DNA of 45,482 bases from Geodermatophilus sp. YIM 151500 (lineage in GTDB: Bacteria > Actinomycetota > Actinomycetes > Mycobacteriales > Geodermatophilaceae). Each line of letters begins with the position of its first letter. The stretch's first letter is position 1. The stretch lies in the NCBI RefSeq assembly GCF_025716945.1, contig NZ_JAOVZT010000001.1, positions 333,282 to 378,763 on the forward strand. Reading direction: 5' to 3'. The notes below the pieces were generated by a model. It was not told the DNA's origin. It made no database searches and saw nothing but the letters and a program-made list of their open reading frames with translations. Made by a program: the position numbers and the translations under genes. This document shows positions 1-45,482 of the stretch, piece by piece.

Positions 1-322
1 GCCACCGTCGCACCAGCCACCGTCACGGCGGTCCCTCGGGAAGGCGGCTGATGCGGTACCGCCGGACACGAGGCGGCCAATGGTTCGTCCGCCACCTCGC
101 CTTCCATGCATTCGATCATATGTTCGAGTGCTCCCATGCGCAAGGCACGGATCAAGGAATGGCCCGCTGACCTGCGAGGTCATCGGGCGGGAGGCGCGGC
201 GGCGGCTCCGCACCCGGCGCGACACGCGATCCGGCGCATGCCGATCGGGCCCACGGCTCCCCGCGGACAGGCACCGTGCGGCTCGGTGGATGGCCGGGTC
301 GCCCGCGCCGGCCGCCACCCGG

Positions 323-487
323 CCAGCCGTGGCGGGACGGGTGCCCCTACCAGCCGTGGCGGGACGGGTGCCCCTACCAGCCGTGGCGGGACGGGTGCCC
401 CTACCAGCCGCAGCGGGACGGGTGCCCCTACCAGCCGCAGCGGGACGGGTCCCCCCCACACCGGCCGCGGCGGACGGGTCCCCCCCA
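323..487. repeat. 27-bp tandem repeat array beyond the 3' end of uvrA
   Basis: Four near-perfect 27-bp units begin at 323, 350, 377 and 404. A fifth diverges at its end from 431, and a sixth decayed unit follows. The core of each unit is GGGACGGGTGCCCCTACCAG. The unit length is a multiple of three, so frames stay open through it, but no start, ribosome site or family similarity supports a gene here. There is no spacer diversity, so it is a minisatellite and not a CRISPR. The rest of 1-322 shows nothing I can support. Confidence 0.9.
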
Positions 488-499
488 CCGGCGGCGGCG

Positions 500-520
500 G
501 GCCGGTGGCCCTCACCGGCC
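500..520 (-). terminator. Hairpin just after uvrA
   Basis: GGCCGGTG (500-507) and CACCGGCC (513-520) form a perfect 8-bp stem with a 5-nt loop. It starts 13 bp past the uvrA stop on the minus strand. There is no U-tract, which is common for high-GC actinobacterial terminators. Confidence 0.5.
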
Positions 521-533
521 ACGGCGACCCCGG

Positions 534-3428
<2,895 letters not shown>

Positions 3429-3597
3429 GTGATCCCTGTCGGTCGCTGTGGCTGGTGCGCGGTGGTGCGGTACGGCGGCCGGGACGGCCGGGTCGTGCGC
3501 TCCCGGTGCAACACCGGGGCCCGCGACGTCGTCCGCCGTGCGGCGGTGAGCTGGACCCCGCGCCGGGCGGGCGCCCGGCCGGCGGTCGGTCGGGTGC

Positions 3598-5010
3598 TCA
3601 GACGGGTGTTCCGGTCGGTGCCGCGGTGGGGTCGAAGACCGGTGCGTGGCGGCGCCACGGCTGCCGGCGCTCGAGCTCTCCGGCCAGCCAGAGTAGTCGC
3701 CCCTCGGCTCCCGGGGGGCCGACGAGCTGGACGGCGACCGGGGCGCCGTCGGGTCGCCGTCCGGCCGGCAGCACGAGCGCGGGCAGGCCGGCGAGGTTCC
3801 ACGCCGCCGTCCACGGGGCCCACCGGGCGTTGGCGGTGACGTTGGCCAGCCACGAGCGCTCGTGCCACGGGCGCGCGGGAAGCGGCGGGCCGGTGGTGAC
3901 CGGCGTCAGCAGCACGTCGGAGGCGGCGAAGAAGCCCGTCATGCGGGCCCGGAAGCGCTCGGCGGCGGCGGCGCGCGGCCCGCCGGCCGCCCGGACCAGC
4001 CGGCCGAGCCGGGCGTGCGTCCGGATGCGCGGCTCGAGATCGGCCACGGCGACCCCCAGGTGCGCCGCGTCGTCGCGCGCGCCGGCGAACCAGCGCGCCA
4101 GCACGGCTGCAGTCGCGCCCGGCCCGGCCGGCGGGTGCCGCCGCACGACGACGTGGCCGGCCGCGGCGAGCGAGCCCGCGGTGGCCTCGACCGCCGCCCG
4201 GGTGGGGCCGTCGGCGATCGCGCCGGGGAGCGGCGAGCGCGTCGACACGGCGATCCGGAGCGGCCGCCCGGGCGCGGCCGGCGGCGCCGGCTGCTCGTCC
4301 GCCAGCACGGCGTGCGCCAGGGTGAGGTCGGCGACCGTGGTGGCGAGGACGCCGTTCTCGGCCATACCCGACCAGCTGTCGGCACCGATCCCCGCCGGGA
4401 CGACGCCGCGCCCCGGCTTGAGCGTCACCAGCCCGCAGGCGGCCGCCGGCAGGCGCAGCGAGCCCAGGCCGTCGTTGCCGTGCGCCAGCGGCACGCACCC
4501 CGCTGCGACCGCGGCTGCGCTGCCGCCGGAGCTGCCCGCGGGCGAGCGGGCCGTGTCCCACGGGTTGCGGGTGACGGCGCCCGGACCGTCGGTCGCGGCG
4601 AAGACGCACAGCTCCGGGACGCGGGTGATGCCGATGACGACGGCACCCGCCCCGCGCAGCCGGGCGACCACCGGGTGGTGGCGGCGCTCGGCGGCACGGC
4701 CGGACGCCGGCACGCCGTCGGTGCACTCCTCGCCGGCGACGGCCACGTTGTCCTTGACCGCGACCGGCACCCCGGCCAGCGGGAGCGCGAACCGGGTGAG
4801 TGCGGTGTCGACCGCCCGCGCCTCGGCCAACGCGGCCTCGGCGCGCACGACCCGGAAGGCACCGATCCGGCCCTCGACGGCCGCGATGTGGGCCAGGTGG
4901 GCCCGGACCACGTCGACCGCCGGGACCTCCCCCGCCCGGACCAGCGCCGCGATGTCCGTGGCCGGCAGGCCGACCAGGTGAGTGCCGTCGGGAGCTCGGC
5001 TAGCGTCCAC
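3598..5010 (-). CDS. Amidase-signature family hydrolase
   Basis: This is a cytosolic hydrolase of the amidase signature family, which cleaves amide bonds of small molecules; the substrate cannot be told from sequence. The Ser-cisSer-Lys triad is visible: Lys86 in PVAVKDN, the cis-Ser in GSSGGS (160/161) and the nucleophile Ser184 in [10 protein letters not shown]. The 24-residue spacing between the two serines matches the family. The nucleophile loop reads DGLGS rather than the usual DGGGS. The GTG at 5010 is used as start, and the gene is divergent from the hydrolase gene at 5058 across a 47-bp gap that must hold both promoters. It is not GatA, because no gatB/gatC neighbour is present. Confidence 0.88.
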
Positions 5011-5057
5011 CCCCGGACCGTATCCGCGTCCGACGACACTTTCCGATGGAGGTCGGG

Positions 5058-5732
5058 ATGGCCGGATCCCCCGGCGGCTACACCGGCGACGTCGAGGTCG
5101 GTGGCCCGGCCGACGTCCGCGACCTGCCCGGGCTGACCCTCAGCAAGCTCGCCGTGAGCGAGATGGCGAACAACGTCTACCTGCTGCGCTGCACCGCCAC
5201 GGGCGACGCGCTGCTCGTCGACGCGGCCGCCGAGCCGGACGCCGTCCTGGCCCTGGTCGGCGACGCCCCGCTGCGGACCGTGGTGACCACCCACGGGCAC
5301 TGGGACCACCACCGCGCGCTGCCCCAGGTCGTGGAGGCCACCGGGGCGACCACCGTGGCGCACCCGGACGACGCCGCGGACCTGCCGGTGCCCGTGCAGC
5401 GCCCGGTCGAGCACGGCGACACGGTGACCGTCGGCGAGCAGTCGCTGGAAGTGGTGCACCTGCGGGGCCACACCCCCGGCTCGATCGCGCTGGTCTGGCG
5501 CGGCCCGGGCGACGCCGGGGTGCACGTCTTCACGGGCGACAGCCTCTTCCCGGGCGGCGTCGGCAACACCCGTGGGGACGCCGAGCGCTTCACCAGCCTC
5601 ATCGACGACGTCGAGCAGCGGTTGTTCGACCGGCTCCCGGACGACACCTGGATCTACCCCGGCCACGGCAAGGACACCACGCTCGGCGCCGAGCGTCCCC
5701 ATCTCGGGGAGTGGCGCGCTCGCGGCTGGTGA
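5058..5732 (+). CDS. Metallo-beta-lactamase-fold hydrolase
   Basis: The 224-residue product is a glyoxalase II-like metallohydrolase. The zinc motif THGHWDHH (His79, His81, Asp83, His84) is intact. It is followed by LRGHTPGS (third His region), TGDSLFPGG (bridging Asp) and YPGHGKDT (last His). An ATG twelve bases upstream (5046) is in frame, but GGAGG at 5048-5052 sits five bases before the ATG at 5058, which decides the start. A plausible -10 TAGCGT lies at 5001-5006 in the divergent gap. The PPOX gene follows five bases later, so the two are probably co-transcribed. The substrate is unknown; a thioester or other hydroxyacyl compound is typical. Confidence 0.9.
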   Translation: MAGSPGGYTGDVEVGGPADVRDLPGLTLSKLAVSEMANNVYLLRCTATGDALLVDAAAEPDAVLALVGDAPLRTVVTTHGHWDHHRALPQVVEATGATTVAHPDDAADLPVPVQRPVEHGDTVTVGEQSLEVVHLRGHTPGSIALVWRGPGDAGVHVFTGDSLFPGGVGNTRGDAERFTSLIDDVEQRLFDRLPDDTWIYPGHGKDTTLGAERPHLGEWRARGW

Positions 5733-5736
5733 CCAG

Positions 5737-6174
5737 GTGACCTTCGGGGCCGACGAGATCGAGTTCCTGCGGTCCCACGGGATCGCGCGGCTGGCGACGG
5801 TGGGTGAGCACGACCAGCCCGACGTCGTACCGGTCGCCGTCGAGTTCGACGGTGCCTTCTTCTGGGTCGGCGGCACCGGTGAGAGCGTCCTGCGGACCCG
5901 CAAGGTCGGCAACGTGCGGGCCGGACGTCGCAAGGTCGCCCTGGTGGTGGACGACCTGCCGTCCCTCGACCCTTTCGTCGCGCGTGGGATCAGGGTCTAC
6001 GGCGTGGCCGACGGTCCCGTGGAGCGGGTCGGGATGGTGGGTCCGGGTCCGTACCTACGCATCACCCCCCGGATCTCCTGGAGCTGGAACATGGCCGGCG
6101 AGCCGGTCGGCGCGACGTGGTACGAGACGAGACGGGCCGTCCACGACCGCTCCGCGACCGGAGCGGATGGCTGA
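5737..6174 (+). CDS. PPOX-class (pyridoxamine-phosphate-oxidase-like, probably F420- or flavin-binding) protein
   Basis: The 145-residue product has the split-barrel fold of pyridoxamine 5'-phosphate oxidase relatives. The N-terminal segment IARLATVGEHDQPDVVPV, the VRAGRRKVALVVDD strand pair and a C-terminal RITPRISWSWN motif resemble the actinobacterial F420-dependent PPOX subfamily. The frame runs open upstream into the previous gene, but the GTG at 5737 is the first start after that gene's stop (5730-5732) and gives the family's usual length. It is likely translated with the hydrolase upstream. The cofactor (F420, FMN or haem) cannot be settled by eye. Confidence 0.82.
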   Translation: MTFGADEIEFLRSHGIARLATVGEHDQPDVVPVAVEFDGAFFWVGGTGESVLRTRKVGNVRAGRRKVALVVDDLPSLDPFVARGIRVYGVADGPVERVGMVGPGPYLRITPRISWSWNMAGEPVGATWYETRRAVHDRSATGADG

Positions 6175-6220
6175 GATGACCCCTTCGACCCTCCCAGGCG
6201 GTCCAGGCGCTGGTCAGCGG

Positions 6221-6244
6221 GGCCGGGGTCGCCCGACCCCGGCC
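6221..6244 (+). terminator. Strong hairpin after the PPOX gene
   Basis: GGCCGGGGTCG (6221-6231) and CGACCCCGGCC (6234-6244) are perfect inverted arms, giving about 10 bp with a tight loop. It lies 47 bp beyond the stop of the PPOX gene and has no U-run. It most likely ends the 5058-6174 transcript. I see no gene in 6175-6507. Confidence 0.65.
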
Positions 6245-6507
6245 TCTCCCCCGGACGGTCACGCCATGGCGCCGGCCGGGGCCTCCTGGCGCGGGATCGA
6301 GAGGATCAGCTCGCGGCGATCCCGACGCGGGCAACGCAACGCGCTCGTCTAGGAACCCTGCGTGACGGACGGCAGCCGCTGCGGGTCCCGACGTGGGATC
6401 CGGCGACGGCTCGACTTGCGCAGGGCGCGAGCAGGGCCATCCTCACCGTGACCGCGCGATGCGGTTCCGGTGGTCACCGTCGCCCACCGGACGACGAGGA
6501 GGTCGGC

Positions 6508-8154
6508 ATGGCAGTTCGGCGCACGACGCCCAGGCGGACGACGCCCAGGCGGACGACGCACCGCGCGGTGGCCGCGGGGTCGGGAGCCCTGCTGCTGGCC
6601 GCGGTGCTGCCCGGCGCCGCAGCGTCCGCCCAGCCGGAGGCCTGCGCGGACCGGGTCAACGACAGCTACGCGGCGCTCCTCGAGTGCGTCACGGTCGAGG
6701 GCGTGCGCGAGCACCAGGCCGAGTTCCAGAAGATCGCCGACAACAACACCGACTCCGACTACCCGGGCAGCCGCAGCGCGGGGACGCCGGGCTACACGGA
6801 GAGCGTCCGCTACGTCGCCGACCGGCTCCGCGAGGCCGGCTACGTCGTGACGCTCGACCCCGTCGAGTTCGTGTACAACTTCCCCGCCACCCTCCGGCAG
6901 CTGGCCCCCGCCGAGGCCGACCTGGAGACCGGCGTGTTCACCGGGAGCGGCTCGGGCGAGGTCGAGGGGCCCGTCGTCCCGGTCGACATCAACCTGACCG
7001 GCGACCGCGCCTCGACCAGCGCCTGCGAGCCGGAGGACTTCGCGGGGCTGGACCTCAGCGGCCCGGCCGACATCGCACTGGTCCAGCGCGGTACCTGCTT
7101 CTTCGGCGACAAGGCGCAGAACGCGGCCGAGGCCGGCGCCGAGGCGGTCGTCGTCTTCAACCAGGGCGACGCGCCCGACCGCGAGGGGCTCATCGTCGCC
7201 GACGCGAGCTCGGTGACCGGCGTGGACGGGCCGGTGCAGCAGCCGATCCCCGTCGTGGGCGCCAGCTTCGCCGACGGCGAGGCGCTGGCCCAGCCGGGCG
7301 CGACCGCCTACGTCAACGTGCTGCCACCGGAGGACCGCACCGACTACAACGTGGTCGCCGAGCTGCCGGGCGAGGACTTCGACAACGTCGTCGTGGCCGG
7401 TGCCCACCTGGACAGCGTCCCCGAGGGCCCGGGGATCAACGACAACGCGTCCGGCTCGGCCGCGCTGCTCGAGACGGCGATCGCGCTGGCCGACCTCGAA
7501 CCGCGGAACACGCTGCGCTTCGCCTGGTGGGCCGTCGAGGAACTCGGCCTGATCGGCTCGACCGACTACGTCGCCGGCCTGCCGCCGTGGGAGCTCGAGC
7601 GGATCGCGCTCTACCTCAACTTCGACATGATCGGCTCGCCCAACTACGTCCAGCAGGTCTACGACGCCGACCAGTCGACCTACCCGGCTCCCGAGGGCGT
7701 GCCGATCCCGGCGGGATCGGAGGCGATCGAGGACCTGTTCGAGGCCTGGTACACCAGCGTCGGCGAGCCCTACGACGACACCGAGTTCTCCGGACGCAGC
7801 GACTACCAGGCGTTCATCGGCGCGGGCATCCCGTCGGGCGGCCTGTTCACCGGGGCCGAGGAGGTCAAGACCGACCAGCAGGTGGCCATCTGGGGTGGCA
7901 CCGCGGGCGAGCAGTTCGACCCGTGCTACCACGAGGCCTGCGACGGCAACGACAACGTGGCGCTGCACGCGCTCGACGTGAACAGCGACCTCATGGCCTT
8001 CGCCCTGCTGACGTACGCGTATTCCACGGAGTCGGTGAACGGCGTCGCGGGCGTGCCCGTGCCCGGCGGGGACGCCGAGCTGCCGGCGCCGGCGGGTCCC
8101 GAGGGCACCTTCACCGCCGGGGGCGGCGGCCTGCACCCGTCCGCGGCGTCCTAG
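6508..8154 (+). CDS. Secreted M28-family zinc aminopeptidase with PA domain
   Basis: The 548-residue product is an exported aminopeptidase of family M28 (Streptomyces griseus aminopeptidase type). After an Arg/Thr-rich n-region comes a hydrophobic signal core ending near PGAAASA (about residue 41). A PA-domain stretch follows, including LVQRGTCFFGDKAQNA. The zinc-site residues are in place: His about 299 and Asp in GAHLDS and NDNASGS, the Glu pair in WWAVEELG (about 342), Asp in NFDMIG (about 371) and His in PCYHEACDG (about 473). A frame runs further upstream, but GAGGAGG at 6496-6502 stands five bases before the ATG at 6508. The n-region is built from a short in-frame repeat (TTPRR twice). 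Its stop overlaps the convergent phosphatase stop. Confidence 0.93.
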   Translation: MAVRRTTPRRTTPRRTTHRAVAAGSGALLLAAVLPGAAASAQPEACADRVNDSYAALLECVTVEGVREHQAEFQKIADNNTDSDYPGSRSAGTPGYTESVRYVADRLREAGYVVTLDPVEFVYNFPATLRQLAPAEADLETGVFTGSGSGEVEGPVVPVDINLTGDRASTSACEPEDFAGLDLSGPADIALVQRGTCFFGDKAQNAAEAGAEAVVVFNQGDAPDREGLIVADASSVTGVDGPVQQPIPVVGASFADGEALAQPGATAYVNVLPPEDRTDYNVVAELPGEDFDNVVVAGAHLDSVPEGPGINDNASGSAALLETAIALADLEPRNTLRFAWWAVEELGLIGSTDYVAGLPPWELERIALYLNFDMIGSPNYVQQVYDADQSTYPAPEGVPIPAGSEAIEDLFEAWYTSVGEPYDDTEFSGRSDYQAFIGAGIPSGGLFTGAEEVKTDQQVAIWGGTAGEQFDPCYHEACDGNDNVALHALDVNSDLMAFALLTYAYSTESVNGVAGVPVPGGDAELPAPAGPEGTFTAGGGGLHPSAAS

Positions 8155-8573
8155 CGGACGGCGGACAGCCACCACCGCTGCCACGGCACCTCGACCGCCC
8201 GGGGGGCGTAGCAGCGGCGGACCCAGCGGACGGCGTCGCGCGGCGAGGCCCCGTCGAGGACGGCGAGGGCGGCGAGCGCGGTCCCGGTGCGGCCGACGCC
8301 CCCGCGGCAGCAGACCTCGACGCGCTGCCCCGCGCCGGCGCGGTCGCGGGTCTCGCGCAGGGCCGCCAGGGCGTCGGCCCGGTCGGTCGGCACCCAGAAA
8401 TCGGGCCAGCGGACGCGGCGGTGCGGCCACGGCGGGGCCGGGCCCCGGCCGAGCACGAGCGCGAAGTCGACGGCCGGCGCCGGGCGGTCCGTCCGGCGGC
8501 CACGAACCCGCACCCCGGAGGGCAGGGTCACGACGCCGTCGCCGTCCCACGGGACGGCAGCCGGGCCGGTCAC
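8151..8573 (-). CDS. Protein-tyrosine/dual-specificity phosphatase-like protein
   Basis: The 140-residue product carries the CX5R phosphatase signature at C89-R-G-G-V-G-R95 followed by Thr, in the context VEVCCRGGVGRTGT. The general-acid region WPDFWVPTD, with Asp58 and Asp64, lies upstream as in cysteine-dependent phosphatases. The start is the GTG at 8573, which overlaps the stop of the preceding winged-helix gene by four bases (GTGA). A much longer upstream open frame is only a shadow of that gene. It is the last gene of a three-gene operon and ends on a CTAG shared with the convergent M28 gene. The substrate is unknown. Confidence 0.85.
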   Translation of the reverse strand: MTGPAAVPWDGDGVVTLPSGVRVRGRRTDRPAPAVDFALVLGRGPAPPWPHRRVRWPDFWVPTDRADALAALRETRDRAGAGQRVEVCCRGGVGRTGTALAALAVLDGASPRDAVRWVRRCYAPRAVEVPWQRWWLSAVR

Positions 8574-9694
8574 CCGGCCTCGAACCGGACGTCGGCCGCG
8601 CGCTCGGGCGCCAGGAAGGCGAGGAGGACCCGCCCCTCGGCCTCGACGTCCGCCCGCTCCGCCGGGGTGAGCGGGCGGGAGGGGCGCACCGTCAGGACCA
8701 TCGCCGGGCCACCCGGCCGGGCCGCCCACGTCGCCGAGACCAGCCCGTCGACCAGCACGCTGCCCACCCAGCCACCCGCGCCGCGGCGCAGGGGCCGGTG
8801 GTCGCCCTCCACCACCACGCGCGACCGGTCGGCGTGCGAGAGCGTCACGTTGTCGTACTCGGCGAGGAAGCGCACCGGCGCCGGGATGTCCGGATCGGGC
8901 AGCGGCGCGTCCGGGACGTCGAGCAGCTCGGCACCGTCCTCGCCGCGCAAGCGCCGCAGCCGGTCGCCCAGCCGGTCGGTCACCTCGCGCAGCCGGGTCA
9001 GGCCGCACCAGGCCTGGACGTCGCGCACCGTCGCCGGGTCGAACGCCGCCAGGTACCGCCGCACCAGCTCCTCCGCCGTCATCGGGACCGGCAGGTCCGC
9101 CGGATCGGCGGGCACCCAGGAATCCAGCGGGACCATCACGGCCGCGCCGGTGCCCGACCACAGCCCGCGCGGCGGCGGCTGCACCCACGGCACCCGGTAG
9201 CTCACGGCGAAGGCGACCGATTCGGCGTCGAGTCCCGGGTGCCGGCCGGCCAGTTCCCGGGCCAGCGCGGCCCGGCCCATCGGCCGCCCGGCCAGCAGGT
9301 CCCGCGCCTCGGCGACGACGTCGTCGAGGTCCTGACCGCGGAGCCGCTGCCCCCAGGCGGTGCCGGCGAGCACCCGGTCGAGCACGGGTTGCAGCAGCGG
9401 CCGCAGCGCTCGGGCGTCGGCGGTGGTGACCGTGTGGATCGTGGTGCGCATCAGCGGTGTCCGCACCACCGCCCGGCCGGTCATGAGCGCGTCCAGCGAG
9501 GCGGGGTCGTAGCCGGCCAGCCGGTTCCACAGCGACAGGTGCGGGATACGCGGCTCCTGCCCCTGCAGGCCGACGACGTGCTCGAGGGCGTCGGGCACCG
9601 GCCGCGCCACCCGCTCCAGCAGCAGCTGCCGGGCCAGCGTCGCCCGGCCCAGCGCGCGGCGGCCGAGCACGCGGGTAGGCGGTCCCGCCGTCAC
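8570..9694 (-). CDS. Winged-helix protein of the AlkZ/YcaQ-like (HTH_42) family
   Basis: The 374-residue product belongs to the winged-helix family whose characterised members AlkZ and YcaQ are DNA glycosylases that unhook alkylated or crosslinked bases. The N-terminal LGRATLARQLLLER helix and the catalytic-type motif VGLQGQEPR (Gln44 and Gln46, a Q-x-Q arrangement) are visible. So are MRTTIHTVTTADARALRPL and the C-terminal FLAEYDNVTLSHADRSR block. The GTG at 9694 overlaps the stop of the S9-like gene (GTGA). An ATG farther upstream would run deep into that gene. Glycosylase activity is inferred from family, not shown. Confidence 0.85.
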   Translation of the reverse strand: MTAGPPTRVLGRRALGRATLARQLLLERVARPVPDALEHVVGLQGQEPRIPHLSLWNRLAGYDPASLDALMTGRAVVRTPLMRTTIHTVTTADARALRPLLQPVLDRVLAGTAWGQRLRGQDLDDVVAEARDLLAGRPMGRAALARELAGRHPGLDAESVAFAVSYRVPWVQPPPRGLWSGTGAAVMVPLDSWVPADPADLPVPMTAEELVRRYLAAFDPATVRDVQAWCGLTRLREVTDRLGDRLRRLRGEDGAELLDVPDAPLPDPDIPAPVRFLAEYDNVTLSHADRSRVVVEGDHRPLRRGAGGWVGSVLVDGLVSATWAARPGGPAMVLTVRPSRPLTPAERADVEAEGRVLLAFLAPERAADVRFEAG

Positions 9695-11454
9695 CCGGCC
9701 CGCCCTCCCGTCGGCAGCCAGCGCGCCCACCAGCGCAGCAGGTGCTCCAACCGGGCGAGCCGGTGCCGGGGCCGGCCGCACCGCGCGAGCCCGCGCCCCT
9801 CCCCGGGGAACAGCAGCAGCTCGGCGGGCACGCCGCGCCGCCGCAGTTCGGCGTGCAGCCGGGGACCGAGCTCGGGCGGGCCCGACCAGTCCGCCTCGGC
9901 GTGCACGACCAGGGTCGGGGTGCGGATCGGCGCGGTGTCGAGCGGCGCGCCGGCTGCGCCCTCGGGCCCGGGTGCTGCCCGCTCCACGACGGCGGCGGTG
10001 AACCGCGTCGTCCGGGTCAGCAGGCGGGCGGTCAGCCAGCCGCCGTGACCGGCGCCGTGGACGCCGACCCGCTCACCGTCCAGGGCCGGGTCGGCGAGGG
10101 CGGCGTCGAGGAGGGCGAGGAGGTCGTCGGCGTCCCGTTCGGCGTCCGAGGAGCTCGGGGAGCTGCGGACGACGGCGTAGCCGGCCGAGACGGCGACCTG
10201 CGTCTCGTCGAGCAGCCGCCAGCCGGGCTCCGACGGCCCGTCGTGGAGCACGAGCAGCACCGGGTGCGGGCCCGGGCCGTCGGGGAGCGCCACCCAGCCG
10301 TCCACGGTCGCGCCGCCGGCGGCGGTCGTCGTCCGCTCCCGCACCGGGTGCAGCCGCCCGGTCTCCCCCAGCGCCCGGCCGAAGCCGGTCAGCAGCCGGC
10401 GGCGTCCCGGCGTGATCGCGACCAGCTCGCCGGCGGACCGGTCGTGCGCCACGGTGGCCACCACCACCCCGCCGCCGGCGCCGGTACCGGAGACCGTGAA
10501 CGGTCCCTCCACCAGCGGCTCGGCCGCTCCGCCGTCCAGGGGGACGCGGACCAGCTGCACCGCACCGCGCCACCGGACCCCGACGAGCACCGCGCCGTCC
10601 ACGACCACGGGAGCAGGCGTGGGGCAGCCGCGGGAGTGCGGGCCCGGGTCGAGCAGCGGCTCGAGGGCGCCGTCGGCGCCGACGAGGCAGGGCACCGGGC
10701 ACCCGTCGTCGACGGTGACCAGCAGGCGCCCGTCCGGCGCGTACGCCGGCAGTGCGCATGCCCGGCGGCCGGTGGTGACCCGCCGCGGCCCGCCGCCGCC
10801 GGCGGGCACGACGTGCACGGTGCGCGCCGAGTCGTCCTCGGCCCGGACGAAGGCGAGCTCGGCGCCGTCCGGGCTCCAGGCGACGTCGGCGTCGTCGGCG
10901 TCGCCATCCGTCCGTTGCACCGGCGCGGGCGGCGGTCCGTCGTCGTCCCCGTGCGGATCGGGCAGGTGGAGGACGAACACGTGGCTGCGCCCGTCGTCCG
11001 GGGAGCCGCCGTCGTCGAACGGGTCCGGCAGCGTGGTGATCAGCCGTGGGGCGCCGGCGTCACGGGGAACCGCCCCGGGCACCCGCGCGGTGTAGGCGAG
11101 CCGGCCGGAGTCCGGCGCCCAGACCGGGCGGCCGGCCCCCAGCGGGTGGCGGGTCAGCCGGCGGGCGGCCCCGCCGGCGGTGGGCAGGACGGCGATCTGC
11201 GGCCGGCCGTCCTCGCCGGCGTCGAGGTAGGCCAGCCAGCGCCCGTCGGGCGAGAACGCCGGCGCGGTGTCGCGGTGCCCGGCGGTCAGCGGACGGGCGG
11301 GCGCGGAGCCGTCCGTGGGCACCGCCCACAGCCGGCTGCGGTAGGCGTCGGCCGCCAGGTCGAGCCGGGTGACGGCGACGACGGCGATGCGACCGTCCGG
11401 GGAGACCGCCGCCGCACCCGGAGTGCGGAGCAGGGCCAGGTCGTCCGGGCGCAT
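9691..11454 (-). CDS. S9 (prolyl oligopeptidase-like) protein, probably catalytically dead
   Basis: The 587-residue product has the layout of acylaminoacyl/prolyl oligopeptidases. An N-terminal beta-propeller with TolB-like repeats (AVSPDGR, AFSPDGRWLAYLD, AWSPDGAELAFVR) is followed by an alpha/beta-hydrolase domain from about residue 370. The nucleophile elbow, normally GxSxGG, reads GAGHGG with Gly469 where Ser should be. The C-terminal GEGHG motif reads GEGRG, with Arg554 replacing the catalytic His. The acid-loop region HAEADW and the oxyanion region HDGP remain. Both changes were confirmed on the bases. It starts an operon with the AlkZ-like and phosphatase-like genes, so a binding or scaffold role is possible. 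Confidence 0.88.
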   Translation of the reverse strand: MRPDDLALLRTPGAAAVSPDGRIAVVAVTRLDLAADAYRSRLWAVPTDGSAPARPLTAGHRDTAPAFSPDGRWLAYLDAGEDGRPQIAVLPTAGGAARRLTRHPLGAGRPVWAPDSGRLAYTARVPGAVPRDAGAPRLITTLPDPFDDGGSPDDGRSHVFVLHLPDPHGDDDGPPPAPVQRTDGDADDADVAWSPDGAELAFVRAEDDSARTVHVVPAGGGGPRRVTTGRRACALPAYAPDGRLLVTVDDGCPVPCLVGADGALEPLLDPGPHSRGCPTPAPVVVDGAVLVGVRWRGAVQLVRVPLDGGAAEPLVEGPFTVSGTGAGGGVVVATVAHDRSAGELVAITPGRRRLLTGFGRALGETGRLHPVRERTTTAAGGATVDGWVALPDGPGPHPVLLVLHDGPSEPGWRLLDETQVAVSAGYAVVRSSPSSSDAERDADDLLALLDAALADPALDGERVGVHGAGHGGWLTARLLTRTTRFTAAVVERAAPGPEGAAGAPLDTAPIRTPTLVVHAEADWSGPPELGPRLHAELRRRGVPAELLLFPGEGRGLARCGRPRHRLARLEHLLRWWARWLPTGGRAG

Positions 11455-11480
11455 GGCTCGCGACGCTGTCCGGGGCGCCG

Positions 11481-11523
11481 CGGCGGGACGGGGACGGTGC
11501 GGCGCACGGTCCCCGTCCCGCCG
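11481..11523 (-). terminator. 15-bp stem terminator after terC copy 1
   Basis: CGGCGGGACGGGGAC (11481-11495) pairs perfectly with GTCCCCGTCCCGCCG (11509-11523), and a small GTGC/GCAC stem sits inside the loop. It starts 13 bp past the stop of the terC gene at 11536 and precedes the S9-like gene start, so it separates the two units. Confidence 0.75.
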
Positions 11524-11535
11524 GGGCGACGCCGA

Positions 11536-12657
11536 TCAGCGGCGGCTGCGCTCCTCGTCGGAGGGCGTGCCGGGCGCGGCGGCCTCGGCCTCCCGCTCCA
11601 GACGGGGCTCGACCTCGGCCTCGGCCTGCGGGCCCAGCGAGGAGGAGGCCCGGGCCTCCTCCGGCGTGACGACCGGCTCCTCGACCGACACCAGCTCGCC
11701 GCGGGTCTTGAGCAGGCTCGCGACGGTCGCGACCAGCAGGACGCCGAGGATGATCGACAGCGACAGCCAGATCGGGATCGTGGGCACGGCGTCGATGTGC
11801 TCGCCACCGTTGATGAACGGCAGCGTGTTCTCGTGCAGCGCCTCCATGATCAGCTTGACGCCGATGAAGGCCAGGATCACGGCGAGCCCCAGCGACAGGT
11901 AGACCAGCCGCTTGAGCAGGCCACCGAGCAGGAAGTACAGCTGCCGCAGGCCCATCAGCGCGAAGACGTTCGCCGTGAAGACGATGAACGGCTCGCGGGT
12001 GAGGCCGAAGATGGCCGGGATGCTGTCGAGCGCGAAGATCAGGTCGGTCGTGCCGATGGCGATGAACACGATGATCAGCGGCGTGAACAGCCTCCGGCCG
12101 TTCTCCTTCACCCGGATCTTGCTGCCGCGGTAGTCCTGGGTCATCGGCAGGACGCGGCGCATCCGGCGGATGAGGGCGTTCTCCTCGTACTCGTCCTCCT
12201 CGTCACGGTGCCGCACGAGGTTGATCGCCGTGTACACCAGGAACGCGCCGAAGATGTAGAAGACCCAGGTGAACCGGCTGATCAGCGCCGCGCCGGCGAG
12301 GATGAAGATGCCGCGCAGGACCAGCGCGATGATGATGCCGATCATCAGCACCTCCTGCTGGAGGTACCGGGGCACGCGGAAGCGCGCCATGATGATCACG
12401 AAGACGAAGAGGTTGTCGACCGACAGGCTGTACTCGGTCAGCCAGCCCGCGTAGAACTCCGTCGCGAACTGCCCGTTGGTCACCGCGAGCAGGACCAGGC
12501 CGAAGACCAGCGCCAGGCTGACGTAGAAGCTCACCCACAGGCTCGCCTCTTTCATCGACGGCTCGTGCGGGCGGCGGACGACGAGCGCGAGATCGGCGAG
12601 CAGCAGGACGCTGAGTCCCACGAACGTCGCGATCTCGAACCAGGTGGGGAGCTCCAC
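11536..12657 (-). CDS. TerC/Alx-family integral membrane protein (copy 1)
   Basis: The 373-residue polytopic membrane protein belongs to the TerC/Alx family. Characterised members export Mn2+ or act at the secretion machinery during exoenzyme metalation. The diagnostic acidic membrane motifs LSVDNLFVF and ALDSIPAIFGLT are intact, with about nine hydrophobic segments. A charged loop (RHRDEEDEYEENALIRR) lies mid-protein and an acidic Glu/Ala-rich cytoplasmic tail ends it. The GTG at 12657 (MELPTW) is the start; its Shine-Dalgarno is poor (GTGAGGCTCC). A yybP-ykoY riboswitch lies about 180 nt upstream with a 23-codon ORF between them. It is a paralogue of the adjacent copy at 13042. Confidence 0.95.
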   Translation of the reverse strand: MELPTWFEIATFVGLSVLLLADLALVVRRPHEPSMKEASLWVSFYVSLALVFGLVLLAVTNGQFATEFYAGWLTEYSLSVDNLFVFVIIMARFRVPRYLQQEVLMIGIIIALVLRGIFILAGAALISRFTWVFYIFGAFLVYTAINLVRHRDEEDEYEENALIRRMRRVLPMTQDYRGSKIRVKENGRRLFTPLIIVFIAIGTTDLIFALDSIPAIFGLTREPFIVFTANVFALMGLRQLYFLLGGLLKRLVYLSLGLAVILAFIGVKLIMEALHENTLPFINGGEHIDAVPTIPIWLSLSIILGVLLVATVASLLKTRGELVSVEEPVVTPEEARASSSLGPQAEAEVEPRLEREAEAAAPGTPSDEERSRR

Positions 12658-12734
12658 GGAGCCTCACTCTACGGGGACGGCTCTGGCCCGGCGCGGGCGT
12701 CAGAGGGTGGACGGGGCGGGGTGCGCGGCGCTCG

Positions 12735-12806
12735 CTACCGGATGCGCCACGGGGTCGGCGACGAGGCGCGGACGACCCGGGTGGCGGCGGTGCGGCACGC
12801 GGGCAT
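12735..12806 (-). CDS. Candidate 23-residue leader ORF between the Mn2+ riboswitch and terC copy 1
   Basis: An ATG at 12806 follows CCGGAGGAGCCTGC, a strong Shine-Dalgarno, and opens a 23-codon frame (begins MPACRTAATRVVRAS) that stops at 12735, 77 bp before terC. It is the first ribosome site after the riboswitch. The core CCGGAGG is complementary over 7 nt to the 3' P1 strand CCUCCGG of that element, so it could be the site that is switched. The peptide is Arg/Ala-rich with one Cys, and I recognise no family. It could be a coupling leader or a remnant of a former N-terminus. The sequence alone does not prove translation. Confidence 0.45.
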   Translation of the reverse strand: MPACRTAATRVVRASSPTPWRIR

Positions 12807-12840
12807 GCAGGCTCCTCCGGACACTGGCGTCGTCAGCACC

Positions 12841-12957
12841 GGAGGTCTCTCCCGCCGCAGGCACCGGCCCACGACCGGCAGCGCCGGAGCGCGTCGGGCC
12901 GCGAGGCCCGCGAGCTCGTACTGACGACGCTGCCGCGGGGGGATACTCCCCTCCCCC
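12841..12957 (-). promoter_or_regulatory. yybP-ykoY (Mn2+) riboswitch upstream of terC copy 1
   Basis: Read on the minus strand, the element opens with GGAGGGGAGTATCC and continues to GCGTCGTCAGTACGAG. After a variable G+C-rich stem it closes with GGGAGAGACCTCC. These are the conserved landmarks of the class: GGGGAGUA, the GUCGUCA...UACG loop and the closing GAGACC-P1 strand. P1 is GGAGG with CCTCC. The class senses Mn2+ and commonly controls TerC, Alx and MntP genes. Boundaries are approximate. Confidence 0.85.
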
Positions 12958-13016
12958 GGCGGACCCGCGACCGCGCGCCCGCCGGTGTTGCAGGGGCAGC
13001 GTACGGGTCCGCCGGG
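12955..13016 (-). repeat. 13-bp inverted repeat between terC copy 2 and the riboswitch of copy 1
   Basis: CCCGGCGGACCCG (12955-12967) and CGGGTCCGCCGGG (13004-13016) are perfect inverted arms around a 36-nt loop. The repeat lies just past the copy 2 stop (13042) and abuts the 5' edge of the copy 1 riboswitch. It may terminate copy 2 transcription, or it may compete with riboswitch P1, because its lower arm overlaps the P1 5' side. Confidence 0.55.
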
Positions 13017-13041
13017 CGGTTGTCGCCGGGGGCGCCGGGTG

Positions 13042-14064
13042 TCACCGCGCCATGTGGCCCACCTCACGCTGCAGCTCGGCAGCGTGCTCGCGGCGGTCGC
13101 GGCGGACCTTCTCCAGGCTGGCCACCGTGGTGACGACGAGCGTGCCCGCGATGACCAGCAGTGAGAGCCAGGTCGGGACCTCGGGGACGACGGTGATGTG
13201 CTGCCCGCCGTTGAGGAACGGCAGCTCGTTGGTGTGCAGCGCGTGGATGATCAACTTCGCGCCGATGAAGCCGAGGATCACGGCCAGCCCGTAGCCCAGG
13301 TAGACCAGCCGGTCGAGCAGGCCGTCGATGAGGAAGAACAGCTGCCGCAGGCCGAGCAGCGAGAAGGCGTTGGCGGCGAACACCAGGAAGGTCTCCTGGG
13401 TGAGGCCGAAGATCGCCGGGATGGAGTCGACGGCGAAGATGACGTCGGCGGTGCCGATGGCGACCAGCGCGATGGCCAGCGGAGTGAGGTGGCGCCGGCC
13501 CCGCAGCCGGACGGTCATGCGGTCGCCGGCGTACTCCTCGGTCGTGCGCAGGTGCCGGCGGGCGAACCGGAGGACGGCGTTCTCGCGGTAGTCCTCCTCG
13601 CCGCCGTGCCCGCCGCTGCGGGCCTGGGCGATCGCGGTCCAGACCAGGACGGCGCCGAACAGGTAGAACACCCAGCTGAAGTTCTCGATGGCAGCCGCGC
13701 CGACCAGGATGAAGACGGTCCGCAAGGCCAGCGCGAAGGCGATGCCGAACAGCAGCACCTTCTGCTGCAGCTCCCGCGGTACCGCGAACGCGGCCATGAT
13801 CAGGACGAAGACGAACAGGTTGTCGACCGACAGGCTCTTCTCGGTGAGGTAGCCGGCGAAGTACTCGCCGGCGAAGCCGGCGCCCCACCCCCACCAGAAG
13901 AGCAGGCCGAAGACGACCGCGATGCCGACGTAGACCGCCGACCAGGTCGCCGACTCGCGCAGCGACGGCGCGTGCGGCGTGCGCACGTGGCCGACGAAGT
14001 CGAACACGAGCATGCCGATGATCGCGCCGACGGTGACAGCCCACACCCAGAAGGGCACGTCCAT
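13042..14064 (-). CDS. TerC/Alx-family integral membrane protein (copy 2)
   Basis: The 340-residue membrane protein is clearly paralogous to the next gene downstream. It shares LSVDNLFVFVLIM and AVDSIPAIFGLTQETF and has a closely similar C-terminal helix (LPFLNGGQHI here, LPFINGGEHI there). The start is the ATG at 14064 (MDVPFW), eight bases or so after GGAGGTC. A longer frame that runs upstream passes through the riboswitch and is not coding. It lacks the acidic tail of copy 1. The yybP-ykoY element is only 50 nt upstream, and its 3' strand can pair with the ribosome site. It probably takes part in manganese export or metal loading of exported proteins. Confidence 0.95.
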   Translation of the reverse strand: MDVPFWVWAVTVGAIIGMLVFDFVGHVRTPHAPSLRESATWSAVYVGIAVVFGLLFWWGWGAGFAGEYFAGYLTEKSLSVDNLFVFVLIMAAFAVPRELQQKVLLFGIAFALALRTVFILVGAAAIENFSWVFYLFGAVLVWTAIAQARSGGHGGEEDYRENAVLRFARRHLRTTEEYAGDRMTVRLRGRRHLTPLAIALVAIGTADVIFAVDSIPAIFGLTQETFLVFAANAFSLLGLRQLFFLIDGLLDRLVYLGYGLAVILGFIGAKLIIHALHTNELPFLNGGQHITVVPEVPTWLSLLVIAGTLVVTTVASLEKVRRDRREHAAELQREVGHMAR

Positions 14065-14071
14065 GCAGGAC

Positions 14072-14124
14072 CTCCGGAGGATCGGCGGCGCGCGGGCGCC
14101 GCACGGTGCGTTCCGGAGGTCTCT
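14072..14124 (-). promoter_or_regulatory. Expression platform: anti-Shine-Dalgarno pairing for terC copy 2
   Basis: In the mRNA, GACCUCCGGA (the 3' strand of riboswitch P1) is perfectly complementary over 10 nt to UCCGGAGGUC, which contains the Shine-Dalgarno of the ATG at 14064. Between them GCGGCGC and GCGCCGC form a 7-bp hairpin with a 4-nt loop that would stack on the pairing. The same P1 strand therefore chooses between closing the aptamer and masking the ribosome site, which would give ligand-on translation. Confidence 0.6.
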
Positions 14125-14212
14125 CCCGCAGCCCGTTCCGGGCCGCCGGCCGCGCCGGAGGTCGGAGGACCTCGTACTGACGACGCCGCCGCGGGGGGTT
14201 ACTCCCCTCCAC
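14115..14212 (-). promoter_or_regulatory. yybP-ykoY (Mn2+) riboswitch upstream of terC copy 2
   Basis: The minus strand reads GGAGGGGAGTAACC, then GGCGTCGTCAGTACGAGG, then after a variable stem GGGAGAGACCTCCGG. This is the same conserved skeleton as the element at 12841-12957, and the two have clearly diverged in the variable helix. P1 is GGAGG/CCTCC. Position and gene partner fit the Mn2+-sensing class. Confidence 0.87.
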
Positions 14213-14306
14213 GCCGGAGCGCTGGGGCTCCGGGCTCTTCCACGGTAACGCGCAACCCCTCTTGCGTCGAGCCGGGCCGCGGGGGCGGGGCCCGGGTCCT
14301 GCGGTC

Positions 14307-14660
14307 CTAGTCCTGCGCCGGGCGCCGGCTCCTCGGCAGGGCGGCGACGGCCGCGGTGTAGGAGGCGTCGATCAGCTCGCGCACCTCGTCGTCGGGCACC
14401 GGACCGGTCCAGTCGACGGCGTTCCAGCCGTAGCGGCCGATGTAGCCGCTGATCGTGACGGCGCCCGGGTAGCGCTCCCGCCACTCGGCCGCCTCGTCGG
14501 CGGTGCGGCCGCACTTGACGCCGACCGTGCCGCCGTCGAGGCCGATGAACGCGAACGCCTTGCCGCCGACCTTGGCCACCAGCTCCGCGTCACCCCAGGG
14601 ATAGGTCTCCTCGGCACCCGGCTTGGCCAGGCAGTAACCGATCAGCTCGTCGCGTCGCAC
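14307..14660 (-). CDS. MmcQ/YjbR-family protein
   Basis: The 117-residue product is of the MmcQ/YjbR family, small double-wing-like proteins often called DNA-binding but of unproven function. Typical features are the opening AKPGAEETYPWGDAELVAKVGGKAFAF region, VGVKCG in mid-protein and GRYGWNAVDW near the end. The GTG at 14660 starts 16 bp after the uvrB stop, so it is probably the second gene of a uvrB operon. A link to repair is only by position. Confidence 0.88.
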   Translation of the reverse strand: MRRDELIGYCLAKPGAEETYPWGDAELVAKVGGKAFAFIGLDGGTVGVKCGRTADEAAEWRERYPGAVTISGYIGRYGWNAVDWTGPVPDDEVRELIDASYTAAVAALPRSRRPAQD

Positions 14661-14676
14661 GGGAGGCGGTCCTCGT

Positions 14677-16794
14677 TCAGGCGTGCGCCGCGTCCATCTG
14701 GCGCAGCTCCTTCTTGAGCTCGGTCAGCTCGTCGCGCAGCCGGGCGGCCACCTCGAACTGCAGCTCGCGGGCCGCCGCCAGCATCTGCTCGTTCATCTGC
14801 GTGATGAGGTCGGCGAGCTCGGCCCGCGGCAGGCCCTGCACCTCGATGGCGCCCGCCTTGCCCCGCGCCTTGGACGAGAGGCCGGGCACCGGCGCCTTGC
14901 CGCGGGACTGCTGCCGCCCGGAGCCGCCGAGCAGCCGGGCCGAGCTCTCGGCGTCCTCCGCCTCCCGGTAGATGCCGTCGAGGATGTCGACGATCTTCTT
15001 GCGCAGCGGCTGCGGGTCGATCCCGCGCTCGGCGTTGTAGGCGATCTGCTTCTCGCGCCGGCGGTTGGTCTCGTCGATGGCCATGGCCATCGACGGCGTG
15101 ATCGTGTCGGCGTACATGTGCACCTGGCCGGACACGTTGCGGGCCGCCCGGCCGATGGTCTGGATGAGCGACCGGTTCGACCGGAGGAAGCCCTCCTTGT
15201 CGGCGTCCAGGATCGCCACCAGCGACACCTCGGGCAGGTCGAGGCCCTCGCGCAGCAGGTTGATGCCGACCAGGACGTCGTACTCGCCCTGCCGCAGCTC
15301 GCGGAGCAGCTCGACCCGGCGCAGCGTGTCGACCTCCGAGTGCAGGTAGCGGACCTTGATGCCGAGCTCGAGCAGGTAATCGGTGAGGTCCTCGGCCATC
15401 TTCTTGGTGAGCGTGGTGACCAGCACCCGCTCGTCCTTCTCGGTGCGCAGCCGGATCTCGTGGACCAGGTCGTCGATCTGCCCCTTGGTGGGCTTGACGA
15501 CGACCTCCGGGTCGACCAGGCCGGTGGGCCGGATGACCTGCTCGACGACCTCGCCGCCGACCCGGCCCAGCTCGTAGTCGCCCGGGGTGGCCGACAGGTA
15601 GACGGTCTGCCCGATCCGGTCGGTGAACTCCTCCCACTTCAGCGGGCGGTTGTCCATCGCCGACGGCAGGCGGAAGCCGTGGTCGACCAGGGTCCGCTTG
15701 CGGCTCATGTCGCCCTCGTACATGCCGCCGATCTGCGGCACGGTGACGTGCGACTCGTCGATGACCAGCAGGAAGTCGTCGGGGAAGTAGTCGAGCAGGC
15801 AGGAGCCGGCGCTGCCCGGGGACCGCCCGTCGATGTGCCGCGAGTAGTTCTCGATGCCGGAGCAGAAGCCGACCTGCCGCATCATCTCGATGTCGTAGGT
15901 CGTGCGCATGCGCAGCCGCTGGGCCTCCAGCAGCTTGCCCTGCTTCTCCAGCTCGGCCAGCCGCTGCTCCAGCTCGGCCTCGATCGAGCGGATCGCCCGC
16001 TCCATCCGCTCGGGCCCGGCGACGTAGTGGCTGGCCGGGAAGACGAACAGCTCGTCGACCTCGCGGACCACCTCGCCGGTCAGCGGGTGCAGGTAGTAGA
16101 GCCGCTCGACCTCGTCGCCGAACATCTCGACCCGGCAGGCGAGCTCCTCGTACACCGGGAAGATCTCGATGGTGTCGCCGCGGACCCGGAAGGTGCCGCG
16201 CGAGAAGGACAGGTCGTTGCGGGTGTACTGCTCGGTGACCAGGGTGCGCAGCAGGTCGTCGCGGTCGCGCTCCTCCCCGACCTTCAGCCGCAGCGCCCGG
16301 TCGACGTACTCCTGCGGCGTGCCCAGGCCGTAGATGCAGGAGACGGTGGCGACCACCACGACGTCGCGCCGGGTGAACAAGCTGTTGGTGGCGGAGTGCC
16401 GCAGCCGCTCGACCTCCTCGTTGATCGAGGAGTCCTTCTCGATGTAGGTGTCGGTCTGCGGGACGTAGGCCTCGGGCTGGTAGTAGTCGTAGTACGAGAC
16501 GAAGTACTCGACCGCGTTGTCGGGGAGCAGCTCCCGGAACTCGTTGGCCAGTTGGGCGGCGAGCGTCTTGTTCGGCGCCATCACCAGCGTCGGGCGCTGC
16601 ACCTGCTCGATCAACCAGGCGGTGGTCGCGGACTTGCCGGTGCCGGTGGCGCCGAGGAGGACGCTGTCCTTCTCGCCGCGCCTGACCCGCTCGGCCAGCT
16701 CCCGGATCGCGGCCGGCTGGTCGCCCGAGGGCTCGAACTCGCTGACGACCCGGAAGCGGCCCTCCGTGGGCCGGATGTCGATGCTCGCGGACAC
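14677..16794 (-). CDS. uvrB: Excinuclease ABC subunit B (UvrB)
   Basis: This is the helicase-like damage-verification subunit of nucleotide excision repair. The 705-residue product has Walker [14 protein letters not shown] (about 46-58) and the beta-hairpin region [20 protein letters not shown] that inserts at lesions. It also has DESHVT, helicase motif V/VI ([20 protein letters not shown]) and a C-terminal UVR domain ([26 protein letters not shown]) that binds UvrA/UvrC. The ATG at 16794 is the start. The MmcQ gene follows 16 bp later. Complete and certain. Confidence 0.98.
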
Positions 16795-16888
16795 GCGGAC
16801 GACGGTACGTCGGAGGTGTGACAGGACGGTGCCCGTGCGCCCCGCGGGAGGGCTGGTGCCCGGGGGACGGCGGGAGGCCGCGGCCTAC

Positions 16889-16917
16889 TTGTCGCGGACG
16901 GGCAGCGGGCCTAGCGT
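16889..16917 (+). promoter_or_regulatory. Candidate promoter far upstream of glgX
   Basis: TTGTCG (16889-16894) and TAGCGT (16912-16917) are separated by 17 bp on the plus strand, a good match to the actinobacterial housekeeping pattern. It would start RNA near 16924, leaving a leader of about 410 nt before glgX that contains the two hairpins at 17003-17080. Confidence 0.45.
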
Positions 16918-17002
16918 GCTCGGTCGCAGGAGCGGGTCCGGTCGGGGACCAGCGCCACCCGGCGTCGCCGGGCGAGGACGGACCCCGGCCCGCCCGCCCC
17001 TA

Positions 17003-17080
17003 CGGCCGGGACGCGGTATCCGTGTCCCGGCCGGACCTGCGCACGACGCCCCCTGCGGTCCCGGCCGCGGGGGGCGTCGT
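17003..17080 (+). terminator. Two consecutive strong hairpins in the uvrB-glgX gap
   Basis: Hairpin 1 is CGGCCGGGAC (17003-17012) with GTCCCGGCCG (17024-17033). Hairpin 2 is ACGACGCCCCC (17043-17053) with GGGGGCGTCGT (17070-17080). Both are perfect. uvrB and glgX diverge here, so neither gene needs a terminator at this spot. Attenuation of a long glgX leader, or the end of a short RNA, would explain them. Otherwise 16795-17333 shows no gene. Confidence 0.5.
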
Positions 17081-17333
17081 CGTCCGGGGGGCGGCGAGCG
17101 GCACCGGCCCGCCCTGCCCGGCCCCCAGGGGTGAGTTCCCTCTCCCGGCGGCCGTCCGAGGTGTGCGGCAGGCTGTCGGCGGGCATGCGGGGTCGGACGC
17201 CGGGTGCGACCGAGCCCGGAGCCCGCCCCCGCACCGCCCACGACACCGCTCGACCGCCGCCCGTCCGCGGGCGCGGCGACCACACAGCGGCCACCGGTAC
17301 ACACCGGGTGCCCACGCAGGAGGAACGCGCACG

Positions 17334-19442
17334 ATGACCCAGGTCTGGCCCGGTACCGCCTACCCGCTCGGGGCGACCTACGACGGCACCGGAACCAACT
17401 TCGCGCTCTTCAGCGAGGTGGCCGACAAGGTCGAGCTGTGCCTGTTCGACGACGCCGGCCGGGAGACGCGCCACACGCTGCCGGAGATGGACGCGTTCGT
17501 CTGGCACGGCTTCCTGCCCGGCATCCAGCCCGGCCAGCGGTACGGGTTCCGGGTCCACGGGCCCTACGACCCGGCCCAGGGGCTGCGCTGCAACCCCAAC
17601 AAGCTGCTGCTCGACCCGTACGCGAAGGCGGTCGACGGCGGCGTGACGTGGCACCCGTCCGTGTTCGGCTACCACTTCAAGAGCGGCAAGCGCAACGACC
17701 AGGACTCGGCGAAGTACATGCCGAAGTCGGTCGTGGTGAACCCCTACTTCGACTGGGGCGTGGACCGCCCGCCACGCACCCCGTACCACAAGACCGTCAT
17801 CTACGAGGCCCACGTCAAGGGCCTCACGATGACGCACCCGCGGGTCCCCGAGGAGCTGCGCGGCACCTACGCCGGCATCGCCCACCCCGCGATCATCGAG
17901 CACCTCACCGACCTGGGCGTGACGGCGATCGAGCTGATGCCGGTGCACCAGTTCGTGCAGGACGACACGCTGCAGCAGAAGGGCCTGCGCAACTACTGGG
18001 GTTACAACACGATCGGCTTCTTCGCCCCGCACAACGAGTACGCCAGCAACACGAGCAACGGCATGCACGTGGCCGAGTTCAAGGGCATGGTGCGCACGCT
18101 GCACGAGGCGGGCATCGAGGTCATCCTCGACGTCGTCTACAACCACACGGCCGAGGGCAACCACCTCGGCCCGACGCTGTCCTTCAAGGGGATCGACAAC
18201 CGGGCCTACTACCGCCTGGTCGAGGACGACAAGCAGTACTACATGGACTACACGGGCACCGGGAACTCGCTCAACGTCCGGACGCCCCACTCGCTGCAGC
18301 TGATCATGGACTCGCTGCGCTACTGGGTCACCGAGATGCACGTCGACGGCTTCCGGTTCGACCTCGCCTCGACGCTTGCCCGCGAGCTGCACGACGTCGA
18401 CAAGCTGGCCGCGTTCTTCGACCTCGTGCACCAGGACCCGGTGGTCAGCCAGGTGAAGCTGATCGCCGAGCCGTGGGACGTCGGCGAGGGCGGCTACCAG
18501 GTCGGCAACTTCCCGGCGCTGTGGACGGAGTGGAACGGCAAGTACCGCGACACCGTCCGGGACTTCTGGCGCGGCGAGGGCGGCACGGTCGGCGAGTTCG
18601 CCAGCCGCATCACCGGCTCCTCCGACCTGTACCAGCACTCCGGGCGGCGTCCGGTCGCCAGCATCAACTTCGTCACCGCCCACGACGGCTTCACGCTCAA
18701 CGACCTGGTCTCCTACAACGAGAAGCACAACGAGGCCAACGGCGAGGACGGCAACGACGGCGAGAGCCACAACCGCAGCTGGAACCACGGGGTCGAGGGC
18801 GAGACCGACGACCCCGAGGTGCTCACCCTGCGCGCCCGGCAGCGCCGCAACTTCATCGCGACGCTGATGCTCAGCCAGGGCGTGCCGATGCTGCTGCACG
18901 GCGACGAGCTGGGCCGCACCCAGCAGGGCAACAACAACGGCTACTGCCAGGACTCCCCGCTGACCTGGATCGACTGGGACGACGTCGACGAGGGCCTGCT
19001 CGAGTTCACCCGCGCGGTCACCATGCTGCGGCACGACCACCCGACCTTCCGGCGGCGCCGCTTCTTCCACGGCCGCCCGGTGCGCCGTCCGGAGGGTGCC
19101 CCCGTCCCGGACATCGCCTGGCTGACGCCGTCCGGTGACCAGATGACCGAGGACGACTGGGACGCCTCGTTCGCCAAGTCGATCGCGATGTACCTCAACG
19201 GCCTCGGCATCCGGTCGACCGACGAGCGCGGCGAGGACGTCGTCGACAACCACTTCTACCTGGCCTTCAACGCCCACCACGAGCCGATCGAGTTCACCGT
19301 GCCGCCGGCGGACTACGCGACGACCTGGTCGGTCGTGCTCGACACGGCGGAGATGAACCGGGTCGAGCCGATCGAGGTCAAGCACGGCGAGACCATCACC
19401 GTGGCCGCCCGCGCCATGGTCGTGCTGAGCGCGGCACCGTGA
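17334..19442 (+). CDS. glgX: Glycogen debranching enzyme (GlgX, isoamylase type)
   Basis: The 702-residue GH13 enzyme hydrolyses alpha-1,6 branches of glycogen-like glucans. An N-terminal CBM48-like region (YPLGATYDGTGTNFALFSE) precedes the barrel with DVVYNHTAEG, the nucleophile Asp in GFRFDLAS, the acid Glu in LIAEPWD and the Asp of FVTAHDGFTL. The frame stays open upstream to 16818, but GGAGG at 17320-17324 and the MTQVWPG start at 17334 match the family N-terminus. Its stop overlaps treY by four bases (GTGA). Debranched chains are substrates for TreY/TreZ, which fits the neighbourhood. Confidence 0.96.
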   Translation: MTQVWPGTAYPLGATYDGTGTNFALFSEVADKVELCLFDDAGRETRHTLPEMDAFVWHGFLPGIQPGQRYGFRVHGPYDPAQGLRCNPNKLLLDPYAKAVDGGVTWHPSVFGYHFKSGKRNDQDSAKYMPKSVVVNPYFDWGVDRPPRTPYHKTVIYEAHVKGLTMTHPRVPEELRGTYAGIAHPAIIEHLTDLGVTAIELMPVHQFVQDDTLQQKGLRNYWGYNTIGFFAPHNEYASNTSNGMHVAEFKGMVRTLHEAGIEVILDVVYNHTAEGNHLGPTLSFKGIDNRAYYRLVEDDKQYYMDYTGTGNSLNVRTPHSLQLIMDSLRYWVTEMHVDGFRFDLASTLARELHDVDKLAAFFDLVHQDPVVSQVKLIAEPWDVGEGGYQVGNFPALWTEWNGKYRDTVRDFWRGEGGTVGEFASRITGSSDLYQHSGRRPVASINFVTAHDGFTLNDLVSYNEKHNEANGEDGNDGESHNRSWNHGVEGETDDPEVLTLRARQRRNFIATLMLSQGVPMLLHGDELGRTQQGNNNGYCQDSPLTWIDWDDVDEGLLEFTRAVTMLRHDHPTFRRRRFFHGRPVRRPEGAPVPDIAWLTPSGDQMTEDDWDASFAKSIAMYLNGLGIRSTDERGEDVVDNHFYLAFNAHHEPIEFTVPPADYATTWSVVLDTAEMNRVEPIEVKHGETITVAARAMVVLSAAP

Positions 19443-21793
19443 GCACGGACTCCGTGAGCGGGGACGGCGCCGAGCGGCGGCGGCAGGTGCCGGCGGCCAC
19501 GTACCGGCTGCAGTTCACCTCCGGGTTCACGCTCGACCACGGCGCGGAGATCGCCGACTACCTGGCCGCCCTCGGGGTGACGCACGCCTACGCGTCCCCC
19601 CTGCTGCGCTCCGCGGAGGGCAGCACGCACGGGTACGACACGGTCGACCACGCCCACGTCGACGAGGCCCGCGGCGGACGCGCCGGGCTCGACCGCCTGG
19701 TGGCCCGGCTGCACGAGCACGGTCTGGGGCTGGTGCTCGACCTCGTGCCCAACCACATGGGCATCGCCGACCCGGCCGCCGCCCCGTGGTGGTGGGACGT
19801 GCTGAGGCACGGGCGGGGCAGCGCGCACGCCGCGGCGTTCGACGTCGATTGGGACGCCGGCGGCGGGCGGGTCCGCATCCCCGTGCTCGGCTCCGCCGAC
19901 GACGTCGCGCGGCTGGAGCTGGCCGAGGGCGACGACGGTCCGGAGCTGCGCTACTACGACAACCGCTTCCCGGTCGCCCCGGGCACGGAGGGCGGGACGC
20001 CGCAGGAGGTGCACGCCCGCCAGCACTACGAGCTGGTCGACTGGCGGCGCGCCGACCGCGACCTCAACTACCGCCGGTTCTTCGCCATCAACACCCTGGC
20101 CGGCCTGCGCGTCGAGGACCCGGAGATCTTCGACGCCACCCACGCGCTGGTGCTGGAGCTGGTCCGCGACGGCGCGGTCGACGGGCTGCGCATCGACCAC
20201 CCCGACGGGCTGGCCGATCCCCGTGGCTACCTCGACCGGCTGGCCGCCGCCTCCGACGGCCGGTGGACGGTCGTCGAGAAGATCCTCGAGCCGGGCGAGG
20301 AGCTGCCGGAGAGCTGGGCGGCGGCCGGGACGACGGGGTACGACGCCCTCGCGGAGGTCGACGGCGTGCTGGTCGACCCGGCCGGAGAGGCGGCGTTGAC
20401 CGCGCTGGACACCGAGCTGTCCGGCCGGGAGGTCGACTACGCGGCGCTGGTGCACGCCTGCAAGCGGGAGATCACCGACGGCATGCTGGGCTCCGAGGTG
20501 GCCCGGCTGGTCCGGGTGATCGGGGAGCTGCCCGGCATCGACGCCGCGAGGCAGCGGGAGGCGCTGGCCGAGCTGCTGGCCGCCTTCCCGGTCTACCGCA
20601 CCTACCTGCCCGACGGCCGCGAGCACCTCGACGCGACCGTCGCCGCCGTGCGGGACCGCCGCCCCGACCTGGTGGCCGCCGTCGACGCGCTGCACCCGGT
20701 GCTGGCGCAGGCCGGCACCGAGGCCGCGACGCGGTTCGAGCAGACCAGCGGCCCGGTCATGGCCAAGGGCGTCGAGGACACCGCCTACTACCGGTGGGCG
20801 CGGTTCGTCGTCCTCAACGAGGTCGGCGGTGACCCGGCGCGGTTCGGGCTGACCGTCGAGGACTTCCACGAGGCGCAGCGGCGGCGGGCGGCCGGCCGGC
20901 CGCGGTCGATGACGACGCTGTCGACGCACGACACCAAGCGCAGCGAGGACACCCGCGCCCGGCTGGCCGTGCTCGCCGAACTGCCCACGGAGTGGGCGCA
21001 GCTGGTCCGCCGGCTGCTGGCCACGCACCCGCTCGCCGACCGCCCGCTGGCGCACCAGGTGTGGCAGAACCTGGTCGGGGCGTGGCCGGTGTCGCGCGAG
21101 CGGGCGCACGGCTACGCCGAGAAGGCCGCGCGCGAGGCCGGGCTGTCGACGCGGTGGACCGACGTCGACGAGGCGTTCGAGAAGTCGCTGCACGCGATGG
21201 TCGACGCCGCGTTCGACGACCCGGACACCGCCGCGGCGATCGAGCGATTCGTCGCCAGGATCGCCCCGTTCGGCTGGTCGAACTCGCTGTCGCAGAAGCT
21301 GCTGCAGCTGACCATGCCCGGCGTCCCCGACGTCTACCAGGGCACCGAGCTGTGGGACCACTCGCTGGTCGACCCCGACAACCGCCGTCCGGTCGACTAC
21401 GGGCTGCGCCGCCGGCTGCTGGCGGACCTCGACGCCGGGGCGGTCCCGGAGGTGGACGGAACGGGGGCGGCCAAGCTGCTGGTGGTCTCGCGGGCGCTGC
21501 GCGCCCGGCGCGACTCCCCCGAGCTGTTCACCGGGTACGAGCCCGTGGCGGTGGTGGGCGACGCGGCCGGGTGCCTCGTGGCCTTCGACCGCGGCGGTGC
21601 GGTGACCGTGGCCACCCGGCTGCCGGTGGCCCTGGCCGCCGGCGGGTGGGGCGACACGTCGCTGCGGCTGCCGACCGGGGGGTGGCGCGATCTGGTGACC
21701 GGCACGCGGGTGGTGTCGACCGCGGAGGGCGCGCGGGTCGGCGAGGTGCTCGCGCACCTGCCCGCGGCCCTGCTCATCCGCGACACTCCGTGA
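19439..21793 (+). CDS. treY: Maltooligosyl trehalose synthase (TreY)
   Basis: The 784-residue GH13 enzyme converts the reducing-end maltose of a maltodextrin into a trehalose unit. Typical blocks are present: ATYRLQFTSGFTLDHGAEI at the N-terminus, VPNHMGIADP, DGLRIDHPDGLADP with the nucleophile Asp, VVEKILEPGEELP with the acid Glu, LSTHDTKRSEDTRARL, and NSLSQKLLQLTMPGVPDVYQGTEL. The GTG at 19439 overlaps the glgX stop, so the two are translationally coupled. TreZ, normally the next gene, lies 4.2 kb away behind rpf and an export operon. Confidence 0.96.
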   Translation: MSTDSVSGDGAERRRQVPAATYRLQFTSGFTLDHGAEIADYLAALGVTHAYASPLLRSAEGSTHGYDTVDHAHVDEARGGRAGLDRLVARLHEHGLGLVLDLVPNHMGIADPAAAPWWWDVLRHGRGSAHAAAFDVDWDAGGGRVRIPVLGSADDVARLELAEGDDGPELRYYDNRFPVAPGTEGGTPQEVHARQHYELVDWRRADRDLNYRRFFAINTLAGLRVEDPEIFDATHALVLELVRDGAVDGLRIDHPDGLADPRGYLDRLAAASDGRWTVVEKILEPGEELPESWAAAGTTGYDALAEVDGVLVDPAGEAALTALDTELSGREVDYAALVHACKREITDGMLGSEVARLVRVIGELPGIDAARQREALAELLAAFPVYRTYLPDGREHLDATVAAVRDRRPDLVAAVDALHPVLAQAGTEAATRFEQTSGPVMAKGVEDTAYYRWARFVVLNEVGGDPARFGLTVEDFHEAQRRRAAGRPRSMTTLSTHDTKRSEDTRARLAVLAELPTEWAQLVRRLLATHPLADRPLAHQVWQNLVGAWPVSRERAHGYAEKAAREAGLSTRWTDVDEAFEKSLHAMVDAAFDDPDTAAAIERFVARIAPFGWSNSLSQKLLQLTMPGVPDVYQGTELWDHSLVDPDNRRPVDYGLRRRLLADLDAGAVPEVDGTGAAKLLVVSRALRARRDSPELFTGYEPVAVVGDAAGCLVAFDRGGAVTVATRLPVALAAGGWGDTSLRLPTGGWRDLVTGTRVVSTAEGARVGEVLAHLPAALLIRDTP

Positions 21794-21804
21794 CAGGTCT
21801 CTAA

Positions 21805-22704
<900 letters not shown>

Positions 22705-22754
22705 GCAGCGGCGGTGCCGGCCGGCCGCGGTCCGGCCGGCACCGCCCCGCCCGC

Positions 22755-23968
22755 TCAGTAGCGGATCGCGTCGATCACCCTGGCGCGGACGGCGATGATC
22801 GCCGGCAGCAGGCCGGCGAGCGCCCCGACCGCGGTCGCGGCCACCAGGCCCTCGACCGCCGCGGCGACCGGGAACCCCGGGTCGTCGGCCAGCGGGATGC
22901 CCTGGCCCAGCCAGTCCTGCAGCGGCAGGGCGCGCACCAGCACGATCGACGCGCCGACGGCGGCGACGCCGGCGACCGCGGTGGCGCAGACGCTCTCCAG
23001 CATCACCGCGGCGAAGATGCGCCCGGAGCCGGCGCCGAAGCTGCGCCGCACGCCGATCTCCCGGATCCGCTGCCGCACCGTCACCAGCCCGATGTTGAGC
23101 ACGCCGAGGCCGCCGAGCACGAGCACGACGACGCCCGCTCCGCGGATGGCCAGCCGCAGCACGGCGAGCGTCTCGGCCATCCCCTCGGAGTCCACCCGCC
23201 AGGCGTCCACCTGCACCCCCGGCAGGGCGAGCTGCAGGTCGTTGCGCACGGTGGCCACGACCTCGTCGGCCTGCTCCGGCGGCACCCACAGCTCCAGGCT
23301 CGGCGGCGCCTGGTACGCGCCCGCACCCGCGGCCGCGGGCTGGTCCCAGGGCCCGCCCGAGCGGTCGATCCGGTAGACCACCAGCTCGTCGCCGTACCCC
23401 TCGCGGACCACCCCGACGATGGCGGCGCGGACCGGCCGCGGCCCGCCGAGCACGACGGTGGGCCGGGACGACAGGTCCGGCACGCCCAGGGCGGCCAGGA
23501 AGGCCTCGTTCACCACGAGCGCCGGTGACAGGCTGGTCCGGTCGGCCTCGTGCAGCCAGCGGCCCTCGATCGGCACCACGCGGTGCAGCGAGCCGTACGA
23601 CGGCGTCACCCGCCGGGTGCTGACCAGCCGGGTGCCCGACGGCAGGCGGTACAGCCCGTCGGCCCAGCTGATGGTCGCGGCGGTCGCGATGCCGTGGCGC
23701 TCGACCAGCCCGGCGACGGCGGCGTCCCACTCCTCCGGGTCCGGCGGCAGGCCGGTCGCCGGGTCGAAGGCGGAGACGCTCACCGTGGCGGCCCGGCCGC
23801 CGGCCCGCTCGGCCTGTTCCTGCTGCACCTGCGCGACGATCAGGCCGAGCGCGGTCACCGTGGTCATCGCGAAGACGGCGAGGAACACGCCGACCAGCGA
23901 GAGGACGACGCGGGACTTGTGCACCCGCACCTCGCCCCACGCCTCGGTGAGGACCCCGAGGACGGCGA

Positions 23969-23972
<4 letters not shown>
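22755..23972 (-). CDS. ABC transporter permease (MacB/FtsX type)
   Basis: The 405-residue membrane protein has the MacB permease arrangement: one N-terminal membrane helix (VVLSLVGVFLAVFAMTTVTAL), a large extracytoplasmic domain (about 55-275), then three membrane helices and a short tail ending AVRARVIDAIRY. The FtsX-like stretch VRQRIREIGVRRSFGAGSGRI, a cytosolic loop that contacts the ATPase, is clear. The GTG at 23972 overlaps the stop of the ATPase gene by four bases. Together with the two upstream genes it makes an export or mechanotransmission complex of unknown substrate. Confidence 0.9.
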
Positions 23973-24747
<775 letters not shown>

Positions 24748-24751
<4 letters not shown>

Positions 24752-25803
24752 CCGAACGGCCCCGCCGTCATCGGCTCCCCCGTGTAGGGGTCGACCGGGG
24801 TGTCGTCCGGCAGCGGCACGAACTGCAGCACCTGCTCGCCCTCGGCCAGGCCGTCGCGGACCTCGACCTGCTCGCCGTCGGTCAACCCGAGCGTGACCGG
24901 CCGCTCCACGGGCTCGCCGTCCTCGCCGACGACCCACACGTTGCCGGCCTGCACCGAGCCCTGGACGGCGGTGACCGGCACGACGAGCACGTCCTCGGCC
25001 GTCCCCGCGGCGATGACCACCGAGGCGGCCATGCCGGCGAAGACGGTGGTCCCGGGAGGCACCGCGCAGCGCGCCGTCGTCCCCCCTCCGGTGCCCGCGC
25101 CCGGGTCGCCCGTGCCGGGATCCGCGCCGGCGTCGTCCTGCGGCCGGCCGCCGGGAACCGGCGCGCCGAGCACCAGGCGCTCGCAGGTGAACGGCGCCGG
25201 ACCGCCCTGCACCTCGACCTGCGCCGTCGACGGCGGGCTGAGCAGCCGGAACTGCTCGGCCTGGGTGAGCGTCGCGGTGACCGACAGGGAGCCCGGGGCC
25301 ACCGTGCCGATCCGGTCGCCGACGGCGACGATCTGGTCGACGAGGACGTCGGTGGCCAGGGTGCCCGCCGCCGGCGCCGGCACCGCGGCCGACCGGATCC
25401 GCGGCTTCTGCGGGGTCACCGTCGGGTTGCCGTCGGCGTCGGTGCCGGCAGCGGGGTCGCGCTCCTCCTCCCAGCGGATCTCGACCAGCGGCTGGCCCGC
25501 GGCGACGGGGCCGGGCGCGGCGAGCAGCCGGTGCACCTTCCCGGCGGCGGTCGCCCGGACCGGGACGGCCGCGTCGGCGACGACGGTGCCGGTCACGGTC
25601 ACCGTGTTGGCCACGCTGCCCCGCCCGACCGGCACGACCGGCTCGGCCAGGTCGAGGGGAGGCGCGCCGGGCCCGGCCGCCGGCTCGCCGCCACCGAGCC
25701 CGCCGCCGCTGCCGCCGAAGGCGAGCACGCACAGGGCGACGGCGATGACCCCCCACACCAGCAGGCGCAGGGCGGGGAACACGATGGTGCGCACCGTCGA
25801 CAC
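24748..25803 (-). CDS. MacA-like membrane-fusion/adaptor protein
   Basis: The 351-residue product has one N-terminal membrane anchor (ALRLLVWGVIAVALCVLAF, about 11-29), a Gly/Pro-rich linker, then the barrel-sandwich and beta-barrel pieces of HlyD/MacA adaptors (GTVVADAAVPVRATAAGKV, VAAGQPLVEI, then DVLVVPVTAVQ and VEVRDGLAEGEQVL). In Gram-positive bacteria such adaptors work with MacB-type transporters without an outer-membrane channel. The GTG at 25803 follows CGGGGGCTCTC. It begins the three-gene operon and faces treZ. The GGTACC sites at 25824-25858 are in its promoter region. Confidence 0.88.
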
Positions 25804-25823
25804 GAGAGCCCCCGTACACGATG

Positions 25824-25858
25824 GGTACCGGCTGGTACCGCTGCGCGCGGAAGGTACC
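25824..25858. promoter_or_regulatory. Three GGTACC(G) sites in the adaptor-treZ divergent gap
   Basis: GGTACC palindromes start at 25824, 25834 and 25853, each followed by G. Spacing is 10 and 19 bp, about one and two helical turns, so all lie on one DNA face. They are 21-55 bp upstream of the adaptor start and are probably an operator for the export operon, treZ or both. The regulator is unknown. Confidence 0.5.
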
Positions 25859-26002
25859 GCCCGGCACCGACGGCGAACCGCCCCCGAGTTGCGGCGCGCC
25901 GGTATCCGTGGGCCGAGCGGACCGCGACCAGGATTGGGCACCGCCGCGGTGGGCAGGATGGTCGCGCTCCGAAACCCACCCACCCCGCCCGGAGGCGCCC
26001 GC

Positions 26003-27757
26003 ATGTCCGCACCCGTCGAGTTCGCCGTCTGGGCCCCGCTCCCCCAGCGGGTACGCCTGCAGGTCGACGGCGCCCTGCACGACATGCGCCGGGACGACGC
26101 CGGCTGGTGGCGGGCCGAGGTCGAGGCCGGGCCGGAGGCCGGCTACGGGTTCCTGCTCGACGACGAGGACGCGCCGCGCCCGGACCCGCGGAGCCGGTGG
26201 CAGCCCGACGGGGTGCACGGCCTGTCGCGGCGGTACGACCCGTCGTCGTACGCGTGGGGCGACGGGGCGTGGACGGGCCGGCCGCTGGCCGGCGGCGTCG
26301 TCTACGAGATGCACGTCGGCACCTACACACCGGAGGGCACCCTCGACTCGGCGATCGACCGGCTGGACCACCTGGTCGACCTGGGCGTCGACTTCGTCGA
26401 GCTGCTCCCGGTGAACGCCTTCGACGGCACCCACAACTGGGGCTACGACGGCGTCGGCTGGTACGCGGTGCAGGACAGCTACGGCGGCCCGGCCGCCTAC
26501 CAGCGCTTCGTCGACGCCTGCCACGCGCGCGGTCTCGGCGTGATCCAGGACGTCGTCTACAACCACCTGGGCCCGTCGGGGAACTATCTCCCGCTGTTCT
26601 TCCCGGTCTTCAGCACCGGCGGCCCGAACCCGTGGGGCAGCTCGATCAACCTCTCCGGCCCGGACTCCGACGAGGTTCGCCGCTACATCATCGACAACGC
26701 GCTGATGTGGCTGCGGGACATGCACGTCGACGGGCTGCGGCTCGACGCGGTGCACGCGCTCGTCGACGAGCGGGCCACCCACGTGCTCGAGGAGATGGCG
26801 CGGGAGGTCGACGCGCTGTCGGTCGCCGTCGGCCGACCGCTGACCCTGATCGCCGAGAGCGACCTCAACGACCCGCGCACGGTCACCCCCCGCGTGGCCG
26901 GGGGCCTCGGGATGACCGCGCAGTGGAGCGACGACTTCCACCACGCGCTGCACGCCGTCCTCACCGGGGAGGGGCAGGGCTACTACGACGACTTCGCCGA
27001 CGCCGGGCTGCGCGGCCTGGCCAAGACGCTGACCGGGGCGTTCTTCCACGACGGCACCTGGTCGAGCTTCCGCCGCCGGCACCACGGGCGGCCGGTCGAC
27101 ACCGCCCGCCTGCCCGGCTGGAAGTTCCTCGGCTACCTGCAGGACCACGACCAGATCGGCAACCGCGCCGTCGGCGACCGCATCTCCGCGTCCCTCTCCC
27201 CCGACCTGCTGGCGGTCGGTGCGACGCTGGTGCTGACCAGCCCGTTCACCCCGATGCTGTTCATGGGCGAGGAGTGGGGCGCGTCGACGCCGTGGCAGTT
27301 CTTCACCAGCCACACCGACCCGGAGATCGGCAGGGCCACCGCCGAGGGCCGCAAGGGCGAGTTCGCCGAGCACGGCTGGGACGCCGACGTCGTGCCCGAC
27401 CCGCAGGACCCGGAGACCTTCACCCGCTCGAAGCTCGACTGGTCCGAGCCCGACCGCGAGCCGCACGCCCGGCTGCTGCAGGTGCACCGGACGCTGCTGG
27501 CGCTCCGGCGGGAGCACCCCGAGCTGGTCGACCCCGACCTGCGCGCGGGCACCGTCGCGTTCGACGAGGACCGCCGCTGGCTGGTCGTGCACCGGGGATC
27601 GCTGCGGGTCGCGGTCAACCTGGCCGGCGAGGCGCAGGAGATCGAGCTGGACCGGCCGGCCGGTGGCGTCCTGTTCGCCACCGGCGACGCCCCGCGGATC
27701 GACGGGTCGACGGTGCGGCTGCCGGCCGGGTCCGCCGCCGTCCTGACCACGCGCTGA
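26003..27757 (+). CDS. treZ: Malto-oligosyltrehalose trehalohydrolase (TreZ)
   Basis: The 584-residue GH13 enzyme releases trehalose from the maltooligosyl trehalose made by TreY. It has an N-terminal beta-sandwich (VEFAVWAPLPQRVRLQVDG), the barrel signature VIQDVVYNHLGPSGNYLP, the nucleophile Asp in VDGLRLDAVHAL, acid Glu in LIAESDLNDPR, and YLQDHDQIGNRA. LFMGEEWG closes the barrel. The ATG at 26003 follows GGAGG at 25991-25995. It has its own promoter region because rpf and an opposite-strand operon separate it from treY. The next gene starts one base after its stop. Confidence 0.96.
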   Translation: MSAPVEFAVWAPLPQRVRLQVDGALHDMRRDDAGWWRAEVEAGPEAGYGFLLDDEDAPRPDPRSRWQPDGVHGLSRRYDPSSYAWGDGAWTGRPLAGGVVYEMHVGTYTPEGTLDSAIDRLDHLVDLGVDFVELLPVNAFDGTHNWGYDGVGWYAVQDSYGGPAAYQRFVDACHARGLGVIQDVVYNHLGPSGNYLPLFFPVFSTGGPNPWGSSINLSGPDSDEVRRYIIDNALMWLRDMHVDGLRLDAVHALVDERATHVLEEMAREVDALSVAVGRPLTLIAESDLNDPRTVTPRVAGGLGMTAQWSDDFHHALHAVLTGEGQGYYDDFADAGLRGLAKTLTGAFFHDGTWSSFRRRHHGRPVDTARLPGWKFLGYLQDHDQIGNRAVGDRISASLSPDLLAVGATLVLTSPFTPMLFMGEEWGASTPWQFFTSHTDPEIGRATAEGRKGEFAEHGWDADVVPDPQDPETFTRSKLDWSEPDREPHARLLQVHRTLLALRREHPELVDPDLRAGTVAFDEDRRWLVVHRGSLRVAVNLAGEAQEIELDRPAGGVLFATGDAPRIDGSTVRLPAGSAAVLTTR

Positions 27758-27758
27758 C

Positions 27759-28505
27759 GTGCGCCGGCTGTTCCCCGCCCCTGCGGGGCCGGACCTGGAC
27801 GACGACGTGCTGGCCGCGGCCTACCGGCTGCCGCCGGGGCGTGCGCTGCGGGTCGACTTCGTCGTCTCCCTCGACGGGTCGATCAGCGTCGACGGCCGCA
27901 GCGCGGGGCTCGGCTCCCCGGGCGACCGGCGGGTGTTCCGGGTGCTGCGGGCGCTGGCCGACGTGGTGCTCGTCGGGCACGGCACGGCCGCGGCCGAGGG
28001 CTACGGCCCGGTCGGCGGGGACTCCCCCGTCGCCCGGCTGCGCGCCCGGCTCGGCCGCCCGCCGGCGCTGCCGATCGCGGTGGTCTCCCGCCGCGCCTCG
28101 CTGGCGCCGGGTGACCGGCTGGCGGCGGCGCCGACGCTGCTGGTCACCTGCGCGGCCGCCGACGCCGGCCGCCGGGCCGAGCTGGCCGGGGCCGGGGTCA
28201 CCGTGCTGGTCTGCGGGGACGACGACGTCGACCTGCCGACGGCGCTCGACGCGCTGGCCGACCGCGGCCTGGCACAGGTGACCTGCGAGGGCGGGCCGCA
28301 GCTGCTGCGCGCCGCGCTCGCCGCCGGGGTGGTCGACGAGCTCGACCTGACGATCGCTCCCGCGCTGGTGGGCGGCGCGGCGCGGCTGCTGGACGCCGCC
28401 CCGGGTGGGCCGGGCGAGGACACCGTCGTCCGGCCGGAGCTGCGGCAGGTGCTCGAGGAGGACGGCGTCCTGTTCACCCGCTACGCCCTGCCACGGCGGA
28501 CCTGA
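27759..28505 (+). CDS. RibD C-terminal-domain (pyrimidine reductase-like) protein
   Basis: The 248-residue product is of the RibD C-terminal/dihydrofolate-reductase-like family. The pattern VDFVVSLDGSISVDGRSAGLGSPGD, then ADVVLVGHGTAAAEGYGP, then CEGGPQLLRAALAAGVVDELDLTIAP is characteristic. There is no deaminase domain, so it is not full RibD. Stand-alone forms reduce riboflavin intermediates or unknown heterocycles with NADPH. The GTG at 27759 lies one base after the treZ stop, so it is probably read from the treZ message, though a functional link is not obvious. Confidence 0.87.
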   Translation: MRRLFPAPAGPDLDDDVLAAAYRLPPGRALRVDFVVSLDGSISVDGRSAGLGSPGDRRVFRVLRALADVVLVGHGTAAAEGYGPVGGDSPVARLRARLGRPPALPIAVVSRRASLAPGDRLAAAPTLLVTCAAADAGRRAELAGAGVTVLVCGDDDVDLPTALDALADRGLAQVTCEGGPQLLRAALAAGVVDELDLTIAPALVGGAARLLDAAPGGPGEDTVVRPELRQVLEEDGVLFTRYALPRRT

Positions 28506-28575
28506 ACCGGTCCGCGTGCCGCCCGGAGGGCCGGGGTAGGGCCGGGCGACCGACCCCGTCCCGAGGAGCGAGTCC

Positions 28576-29310
28576 ATGAACCCGGCGATCCGCGAGCGGC
28601 GCAGCCCGCTGTCCCCGGCCGGCGAGGGCAAGGGTGCGTGGCTGGCCGCGCTCGAGCTGGGCGCCCGGCTGCTGCAGGACACCACCCCGCTGAAGGGCTT
28701 CGACGTCTACGTCGTCGGCTTCCACTGCGCGCGCGACGAGCCGGGCATGCAGATGGAGGCCCACCACTACTGCCGGGTGGTCAACGACGACCTGCTGCAG
28801 TGCGTGATCTTCGACGGCAACACCCGCGAGGCCAACCTCATCGGCATCGAGTACATCGTCTCCGAGCGGCTGTTCGGCACCCTGCCCGACGACGAGCGCG
28901 GGTACTGGCACCCGCACAACTTCGAGATCCTCTCCGGGCAGCTGATCGCCCCCGGGCTGCCCGACGCGGCGGAGAAGGCGTTCCTCGCCCGGCTGGTCAA
29001 CAGCTACGGCAAGACCTGGCACACGTGGCACACCGGGCGGCACGACGGGCGGCCCGGCGATGCCCTGCCGCTCGGCGAACCGGCGCTGATGTGGTCGTTC
29101 AACCGCGAGGGCGAGTGCGACGAGGCGCTCAAGCGCGACCGCGACGCGGCGATGGGCCTGGACCCCGAGCGCAAGCGGGAGCAGCGGCGGTCGCTGATCG
29201 GGTCGGCCGACCCGCAGGTCGGGGTGGACCTGCTGCGCGACCGGTTCCCTGGCGCCGTCCCGGTGCCCGGCGTCGTCGACGTGGCGGACGCCGGCCCGGT
29301 GACGCCCTGA
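28576..29310 (+). CDS. DUF1264 (oil-body-associated-protein-like) protein
   Basis: The 244-residue product matches the DUF1264 family, known in plants as oil-body-associated proteins and found as uncharacterised proteins in bacteria. Hallmarks are KGFDVYVVGFHCARD, EAHHYC, QCVIFDGNTREANLIGIEYI, WHPHNFEILSG, YGKTWHTWHTG and LPLGEPALMWSF. The many conserved His and Cys residues suggest metal or lipid binding, but activity is unknown. The ATG at 28576 follows GAGGAG. No signal peptide or membrane segment is visible. Confidence 0.88.
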   Translation: MNPAIRERRSPLSPAGEGKGAWLAALELGARLLQDTTPLKGFDVYVVGFHCARDEPGMQMEAHHYCRVVNDDLLQCVIFDGNTREANLIGIEYIVSERLFGTLPDDERGYWHPHNFEILSGQLIAPGLPDAAEKAFLARLVNSYGKTWHTWHTGRHDGRPGDALPLGEPALMWSFNREGECDEALKRDRDAAMGLDPERKREQRRSLIGSADPQVGVDLLRDRFPGAVPVPGVVDVADAGPVTP

Positions 29311-29363
29311 CCGCACGGGGCGGTCCGGCCACACCGTCGCCGCCGGCTGGTTGACTGCCCGGC

Positions 29364-30440
29364 ATGGACCTGCCGCTGCTGCCGCCGGTGAAGCCGATGC
29401 TGGCCAAGGCCGCCACGAAGCTGCCGACCGGCGACGGCCTCTTCTACGAGCCGAAGTGGGACGGCTTCCGCTGCATCGTCTTCCGCGACGGCGACGAGGT
29501 GGAGCTCGGCAGCCGCAACGAGCGCCCGCTGACCCGCTACTTCCCCGAGGTGGTCGCGGCGGTGAAGGCGGCGCTGCCCGACCGTTGCGTGGTCGACGGC
29601 GAGATCGTCGTCCCGCAGGGCGACCGGCTGCACTTCGAGTCCCTGCTGCAGCGCATCCACCCGGCGGAGTCGCGGGTCACCCTGCTGGCCGAACAGACCC
29701 CGGCGCACTTCGTCGCCTTCGACCTGCTCGCGCTCGGCGACGAATCGCTGCTCGAGGTGCCCTTCGCCGAGCGGCAGGCCCGGCTCCGGGAGGTGCTCGA
29801 CACCGGCCGGCACGACCGGGTCCACGTCACCGCGCTCACCCAGGACACCGAGGTCGCCCGGCGCTGGTTCCAGGAGTTCGAAGGCGCCGGGCTGGACGGC
29901 GTCGTCGCCAAGGCCGCCGACCTGCCCTACGGCCCCGACCAGCGGCTGATGACCAAGGTCAAGCACGTGCGCACCGCCGACTGCGTCGTCGCCGGGTTCC
30001 GCTGGCACAAGAGCGGCCCGATCATCGGCTCGCTGCTGCTCGGCCTCTACGACGACGCGGGCGCGCTCCAGCACATCGGCGTCGCGGCGTCGTTCCCGAT
30101 GGCCCGCCGGGCCGAGCTGGTCGAGGAGCTCGCCCCCTACCGCACCGACGCCCTGAACACCCACCCGTGGCGGGAGTGGGCGAACGCCGAGCTGCAGGCC
30201 GACGGCGAACGCCGGATGCCCGGTGCGCAGAGCCGCTGGAACGCGAAGAAGGACCTGTCCTGGGTGCCGCTGCGGCCCGAGCTCGTGGTGGAGATCAAGT
30301 ACGACCAGCTAGAGGGGCGGCGGCTCCGGCACACCGGCCAGTTCCTGCGCTGGCGTCCCGACCGGGAGCCCCGCAGCTGCACCTACGACCAGCTCGACGT
30401 CCCGGTGCGCTACGACCTCGCCGAGGTGTTCGTGGGCTGA
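29364..30440 (+). CDS. ATP-dependent DNA ligase, LigC type
   Basis: The 358-residue ligase seals DNA nicks with ATP. It has nucleotidyltransferase motif I EPKWDGFR with adenylated Lys31, motif III (VVDGEIVV, HFVAFDLLAL), motif IV EGVVAK-like LDGVVAKAADLPY, motif V LMTKVKHVRTADCVV and an OB-fold ending VVEIKYDQLEGRRLRH. There is no polymerase or phosphoesterase domain, so it is LigC and not full LigD. The ATG at 29364 has no clear Shine-Dalgarno and may be leaderless. With the separate polymerase gene at 32098 it recalls the mycobacterial LigC-PolD1 pairing used in repair. Confidence 0.93.
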   Translation: MDLPLLPPVKPMLAKAATKLPTGDGLFYEPKWDGFRCIVFRDGDEVELGSRNERPLTRYFPEVVAAVKAALPDRCVVDGEIVVPQGDRLHFESLLQRIHPAESRVTLLAEQTPAHFVAFDLLALGDESLLEVPFAERQARLREVLDTGRHDRVHVTALTQDTEVARRWFQEFEGAGLDGVVAKAADLPYGPDQRLMTKVKHVRTADCVVAGFRWHKSGPIIGSLLLGLYDDAGALQHIGVAASFPMARRAELVEELAPYRTDALNTHPWREWANAELQADGERRMPGAQSRWNAKKDLSWVPLRPELVVEIKYDQLEGRRLRHTGQFLRWRPDREPRSCTYDQLDVPVRYDLAEVFVG

Positions 30441-30494
30441 GCGCTGCCGGGCCGGCGTCTGCACGGCCGGCCTCGGGCTCATAGGCTGTTGATC

Positions 30495-32048
30495 ATGCGT
30501 TCCCGTCGCGGCCTGGTGGCCGCCCTCTCCGGCGTGCTCCTGGCCGTGTCCGGCTGCGCCTCCTTCGCCGACACGGTCGCCTCCGAGGGGTCGGCACCCG
30601 CGGCGCCCTCGACGTCGGAGGCGCCGGCGCCGGAGATCGCCTGGACCGACTGCGACGCCGAGATCGGGGAGCTGCTCGCCGGCCGGCCGGGCGCCGACCG
30701 CGACCTGGCCTTCGAGTGCGGGCGCACCGAGGTGCCGATCACCTACGACGAGCCGGACGGCGCCACGCTGCCGCTGTTCCTGGTGCGGGCCCGGCTGGCC
30801 GCGCAGACCGACCGGATCGGCTCGCTGCTGGTCAACCCCGGTGGCCCCGGCGCCTCGGGCGCGGACGCGGCCATCGGCCTGGCGCTGACCCTGCCGGAGC
30901 AGGTGCTCGGCCGCTTCGACCTGGTCGGCTTCGACCCCCGCGGCGTGGGCCTGTCGACGCCGGTCGAGTGCATCCCCGACGAGCTCAAGGAGGAGCTCGT
31001 GGCCGCCGACCCGCGGCCGACCACGGCCGAGCAGCTCGACGCGACCTTCGCCCGGGCCGAGGAGGTCGCCGCCGGGTGCGAGGAGGAGTACGGCGACGCG
31101 CTCGGCGCCTTCAACACCGTCGACACCGCCCGCGACATGGACCGGCTGCGCGAGGCGCTGGGCGACGAGCAGCTGACCTACCTGGGCTACTCGTACGGCA
31201 CCACGCTCGGCTCCACCTACGCCGAGCTGTTCCCCGAGCAGGTCCGGGCGATGGTGCTGGACGCCGCCGTCGACCCCGACGCCGACCAGGTCGCCGACGC
31301 CGAGGCCCAGGCGCAGGGCTTCGAGGCCGCCTTCGACGCCTTCGCGGCCGGCTGCACCGGGCTGGTCTCCGGCTGCCCGCTGGGCGCCGATCCGCGCGCC
31401 TTCCTCGAGGAGCTGCTGGCCGCGACCGCCGCTTCGCCGATTCCGAGCCTGTCCCCGGAGGAGACGCGGCAGGGCACCGCGGGGGTCGTCATGACCGCGG
31501 TCGCCGCGGCGCTCTACGACGACGACGCCTGGCCGCAGCTGGCCCAGGCGCTCGTCTCCGCCCGCAACGGGGAGCCCGCCGGCATCTTCACGCTCGCCGA
31601 CAGCTACTCGGGCCGGTTGCCCGACGGGAGCTACACGAACCTTTTCGACGCCAACCGGGCGATCAACTGCGCCGACTCCGCCGAGGACGTCGACGAGGCG
31701 CAGGTGCGCGACCTGGTCGGCGCGTGGAACGCGCGGTACCCGCTGTTCGGCGCGTTCGCCGCGGCCGGCCTCTACGCCTGCACCCCGTGGGACGCGCCCA
31801 GCACGCCGCTGCCCGAGCGCGACGCGCAGGGCGCCGCGCCGATCCTGGTGATCGGGACCGAGGGCGACCCGGCGACCCCGCTCGCCGGTGCGGTCGACCT
31901 CGCCGGGGACCTCGAGTCCGGCGTCCTGGTCACCTGGCAGGGCGAGGGGCACACCGCCTACCCCAAGACCGACTGCGTCACCGCCGCGGTCAACGCCTAC
32001 CTGATCGAGGGAACGGCACCGGTGGACGGGCTGACCTGCCCCGCGTGA
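30495..32048 (+). CDS. Exported lipoprotein alpha/beta-hydrolase (S33/TAP-like peptidase)
   Basis: The 517-residue secreted hydrolase resembles Streptomyces tripeptidyl aminopeptidases. A signal peptide ends in a lipobox (LAVSGC), so it is anchored by a lipidated Cys near residue 19. The oxyanion region NPGGPGASG, nucleophile elbow GYSYGTTLG, acid-bearing IGTEGDPATPL and catalytic His in GEGHTAYP (TAP-like C-terminal domain) are intact. A TTG six bases upstream is in frame, but the ATG at 30495 gives a normal signal peptide. A -10-like TAGGCT at 30483-30488 suggests an almost leaderless message. It sits between the ligase and polymerase genes. Confidence 0.9.
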   Translation: MRSRRGLVAALSGVLLAVSGCASFADTVASEGSAPAAPSTSEAPAPEIAWTDCDAEIGELLAGRPGADRDLAFECGRTEVPITYDEPDGATLPLFLVRARLAAQTDRIGSLLVNPGGPGASGADAAIGLALTLPEQVLGRFDLVGFDPRGVGLSTPVECIPDELKEELVAADPRPTTAEQLDATFARAEEVAAGCEEEYGDALGAFNTVDTARDMDRLREALGDEQLTYLGYSYGTTLGSTYAELFPEQVRAMVLDAAVDPDADQVADAEAQAQGFEAAFDAFAAGCTGLVSGCPLGADPRAFLEELLAATAASPIPSLSPEETRQGTAGVVMTAVAAALYDDDAWPQLAQALVSARNGEPAGIFTLADSYSGRLPDGSYTNLFDANRAINCADSAEDVDEAQVRDLVGAWNARYPLFGAFAAAGLYACTPWDAPSTPLPERDAQGAAPILVIGTEGDPATPLAGAVDLAGDLESGVLVTWQGEGHTAYPKTDCVTAAVNAYLIEGTAPVDGLTCPA

Positions 32049-32097
32049 CACTCGGGCGCCCCCGGACCCGACGAGTGCCCCAGGACGGAGCGTGCGC

Positions 32098-33177
32098 ATG
32101 GCCGGCAGCAAGGACGCCAGCCGAGGTGCAGTGACCCTGGACGTCGACGGCATCGAGGTGCGGATCTCCAACCCGGAGAAGCCGTACTTCGCCGACCGCG
32201 GCCTCCGCAAGATCGACGTCGTCGAGTACTTCGTCGCCGTCGGCCCGGGCATCCTCGCCGCGCTGCGGGACCGGCCGACGACGCTGGAGCGCTGGCCGGG
32301 TGGCGTCTTCGAGGGCGCGCGGCTGTCGACCCGGATGGACAACACCGGTGACGCCTTCTACCAGAAGCGGGTGCCGAAGAACGCCCCGCCGTGGGTGCCG
32401 ACCGCGCACATCACCTTCCCCAGCGGGCGGACGGCGGACGAGATCGCCCCGGACTCGGTCGCGGTGGTGGCCTGGTGCGCGAACCTCGGCACGCTGACCT
32501 TCCACCCCTGGCCGGTCGACAAGACCGACGTCGAGTCGCCCAACCAGATCCGGATCGACCTCGACCCGCAGCCGGGCACCGACTTCGCCGACGCGGTGTG
32601 GGTGGCGCCGCACGTGCGCCAGCTGCTCGGCGAGTTCGGCATGCGGGGCTGGCCGAAGACCTCCGGCGGGCGCGGCGTGCACGTGTACGTGCCGATCCAG
32701 CCGCGGTGGACCTTCACCGAGGTGCGCCGGGCGGTCATCGCATTCGGCCGGGAGCTGGAGCGCCGGCTGCCCGACCGGGTGACCATGTCGTGGTGGAAGG
32801 AGGAGCGCGGCTCGAAGATCTTCCTCGACTACAACCAGATGGCCCGCGACCGCACCATCGCCTCGGCCTACTCCATCCGGCCCAAGCCGCACGCCCCGGT
32901 GTCGGCGCCCGTCGACTGGGACGAGCTGCCCGACGTGCACCCGACCGACTTCGACGTCAGGACCATGCCCGCGCGCTTCCGCGAGGTCGGTGACAAGCAC
33001 GCCGACCTGGCCGAGCACGCCTTCGGCATCGAGCCGCTGCTGGAGCTCGCCGATCGCCAGGCCGTGGACGACGGCATGGGCGACCTGCCCTATCCGCCCG
33101 ACTACCCGAAGATGCCGGGCGAGCCGATGCGGGTGCAGCCGAGCCGGGCCAGGCGTCCTGCCAGCGGAGACACCTGA
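32098..33177 (+). CDS. LigD-type DNA primase-polymerase (stand-alone)
   Basis: The 359-residue archaeo-eukaryotic primase-type polymerase corresponds to the LigD polymerase domain (PolD1-like), which fills and extends ends in break or gap repair. Motifs include ISNPEKPYF, TTLERWPGGV, YQKRVPKNAPPW, the metal pair in RIDLDPQPGT, the substrate loop TSGGRGVHVYVPI, and FLDYNQMARDRTIASAYSIRP. A GTG at 32092 is in frame, but GGAG at 32086-32089 is well spaced for the ATG at 32098. No Ku gene is in the window. The last 24 codons recur as a decayed copy at 38013. Confidence 0.93.
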   Translation: MAGSKDASRGAVTLDVDGIEVRISNPEKPYFADRGLRKIDVVEYFVAVGPGILAALRDRPTTLERWPGGVFEGARLSTRMDNTGDAFYQKRVPKNAPPWVPTAHITFPSGRTADEIAPDSVAVVAWCANLGTLTFHPWPVDKTDVESPNQIRIDLDPQPGTDFADAVWVAPHVRQLLGEFGMRGWPKTSGGRGVHVYVPIQPRWTFTEVRRAVIAFGRELERRLPDRVTMSWWKEERGSKIFLDYNQMARDRTIASAYSIRPKPHAPVSAPVDWDELPDVHPTDFDVRTMPARFREVGDKHADLAEHAFGIEPLLELADRQAVDDGMGDLPYPPDYPKMPGEPMRVQPSRARRPASGDT

Positions 33178-33278
33178 GCTCTCGACCCACCCGAACTCGC
33201 ACCGTGCCGGTCACGGGCGAACCGCGCGGTGAGTGCTCGGCACGAGCGGTTCCTGGCACGCGCGATCGGCAGGTGGGG

Positions 33279-34544
33279 TCAGACGGTCCACGATCGAGTC
33301 GACCGGCCTGTCAGCTGACCGCGACCCGGTGGCCGCTCAGCTGCCGCCAGGATGCGTTCGACGTTGTCCGGCGCGAAGAAGGCCGCCGGTGACTCGACCC
33401 CGGCGTTGACCCGCGCGAACTGGTCGGTCGCCTCCTGGTTGCCGTGGACGGCGGCGAGCAGGCGCCGGAGCTCGGGCGGCGGCGATTCCAGGGCCGCGAG
33501 CTCCAGGGTGAACTCGTACATCGGGAGGACACGTTCATCCCGTCTGGCCTGGTACTCGCCCAGGGCGGCGTCGAACGGACGCTCCCCGGAGAAGGTCTCG
33601 TGCAACGCGGTGGCGCACAGCTCCGCGTCCTGGAAGGCGTCCTGGATGCCCTGCGCCGTCACGAAGTCCTTGTTGTGTCCGGCGTCCCCCACCAGGACCC
33701 AGCCCGGTCCGTAGGGCGTGCGCAGGTAGTTGGGCACGACGGCACCGACGAGGCGGGCCTCGCGGGTGGCCGCTCGGAGCCGCCCGGCGAACCGTGGAGC
33801 CAGTTCGAGCGTCTGCAGGTAGTTCCCCTCGAGGTCCTTCTTGTTGGCCACGAACTCCCGGTACGGCCACCCGGCGATGACCAGCGTCAGGTCGTCGTTG
33901 GTCGGCCATGCGGCGAAAGCACGATCCGGACGGTCGTACGCCTCCCACCGGCCGCCCATCGGCAGGCCGCTCCAGTAGGCGTAGTAGCCGCACAGCAGCG
34001 GCGGGTGCTCGTGGTACTGCTCCGGTCGGAGGAGGCGCGCCACGAGGGAGTGCAGGCCGTCCGCGCCGACGACCACGCGGGAGTGCTCGTCCACGGTGCG
34101 GCGATCGTCCTTGCCATGGCCGCGGATCCCGACGACCGCGCCGTCCTCGGTGATCAGCTCCTCGACCGTGAAGCCCTCCCGGATCTCGGCGCCCGACTCG
34201 GCCGCCGCATCGACCAGCAGCGCGTCCAGCACCGTCCGCCGCGGGGCGTACGCGACGGGGAACTCCGGGGCTGCCGGTGAACCGGCGAGGGTGAAGGGCC
34301 CGAAGTCGAATGCGTACGTGTCGATCGGCGGACATCCCGTGGCGAGGACGCGGTCGAGGAGGCCCCAGCGCTGCAGCGCCGCCATCCCCGGGGGATGGAT
34401 CAGGTGGGTGGAGATCGTGTCGCTGGGGAAGGTCGAACGGTCGACGACCAGAACCCGGTAGCCGTAGCCGGCCAACAGCATCGCGGTGGAGGACCCGGCA
34501 CACCGCGCGCCGACGACGATGGCGTCGTAGTGGTCCTCGTGCAT
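33279..34544 (-). CDS. FAD-dependent monooxygenase/oxidoreductase
   Basis: The 421-residue flavoprotein is of the UbiH/PHBH-like (FAD_binding_3) group. A dinucleotide-binding fold opens it (AIVVGARCAGSSTAMLLAG). STFPSDTISTHLIHPPG and AALQRWGLLDRVLATGCPPID follow, typical of an actinobacterial subgroup, and the FAD-contacting GD motif GWVLVGDAGHNKDFVTAQGIQDAF is present. The ATG at 34544 (MHEDHYDAIVVG) fits the family start; a longer frame to 34772 adds an unlikely Pro/Thr-rich leader. No clear ribosome site precedes it. Substrate is unknown. It may be read with the MerR/Cys-peptide genes upstream, 238 bp away. Confidence 0.88.
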   Translation of the reverse strand: MHEDHYDAIVVGARCAGSSTAMLLAGYGYRVLVVDRSTFPSDTISTHLIHPPGMAALQRWGLLDRVLATGCPPIDTYAFDFGPFTLAGSPAAPEFPVAYAPRRTVLDALLVDAAAESGAEIREGFTVEELITEDGAVVGIRGHGKDDRRTVDEHSRVVVGADGLHSLVARLLRPEQYHEHPPLLCGYYAYWSGLPMGGRWEAYDRPDRAFAAWPTNDDLTLVIAGWPYREFVANKKDLEGNYLQTLELAPRFAGRLRAATREARLVGAVVPNYLRTPYGPGWVLVGDAGHNKDFVTAQGIQDAFQDAELCATALHETFSGERPFDAALGEYQARRDERVLPMYEFTLELAALESPPPELRRLLAAVHGNQEATDQFARVNAGVESPAAFFAPDNVERILAAAERPPGRGQLTGRSTRSWTV

Positions 34545-34782
34545 GGCGCACCGCCCAGGCGGTAGAGCTGGGACTTGCGGGCGACGCGGATCCCCAGCGC
34601 GTGTGGAGGTGGAGCGTCCCTGCGGAGCCGTCGTCGTGGCGGCGCCTGGCAGGACGCAGACCTGCGACCTCGGGACCATCCAGGATGACCGGGAGTTCGG
34701 TGGTGGCAGCGAGGGCGCATCGTGATCGGTCGTCCGGACGGGTACCGGCCCGGGTCCGGCACCCGCCGTCACGTACCGGCGC

Positions 34783-34848
34783 TCATCCGCAGTCGCAGTC
34801 GCACGACTCGTCGTAGTCGGGGTCGCAGACGCAGGTCAGCAGGAACAT
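34783..34848 (-). CDS. Cys/Asp-rich 21-residue metallothionein-like microprotein
   Basis: The ATG at 34848 lies six bases after a perfect GGAGGTGA and opens a 21-codon frame ending at 34783. It overlaps the last 13 bases of the merR-like gene in another frame. Five of 21 residues are Cys (6, 8, 16, 18, 20) in a CxC-x7-CxCxC pattern, interleaved with five Asp and one Glu (for example CDCDC). There is no membrane segment and no recognised family. The composition and coupling to a metal-type MerR regulator suggest a metal-binding or sensing peptide. This is inference: a frame of this size can arise by chance, but the ribosome site is the best in the neighbourhood. Confidence 0.6.
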   Translation of the reverse strand: MFLLTCVCDPDYDESCDCDCG

Positions 34849-35276
34849 GTGGGGTCACCTCCCTCCGTCGACGGGCACCAGGTGCCGGGGCTCGGCGGAG
34901 GGCACTCGCTCACCGGCAACGCGGCGGCCATCGCGGCCATCTCCGCTCGAAGTGCGGTCAGCCGTGCGATCTCTGCGTCCACCTCCGCGAGCCGGCGCCG
35001 GAGGAGCTGCTCGGCGGGTTCGCAGGGGCAAACCCCCGTGTCCCGGACCGCCAGCAGGTGCCGGATGTCCACGAGGCGCAGACCGAGTCGCTGCGCACCC
35101 CGGATGAACCGGAGGCGGTCGACGGCGGCGGCCTCGTAGGCCCGGTAGCCGCCCGGAGTGCGGCGCGGGGGCGGCAGGAGCCCCACCCGCTCGTAATAGC
35201 GGATGGTGTCGGGCCGCACCCCGACGGCCGTCGCCAGGTCCGACACGCGCAGCGCCTGCACAGCGGTGGGAGACAC
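34836..35276 (-). CDS. MerR-family, heavy-metal-type transcriptional regulator
   Basis: The 146-residue regulator has an N-terminal winged helix (LRVSDLATAVGVRPDTIRYY then ERVGLLPPPRR) and the second helical pair (YRAYEAAAVDRLRFI). A dimerisation coiled coil (AEQLLRRRLAEVDAEIARL) follows. Cys residues fall where metal-type MerR proteins bind ligand: GVCPC just before the coiled coil, and Cys residues in the tail (SECPPP, TWCPS and a terminal TCSC). The GTG at 35276 (MSPTAVQALRV) sits almost at the predicted transcription start of its own MerR-type promoter, so the message is probably leaderless. The metal cannot be named. The next gene overlaps its end. Confidence 0.9.
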   Translation of the reverse strand: MSPTAVQALRVSDLATAVGVRPDTIRYYERVGLLPPPRRTPGGYRAYEAAAVDRLRFIRGAQRLGLRLVDIRHLLAVRDTGVCPCEPAEQLLRRRLAEVDAEIARLTALRAEMAAMAAALPVSECPPPSPGTWCPSTEGGDPTCSC

Positions 35277-35283
35277 GGCGCGG

Positions 35284-35319
35284 ACGCTAGACCTTGGAGC
35301 GGGCTCCAAGGTCAAGCTC
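35284..35319 (-). promoter_or_regulatory. MerR-type promoter/operator of the regulator
   Basis: Perfect 11-bp arms GACCTTGGAGC (35290-35300) and GCTCCAAGGTC (35303-35313) flank GG. On the minus strand TTGACC (-35) and TAGCGT (-10, 35289-35284) bracket this dyad with a 20-bp spacer. That over-long spacer is the hallmark of promoters untwisted by MerR activators. RNA would start at or next to the GTG at 35276. No divergent gene is present, so the regulator and the microprotein gene are the evident targets. Confidence 0.85.
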
Positions 35320-35468
35320 GGGCCGGCTCGGCGCACCCTCCGGGTGGGAGACGGCACGAGGCGGAACTCCGCCCTTCGCCCCACGAAGGGCATCGCGATC
35401 CAGCGGTGCCCACCGGCGAGCTGCCGGACGCAACCGGGACCCGCGTTCCGTCGATCGGCCTGCGGGGA

Positions 35469-35540
35469 AGCGGGCGCCGACCCCGCAGGCGGTGCTCAGG
35501 ACGGCTGTGGAGAGTGACCCTGACCGCGCGACGGGGTCGG
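35469..35540. repeat. Copy 1 of a 72-bp duplicated segment (vapC 3' end)
   Basis: By eye this matches 38102-38173 at about 62 of 72 positions, with the first 20 bases identical (AGCGGGCGCCGACCCCGCAG). It spans the last 14 codons of the VapC gene plus 27 bp beyond its stop. Confidence 0.85.
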
Positions 35541-35966
35541 AGCCGTCCTCGGTGCGAGCCGGAATCCCGTCGCCTCGGCTCCTGAGCGCAGCCGCTGGTC
35601 CCAGGCTGCGAACAGGAGCTCGTCGATGCCGACGGCGAGTGCGCTGGCCAGGTGGACTGCGTCGCCTCCGCGCAAGGCGTGCTCGCCGGCCAGCCGGCCC
35701 GCGCGGGCGGCGACCTCCTCGGTGAGCTCCACGGCCCGGGTGGCCGCCCAGTACTCCTCCCAGGCCGCCTCGGCCTGCCGTTGCGCGTCCGCCTCCAGTC
35801 GGTGGTCCCGGCCGGCGGCGGCCAGCGCGGCACGCACCTCCGGATAGGCCAGCCGGCTGGAGACCGCCGCGTCGCAACCGTCCCACAACGCCGCCGCGAG
35901 GTCGCTGGAGTCCTCCTCCACCACGAGCTTGACGAAGGCACTGGAGTCGAAATAGACGATCGCCAC
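35496..35966 (-). CDS. VapC-like PIN-domain ribonuclease toxin
   Basis: The 156-residue PIN-domain toxin is of the type II VapC class, probably an RNase. The acidic active-site set is intact: Asp7 in VYFDSSAFVKL, Glu43 in YPEVRAAL, Asp102 in GGDAVHLASAL and Asp123 in AAWDQRL. The GTG at 35966 lies nine bases after the antitoxin stop, so the pair is one operon. The natural fold ends near GFRLAP (about 139). The Pro/Ser-rich tail beyond it and the stop codon lie in a segment duplicated at 38102. Confidence 0.92.
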   Translation of the reverse strand: MAIVYFDSSAFVKLVVEEDSSDLAAALWDGCDAAVSSRLAYPEVRAALAAAGRDHRLEADAQRQAEAAWEEYWAATRAVELTEEVAARAGRLAGEHALRGGDAVHLASALAVGIDELLFAAWDQRLRSGAEATGFRLAPRTAPTPSRGQGHSPQPS

Positions 35967-35975
35967 CGGGCCGCG

Positions 35976-36239
35976 TCACCGGCGCTGTTCGCCGACCAGC
36001 TCGGACACCGGCCGATCGGCGCGCGCTCGCGGTGCTCCACTGGCGGTGGGTCGTGCCGTGCGCCGCGGTCGACCGAGCACCCCTTCGCGGGTCAGCCGCT
36101 CCAGCAGCGGGGTCGAGTCCACCGCTATCAGGCGGGCCACCGGCGTTCCCCGATCGGTCACCACGACCTCTTCACCACGGCGGACCCGGTCGATCCAGTC
36201 CGCGAGCTCGGCCCGCAACGTGCTCACCGGGACGTCCAC
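35976..36239 (-). CDS. Phd/YefM-family antitoxin
   Basis: The 87-residue antitoxin pairs with the VapC-like toxin just downstream. The N-terminal DNA-binding half (VPVSTLRAELADWIDRVRRG then EEVVVTDRGTPVARLIAVD) is typical of Phd/YefM, and the Arg/Pro-rich C-terminal half should wrap the toxin. The GTG at 36239 matches the family start; a GTG at 36278 would add 13 residues encoded within the operator. The message may be leaderless, since a -10-like TACATT lies 6 bp upstream. It probably autoregulates through the inverted repeat at 36248-36277. Confidence 0.9.
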   Translation of the reverse strand: MDVPVSTLRAELADWIDRVRRGEEVVVTDRGTPVARLIAVDSTPLLERLTREGVLGRPRRTARPTASGAPRARADRPVSELVGEQRR

Positions 36240-36247
36240 GCCGGAAA

Positions 36248-36277
36248 TGTACAACAGCAACCGTCCAGAGTTGTACA
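36248..36277 (-). promoter_or_regulatory. Inverted-repeat operator of the antitoxin-toxin operon
   Basis: TGTACAAC (36248-36255) and GTTGTACA (36270-36277) are perfect inverted arms with a 14-bp spacer, immediately upstream of the antitoxin start. Each arm contains the self-complementary TGTACA. Position and symmetry fit autoregulation by a Phd-type dimer pair. Confidence 0.7.
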
Positions 36278-36563
36278 CGAGTTGATCGCCGGGGGGTGCA
36301 GAGCGGCCCGCATGACCCGCCTCCGCACCGATCCGCCCCGACGACCTGTCCAGCGATGCCGTCGGATGCGCGGCCGTGGTGATGACCGCCTCGGGGTCCT
36401 TGCACCAGGTGAGGGGAAGATGGCATTCGTTCCTGCTTCCGACGCAGGGGCGTCCTTCCCGGATACGGGTGGAGGCGCTGAGACATGAGCCAAGCGGTTG
36501 TGTTCGGGTGCGAGGAGGCGCAACGGTTACTCGCCACGCCTACGGACGGCCCGAGGAGGCACC

Positions 36564-36863
36564 ATGTCCAGCATCCGTCGTCAGATGACCGGCCCCACCG
36601 CCACGAAGGCGAGCGTCACCGGCGCGCTGGCTGTCGGTGCCCGCGTTCTCGGGCCGTCGGCGATGGGTCCGCTCGCTCTCGCCGTCACCGCGGTCGGCGC
36701 GATGGCCGTCGGCCGGCTCGCCATCGCCGACGCCGTGATCCGGAGATTGCGCGCCGAGGAGATCGAGATCCGCTCGCTGAAGGTACGCGAGCTGGAAGTG
36801 GCCGGCCAGCGCTGGACCGGCTCCACCATCCCGTCGAGCCCGACGGCCGCTCAGCAGACGTAG
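36564..36863 (+). CDS. Small Gly/Ala-rich hydrophobic protein with beta-repeat tail
   Basis: The 99-residue product begins at the ATG at 36564 after GAGGAGG. Its middle is a hydrophobic, Gly-spaced run (ALAVGARVLGPSAMGPLALA, then VTAVGAMAVGRLAIADAV) that may cross or lie on the membrane. A regular alternating segment follows (IRRLRAEEIEIRSLKVRELE) and looks like short beta-helix rungs. Similar uncharacterised proteins with AVG/AIG repeats then RxxIxxLxV rungs occur in many bacteria. No function is assigned. The neighbours are a toxin-antitoxin pair and degenerate DNA. Confidence 0.7.
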   Translation: MSSIRRQMTGPTATKASVTGALAVGARVLGPSAMGPLALAVTAVGAMAVGRLAIADAVIRRLRAEEIEIRSLKVRELEVAGQRWTGSTIPSSPTAAQQT

Positions 36864-37216
36864 CGGGTCGGATCACCCGACGATCGAGGGCGATCTCCTC
36901 GAGGTCGTCGATGCTGTCGCTGAGGTGACGCACCGACCGGATGCCGACCGCGGGTCGCTGGTGACGTCCGTGCCGGTGTGCCGCACCGCCGTGCGTGACG
37001 TGGGGAACCGGCGGGTGTCACGGAGCTCGGCCCCTCCGCAGGACGTGCGGTGACCGTCATCCAACACCTCGTCCGAGGACCACGGTCAGGGCTGCCCCTC
37101 CAGGGCCGGGGCAGGGGTCAGTCCTCCACGGCGGTCATCGAGGTGCTCCGCCGAGGCCACCGCCGTGCAGCTCCACGCAGGTCCGGGATCGGAGGGAGCC
37201 GCAGGGATCCGGCGCC
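36864..37216. other. Gene-free stretch of degenerate DNA
   Basis: No start/ribosome-site combination or recognisable family is visible on either strand. An open frame from about 36873 to 37053 on the plus strand reads smoothly (for example EGDLLEVVDAVAEVTHRPDA) but has no start codon. It may be another decayed gene piece that I cannot name. Confidence 0.5.
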
Positions 37217-37640
37217 GTCTCGGTCGACTCCGCCTCGACCCCTCTCGCCGTCGTGCCCGCCCTCGATCGTCGGCAGTTGCGGCAAGATCCCCGGTCACTG
37301 GCGTTCGAGGGCGCCGAGCGGGCGTTCCAGCTGCTCGACGAGGTGGTCCGCGAGGCGCGGCGCAAGGGTGCGACCGTGCGGTGCAGCGCCAGCACGCCGT
37401 AGCTGAACACCATCCCGCCAGACCGGGAGGCCCCGCACCCCGGCGACCGCGCGATCGAGCACAGGATCCGCTCGTCCATCCGCGGGAACGCCCTGGCCAT
37501 CGTCCTGCGGAGCAACAAGGATCCCTCCGAGCTCGGCGGCCACATCGCGAGCCTCCAGTCGGCGGCAACGCTCTACGACGTCGGCTTCCAGCACTTCCTC
37601 CACGCGCCGACCGACACCCACGACGGCGCCCACCGGATGC
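37217..37640 (+). pseudogene. Fragment of pyruvate dehydrogenase E1 (AceE-like), nonsense-broken
   Basis: One frame translates to the N-terminal E1 region. First comes AERAFQLLDEVVREARRKGA, then STP-stop-LNTIPPDRE, HRIRSSIRGNALAIVLRSNK, ELGGHIASLQSAATLYDVGF and QHFLHAPTDTHDGA. Homodimeric AceE proteins read TP(Y/D)(I/V)NTIP, the RxIRWNAxxxVLR helix and LGGHxASFxSxATxYDVxFxHFxxA at these points. The stop TAG at 37400-37402 replaces the aromatic codon (TAC to TAG is one base). After about 37640 similarity ends. Only about 140 of the usual 800-900 residues remain, so it cannot be functional. Confidence 0.85.
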
Positions 37641-38012
37641 CGATTGCCTCCACGACGCTGCCAGCGCTGCACCGGAGGAGCAACGGGCCTCCCACTCCCC
37701 CGGGCGGCTGCCGGCCCGGCGCTGCGCGAGGAGCGGCGCGAGCGCCAGCGGGTGGTCGTCTGTCTGACGCAATCGTGCCGCTTCTGCCCACGGGTCGAGG
37801 TGCCCCGTTGCCTCTCCCCCGTCGGCGCAGGTGTTCGCCTCGTCGAGCGTCGTGCCGCAGACAGCGGGGATGCCGCGGCGGTGGCCGTAGTGCCACGGTC
37901 AGTGGCTCCATGAGCGGGGATGCGGGGCGGTGAACTCGCCCCACGACCCACCGACCGACGCTTACGAGCCACAGGCGGTTTCGCCGCCGTGAACAGCGCT
38001 TCCGGTGAGCGC
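37641..38012. other. Stretch with no supported gene
   Basis: Nothing recognisable continues the E1 fragment beyond 37640 on either strand. Frames are broken or have the Arg/Pro-rich composition of chance GC frames. It separates the E1 fragment from the polymerase-gene fragment. Confidence 0.5.
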
Positions 38013-38087
38013 TACCCGCAGATGCCGGGCGAGCCGACGCGGGTGCGACCCAGCCGCGCCAGGCGCCCCACCGGCGAGAACGCCTGA
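38013..38087 (+). pseudogene. Relic of the 3' end of the LigD-type polymerase gene
   Basis: The last 24 codons plus stop of the gene at 32098-33177 recur here in frame, with 61 of 75 bases identical by hand count. The relic reads YPQMPGEPTRVRPSRARRP where the intact gene reads YPKMPGEPMRVQPSRARRP, and both stop at the same codon. Nothing upstream matches the rest of the gene. Confidence 0.85.
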
Positions 38088-38101
38088 TCCGACCCGCCGC
38101 G

Positions 38102-38173
38102 AGCGGGCGCCGACCCCGCAGCCGGCGATCAGGTCGGCTGTGGACGGTGGACCTGACCGCGCGACGTGATCGG
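38102..38173. repeat. Copy 2 of the 72-bp duplicated segment (vapC 3' end relic)
   Basis: It matches 35469-35540 at about 62 of 72 positions. On the minus strand the reading frame of the VapC tail and its stop are kept (SRGQVHRPQPT-stop against SRGQGHSPQPS-stop in the intact gene). It begins 14 bp after the polymerase-gene relic. Confidence 0.83.
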
Positions 38174-38174
38174 C

Positions 38175-38280
38175 CCTGCCTCGGGCGTCCCTGGGACGCG
38201 GCGTCGTCCAACGCGCCGCGGAGGAGCTCGCGCGCGATGCCCCTGCCGCTGCGCCGTCGCACCGGTACGGCCTGAGGACC
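38175..38280 (-). pseudogene. Possible GNAT acetyltransferase fragment
   Basis: One minus-strand frame reads VPVRRRSGRGIARELLRGAL then DDAASQG, which resembles the acetyl-CoA pyrophosphate loop and following helix of GNAT acetyltransferases (RGxGIAxxLLxxAL). No strand-forming regions remain before or after it, and the frame runs on into the vapC-tail relic. Only about 30 residues support this, so it is tentative. Confidence 0.35.
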
Positions 38281-38314
38281 GTGCTCGATGCCGCGCTGTG
38301 CGCCGCCTGCTCGC

Positions 38315-38701
38315 TCAGCCGGTGAAGGACTCCGGACCGAAGCGACCCCACGCCACGAAGCCGGCCAGGGCGAGATACACCAGGTCCGCCATCATGAAGG
38401 TGAACTCGCGCCGCCGGATCCGCGTGATGACCGCACCCACCATGATCATCATCAGGCCCGATGCGGCCAGCGGCACCAGGACCGGCGCGATGTCGAGCGC
38501 GGCCGGCAGGAGCAGACCCACCGCACCCAAGATCTCGAGGGCTCCGATGGCCTTGACGCTGCCAGCACTGAAGCCTTCCACCCACCTGGCACTGGCGCCG
38601 GTGGCGGCGATCTTCTCCTTGCTCATCAGCAGCTTGCCGCCGCCGCCGACCAGGTAGGCGAGGGCAAGCAGTCCGGCAACGATCCACAGAGCGACGTTCA
38701 T
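38315..38701 (-). CDS. DoxX-family membrane protein
   Basis: The 128-residue protein has four hydrophobic helices (ALWIVAGLLALAYLVGGGGK; AIGALEILGAVGLLLPAAL; IAPVLVPLAASGLMMIMVGA; ADLVYLALAGFVAWGRF). GGGGKLLMSKEKI and LEILGAVGLLLPAA are DoxX hallmarks. The ATG at 38701 follows GAGGAGAAGTCG; a longer upstream frame lacks a membrane topology that makes sense. DoxX proteins relate to redox or thiol-stress membrane complexes, but its role here is unknown. It stands alone at the edge of the degenerate region. Confidence 0.88.
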   Translation of the reverse strand: MNVALWIVAGLLALAYLVGGGGKLLMSKEKIAATGASARWVEGFSAGSVKAIGALEILGAVGLLLPAALDIAPVLVPLAASGLMMIMVGAVITRIRRREFTFMMADLVYLALAGFVAWGRFGPESFTG

Positions 38702-38917
38702 CGACTTCTCCTCGCAAGTCGTGGGCGATGCCCGGGGGGCCCGTCGAACACGAGACGCCGGCGACCCCGTCCTCGTGACACGCCAGATGTGTGACCTCCT
38801 CCACACGTGCGCCGAACAGCGGGTCGCAGCGGCAACGCGGGCCGTTGGAGCAGGCCTGACCAGGCTGCTACCCGGCTCTGGTTCTGCGGCTCGACGGGGA
38901 GATCGCACGGGAGACCC

Positions 38918-38945
38918 CGGTGGGCCGCTGACCCTGCGCCCACCG
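38918..38945 (-). terminator. Hairpin after the alpha/beta hydrolase gene
   Basis: CGGTGGGC (38918-38925) and GCCCACCG (38938-38945) are perfect 8-bp arms with a 12-nt loop, about 30 bp past the stop of the hydrolase gene on the minus strand. There is no U-run. Confidence 0.45.
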
Positions 38946-38974
38946 AGGTCCCGCTGACCACGACGCCGTCCCGG

Positions 38975-39754
38975 CTACCGGGACTGCCGCCACAGCGCGA
39001 GCAGGGCGTCGTTGATGGGTGCGCCGGTGAACTGGATCTCGTGCCCGGCGCCTTCGACCACCGCCCGCGAGCCGCCGATCCGCTCCGCCAGGTCGTCGCA
39101 GATGGCGTCGAAGCCGGCGCTGTGCCCGCCGGAGACGACCAGCTTGGGGAACGACGCGCCGGCGAGCTCGTCGAGCGGCAGGTCGGCGTACCAGAGCGGC
39201 CGGCCGCGGCGGAACACCGGCACCAGGGGCAGGGCGAGGGCGAGGAAGTCCGGGGGGAACTCGTCGGGATCGCTGCCGACCGCCTTGAGGAACCCGACGA
39301 CCCACTGCTCGTCCGGGACGTCGGCGTCCCACATCCTCCGCACCTCGCCGACGAGGGCGCGCGCCGCGGGGTCGTGCTGGCCCAGTGCGAAGGCACCGGG
39401 CTCGAGGAGTGCCAGGGACAGGGTCGCCTCGGGGTTGCGTGCGGCGGCGAGCAGGACGCCGAGGCCGCCGTACGAGTGGCCGACCAGGTGGGCGCCGTCG
39501 CCCATGAGCCCGACGATGTCCTCGGCGTCGCGCAGGAAGTCCTCCCCCGCGGCGGCCGGGCTGCGCCCGTAGCCGCGGCGGTCCGGTGCCAGCAGTCGGA
39601 ACCCCTGGTCCGCGAGGGGGCGTTGGGCGTCCCACTCCTCGGCGGCGGTCGCCAGGGAGCCGTGCACGAGCACGACGGGGGTGCCGGCGCCCCATGCCTC
39701 CACGTGCAGGTCCGTGCCGGCCCGGGTGCGCGTCGTCGTTCCGGTCGTCGCCAT
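38975..39754 (-). CDS. Alpha/beta-fold hydrolase
   Basis: The 259-residue cytosolic hydrolase has the full triad pattern. The oxyanion region is [11 protein letters not shown], the nucleophile elbow is [10 protein letters not shown] (Ser about 94), the acid is near [13 protein letters not shown] and the catalytic His is in [22 protein letters not shown] is the usual early signature. The ATG at 39754 follows GGAGGAGACAGCG, a good ribosome site. The enzyme class (esterase, peroxidase or lactonase) cannot be told. It is convergent with nothing and is followed by a hairpin. Confidence 0.9.
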
Positions 39755-39878
39755 CGCTGTCTCCTCCGGTGAGCGGACCGCCCTGTTGCGGTCGTCACCG
39801 GACAGGCGGGAGGTCCGGCCTCCCGGCGGGAGGCGGCACCTCGCCCCCCGGCACGCGACGGAGCCGGATCGGCGTCCC

Positions 39879-42800
39879 CTACCCCGCGTCGACGTCCCAC
39901 CGCACGGCGGCCTCCGGCCGGTAGGAGCACCACGTCCCGGTCCGGACGGCGTTCTTCAGGTGACGCCCGAGCTCGGGGTGCATCTGCGCCGCATGGCGGA
40001 GGGCGGCGCGGACCCGCCAGCCCACCGCCGAGCGTGCCCGCTCGGCCGCCGATCCCGTGGCCCGGACCCGACCGGACAGCCCGAACGCCTCGGCCAGCCG
40101 CTGCACGAGGGCGTCGAGCTCGGCCTCGGCCCGCTCGGCGCGGACCGGGTCGTTCGCCGCCCGCGCGTCGTCGGCCTCCTCCTGGAGCTCCCGGATCCGG
40201 CCCTCGTAGGCCCGCCGGGCCTGCCGGTCGAGCAGCGGCCCGGGCTCGCCCCCGACGTCGGCGCCGCCCACGAGCTCCAGGCAGTGGACGTCCCGGTCGG
40301 GCCGCGAGAGGAGGACGGCGATGTCGCGCAGGCCCTTGCTGTCGCGCAGCCGGACGGTCCGCCCGGCGTACGACGCGGCCCAGGTCAGGCCCTCGCGCAC
40401 GAGCGACGCCGGCGCCTCCGGCGCCGCGGGAGGCGCGGCCCGCTGACCGGGCTGCGACGCCGCGAGGGGTGGGGGGTCACCGACGAGGCCGACCCGCCGA
40501 TGCGCCGCCCGCGCCTGGAGCTCGTGGGCGCGTGCCTCGGCGTCGGAGCCGAGGAAACCGGCCAGCACGGCCAGGTACCAGGACACCGAGCCGGGGACCG
40601 CGGCGCCGATCCCCTCGACGCAGAAGAGGTGCGCGTAGGGCCGGAGCTGCCCGTACAGGACCTCGGCCTCGTCGCGCGCGCCGACCAGCACGGCGGCCTC
40701 GGCCAGCTGGGCGGACTCCGGGAGCCACTCGGAGTCCCCGCTCCGCCCACGGGGTGGCGCGGACCGCCACTGCCGCAGGAGGACGCGCGCCTTGTCGCGG
40801 TCGCCGAGCTGGGCCGCGGCGACCGCTCCGCGGCCGGCGGTGACGGGGGGCGCGGACGCCGCCTCCCGCGCCAGCACATCGGCCATCGCCGCGCCGGCGT
40901 CGGTGAACCGCCCCTCGTACCGCTGCTGCACCCACCGCTGGGTGAAGGTGAGCACGGCGGCGTTGCCGCTCCCGGCCCGCGCCCCGAGGTCCTCCGCCTC
41001 GGCGCGCCGGCGGGCCGCGTCGTCGAGCTCACGCCGCATGAGGGCCCGCATGCCCTTCCAGAGGGGCACGTACCAGCGGTAGAGCGGCTGGCGCAGCCGG
41101 TCGGCCACCCGGGCGAACCGCTCGATCTCGGCGTCGGCCTCGCCGACCTCGCCCGTCTCGAGCAGCGCCACCAGCCGGTGCCGGCGGCCGAGCAGCTCCA
41201 GCCGGGGGTCGGCCGCGCGCAGACCGAGCCGGATGACCTCCTCGGCCTCCGCGCGACGGGTCGCGCAGGAGTCCGGGCCGGCGATGACGTCGCAGTGGCC
41301 GGCCAGCGCGTAGCCCAGAGCCCGCGGGTCGTCCACCTGCCGCGCCATCGCGACGGCGTCCTCGCTGAGCCCTCGGCGGCGGGCCTCCGAGTCCATGAAC
41401 GACAGGGCCACCGACAGCCGGGCGAGCACCCACGTGCGCAGCACGGACGGCCCCGGGTCGAGCGCGGCGAGGGCTCGCTCGAGCAGCTCGACCTGCACCA
41501 CGTCGAGCAACTGCACCTCGAAGCCGCCGAGGCCGGCGCCGAGGCCGAGCGCTGCGCGGGCCAGCTGCTCGGGCATCCGGTCCCGCTGCGCGAGAGCGGC
41601 CGCCCGCCGGTAGGCCTCCCGCGCCCGCGCCAGGTCCCCCGCGGCGAGGGACGCCTCTCCCAGCGCCAGGAGGAGGTCGATCCGCCGGGCGTCGTCGGCA
41701 CCGTCGTCCCCGAGCGCGTCCAGCGCCCGGGTGAACCAGCCCGCCGCCTCCTCGTAGGCCAGCAGCCCGAGGTCGTGCTCGCCGGCGCGGACGGCGTGGT
41801 CGACGGCGCGTCTGCGGTCGTCGGCGGCCACGGCTCCCCGGAGGAGGTGATGAGCCAGCCGCGGCAGGCGGTCGACGCCGCCGCCCGCCTCGAGCAGCGC
41901 GGCCACCCGGCGGTGGAGCCCGGCCCGGGCCGGATGGGCCAGCCCGTCGTAGAGGACCTCCCGCACGACGGCGTGCACGAAACCGAAGCCGGCCCCGTCG
42001 CCGGTCCGGTGCACCAGACCCACCGACCCGGCCTCGCCGACGGCCGCGAGCACCTCGTCCAGCGTGCCGGTCGTCAGCGCGGTCAGCGTGCCGACGTCGA
42101 ACTCCGCGCCGACGACCGCGGCGGCGCAGAGCACCTCGTGGGTCCGCGCCGAGAGGCGGGCGAGTCGCTGGGCGACCACGGCACGGACGCTGGACGGCAC
42201 CAGCGGCGGGTCGCCGCCACCGAGCGCGTCGACGGCATCGTCGCCGTCGAGGAGCCGGAGCAGCTCGCGGAGGAACAGCGGGTTGCCACCGGTCCTCCGG
42301 TGGAGGCGCGAGACCGCGCTCGCGGTCAGCGCCGTCCCGCCCGCCAGCGCGCCGGCGAGCGCGGCGACGTCGCGCTCGCCGAGGCCCCCGAGGGAGACGT
42401 GGAGCCCGCTGTCGGCCAGGTCGGCGAAGCAGCGCACCAGCGGATGACCGGCATCGAGCTCGGTGTCCCGGTAGGTCCCGATCACCGTGATCCGGCGGGC
42501 CCGCGGATCGCGTCCCAGGAACTGCAGCAGCCGCAGCGACGGCTCGTCGGCCCAGTGGAGGTCGTCGAGGACGAGGGCGAGGGGCCGGGGCCCGGCGGCA
42601 GCGGCGAGCACGTCGACCGCCGCGTCGAACAGGCGGAACCGCGCGCCCTCGGTCGCGCCGACCGTCCCGGTCTCCCCGAGCAGGCGACCCAGCTCCGCAC
42701 GGTCGGTCCGGGCGGGTGCGCGCCGGTCGCCCGCTCCTCCGCCGGCTCGTCCGCCGGCCACGGCAGCGCGGAGCAGCTGCTGCCACGGCCAGAACGCGGG

Positions 42801-43004
42801 CGCCCCGTCACCCTGCCAGCAGCGCGCCCACAGCACCGGGCACGGGACGCGCGCCGCGACCTCGGTGACGAGCCGGGTCTTGCCTATGCCGGGCTCGCCG
42901 CCGACGAACGCCACCCTCCCGTCGCCGCGCCCGGCCGCCGCCACGGCCGACACCAGGGCACCGAGCTGCGCCTCCCGACCGACGAACGGCTCCGGCCCGT
43001 CCAC
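39879..43004 (-). CDS. Large AAA-type ATPase regulator with TPR-like region and C-terminal signalling domain
   Basis: The 1041-residue product starts like LAL/AfsR-type regulators. It has [12 protein letters not shown], Walker [12 protein letters not shown] (35-45), Walker [16 protein letters not shown], then the sensor [14 protein letters not shown] and [14 protein letters not shown] helical TPR-like stretch covers about 400-820. There is no LuxR helix-turn-helix at the end. The last 190 residues ([57 protein letters not shown]) match a C-terminal module found on other actinobacterial AAA regulators. The GTG at 43004 is the start. It probably senses a small molecule, and its output is unknown. 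Confidence 0.87.
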
Positions 43005-43082
43005 GGTCCCCGATGCTCGCCCCCCGCCGGCGGGCGGTCCAGCCCGCCCGGCGCCGCGTCCCGGCGCCCGCGGACGGCCGGG

Positions 43083-43709
43083 TCACCCGCCGATGAGGTC
43101 GCGCTCCTCGCGCAGCGCGCGGAACACCTGGAGGCGCAGCCGCTCCACGGCGTCGTCCGGCACGTCGTGGAACTGGACGGCGACCAGCCACGTGCCACCG
43201 CCCACGTCTCGCCAGACCACCTCGCCCTGCAGCGCCAGCACGCCCTCGTCGAGCCCGAGCCGCAGTTCGGTCCGGGTGCCCGGCCCGGGCGCCTGGCCGC
43301 GCGGCTCCAGCAGCGACCGCATCCCGCTCTCGCTGACGTCGACGGTCGTGCCACGCAGGTTCCCGCCGTCCCAGGCGATCTCGACCGGCACGGTCATCCG
43401 GGCGCGCACGGCCCGGCGGCGCAGGCTGGCCTCGGGGGCGCCGGTGACTTCGAGCCGCCAGCGCGTCTCCGCCGCGCCGTCGACGGCGACGACCCGGGCC
43501 GGCAGGGCGCGTTCCTCGTACTCGCTGACCCAGAAGACCTGCACCTCGTCGCCGACCGCGAGCCGGGACGTCGCCTCGCCGGCCGGGCGGACGACGAGGT
43601 CGACGTCCGACGAGTCGACCACCCGCGCGACCACCGTGACGGCGCGGCCGACCAGCGTCACGTCGGCGTGCGCACGGGCCTGCGGCCGGTCTCGGCGCGG
43701 TCCGGTCAT
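43083..43709 (-). CDS. PilZ-domain (c-di-GMP-binding) protein
   Basis: The 208-residue product has a YcgR-like N-terminal barrel and a C-terminal PilZ domain. The c-di-GMP contact motifs are intact: RxxxR around 98-102 ([11 protein letters not shown]) and DVSESG (124-129). The ATG at 43709 (MTGPRRD) is the start. The AAA regulator gene lies 78 bp downstream on the same strand, so co-transcription is possible. It likely couples c-di-GMP level to an unknown surface or motility process. Confidence 0.92.
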
Positions 43710-43994
43710 GGTCGTCTCCGCTCCCGTGTGCCCGGCCCTGGATGCCCGGATACGTCGGCGGACGCTAGCCGATGGAACCGACCACGCCGGTGCACCGGGG
43801 ACGGCGTGCCGCCTCCGCGGCCCGGGACGAGCGGGCGGATCGCGTGGCCGCGTCCGTGTCCCGCGAGGGTCCCGCGTGGGTCCCGCGTGACCGGGGTGCT
43901 CGGCGCCGTCCTCCGACGACTAGGGTTGTCGCGTCGGGAAGGCCCTGCGCGATGGCAGGACCCCGATGCACGACCTCAGCTAGGAGCGAGAGCA

Positions 43995-44198
43995 ATGCCC
44001 GAAGGAACAGTGAAGTGGTTCAACGCGGAGAAGGGGTTCGGCTTCGCCACCCCTGACGGTGGTGGACCGGACGTCTTCGTCCACTACTCGTCCATCCAGA
44101 CCAGCGGATACCGCTCCCTCGACGAGGGGCAGCGCATCTCGTTCGACATCGAGCAGGGCCAGAAGGGCCCGCAGGCGGCGAACGTCCACCCGCTCTGA
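43995..44198 (+). CDS. Cold-shock-domain protein (CspA type)
   Basis: The 67-residue single OB-fold RNA-binding protein has both nucleic-acid motifs, RNP1 KGFGFA (13-18) and RNP2 VFVHY (27-31), and the family opening [11 protein letters not shown]. It acts as an RNA chaperone and antiterminator. The ATG at 43995 follows TAGGAGCGAGAGCA. A TAGGGT -10-like element lies in the leader near 43920. A strong bidirectional terminator follows at 44212. The longer open frame through this region is chance. Confidence 0.97.
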
Positions 44199-44211
44199 TC
44201 CCCTGGACCCG

Positions 44212-44247
44212 CAGCGCCCCCGCCCGGTCCGCCGGGCGGGGGCGCTG
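44212..44247. terminator. Bidirectional 16-bp terminator between the Csp gene and the convergent gene
   Basis: CAGCGCCCCCGCCCGG (44212-44227) and CCGGGCGGGGGCGCTG (44232-44247) form a perfect 16-bp stem with loop TCCG. It lies 13 bp after the csp stop and about 20 bp past the stop of the convergent gene at 44269, so it can serve both. Confidence 0.9.
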
Positions 44248-44268
44248 TCGCGTGCGCACCCCTCGCCG

Positions 44269-44724
44269 TCAGCGGGCGCGGGGGACGTAGCCGCCGATGA
44301 GCGCCGCCATGAGCAGCGCGCCGTCGTGCTCGCCGATCGCCGACGCCGCCTCGGCGAACGCCCGCCACCGGGCCCGTTCCACCTCGGTGGGCGCCTTCTC
44401 GGCCCGGGCGGCCAACTGCTCCCGCAGCCGCTCCCACTCGCCCTGCGGCGTCGGCCACAGCCCGGCCAGCCGGCGGGCCTCGGCGGAGATCCCGGTGAAG
44501 CGCACCACCTCGCCGGCCACGTTCGTCAGCGCCTCGACGTAGCCGGCCGACACCAGCGCCCGCGCGGCCGCGGTCACCTCCGGCTTGGGCAGCCCGCTGG
44601 CCGGCACCACCTGCCCCAGGTAGGGCGCGCCGCCGGAGGACGGCGAGTCGACCAGGCGGGCGATCGCCCGCAGCACCGGCAGGTCGCGGGGGAACCAGAC
44701 GTCGTCCAGCGGCCGGTCGCTCAC
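44269..44724 (-). CDS. Uncharacterised protein, mostly helical
   Basis: I do not recognise the family. The 151-residue product starts at GTG 44724 (or the adjacent in-frame GTG at 44727), with GGATGGA just before. The N-terminal half looks winged-helix-like (LPVLRAIARLVDSP, then LPKPEVTAAARALVSAGYVEAL and VVRFTGISAEARRLAGLWP). The C-terminal half is amphipathic helix (EWERLREQLAARAEKAPTEV) ending MAALIGGYVPRAR. A MarR-like or other small DNA-binding role is possible but unproven. Hairpins bound it on both sides, so it is probably monocistronic. Confidence 0.75.
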   Translation of the reverse strand: MSDRPLDDVWFPRDLPVLRAIARLVDSPSSGGAPYLGQVVPASGLPKPEVTAAARALVSAGYVEALTNVAGEVVRFTGISAEARRLAGLWPTPQGEWERLREQLAARAEKAPTEVERARWRAFAEAASAIGEHDGALLMAALIGGYVPRAR

Positions 44725-44738
44725 CACTCCATCCAACA

Positions 44739-44783
44739 CACGGCGGCGGCCCCCTCCTCCGCCGGGAGAGGGCCGCCGCCGTG
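44739..44783 (-). terminator. Terminator after the right-edge membrane protein gene
   Basis: CACGGCGGCGGCCC (44739-44752) and GGGCCGCCGCCGTG (44770-44783) are perfect 14-bp arms, with a further CTC/GAG pairing inside. It lies just past the stop at 44802 on the minus strand and before the next gene's start. Confidence 0.8.
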
Positions 44784-44801
44784 CGCGGGCAGGGACGCGG
44801 A

Positions 44802-45482
44802 TCAGTCGCGCGCTCCCGTCAGCTCCGGCCGCAGCACCAGCACCAGGCCGAGCGCCACGTAGCCGAGCAGCAGGTGGGCGGCGCCGACGTACTGGGTGAC
44901 GGTCGGCAGCAGGAAGGCCGTGGGGACGACGACCGGCCCCCAGCTCTCGGCCACCGCCGGCCAGAACCGGGCGGCACCGCGCCACCGGCCGGCGATCGCG
45001 ATGCGGACGCCGATGGCGGCCATGCCGAGCATGGACAGCGGCCAGAACACGTCCAGGACCAGGAAGGCGGTGGTGTCGTACAGCCCGGGCGTCAGCGCCC
45101 ACATGAGCGAGGACACCATGGCCACCGCGAGCAGCCCGTGCTCGACGTGCAGCAGGCCCCGGGCGAGCCTCCCGGTCCCGATGGCACCGGTGCGCAGCTG
45201 CGCGGTCACCAGGAACGCCAGGCCGACCTGGAAGGCGAGCGCGGTCAGGTTGACCACGGTGGCCGGCCAGGTGCCCGCCGGCGGGGTGGTCCCCAGGGCG
45301 GCGCAGGCGACCGCCCAGGAACCGGCGCCGGCGACGACGGCGAACCCGGCCCGGCGGACCAGCGGGGTCGTGCCGCCGGCGACGACGCCGGAGCCGGCCG
45401 GGGCGTCGGTGCGGGCAGGGGCGTCGGTGCGGGCAGCGGCGTCGGTGCGGGCAGCGGCGTCGGTGCGGGCAGCGGCGTCGGT
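44802..45482 (-). CDS. Multi-pass membrane protein, 5' end beyond the window, with N-terminal repeat
   Basis: A GTG at 45257 would give 151 residues, but the frame is open from there to the right edge and reads sensibly. A first membrane helix (AGFAVVAGAGSWAVACAALG) is encoded at 45293-45352. Before it comes an Ala/Thr/Asp/Arg-rich tail built on an 18-bp repeat encoding six residues (A-A-A-R-T-D). The core has about five to six helices, including LTALAFQVGLAFLVTAQL, TAFLVLDVFWPLSMLGMAAI and a final HLLLGYVALGLVLVLRPEL. I recognise no family. The real start lies outside the window or within the repeats, so this is annotated as 5'-partial. Confidence 0.7.
   Translation of the reverse strand, partial: TDAAARTDAAARTDAAARTDAPARTDAPAGSGVVAGGTTPLVRRAGFAVVAGAGSWAVACAALGTTPPAGTWPATVVNLTALAFQVGLAFLVTAQLRTGAIGTGRLARGLLHVEHGLLAVAMVSSLMWALTPGLYDTTAFLVLDVFWPLSMLGMAAIGVRIAIAGRWRGAARFWPAVAESWGPVVVPTAFLLPTVTQYVGAAHLLLGYVALGLVLVLRPELTGARD
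45410..45482. repeat. 18-bp tandem repeat at the right edge
   Basis: The unit GCGTCGGTGCGGGCAGCG recurs about four times, one copy with GGGGCG in place of GCGGCG, and continues past the window end. It is in frame with the membrane protein gene on the minus strand and encodes a six-residue Ala/Arg/Thr/Asp repeat. Confidence 0.85.

Follow-up and report, generated by a model that had tools for sequence, protein, structure and literature searches.

The DNA analysed here, referred to as the window, is a stretch of 45,482 nt from the soil actinobacterium Geodermatophilus sp. YIM 151500 (NZ_JAOVZT010000001.1, 333,282-378,763; GCF_025716945.1). Its minus strand carries, behind a promoter with an internal dyad, a gene for a MerR-family regulator with a CPC motif (CPC-MerR) and a tiny Cys/Asp-rich gene, which overlaps the end of the regulator gene (stop 34838-34836) by 13 bases (Table 1). 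The micropeptide is read from ATG 34848 down to 34783 and displays Cys at positions 6, 8, 16, 18 and 20 together with five Asp. The longest mechanical merR ORF starts at ATG 35393, upstream of the promoter, and the most likely start is the GTG at 35276, 7 nt past the -10 element. A hairpin possibly marking the transcript end follows the micropeptide; in the window it is not stronger than shuffled sequence, while across the family the hairpins after the peptide stop reached z below -2 in 24 of 61 cases versus 3 of 61 at control positions. A PIN-domain gene (Pfam PIN, 7.1e-11) is located at 35496-35966(-), just upstream of the merR-peptide unit.

Table 1 Features of the merR-micropeptide locus, in coordinates of the window
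Feature	Position	Strand	Remark
Micropeptide gene, 21 codons, Cys/Asp-rich, product MFLLTCVCDPDYDESCDCDCG	34783..34848	(-)	ORF reading and comparison with relatives
Shine-Dalgarno (SD) sequence GGAGGTGA of the micropeptide	34855..34862	(-)	Six bases ahead of ATG 34848
CPC-type MerR-family regulator, 146 aa (P0003)	34836..35276	(-)	Start GTG 35276
Autoregulatory promoter/operator TTGACC-TTGGAGCCCGCTCCAAGGTC-TAGCGT	35284..35315	(-)	Dyad inside 20-bp spacer, 7 nt before GTG
Possible transcript-end hairpin 3' of the micropeptide	34735..34768	(-)	Without T run; z -0.53

The CPC-type regulator and its operator

The regulator has the HTH and dimerization domains of the metal-sensing MerR family (COG0789 type) and matches Pfam MerR_1 (1.6e-18) and MerR-DNA-bind (6.9e-18). 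The best NCBIfam models were those of MerR, ZntR and CadR, with every score below cut-off, and the equivalog cut-offs were not met for MerR (93 versus 150.85 bits), ZntR (81.1 versus 167.95), CadR-PbrR (84.2 versus 151.45) or CueR (71.2 versus 147.4). The closest solved structures by sequence are B. megaterium MerR 4ua1 (2.6e-32) and CadR, and a fold comparison of the regulator model placed CadR first, with CueR and MerR also matching. In the predicted structure (mean pLDDT 83.7, pTM 0.54), C83 and C85 precede the dimerization helix, yet the prediction only confirmed the MerR fold, as a dimeric metal site is invisible in a monomer.

The Cys residues of the regulator are found as C83-P-C85 ahead of the dimerization helix and as C125-x8-C134 in a C-terminal loop. 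C85 aligns to the Cys at the start of the dimerization helix of MerR and CadR, which we take to be a metal ligand in those proteins, and the C125-x8-C134 spacing is that of mercury MerR. Metal-sensing MerR proteins are expected to have at least two of three metal-ligand Cys (PMC1526738), and this criterion is met by the aligned C85 and by C125 and C134 in the loop. The CPC motif is invariant across 29 aligned members and is replaced by CAC in one additional member (L171). Some members retain the peptide but lack the third sensor Cys (after W133; C134), namely L055, L064 and L162, so the metal site is not fixed.

The 20-bp spacer and its dyad agree with the published description of MerR-type promoters, in which a palindrome lies inside a 19/20-bp spacer (PMC1526738). 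A sigma-70 promoter scan found nothing, as expected for a spacer of 20 bp. The operator consensus across the family is TTGACCTTGGAGnnnnCTCCAAGGTTTACCGT, and a dyad in a promoter just before merR was present in 69 of 73 CPC/CAC loci, 49 by a strict rule and 20 as variants identified by eye; no such dyad was found either way in the remaining four (L027, L075, L163 and L165). Even though the strict rule permitted spacers of 18-21 bp, the spacer was 20 bp in all 49 strict matches. The first start codon lies 6-7 nt past the -10 element in 39 of these 49 loci, and the MerR message is therefore probably near-leaderless, which remains an inference. Comparison thus shows a CPC-MerR behind a promoter with a ZntR-like dyad that ends a few bases before the regulator's own start codon.

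In its own genome, the operator was found once at up to three mismatches, the other match being the same palindrome reversed, and within this search CPC-MerR thus seems to control its own operon only. Among 108 family genomes, 19 had an operator match, and the 21 sites found there all lie at most about 60 bp ahead of a MerR-family gene. This gene was of the CPC type in 16 cases and another MerR in five, one of which (L121) faces away. In genome G289, the operator stands before a MerR gene broken after 37 codons.

Association of the micropeptide with CPC-MerR

Relatives came from two sources, a search across genomes of the family (112 genomes) and named genome contigs that were scanned (65 loci). 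MerR relatives were found in Geodermatophilus, Modestobacter, Micromonosporaceae, Nocardioides, Georgenia, Knoellia and Ornithinimicrobium, as well as in Pseudonocardia, Prauserella, Glycomyces, Lentzea, Jiangellales and an Acidimicrobiia MAG. At a MerR identity of at least 54%, an SD-led Cys-rich ORF stands at the MerR stop in 49 of 51 distinct loci, the exceptions being L059, where the MerR frame is shifted, and L075, where the operator is missing too; below 54%, a loose peptide match was seen in one of 38 rows (L086). Comparison thus shows a Cys-rich peptide of 11-31 aa directly after MerR, with its own strong SD and overlapping or abutting the MerR stop.

Of 72 distinct rows with a CPC motif, 61 have a separate SD-led Cys-rich peptide and three have it fused, so that peptide and CPC-MerR are coupled in 64 of 72. 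The natural in-frame fusions place the Cys segment on the MerR C-terminus (L133, L149 and L153). The uncoupled rows comprise L075 without operator or peptide, L163 and L165 with a pump instead, L132 and L154 with a thioredoxin-fold gene instead, L156 with the peptide elsewhere, the frameshifted duplicate L116, and L155 at a contig end; a second CPC-MerR copy in genome G048 is also without peptide. The 105 rows outside the CPC rule gave seven loose peptide matches, of which L171 (CAC) and L028 (a fragment of a frameshifted gene) are family members and five lack an SD. No SD-led Cys-rich peptide was thus found in the 103 other MerR rows, several of which are fragments. Neither set of rows is a random sample, since they were gathered by MerR similarity, operator and profile. 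Viral contigs contained 38 MerR loci, whose 32 tabulated rows are all non-CPC, and phage records gave three Salmonella matches, two of them annotated as Zn(II)-responsive regulator.

A search of 396 Actinomycetota genomes with the MerR profile A1 (E up to 1e-39) gave 23 CPC loci in 23 genomes, with a Cys-containing product directly downstream or fused in 22. This product was a micropeptide in 13 loci (L244 by a TTG or GTG start), a fusion in three (L167, L239 and L250), a Cys-rich protein of 63-98 aa in three (L249, L251 and L253, the start of L249 being chosen by us), a thioredoxin-fold protein in two (L242 and L252), and in L245 a short peptide, MTKPKPIPYEPSCPDCPID, with two Cys only. In the remaining locus (L237, genome G139), nothing of the kind stands beside MerR, and a second operator copy with one mismatch leads into an SD-led solo peptide, MPLRDDPLDCPCDDCPPGCCSLG (L258), elsewhere in the genome. 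This is the only one of ten operator-like sites without a CPC-MerR behind them that is followed by an SD-led Cys-rich peptide, and an exact operator-plus-SD pattern for solo peptides retrieved this one case again and no other in 396 genomes, a set nearly identical to that of the operator search. A class sample had the MerR in six of 394 genomes, five with micropeptide and one fused, and the phylum sample includes two of these genomes as well; the peptide was absent from all 27 non-CPC loci of the phylum and class searches. There is overlap between the samples: rows of the 72/105 table recur as most of the 23 phylum loci and as almost all non-CPC loci, and profile A1 itself contains, among its 29 rows, 8 loci that the operator search had retrieved from the same 396 genomes.

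Composition was determined for 61 peptides from 60 loci, which is not the same list as the 61 peptide-bearing CPC rows. The peptides are 11-31 aa long (median 21) and consist of 33.6% C, 14.8% D and 10.1% G with only 0.6% F, Y and W, arranged with CC, CxC and CxxC motifs, and thus meet the metallothionein criterion of a Cys-rich, aromatic-poor composition. Nine micropeptides scanned, including that of the window, had no match in Pfam or NCBIfam and none to a curated metallothionein family.

Read in its three frames, the peptide span has Cys shares of 0.327, 0.029 and 0.003, and the peptide frame is kept while its relation to the MerR frame varies among loci. In some relatives, a TGA within GGAGGTGA serves as the MerR stop, whereas in others MerR translation would pass it, and three loci have a MerR frame that continues into the peptide. 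Across 21 pairs of relatives, the 135 aligned Cys codons were identical in 111 cases, silently changed in 17 and non-silently in 7, versus 98, 21 and 68 of 187 for other codons (Fisher p 4e-5 for silent versus non-silent changes). As these counts rest on alignments prone to match Cys to Cys, the ten closest pairs weigh most, and there the amino acid was changed at 1 of 65 Cys codons versus 19 of 102 others. The Cys codons appear to be under purifying selection, and no such selection was seen outside them in the codon counts of the 21 pairs.

It could be objected that the ORF arose by chance or as a by-product of the MerR tail, for which its small size, and nothing else, speaks. A fixed micro-ORF rule (a length of 8-50 aa, an ATG or GTG start, an SD-like sequence, and a minimum of 4 Cys and of 18% Cys) matched only 34783-34848(-) on both strands of the whole window and nothing in 17 background loci (112,074 strand-bases). 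Together with the association with CPC rows, the composition and the conservation of Cys codons among 61 peptides in several frame relations to MerR, this all but excludes a chance ORF, and the explanation was rejected. Comparison shows that the tiny gene is real; its translation is inferred. An earlier note, made from the sequence alone, had claimed the ATG at 34848, a perfect SD six bases before it, the Cys and Asp positions and the 13-base overlap with MerR, all of which held. The case it named as refuting, that close MerR orthologues lack the frame, its start or its Cys, did not occur at the 49 of 51 loci that keep the SD-led frame, while its expectation of mostly silent changes held for the Cys codons and not for the rest of the peptide.

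Products in place of the micropeptide and neighbouring genes

The Streptomyces plasmids pFRL3 and pFRL4 and the M. abscessus plasmid pGD22-1 carry CPC-MerR without the peptide. Here, MerR is divergent to a P-type ATPase, the dyad in the 20-bp spacer faces the pump, and a second operator-like site stands after the pump gene and before the gene for a protein with an HxHxH stretch. Because of this second site, the sensor appears to have more than one target in the pump plasmids. The ATPases divergent from CPC-MerR in these M. abscessus and Streptomyces plasmids (L163:3845-5860(-) and L164:3808-5817(-)) have a CSC motif where P1B pumps usually have CPC or SPC. The proteins behind the second operator-like site (L163:3430-3834(-) and L164:2998-3726(-)) show HIHAH and PxPA stretches and have no Pfam match above cut-off. 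Two Rhodococcus plasmids do carry a peptide, MHDCCEDPMCPPELCGCGC, which has no entry in the incomplete PLSDB gene table.

In L242 and L252, small thioredoxin-fold proteins (with CPVC, CPDC and SCC) occupy the place of the micropeptide. The Cys-rich proteins of 63-98 aa in L249, L251 and L253 have CxCGC and CGC blocks and could possibly be larger metallothioneins; they have no Pfam or NCBIfam match above cut-off, only weak matches to DUF883 and the sll1863 family. That the same sensor can be accompanied by a pump, by a chelator or by a thiol protein suggests the detoxification of a thiophilic agent.

The agent need not be a metal, and the unit may respond to thiol or electrophile stress, with CPC as a redox or electrophile sensor and the peptide as a thiol reserve. 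This is supported by the invariant CPC with a variable third Cys and by the thioredoxin-fold protein replacing the peptide in two members. However, C85 aligns to the dimerization-helix Cys of MerR and CadR, the operator is near the ZntR palindrome, and a P-type ATPase takes the place of the peptide in three plasmids, which makes this alternative unlikely.

The clustering of neighbouring genes drew on ORFs lying no farther than 3 kb from 37 named-contig loci, and on 9 kb of the window. In the largest cluster (19 loci), dissimilar ORFs and shadow ORFs are strung together; judged by reading single members, without a family scan, it includes an FAD protein in Geodermatophilus and Modestobacter and, in Glycomyces, a ThrRS. 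Arsenic-type genes (ArsC-like, permease) appear to be close to some loci and GalU- or Dxr-like genes to others, again by our reading. No neighbour common to several genera was seen among the clustered loci. Conserved neighbours were rejected as a decisive pointer to the metal.

Short Cys-rich ORFs are also known from mycobacteria, where polycysteine leaderless short ORFs (Canestrari et al. 2020, cited in PMC7790235) attenuate downstream genes (PMC9031893), and the micro-ORF could in the same way be a cysteine-responsive attenuator of a downstream gene. The many TGC codons in a short actinobacterial ORF and the enrichment of hairpins just past the stop speak for it. However, unlike the mycobacterial ORFs, the present ones are SD-led and lie 3' of merR rather than at the 5' end, so the criterion of a leaderless 5' ORF is not met. 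Moreover, no neighbour common to several genera was seen among the clustered loci, and fusions, larger Cys-rich proteins and a solo gene would be senseless as attenuators. We regard this alternative as very unlikely.

A proposed metal-response circuit and known systems

The reading we prefer is that the locus is likely a self-contained, autoregulated two-gene unit responding to a soft metal (or to thiol stress), with a micro-metallothionein-like peptide as its effector; the metal, the translation and the binding are inferred. In the proposed mechanism, merR and the peptide would share one message and apo-MerR would hold the promoter down. Held between C83/C85 from one subunit and C125/C134 from its partner, a thiophilic ion would underwind the spacer, so that regulator and peptide are switched on at the same time. 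With Cys making up about a third of its residues and Asp, Gly and Pro as fill, the peptide would then chelate the ion as a micro-metallothionein, leaving less free metal and closing the loop. A soft ion (Cd, Pb, Hg, Zn or As(III), none being singled out) is inferred as the inducer from the C85 alignment and the mercury-MerR-like spacing, with C134 lost in some members. The peptide would most likely chelate this ion, yet binding itself is an inference, and the fusions leave an action on the sensor possible.

The earlier note had proposed a minimal metal-response unit in which MerR switches on itself and a metallothionein-like buffer or sensor peptide. Comparison supports this unit, as members share a common MerR-type promoter, the operator is single in its genome, and three fusions and one solo peptide were found. 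Still a matter of inference are a metal as the inducer and its identity, the translation of the peptide, and the role of the peptide in buffering metal or in tuning the sensor. Against this explanation, no expression, ribosome-profiling, mass-spectrometry or metal data stand behind it, and peptides of such length could be quickly degraded.

In general, the parts are of known kinds, a MerR sensor and a metallothionein-like chelator. CPC-MerR resembles ZntR, CadR, PbrR and MerR in its fold, the dimerization-helix Cys (C85), the C-terminal Cys loop and the dyad within a 19/20-bp spacer, and the operator form ACCTTGGAGTCGACTCCAAGGT (G322) differs from the ZntR consensus ACTCTGGAGTCGACTCCAGAGT (PMC1526738) at 4 of 22 positions. 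Unlike these regulators, it has an invariant CPC and falls below all listed NCBIfam cut-offs, only its own operator was found here, and a micropeptide stands downstream instead of an exporter or mer genes. A recent functional parallel is CadR-Zrd of Pseudomonas aeruginosa, in which a MerR-family sensor induces a small Cys-containing protein proposed to sequester Zn and Cd (PMC12301328); however, Zrd has two zinc ribbons and is encoded at a separate site, whereas the peptide of 11-31 aa described here directly follows its regulator. Bacterial metallothioneins such as SmtA/BmtA and MymT are high in Cys, with CC, CxC and CxxC motifs and few aromatics, as are the micropeptides, which are much shorter. 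Judged by title and abstract, no paper found in the library searched, which lacks most subscription papers, describes the CPC-MerR and micropeptide pair.

The regulons of MerR-type metal resistance usually consist of a transporter and a regulator (PMC1526738); the usual output here is a thiol peptide of 11-31 residues, small enough to escape notice. The recurrence of the pair across many actinobacteria suggests, by inference, a minimal self-contained system for catching toxic metal. A bolder reading, towards which the evidence does not quite tip the balance, is that of a new class of minimal metal-homeostasis module, where the chief and often only target of CPC-MerR is its own message, and a sensor and a sink, or a metal-transfer partner that some lineages have fused to it, form a closed loop without pump or enzyme. 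The micropeptides (down to MTDDCCGTGCC) would then be, to our knowledge, the smallest genetically encoded metallothioneins. Should the peptide bind metal, hardly any complete metal-response circuit would be simpler, and the pair would provide a natural test of the minimum size of a metallothionein and a ready sensor/sink part.

Finally, it could be speculated that the peptide is a partner of MerR rather than a bulk buffer, handing over or stripping metal and thereby setting the switch threshold and shut-off. The in-frame fusions, the fused Cys-rich tail on a non-CPC MerR (L259), the coupling in 64 of 72 CPC rows and the lack of a further operator match in its own genome all speak for such a role. 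However, Cys pattern and length vary without a conserved surface beyond Cys and Asp, unlike a docking partner, larger Cys-rich proteins or a pump can replace the peptide, and in one genome it lies apart from merR. This alternative is thus considered unlikely, and a micro-metallothionein-like effector remains the preferred reading, with the fused and free forms of the peptide offering a natural experiment on a metal buffer tuning its own sensor.

Two further arrangements were observed. L259 (G311:C286) encodes a non-CPC MerR to which the tail ECSCGGACGTAGCSCGCNCCADNKA is fused, and its dyad promoter contains TTGAAG..CTTCAA. In L139, L141 and L144, two different Cys-rich micropeptides follow in succession behind one MerR; of these two types, one (..GGCPCCGCPCGDCGG.. 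or a close variant of it) is also found on its own after MerR in L143 and L145.
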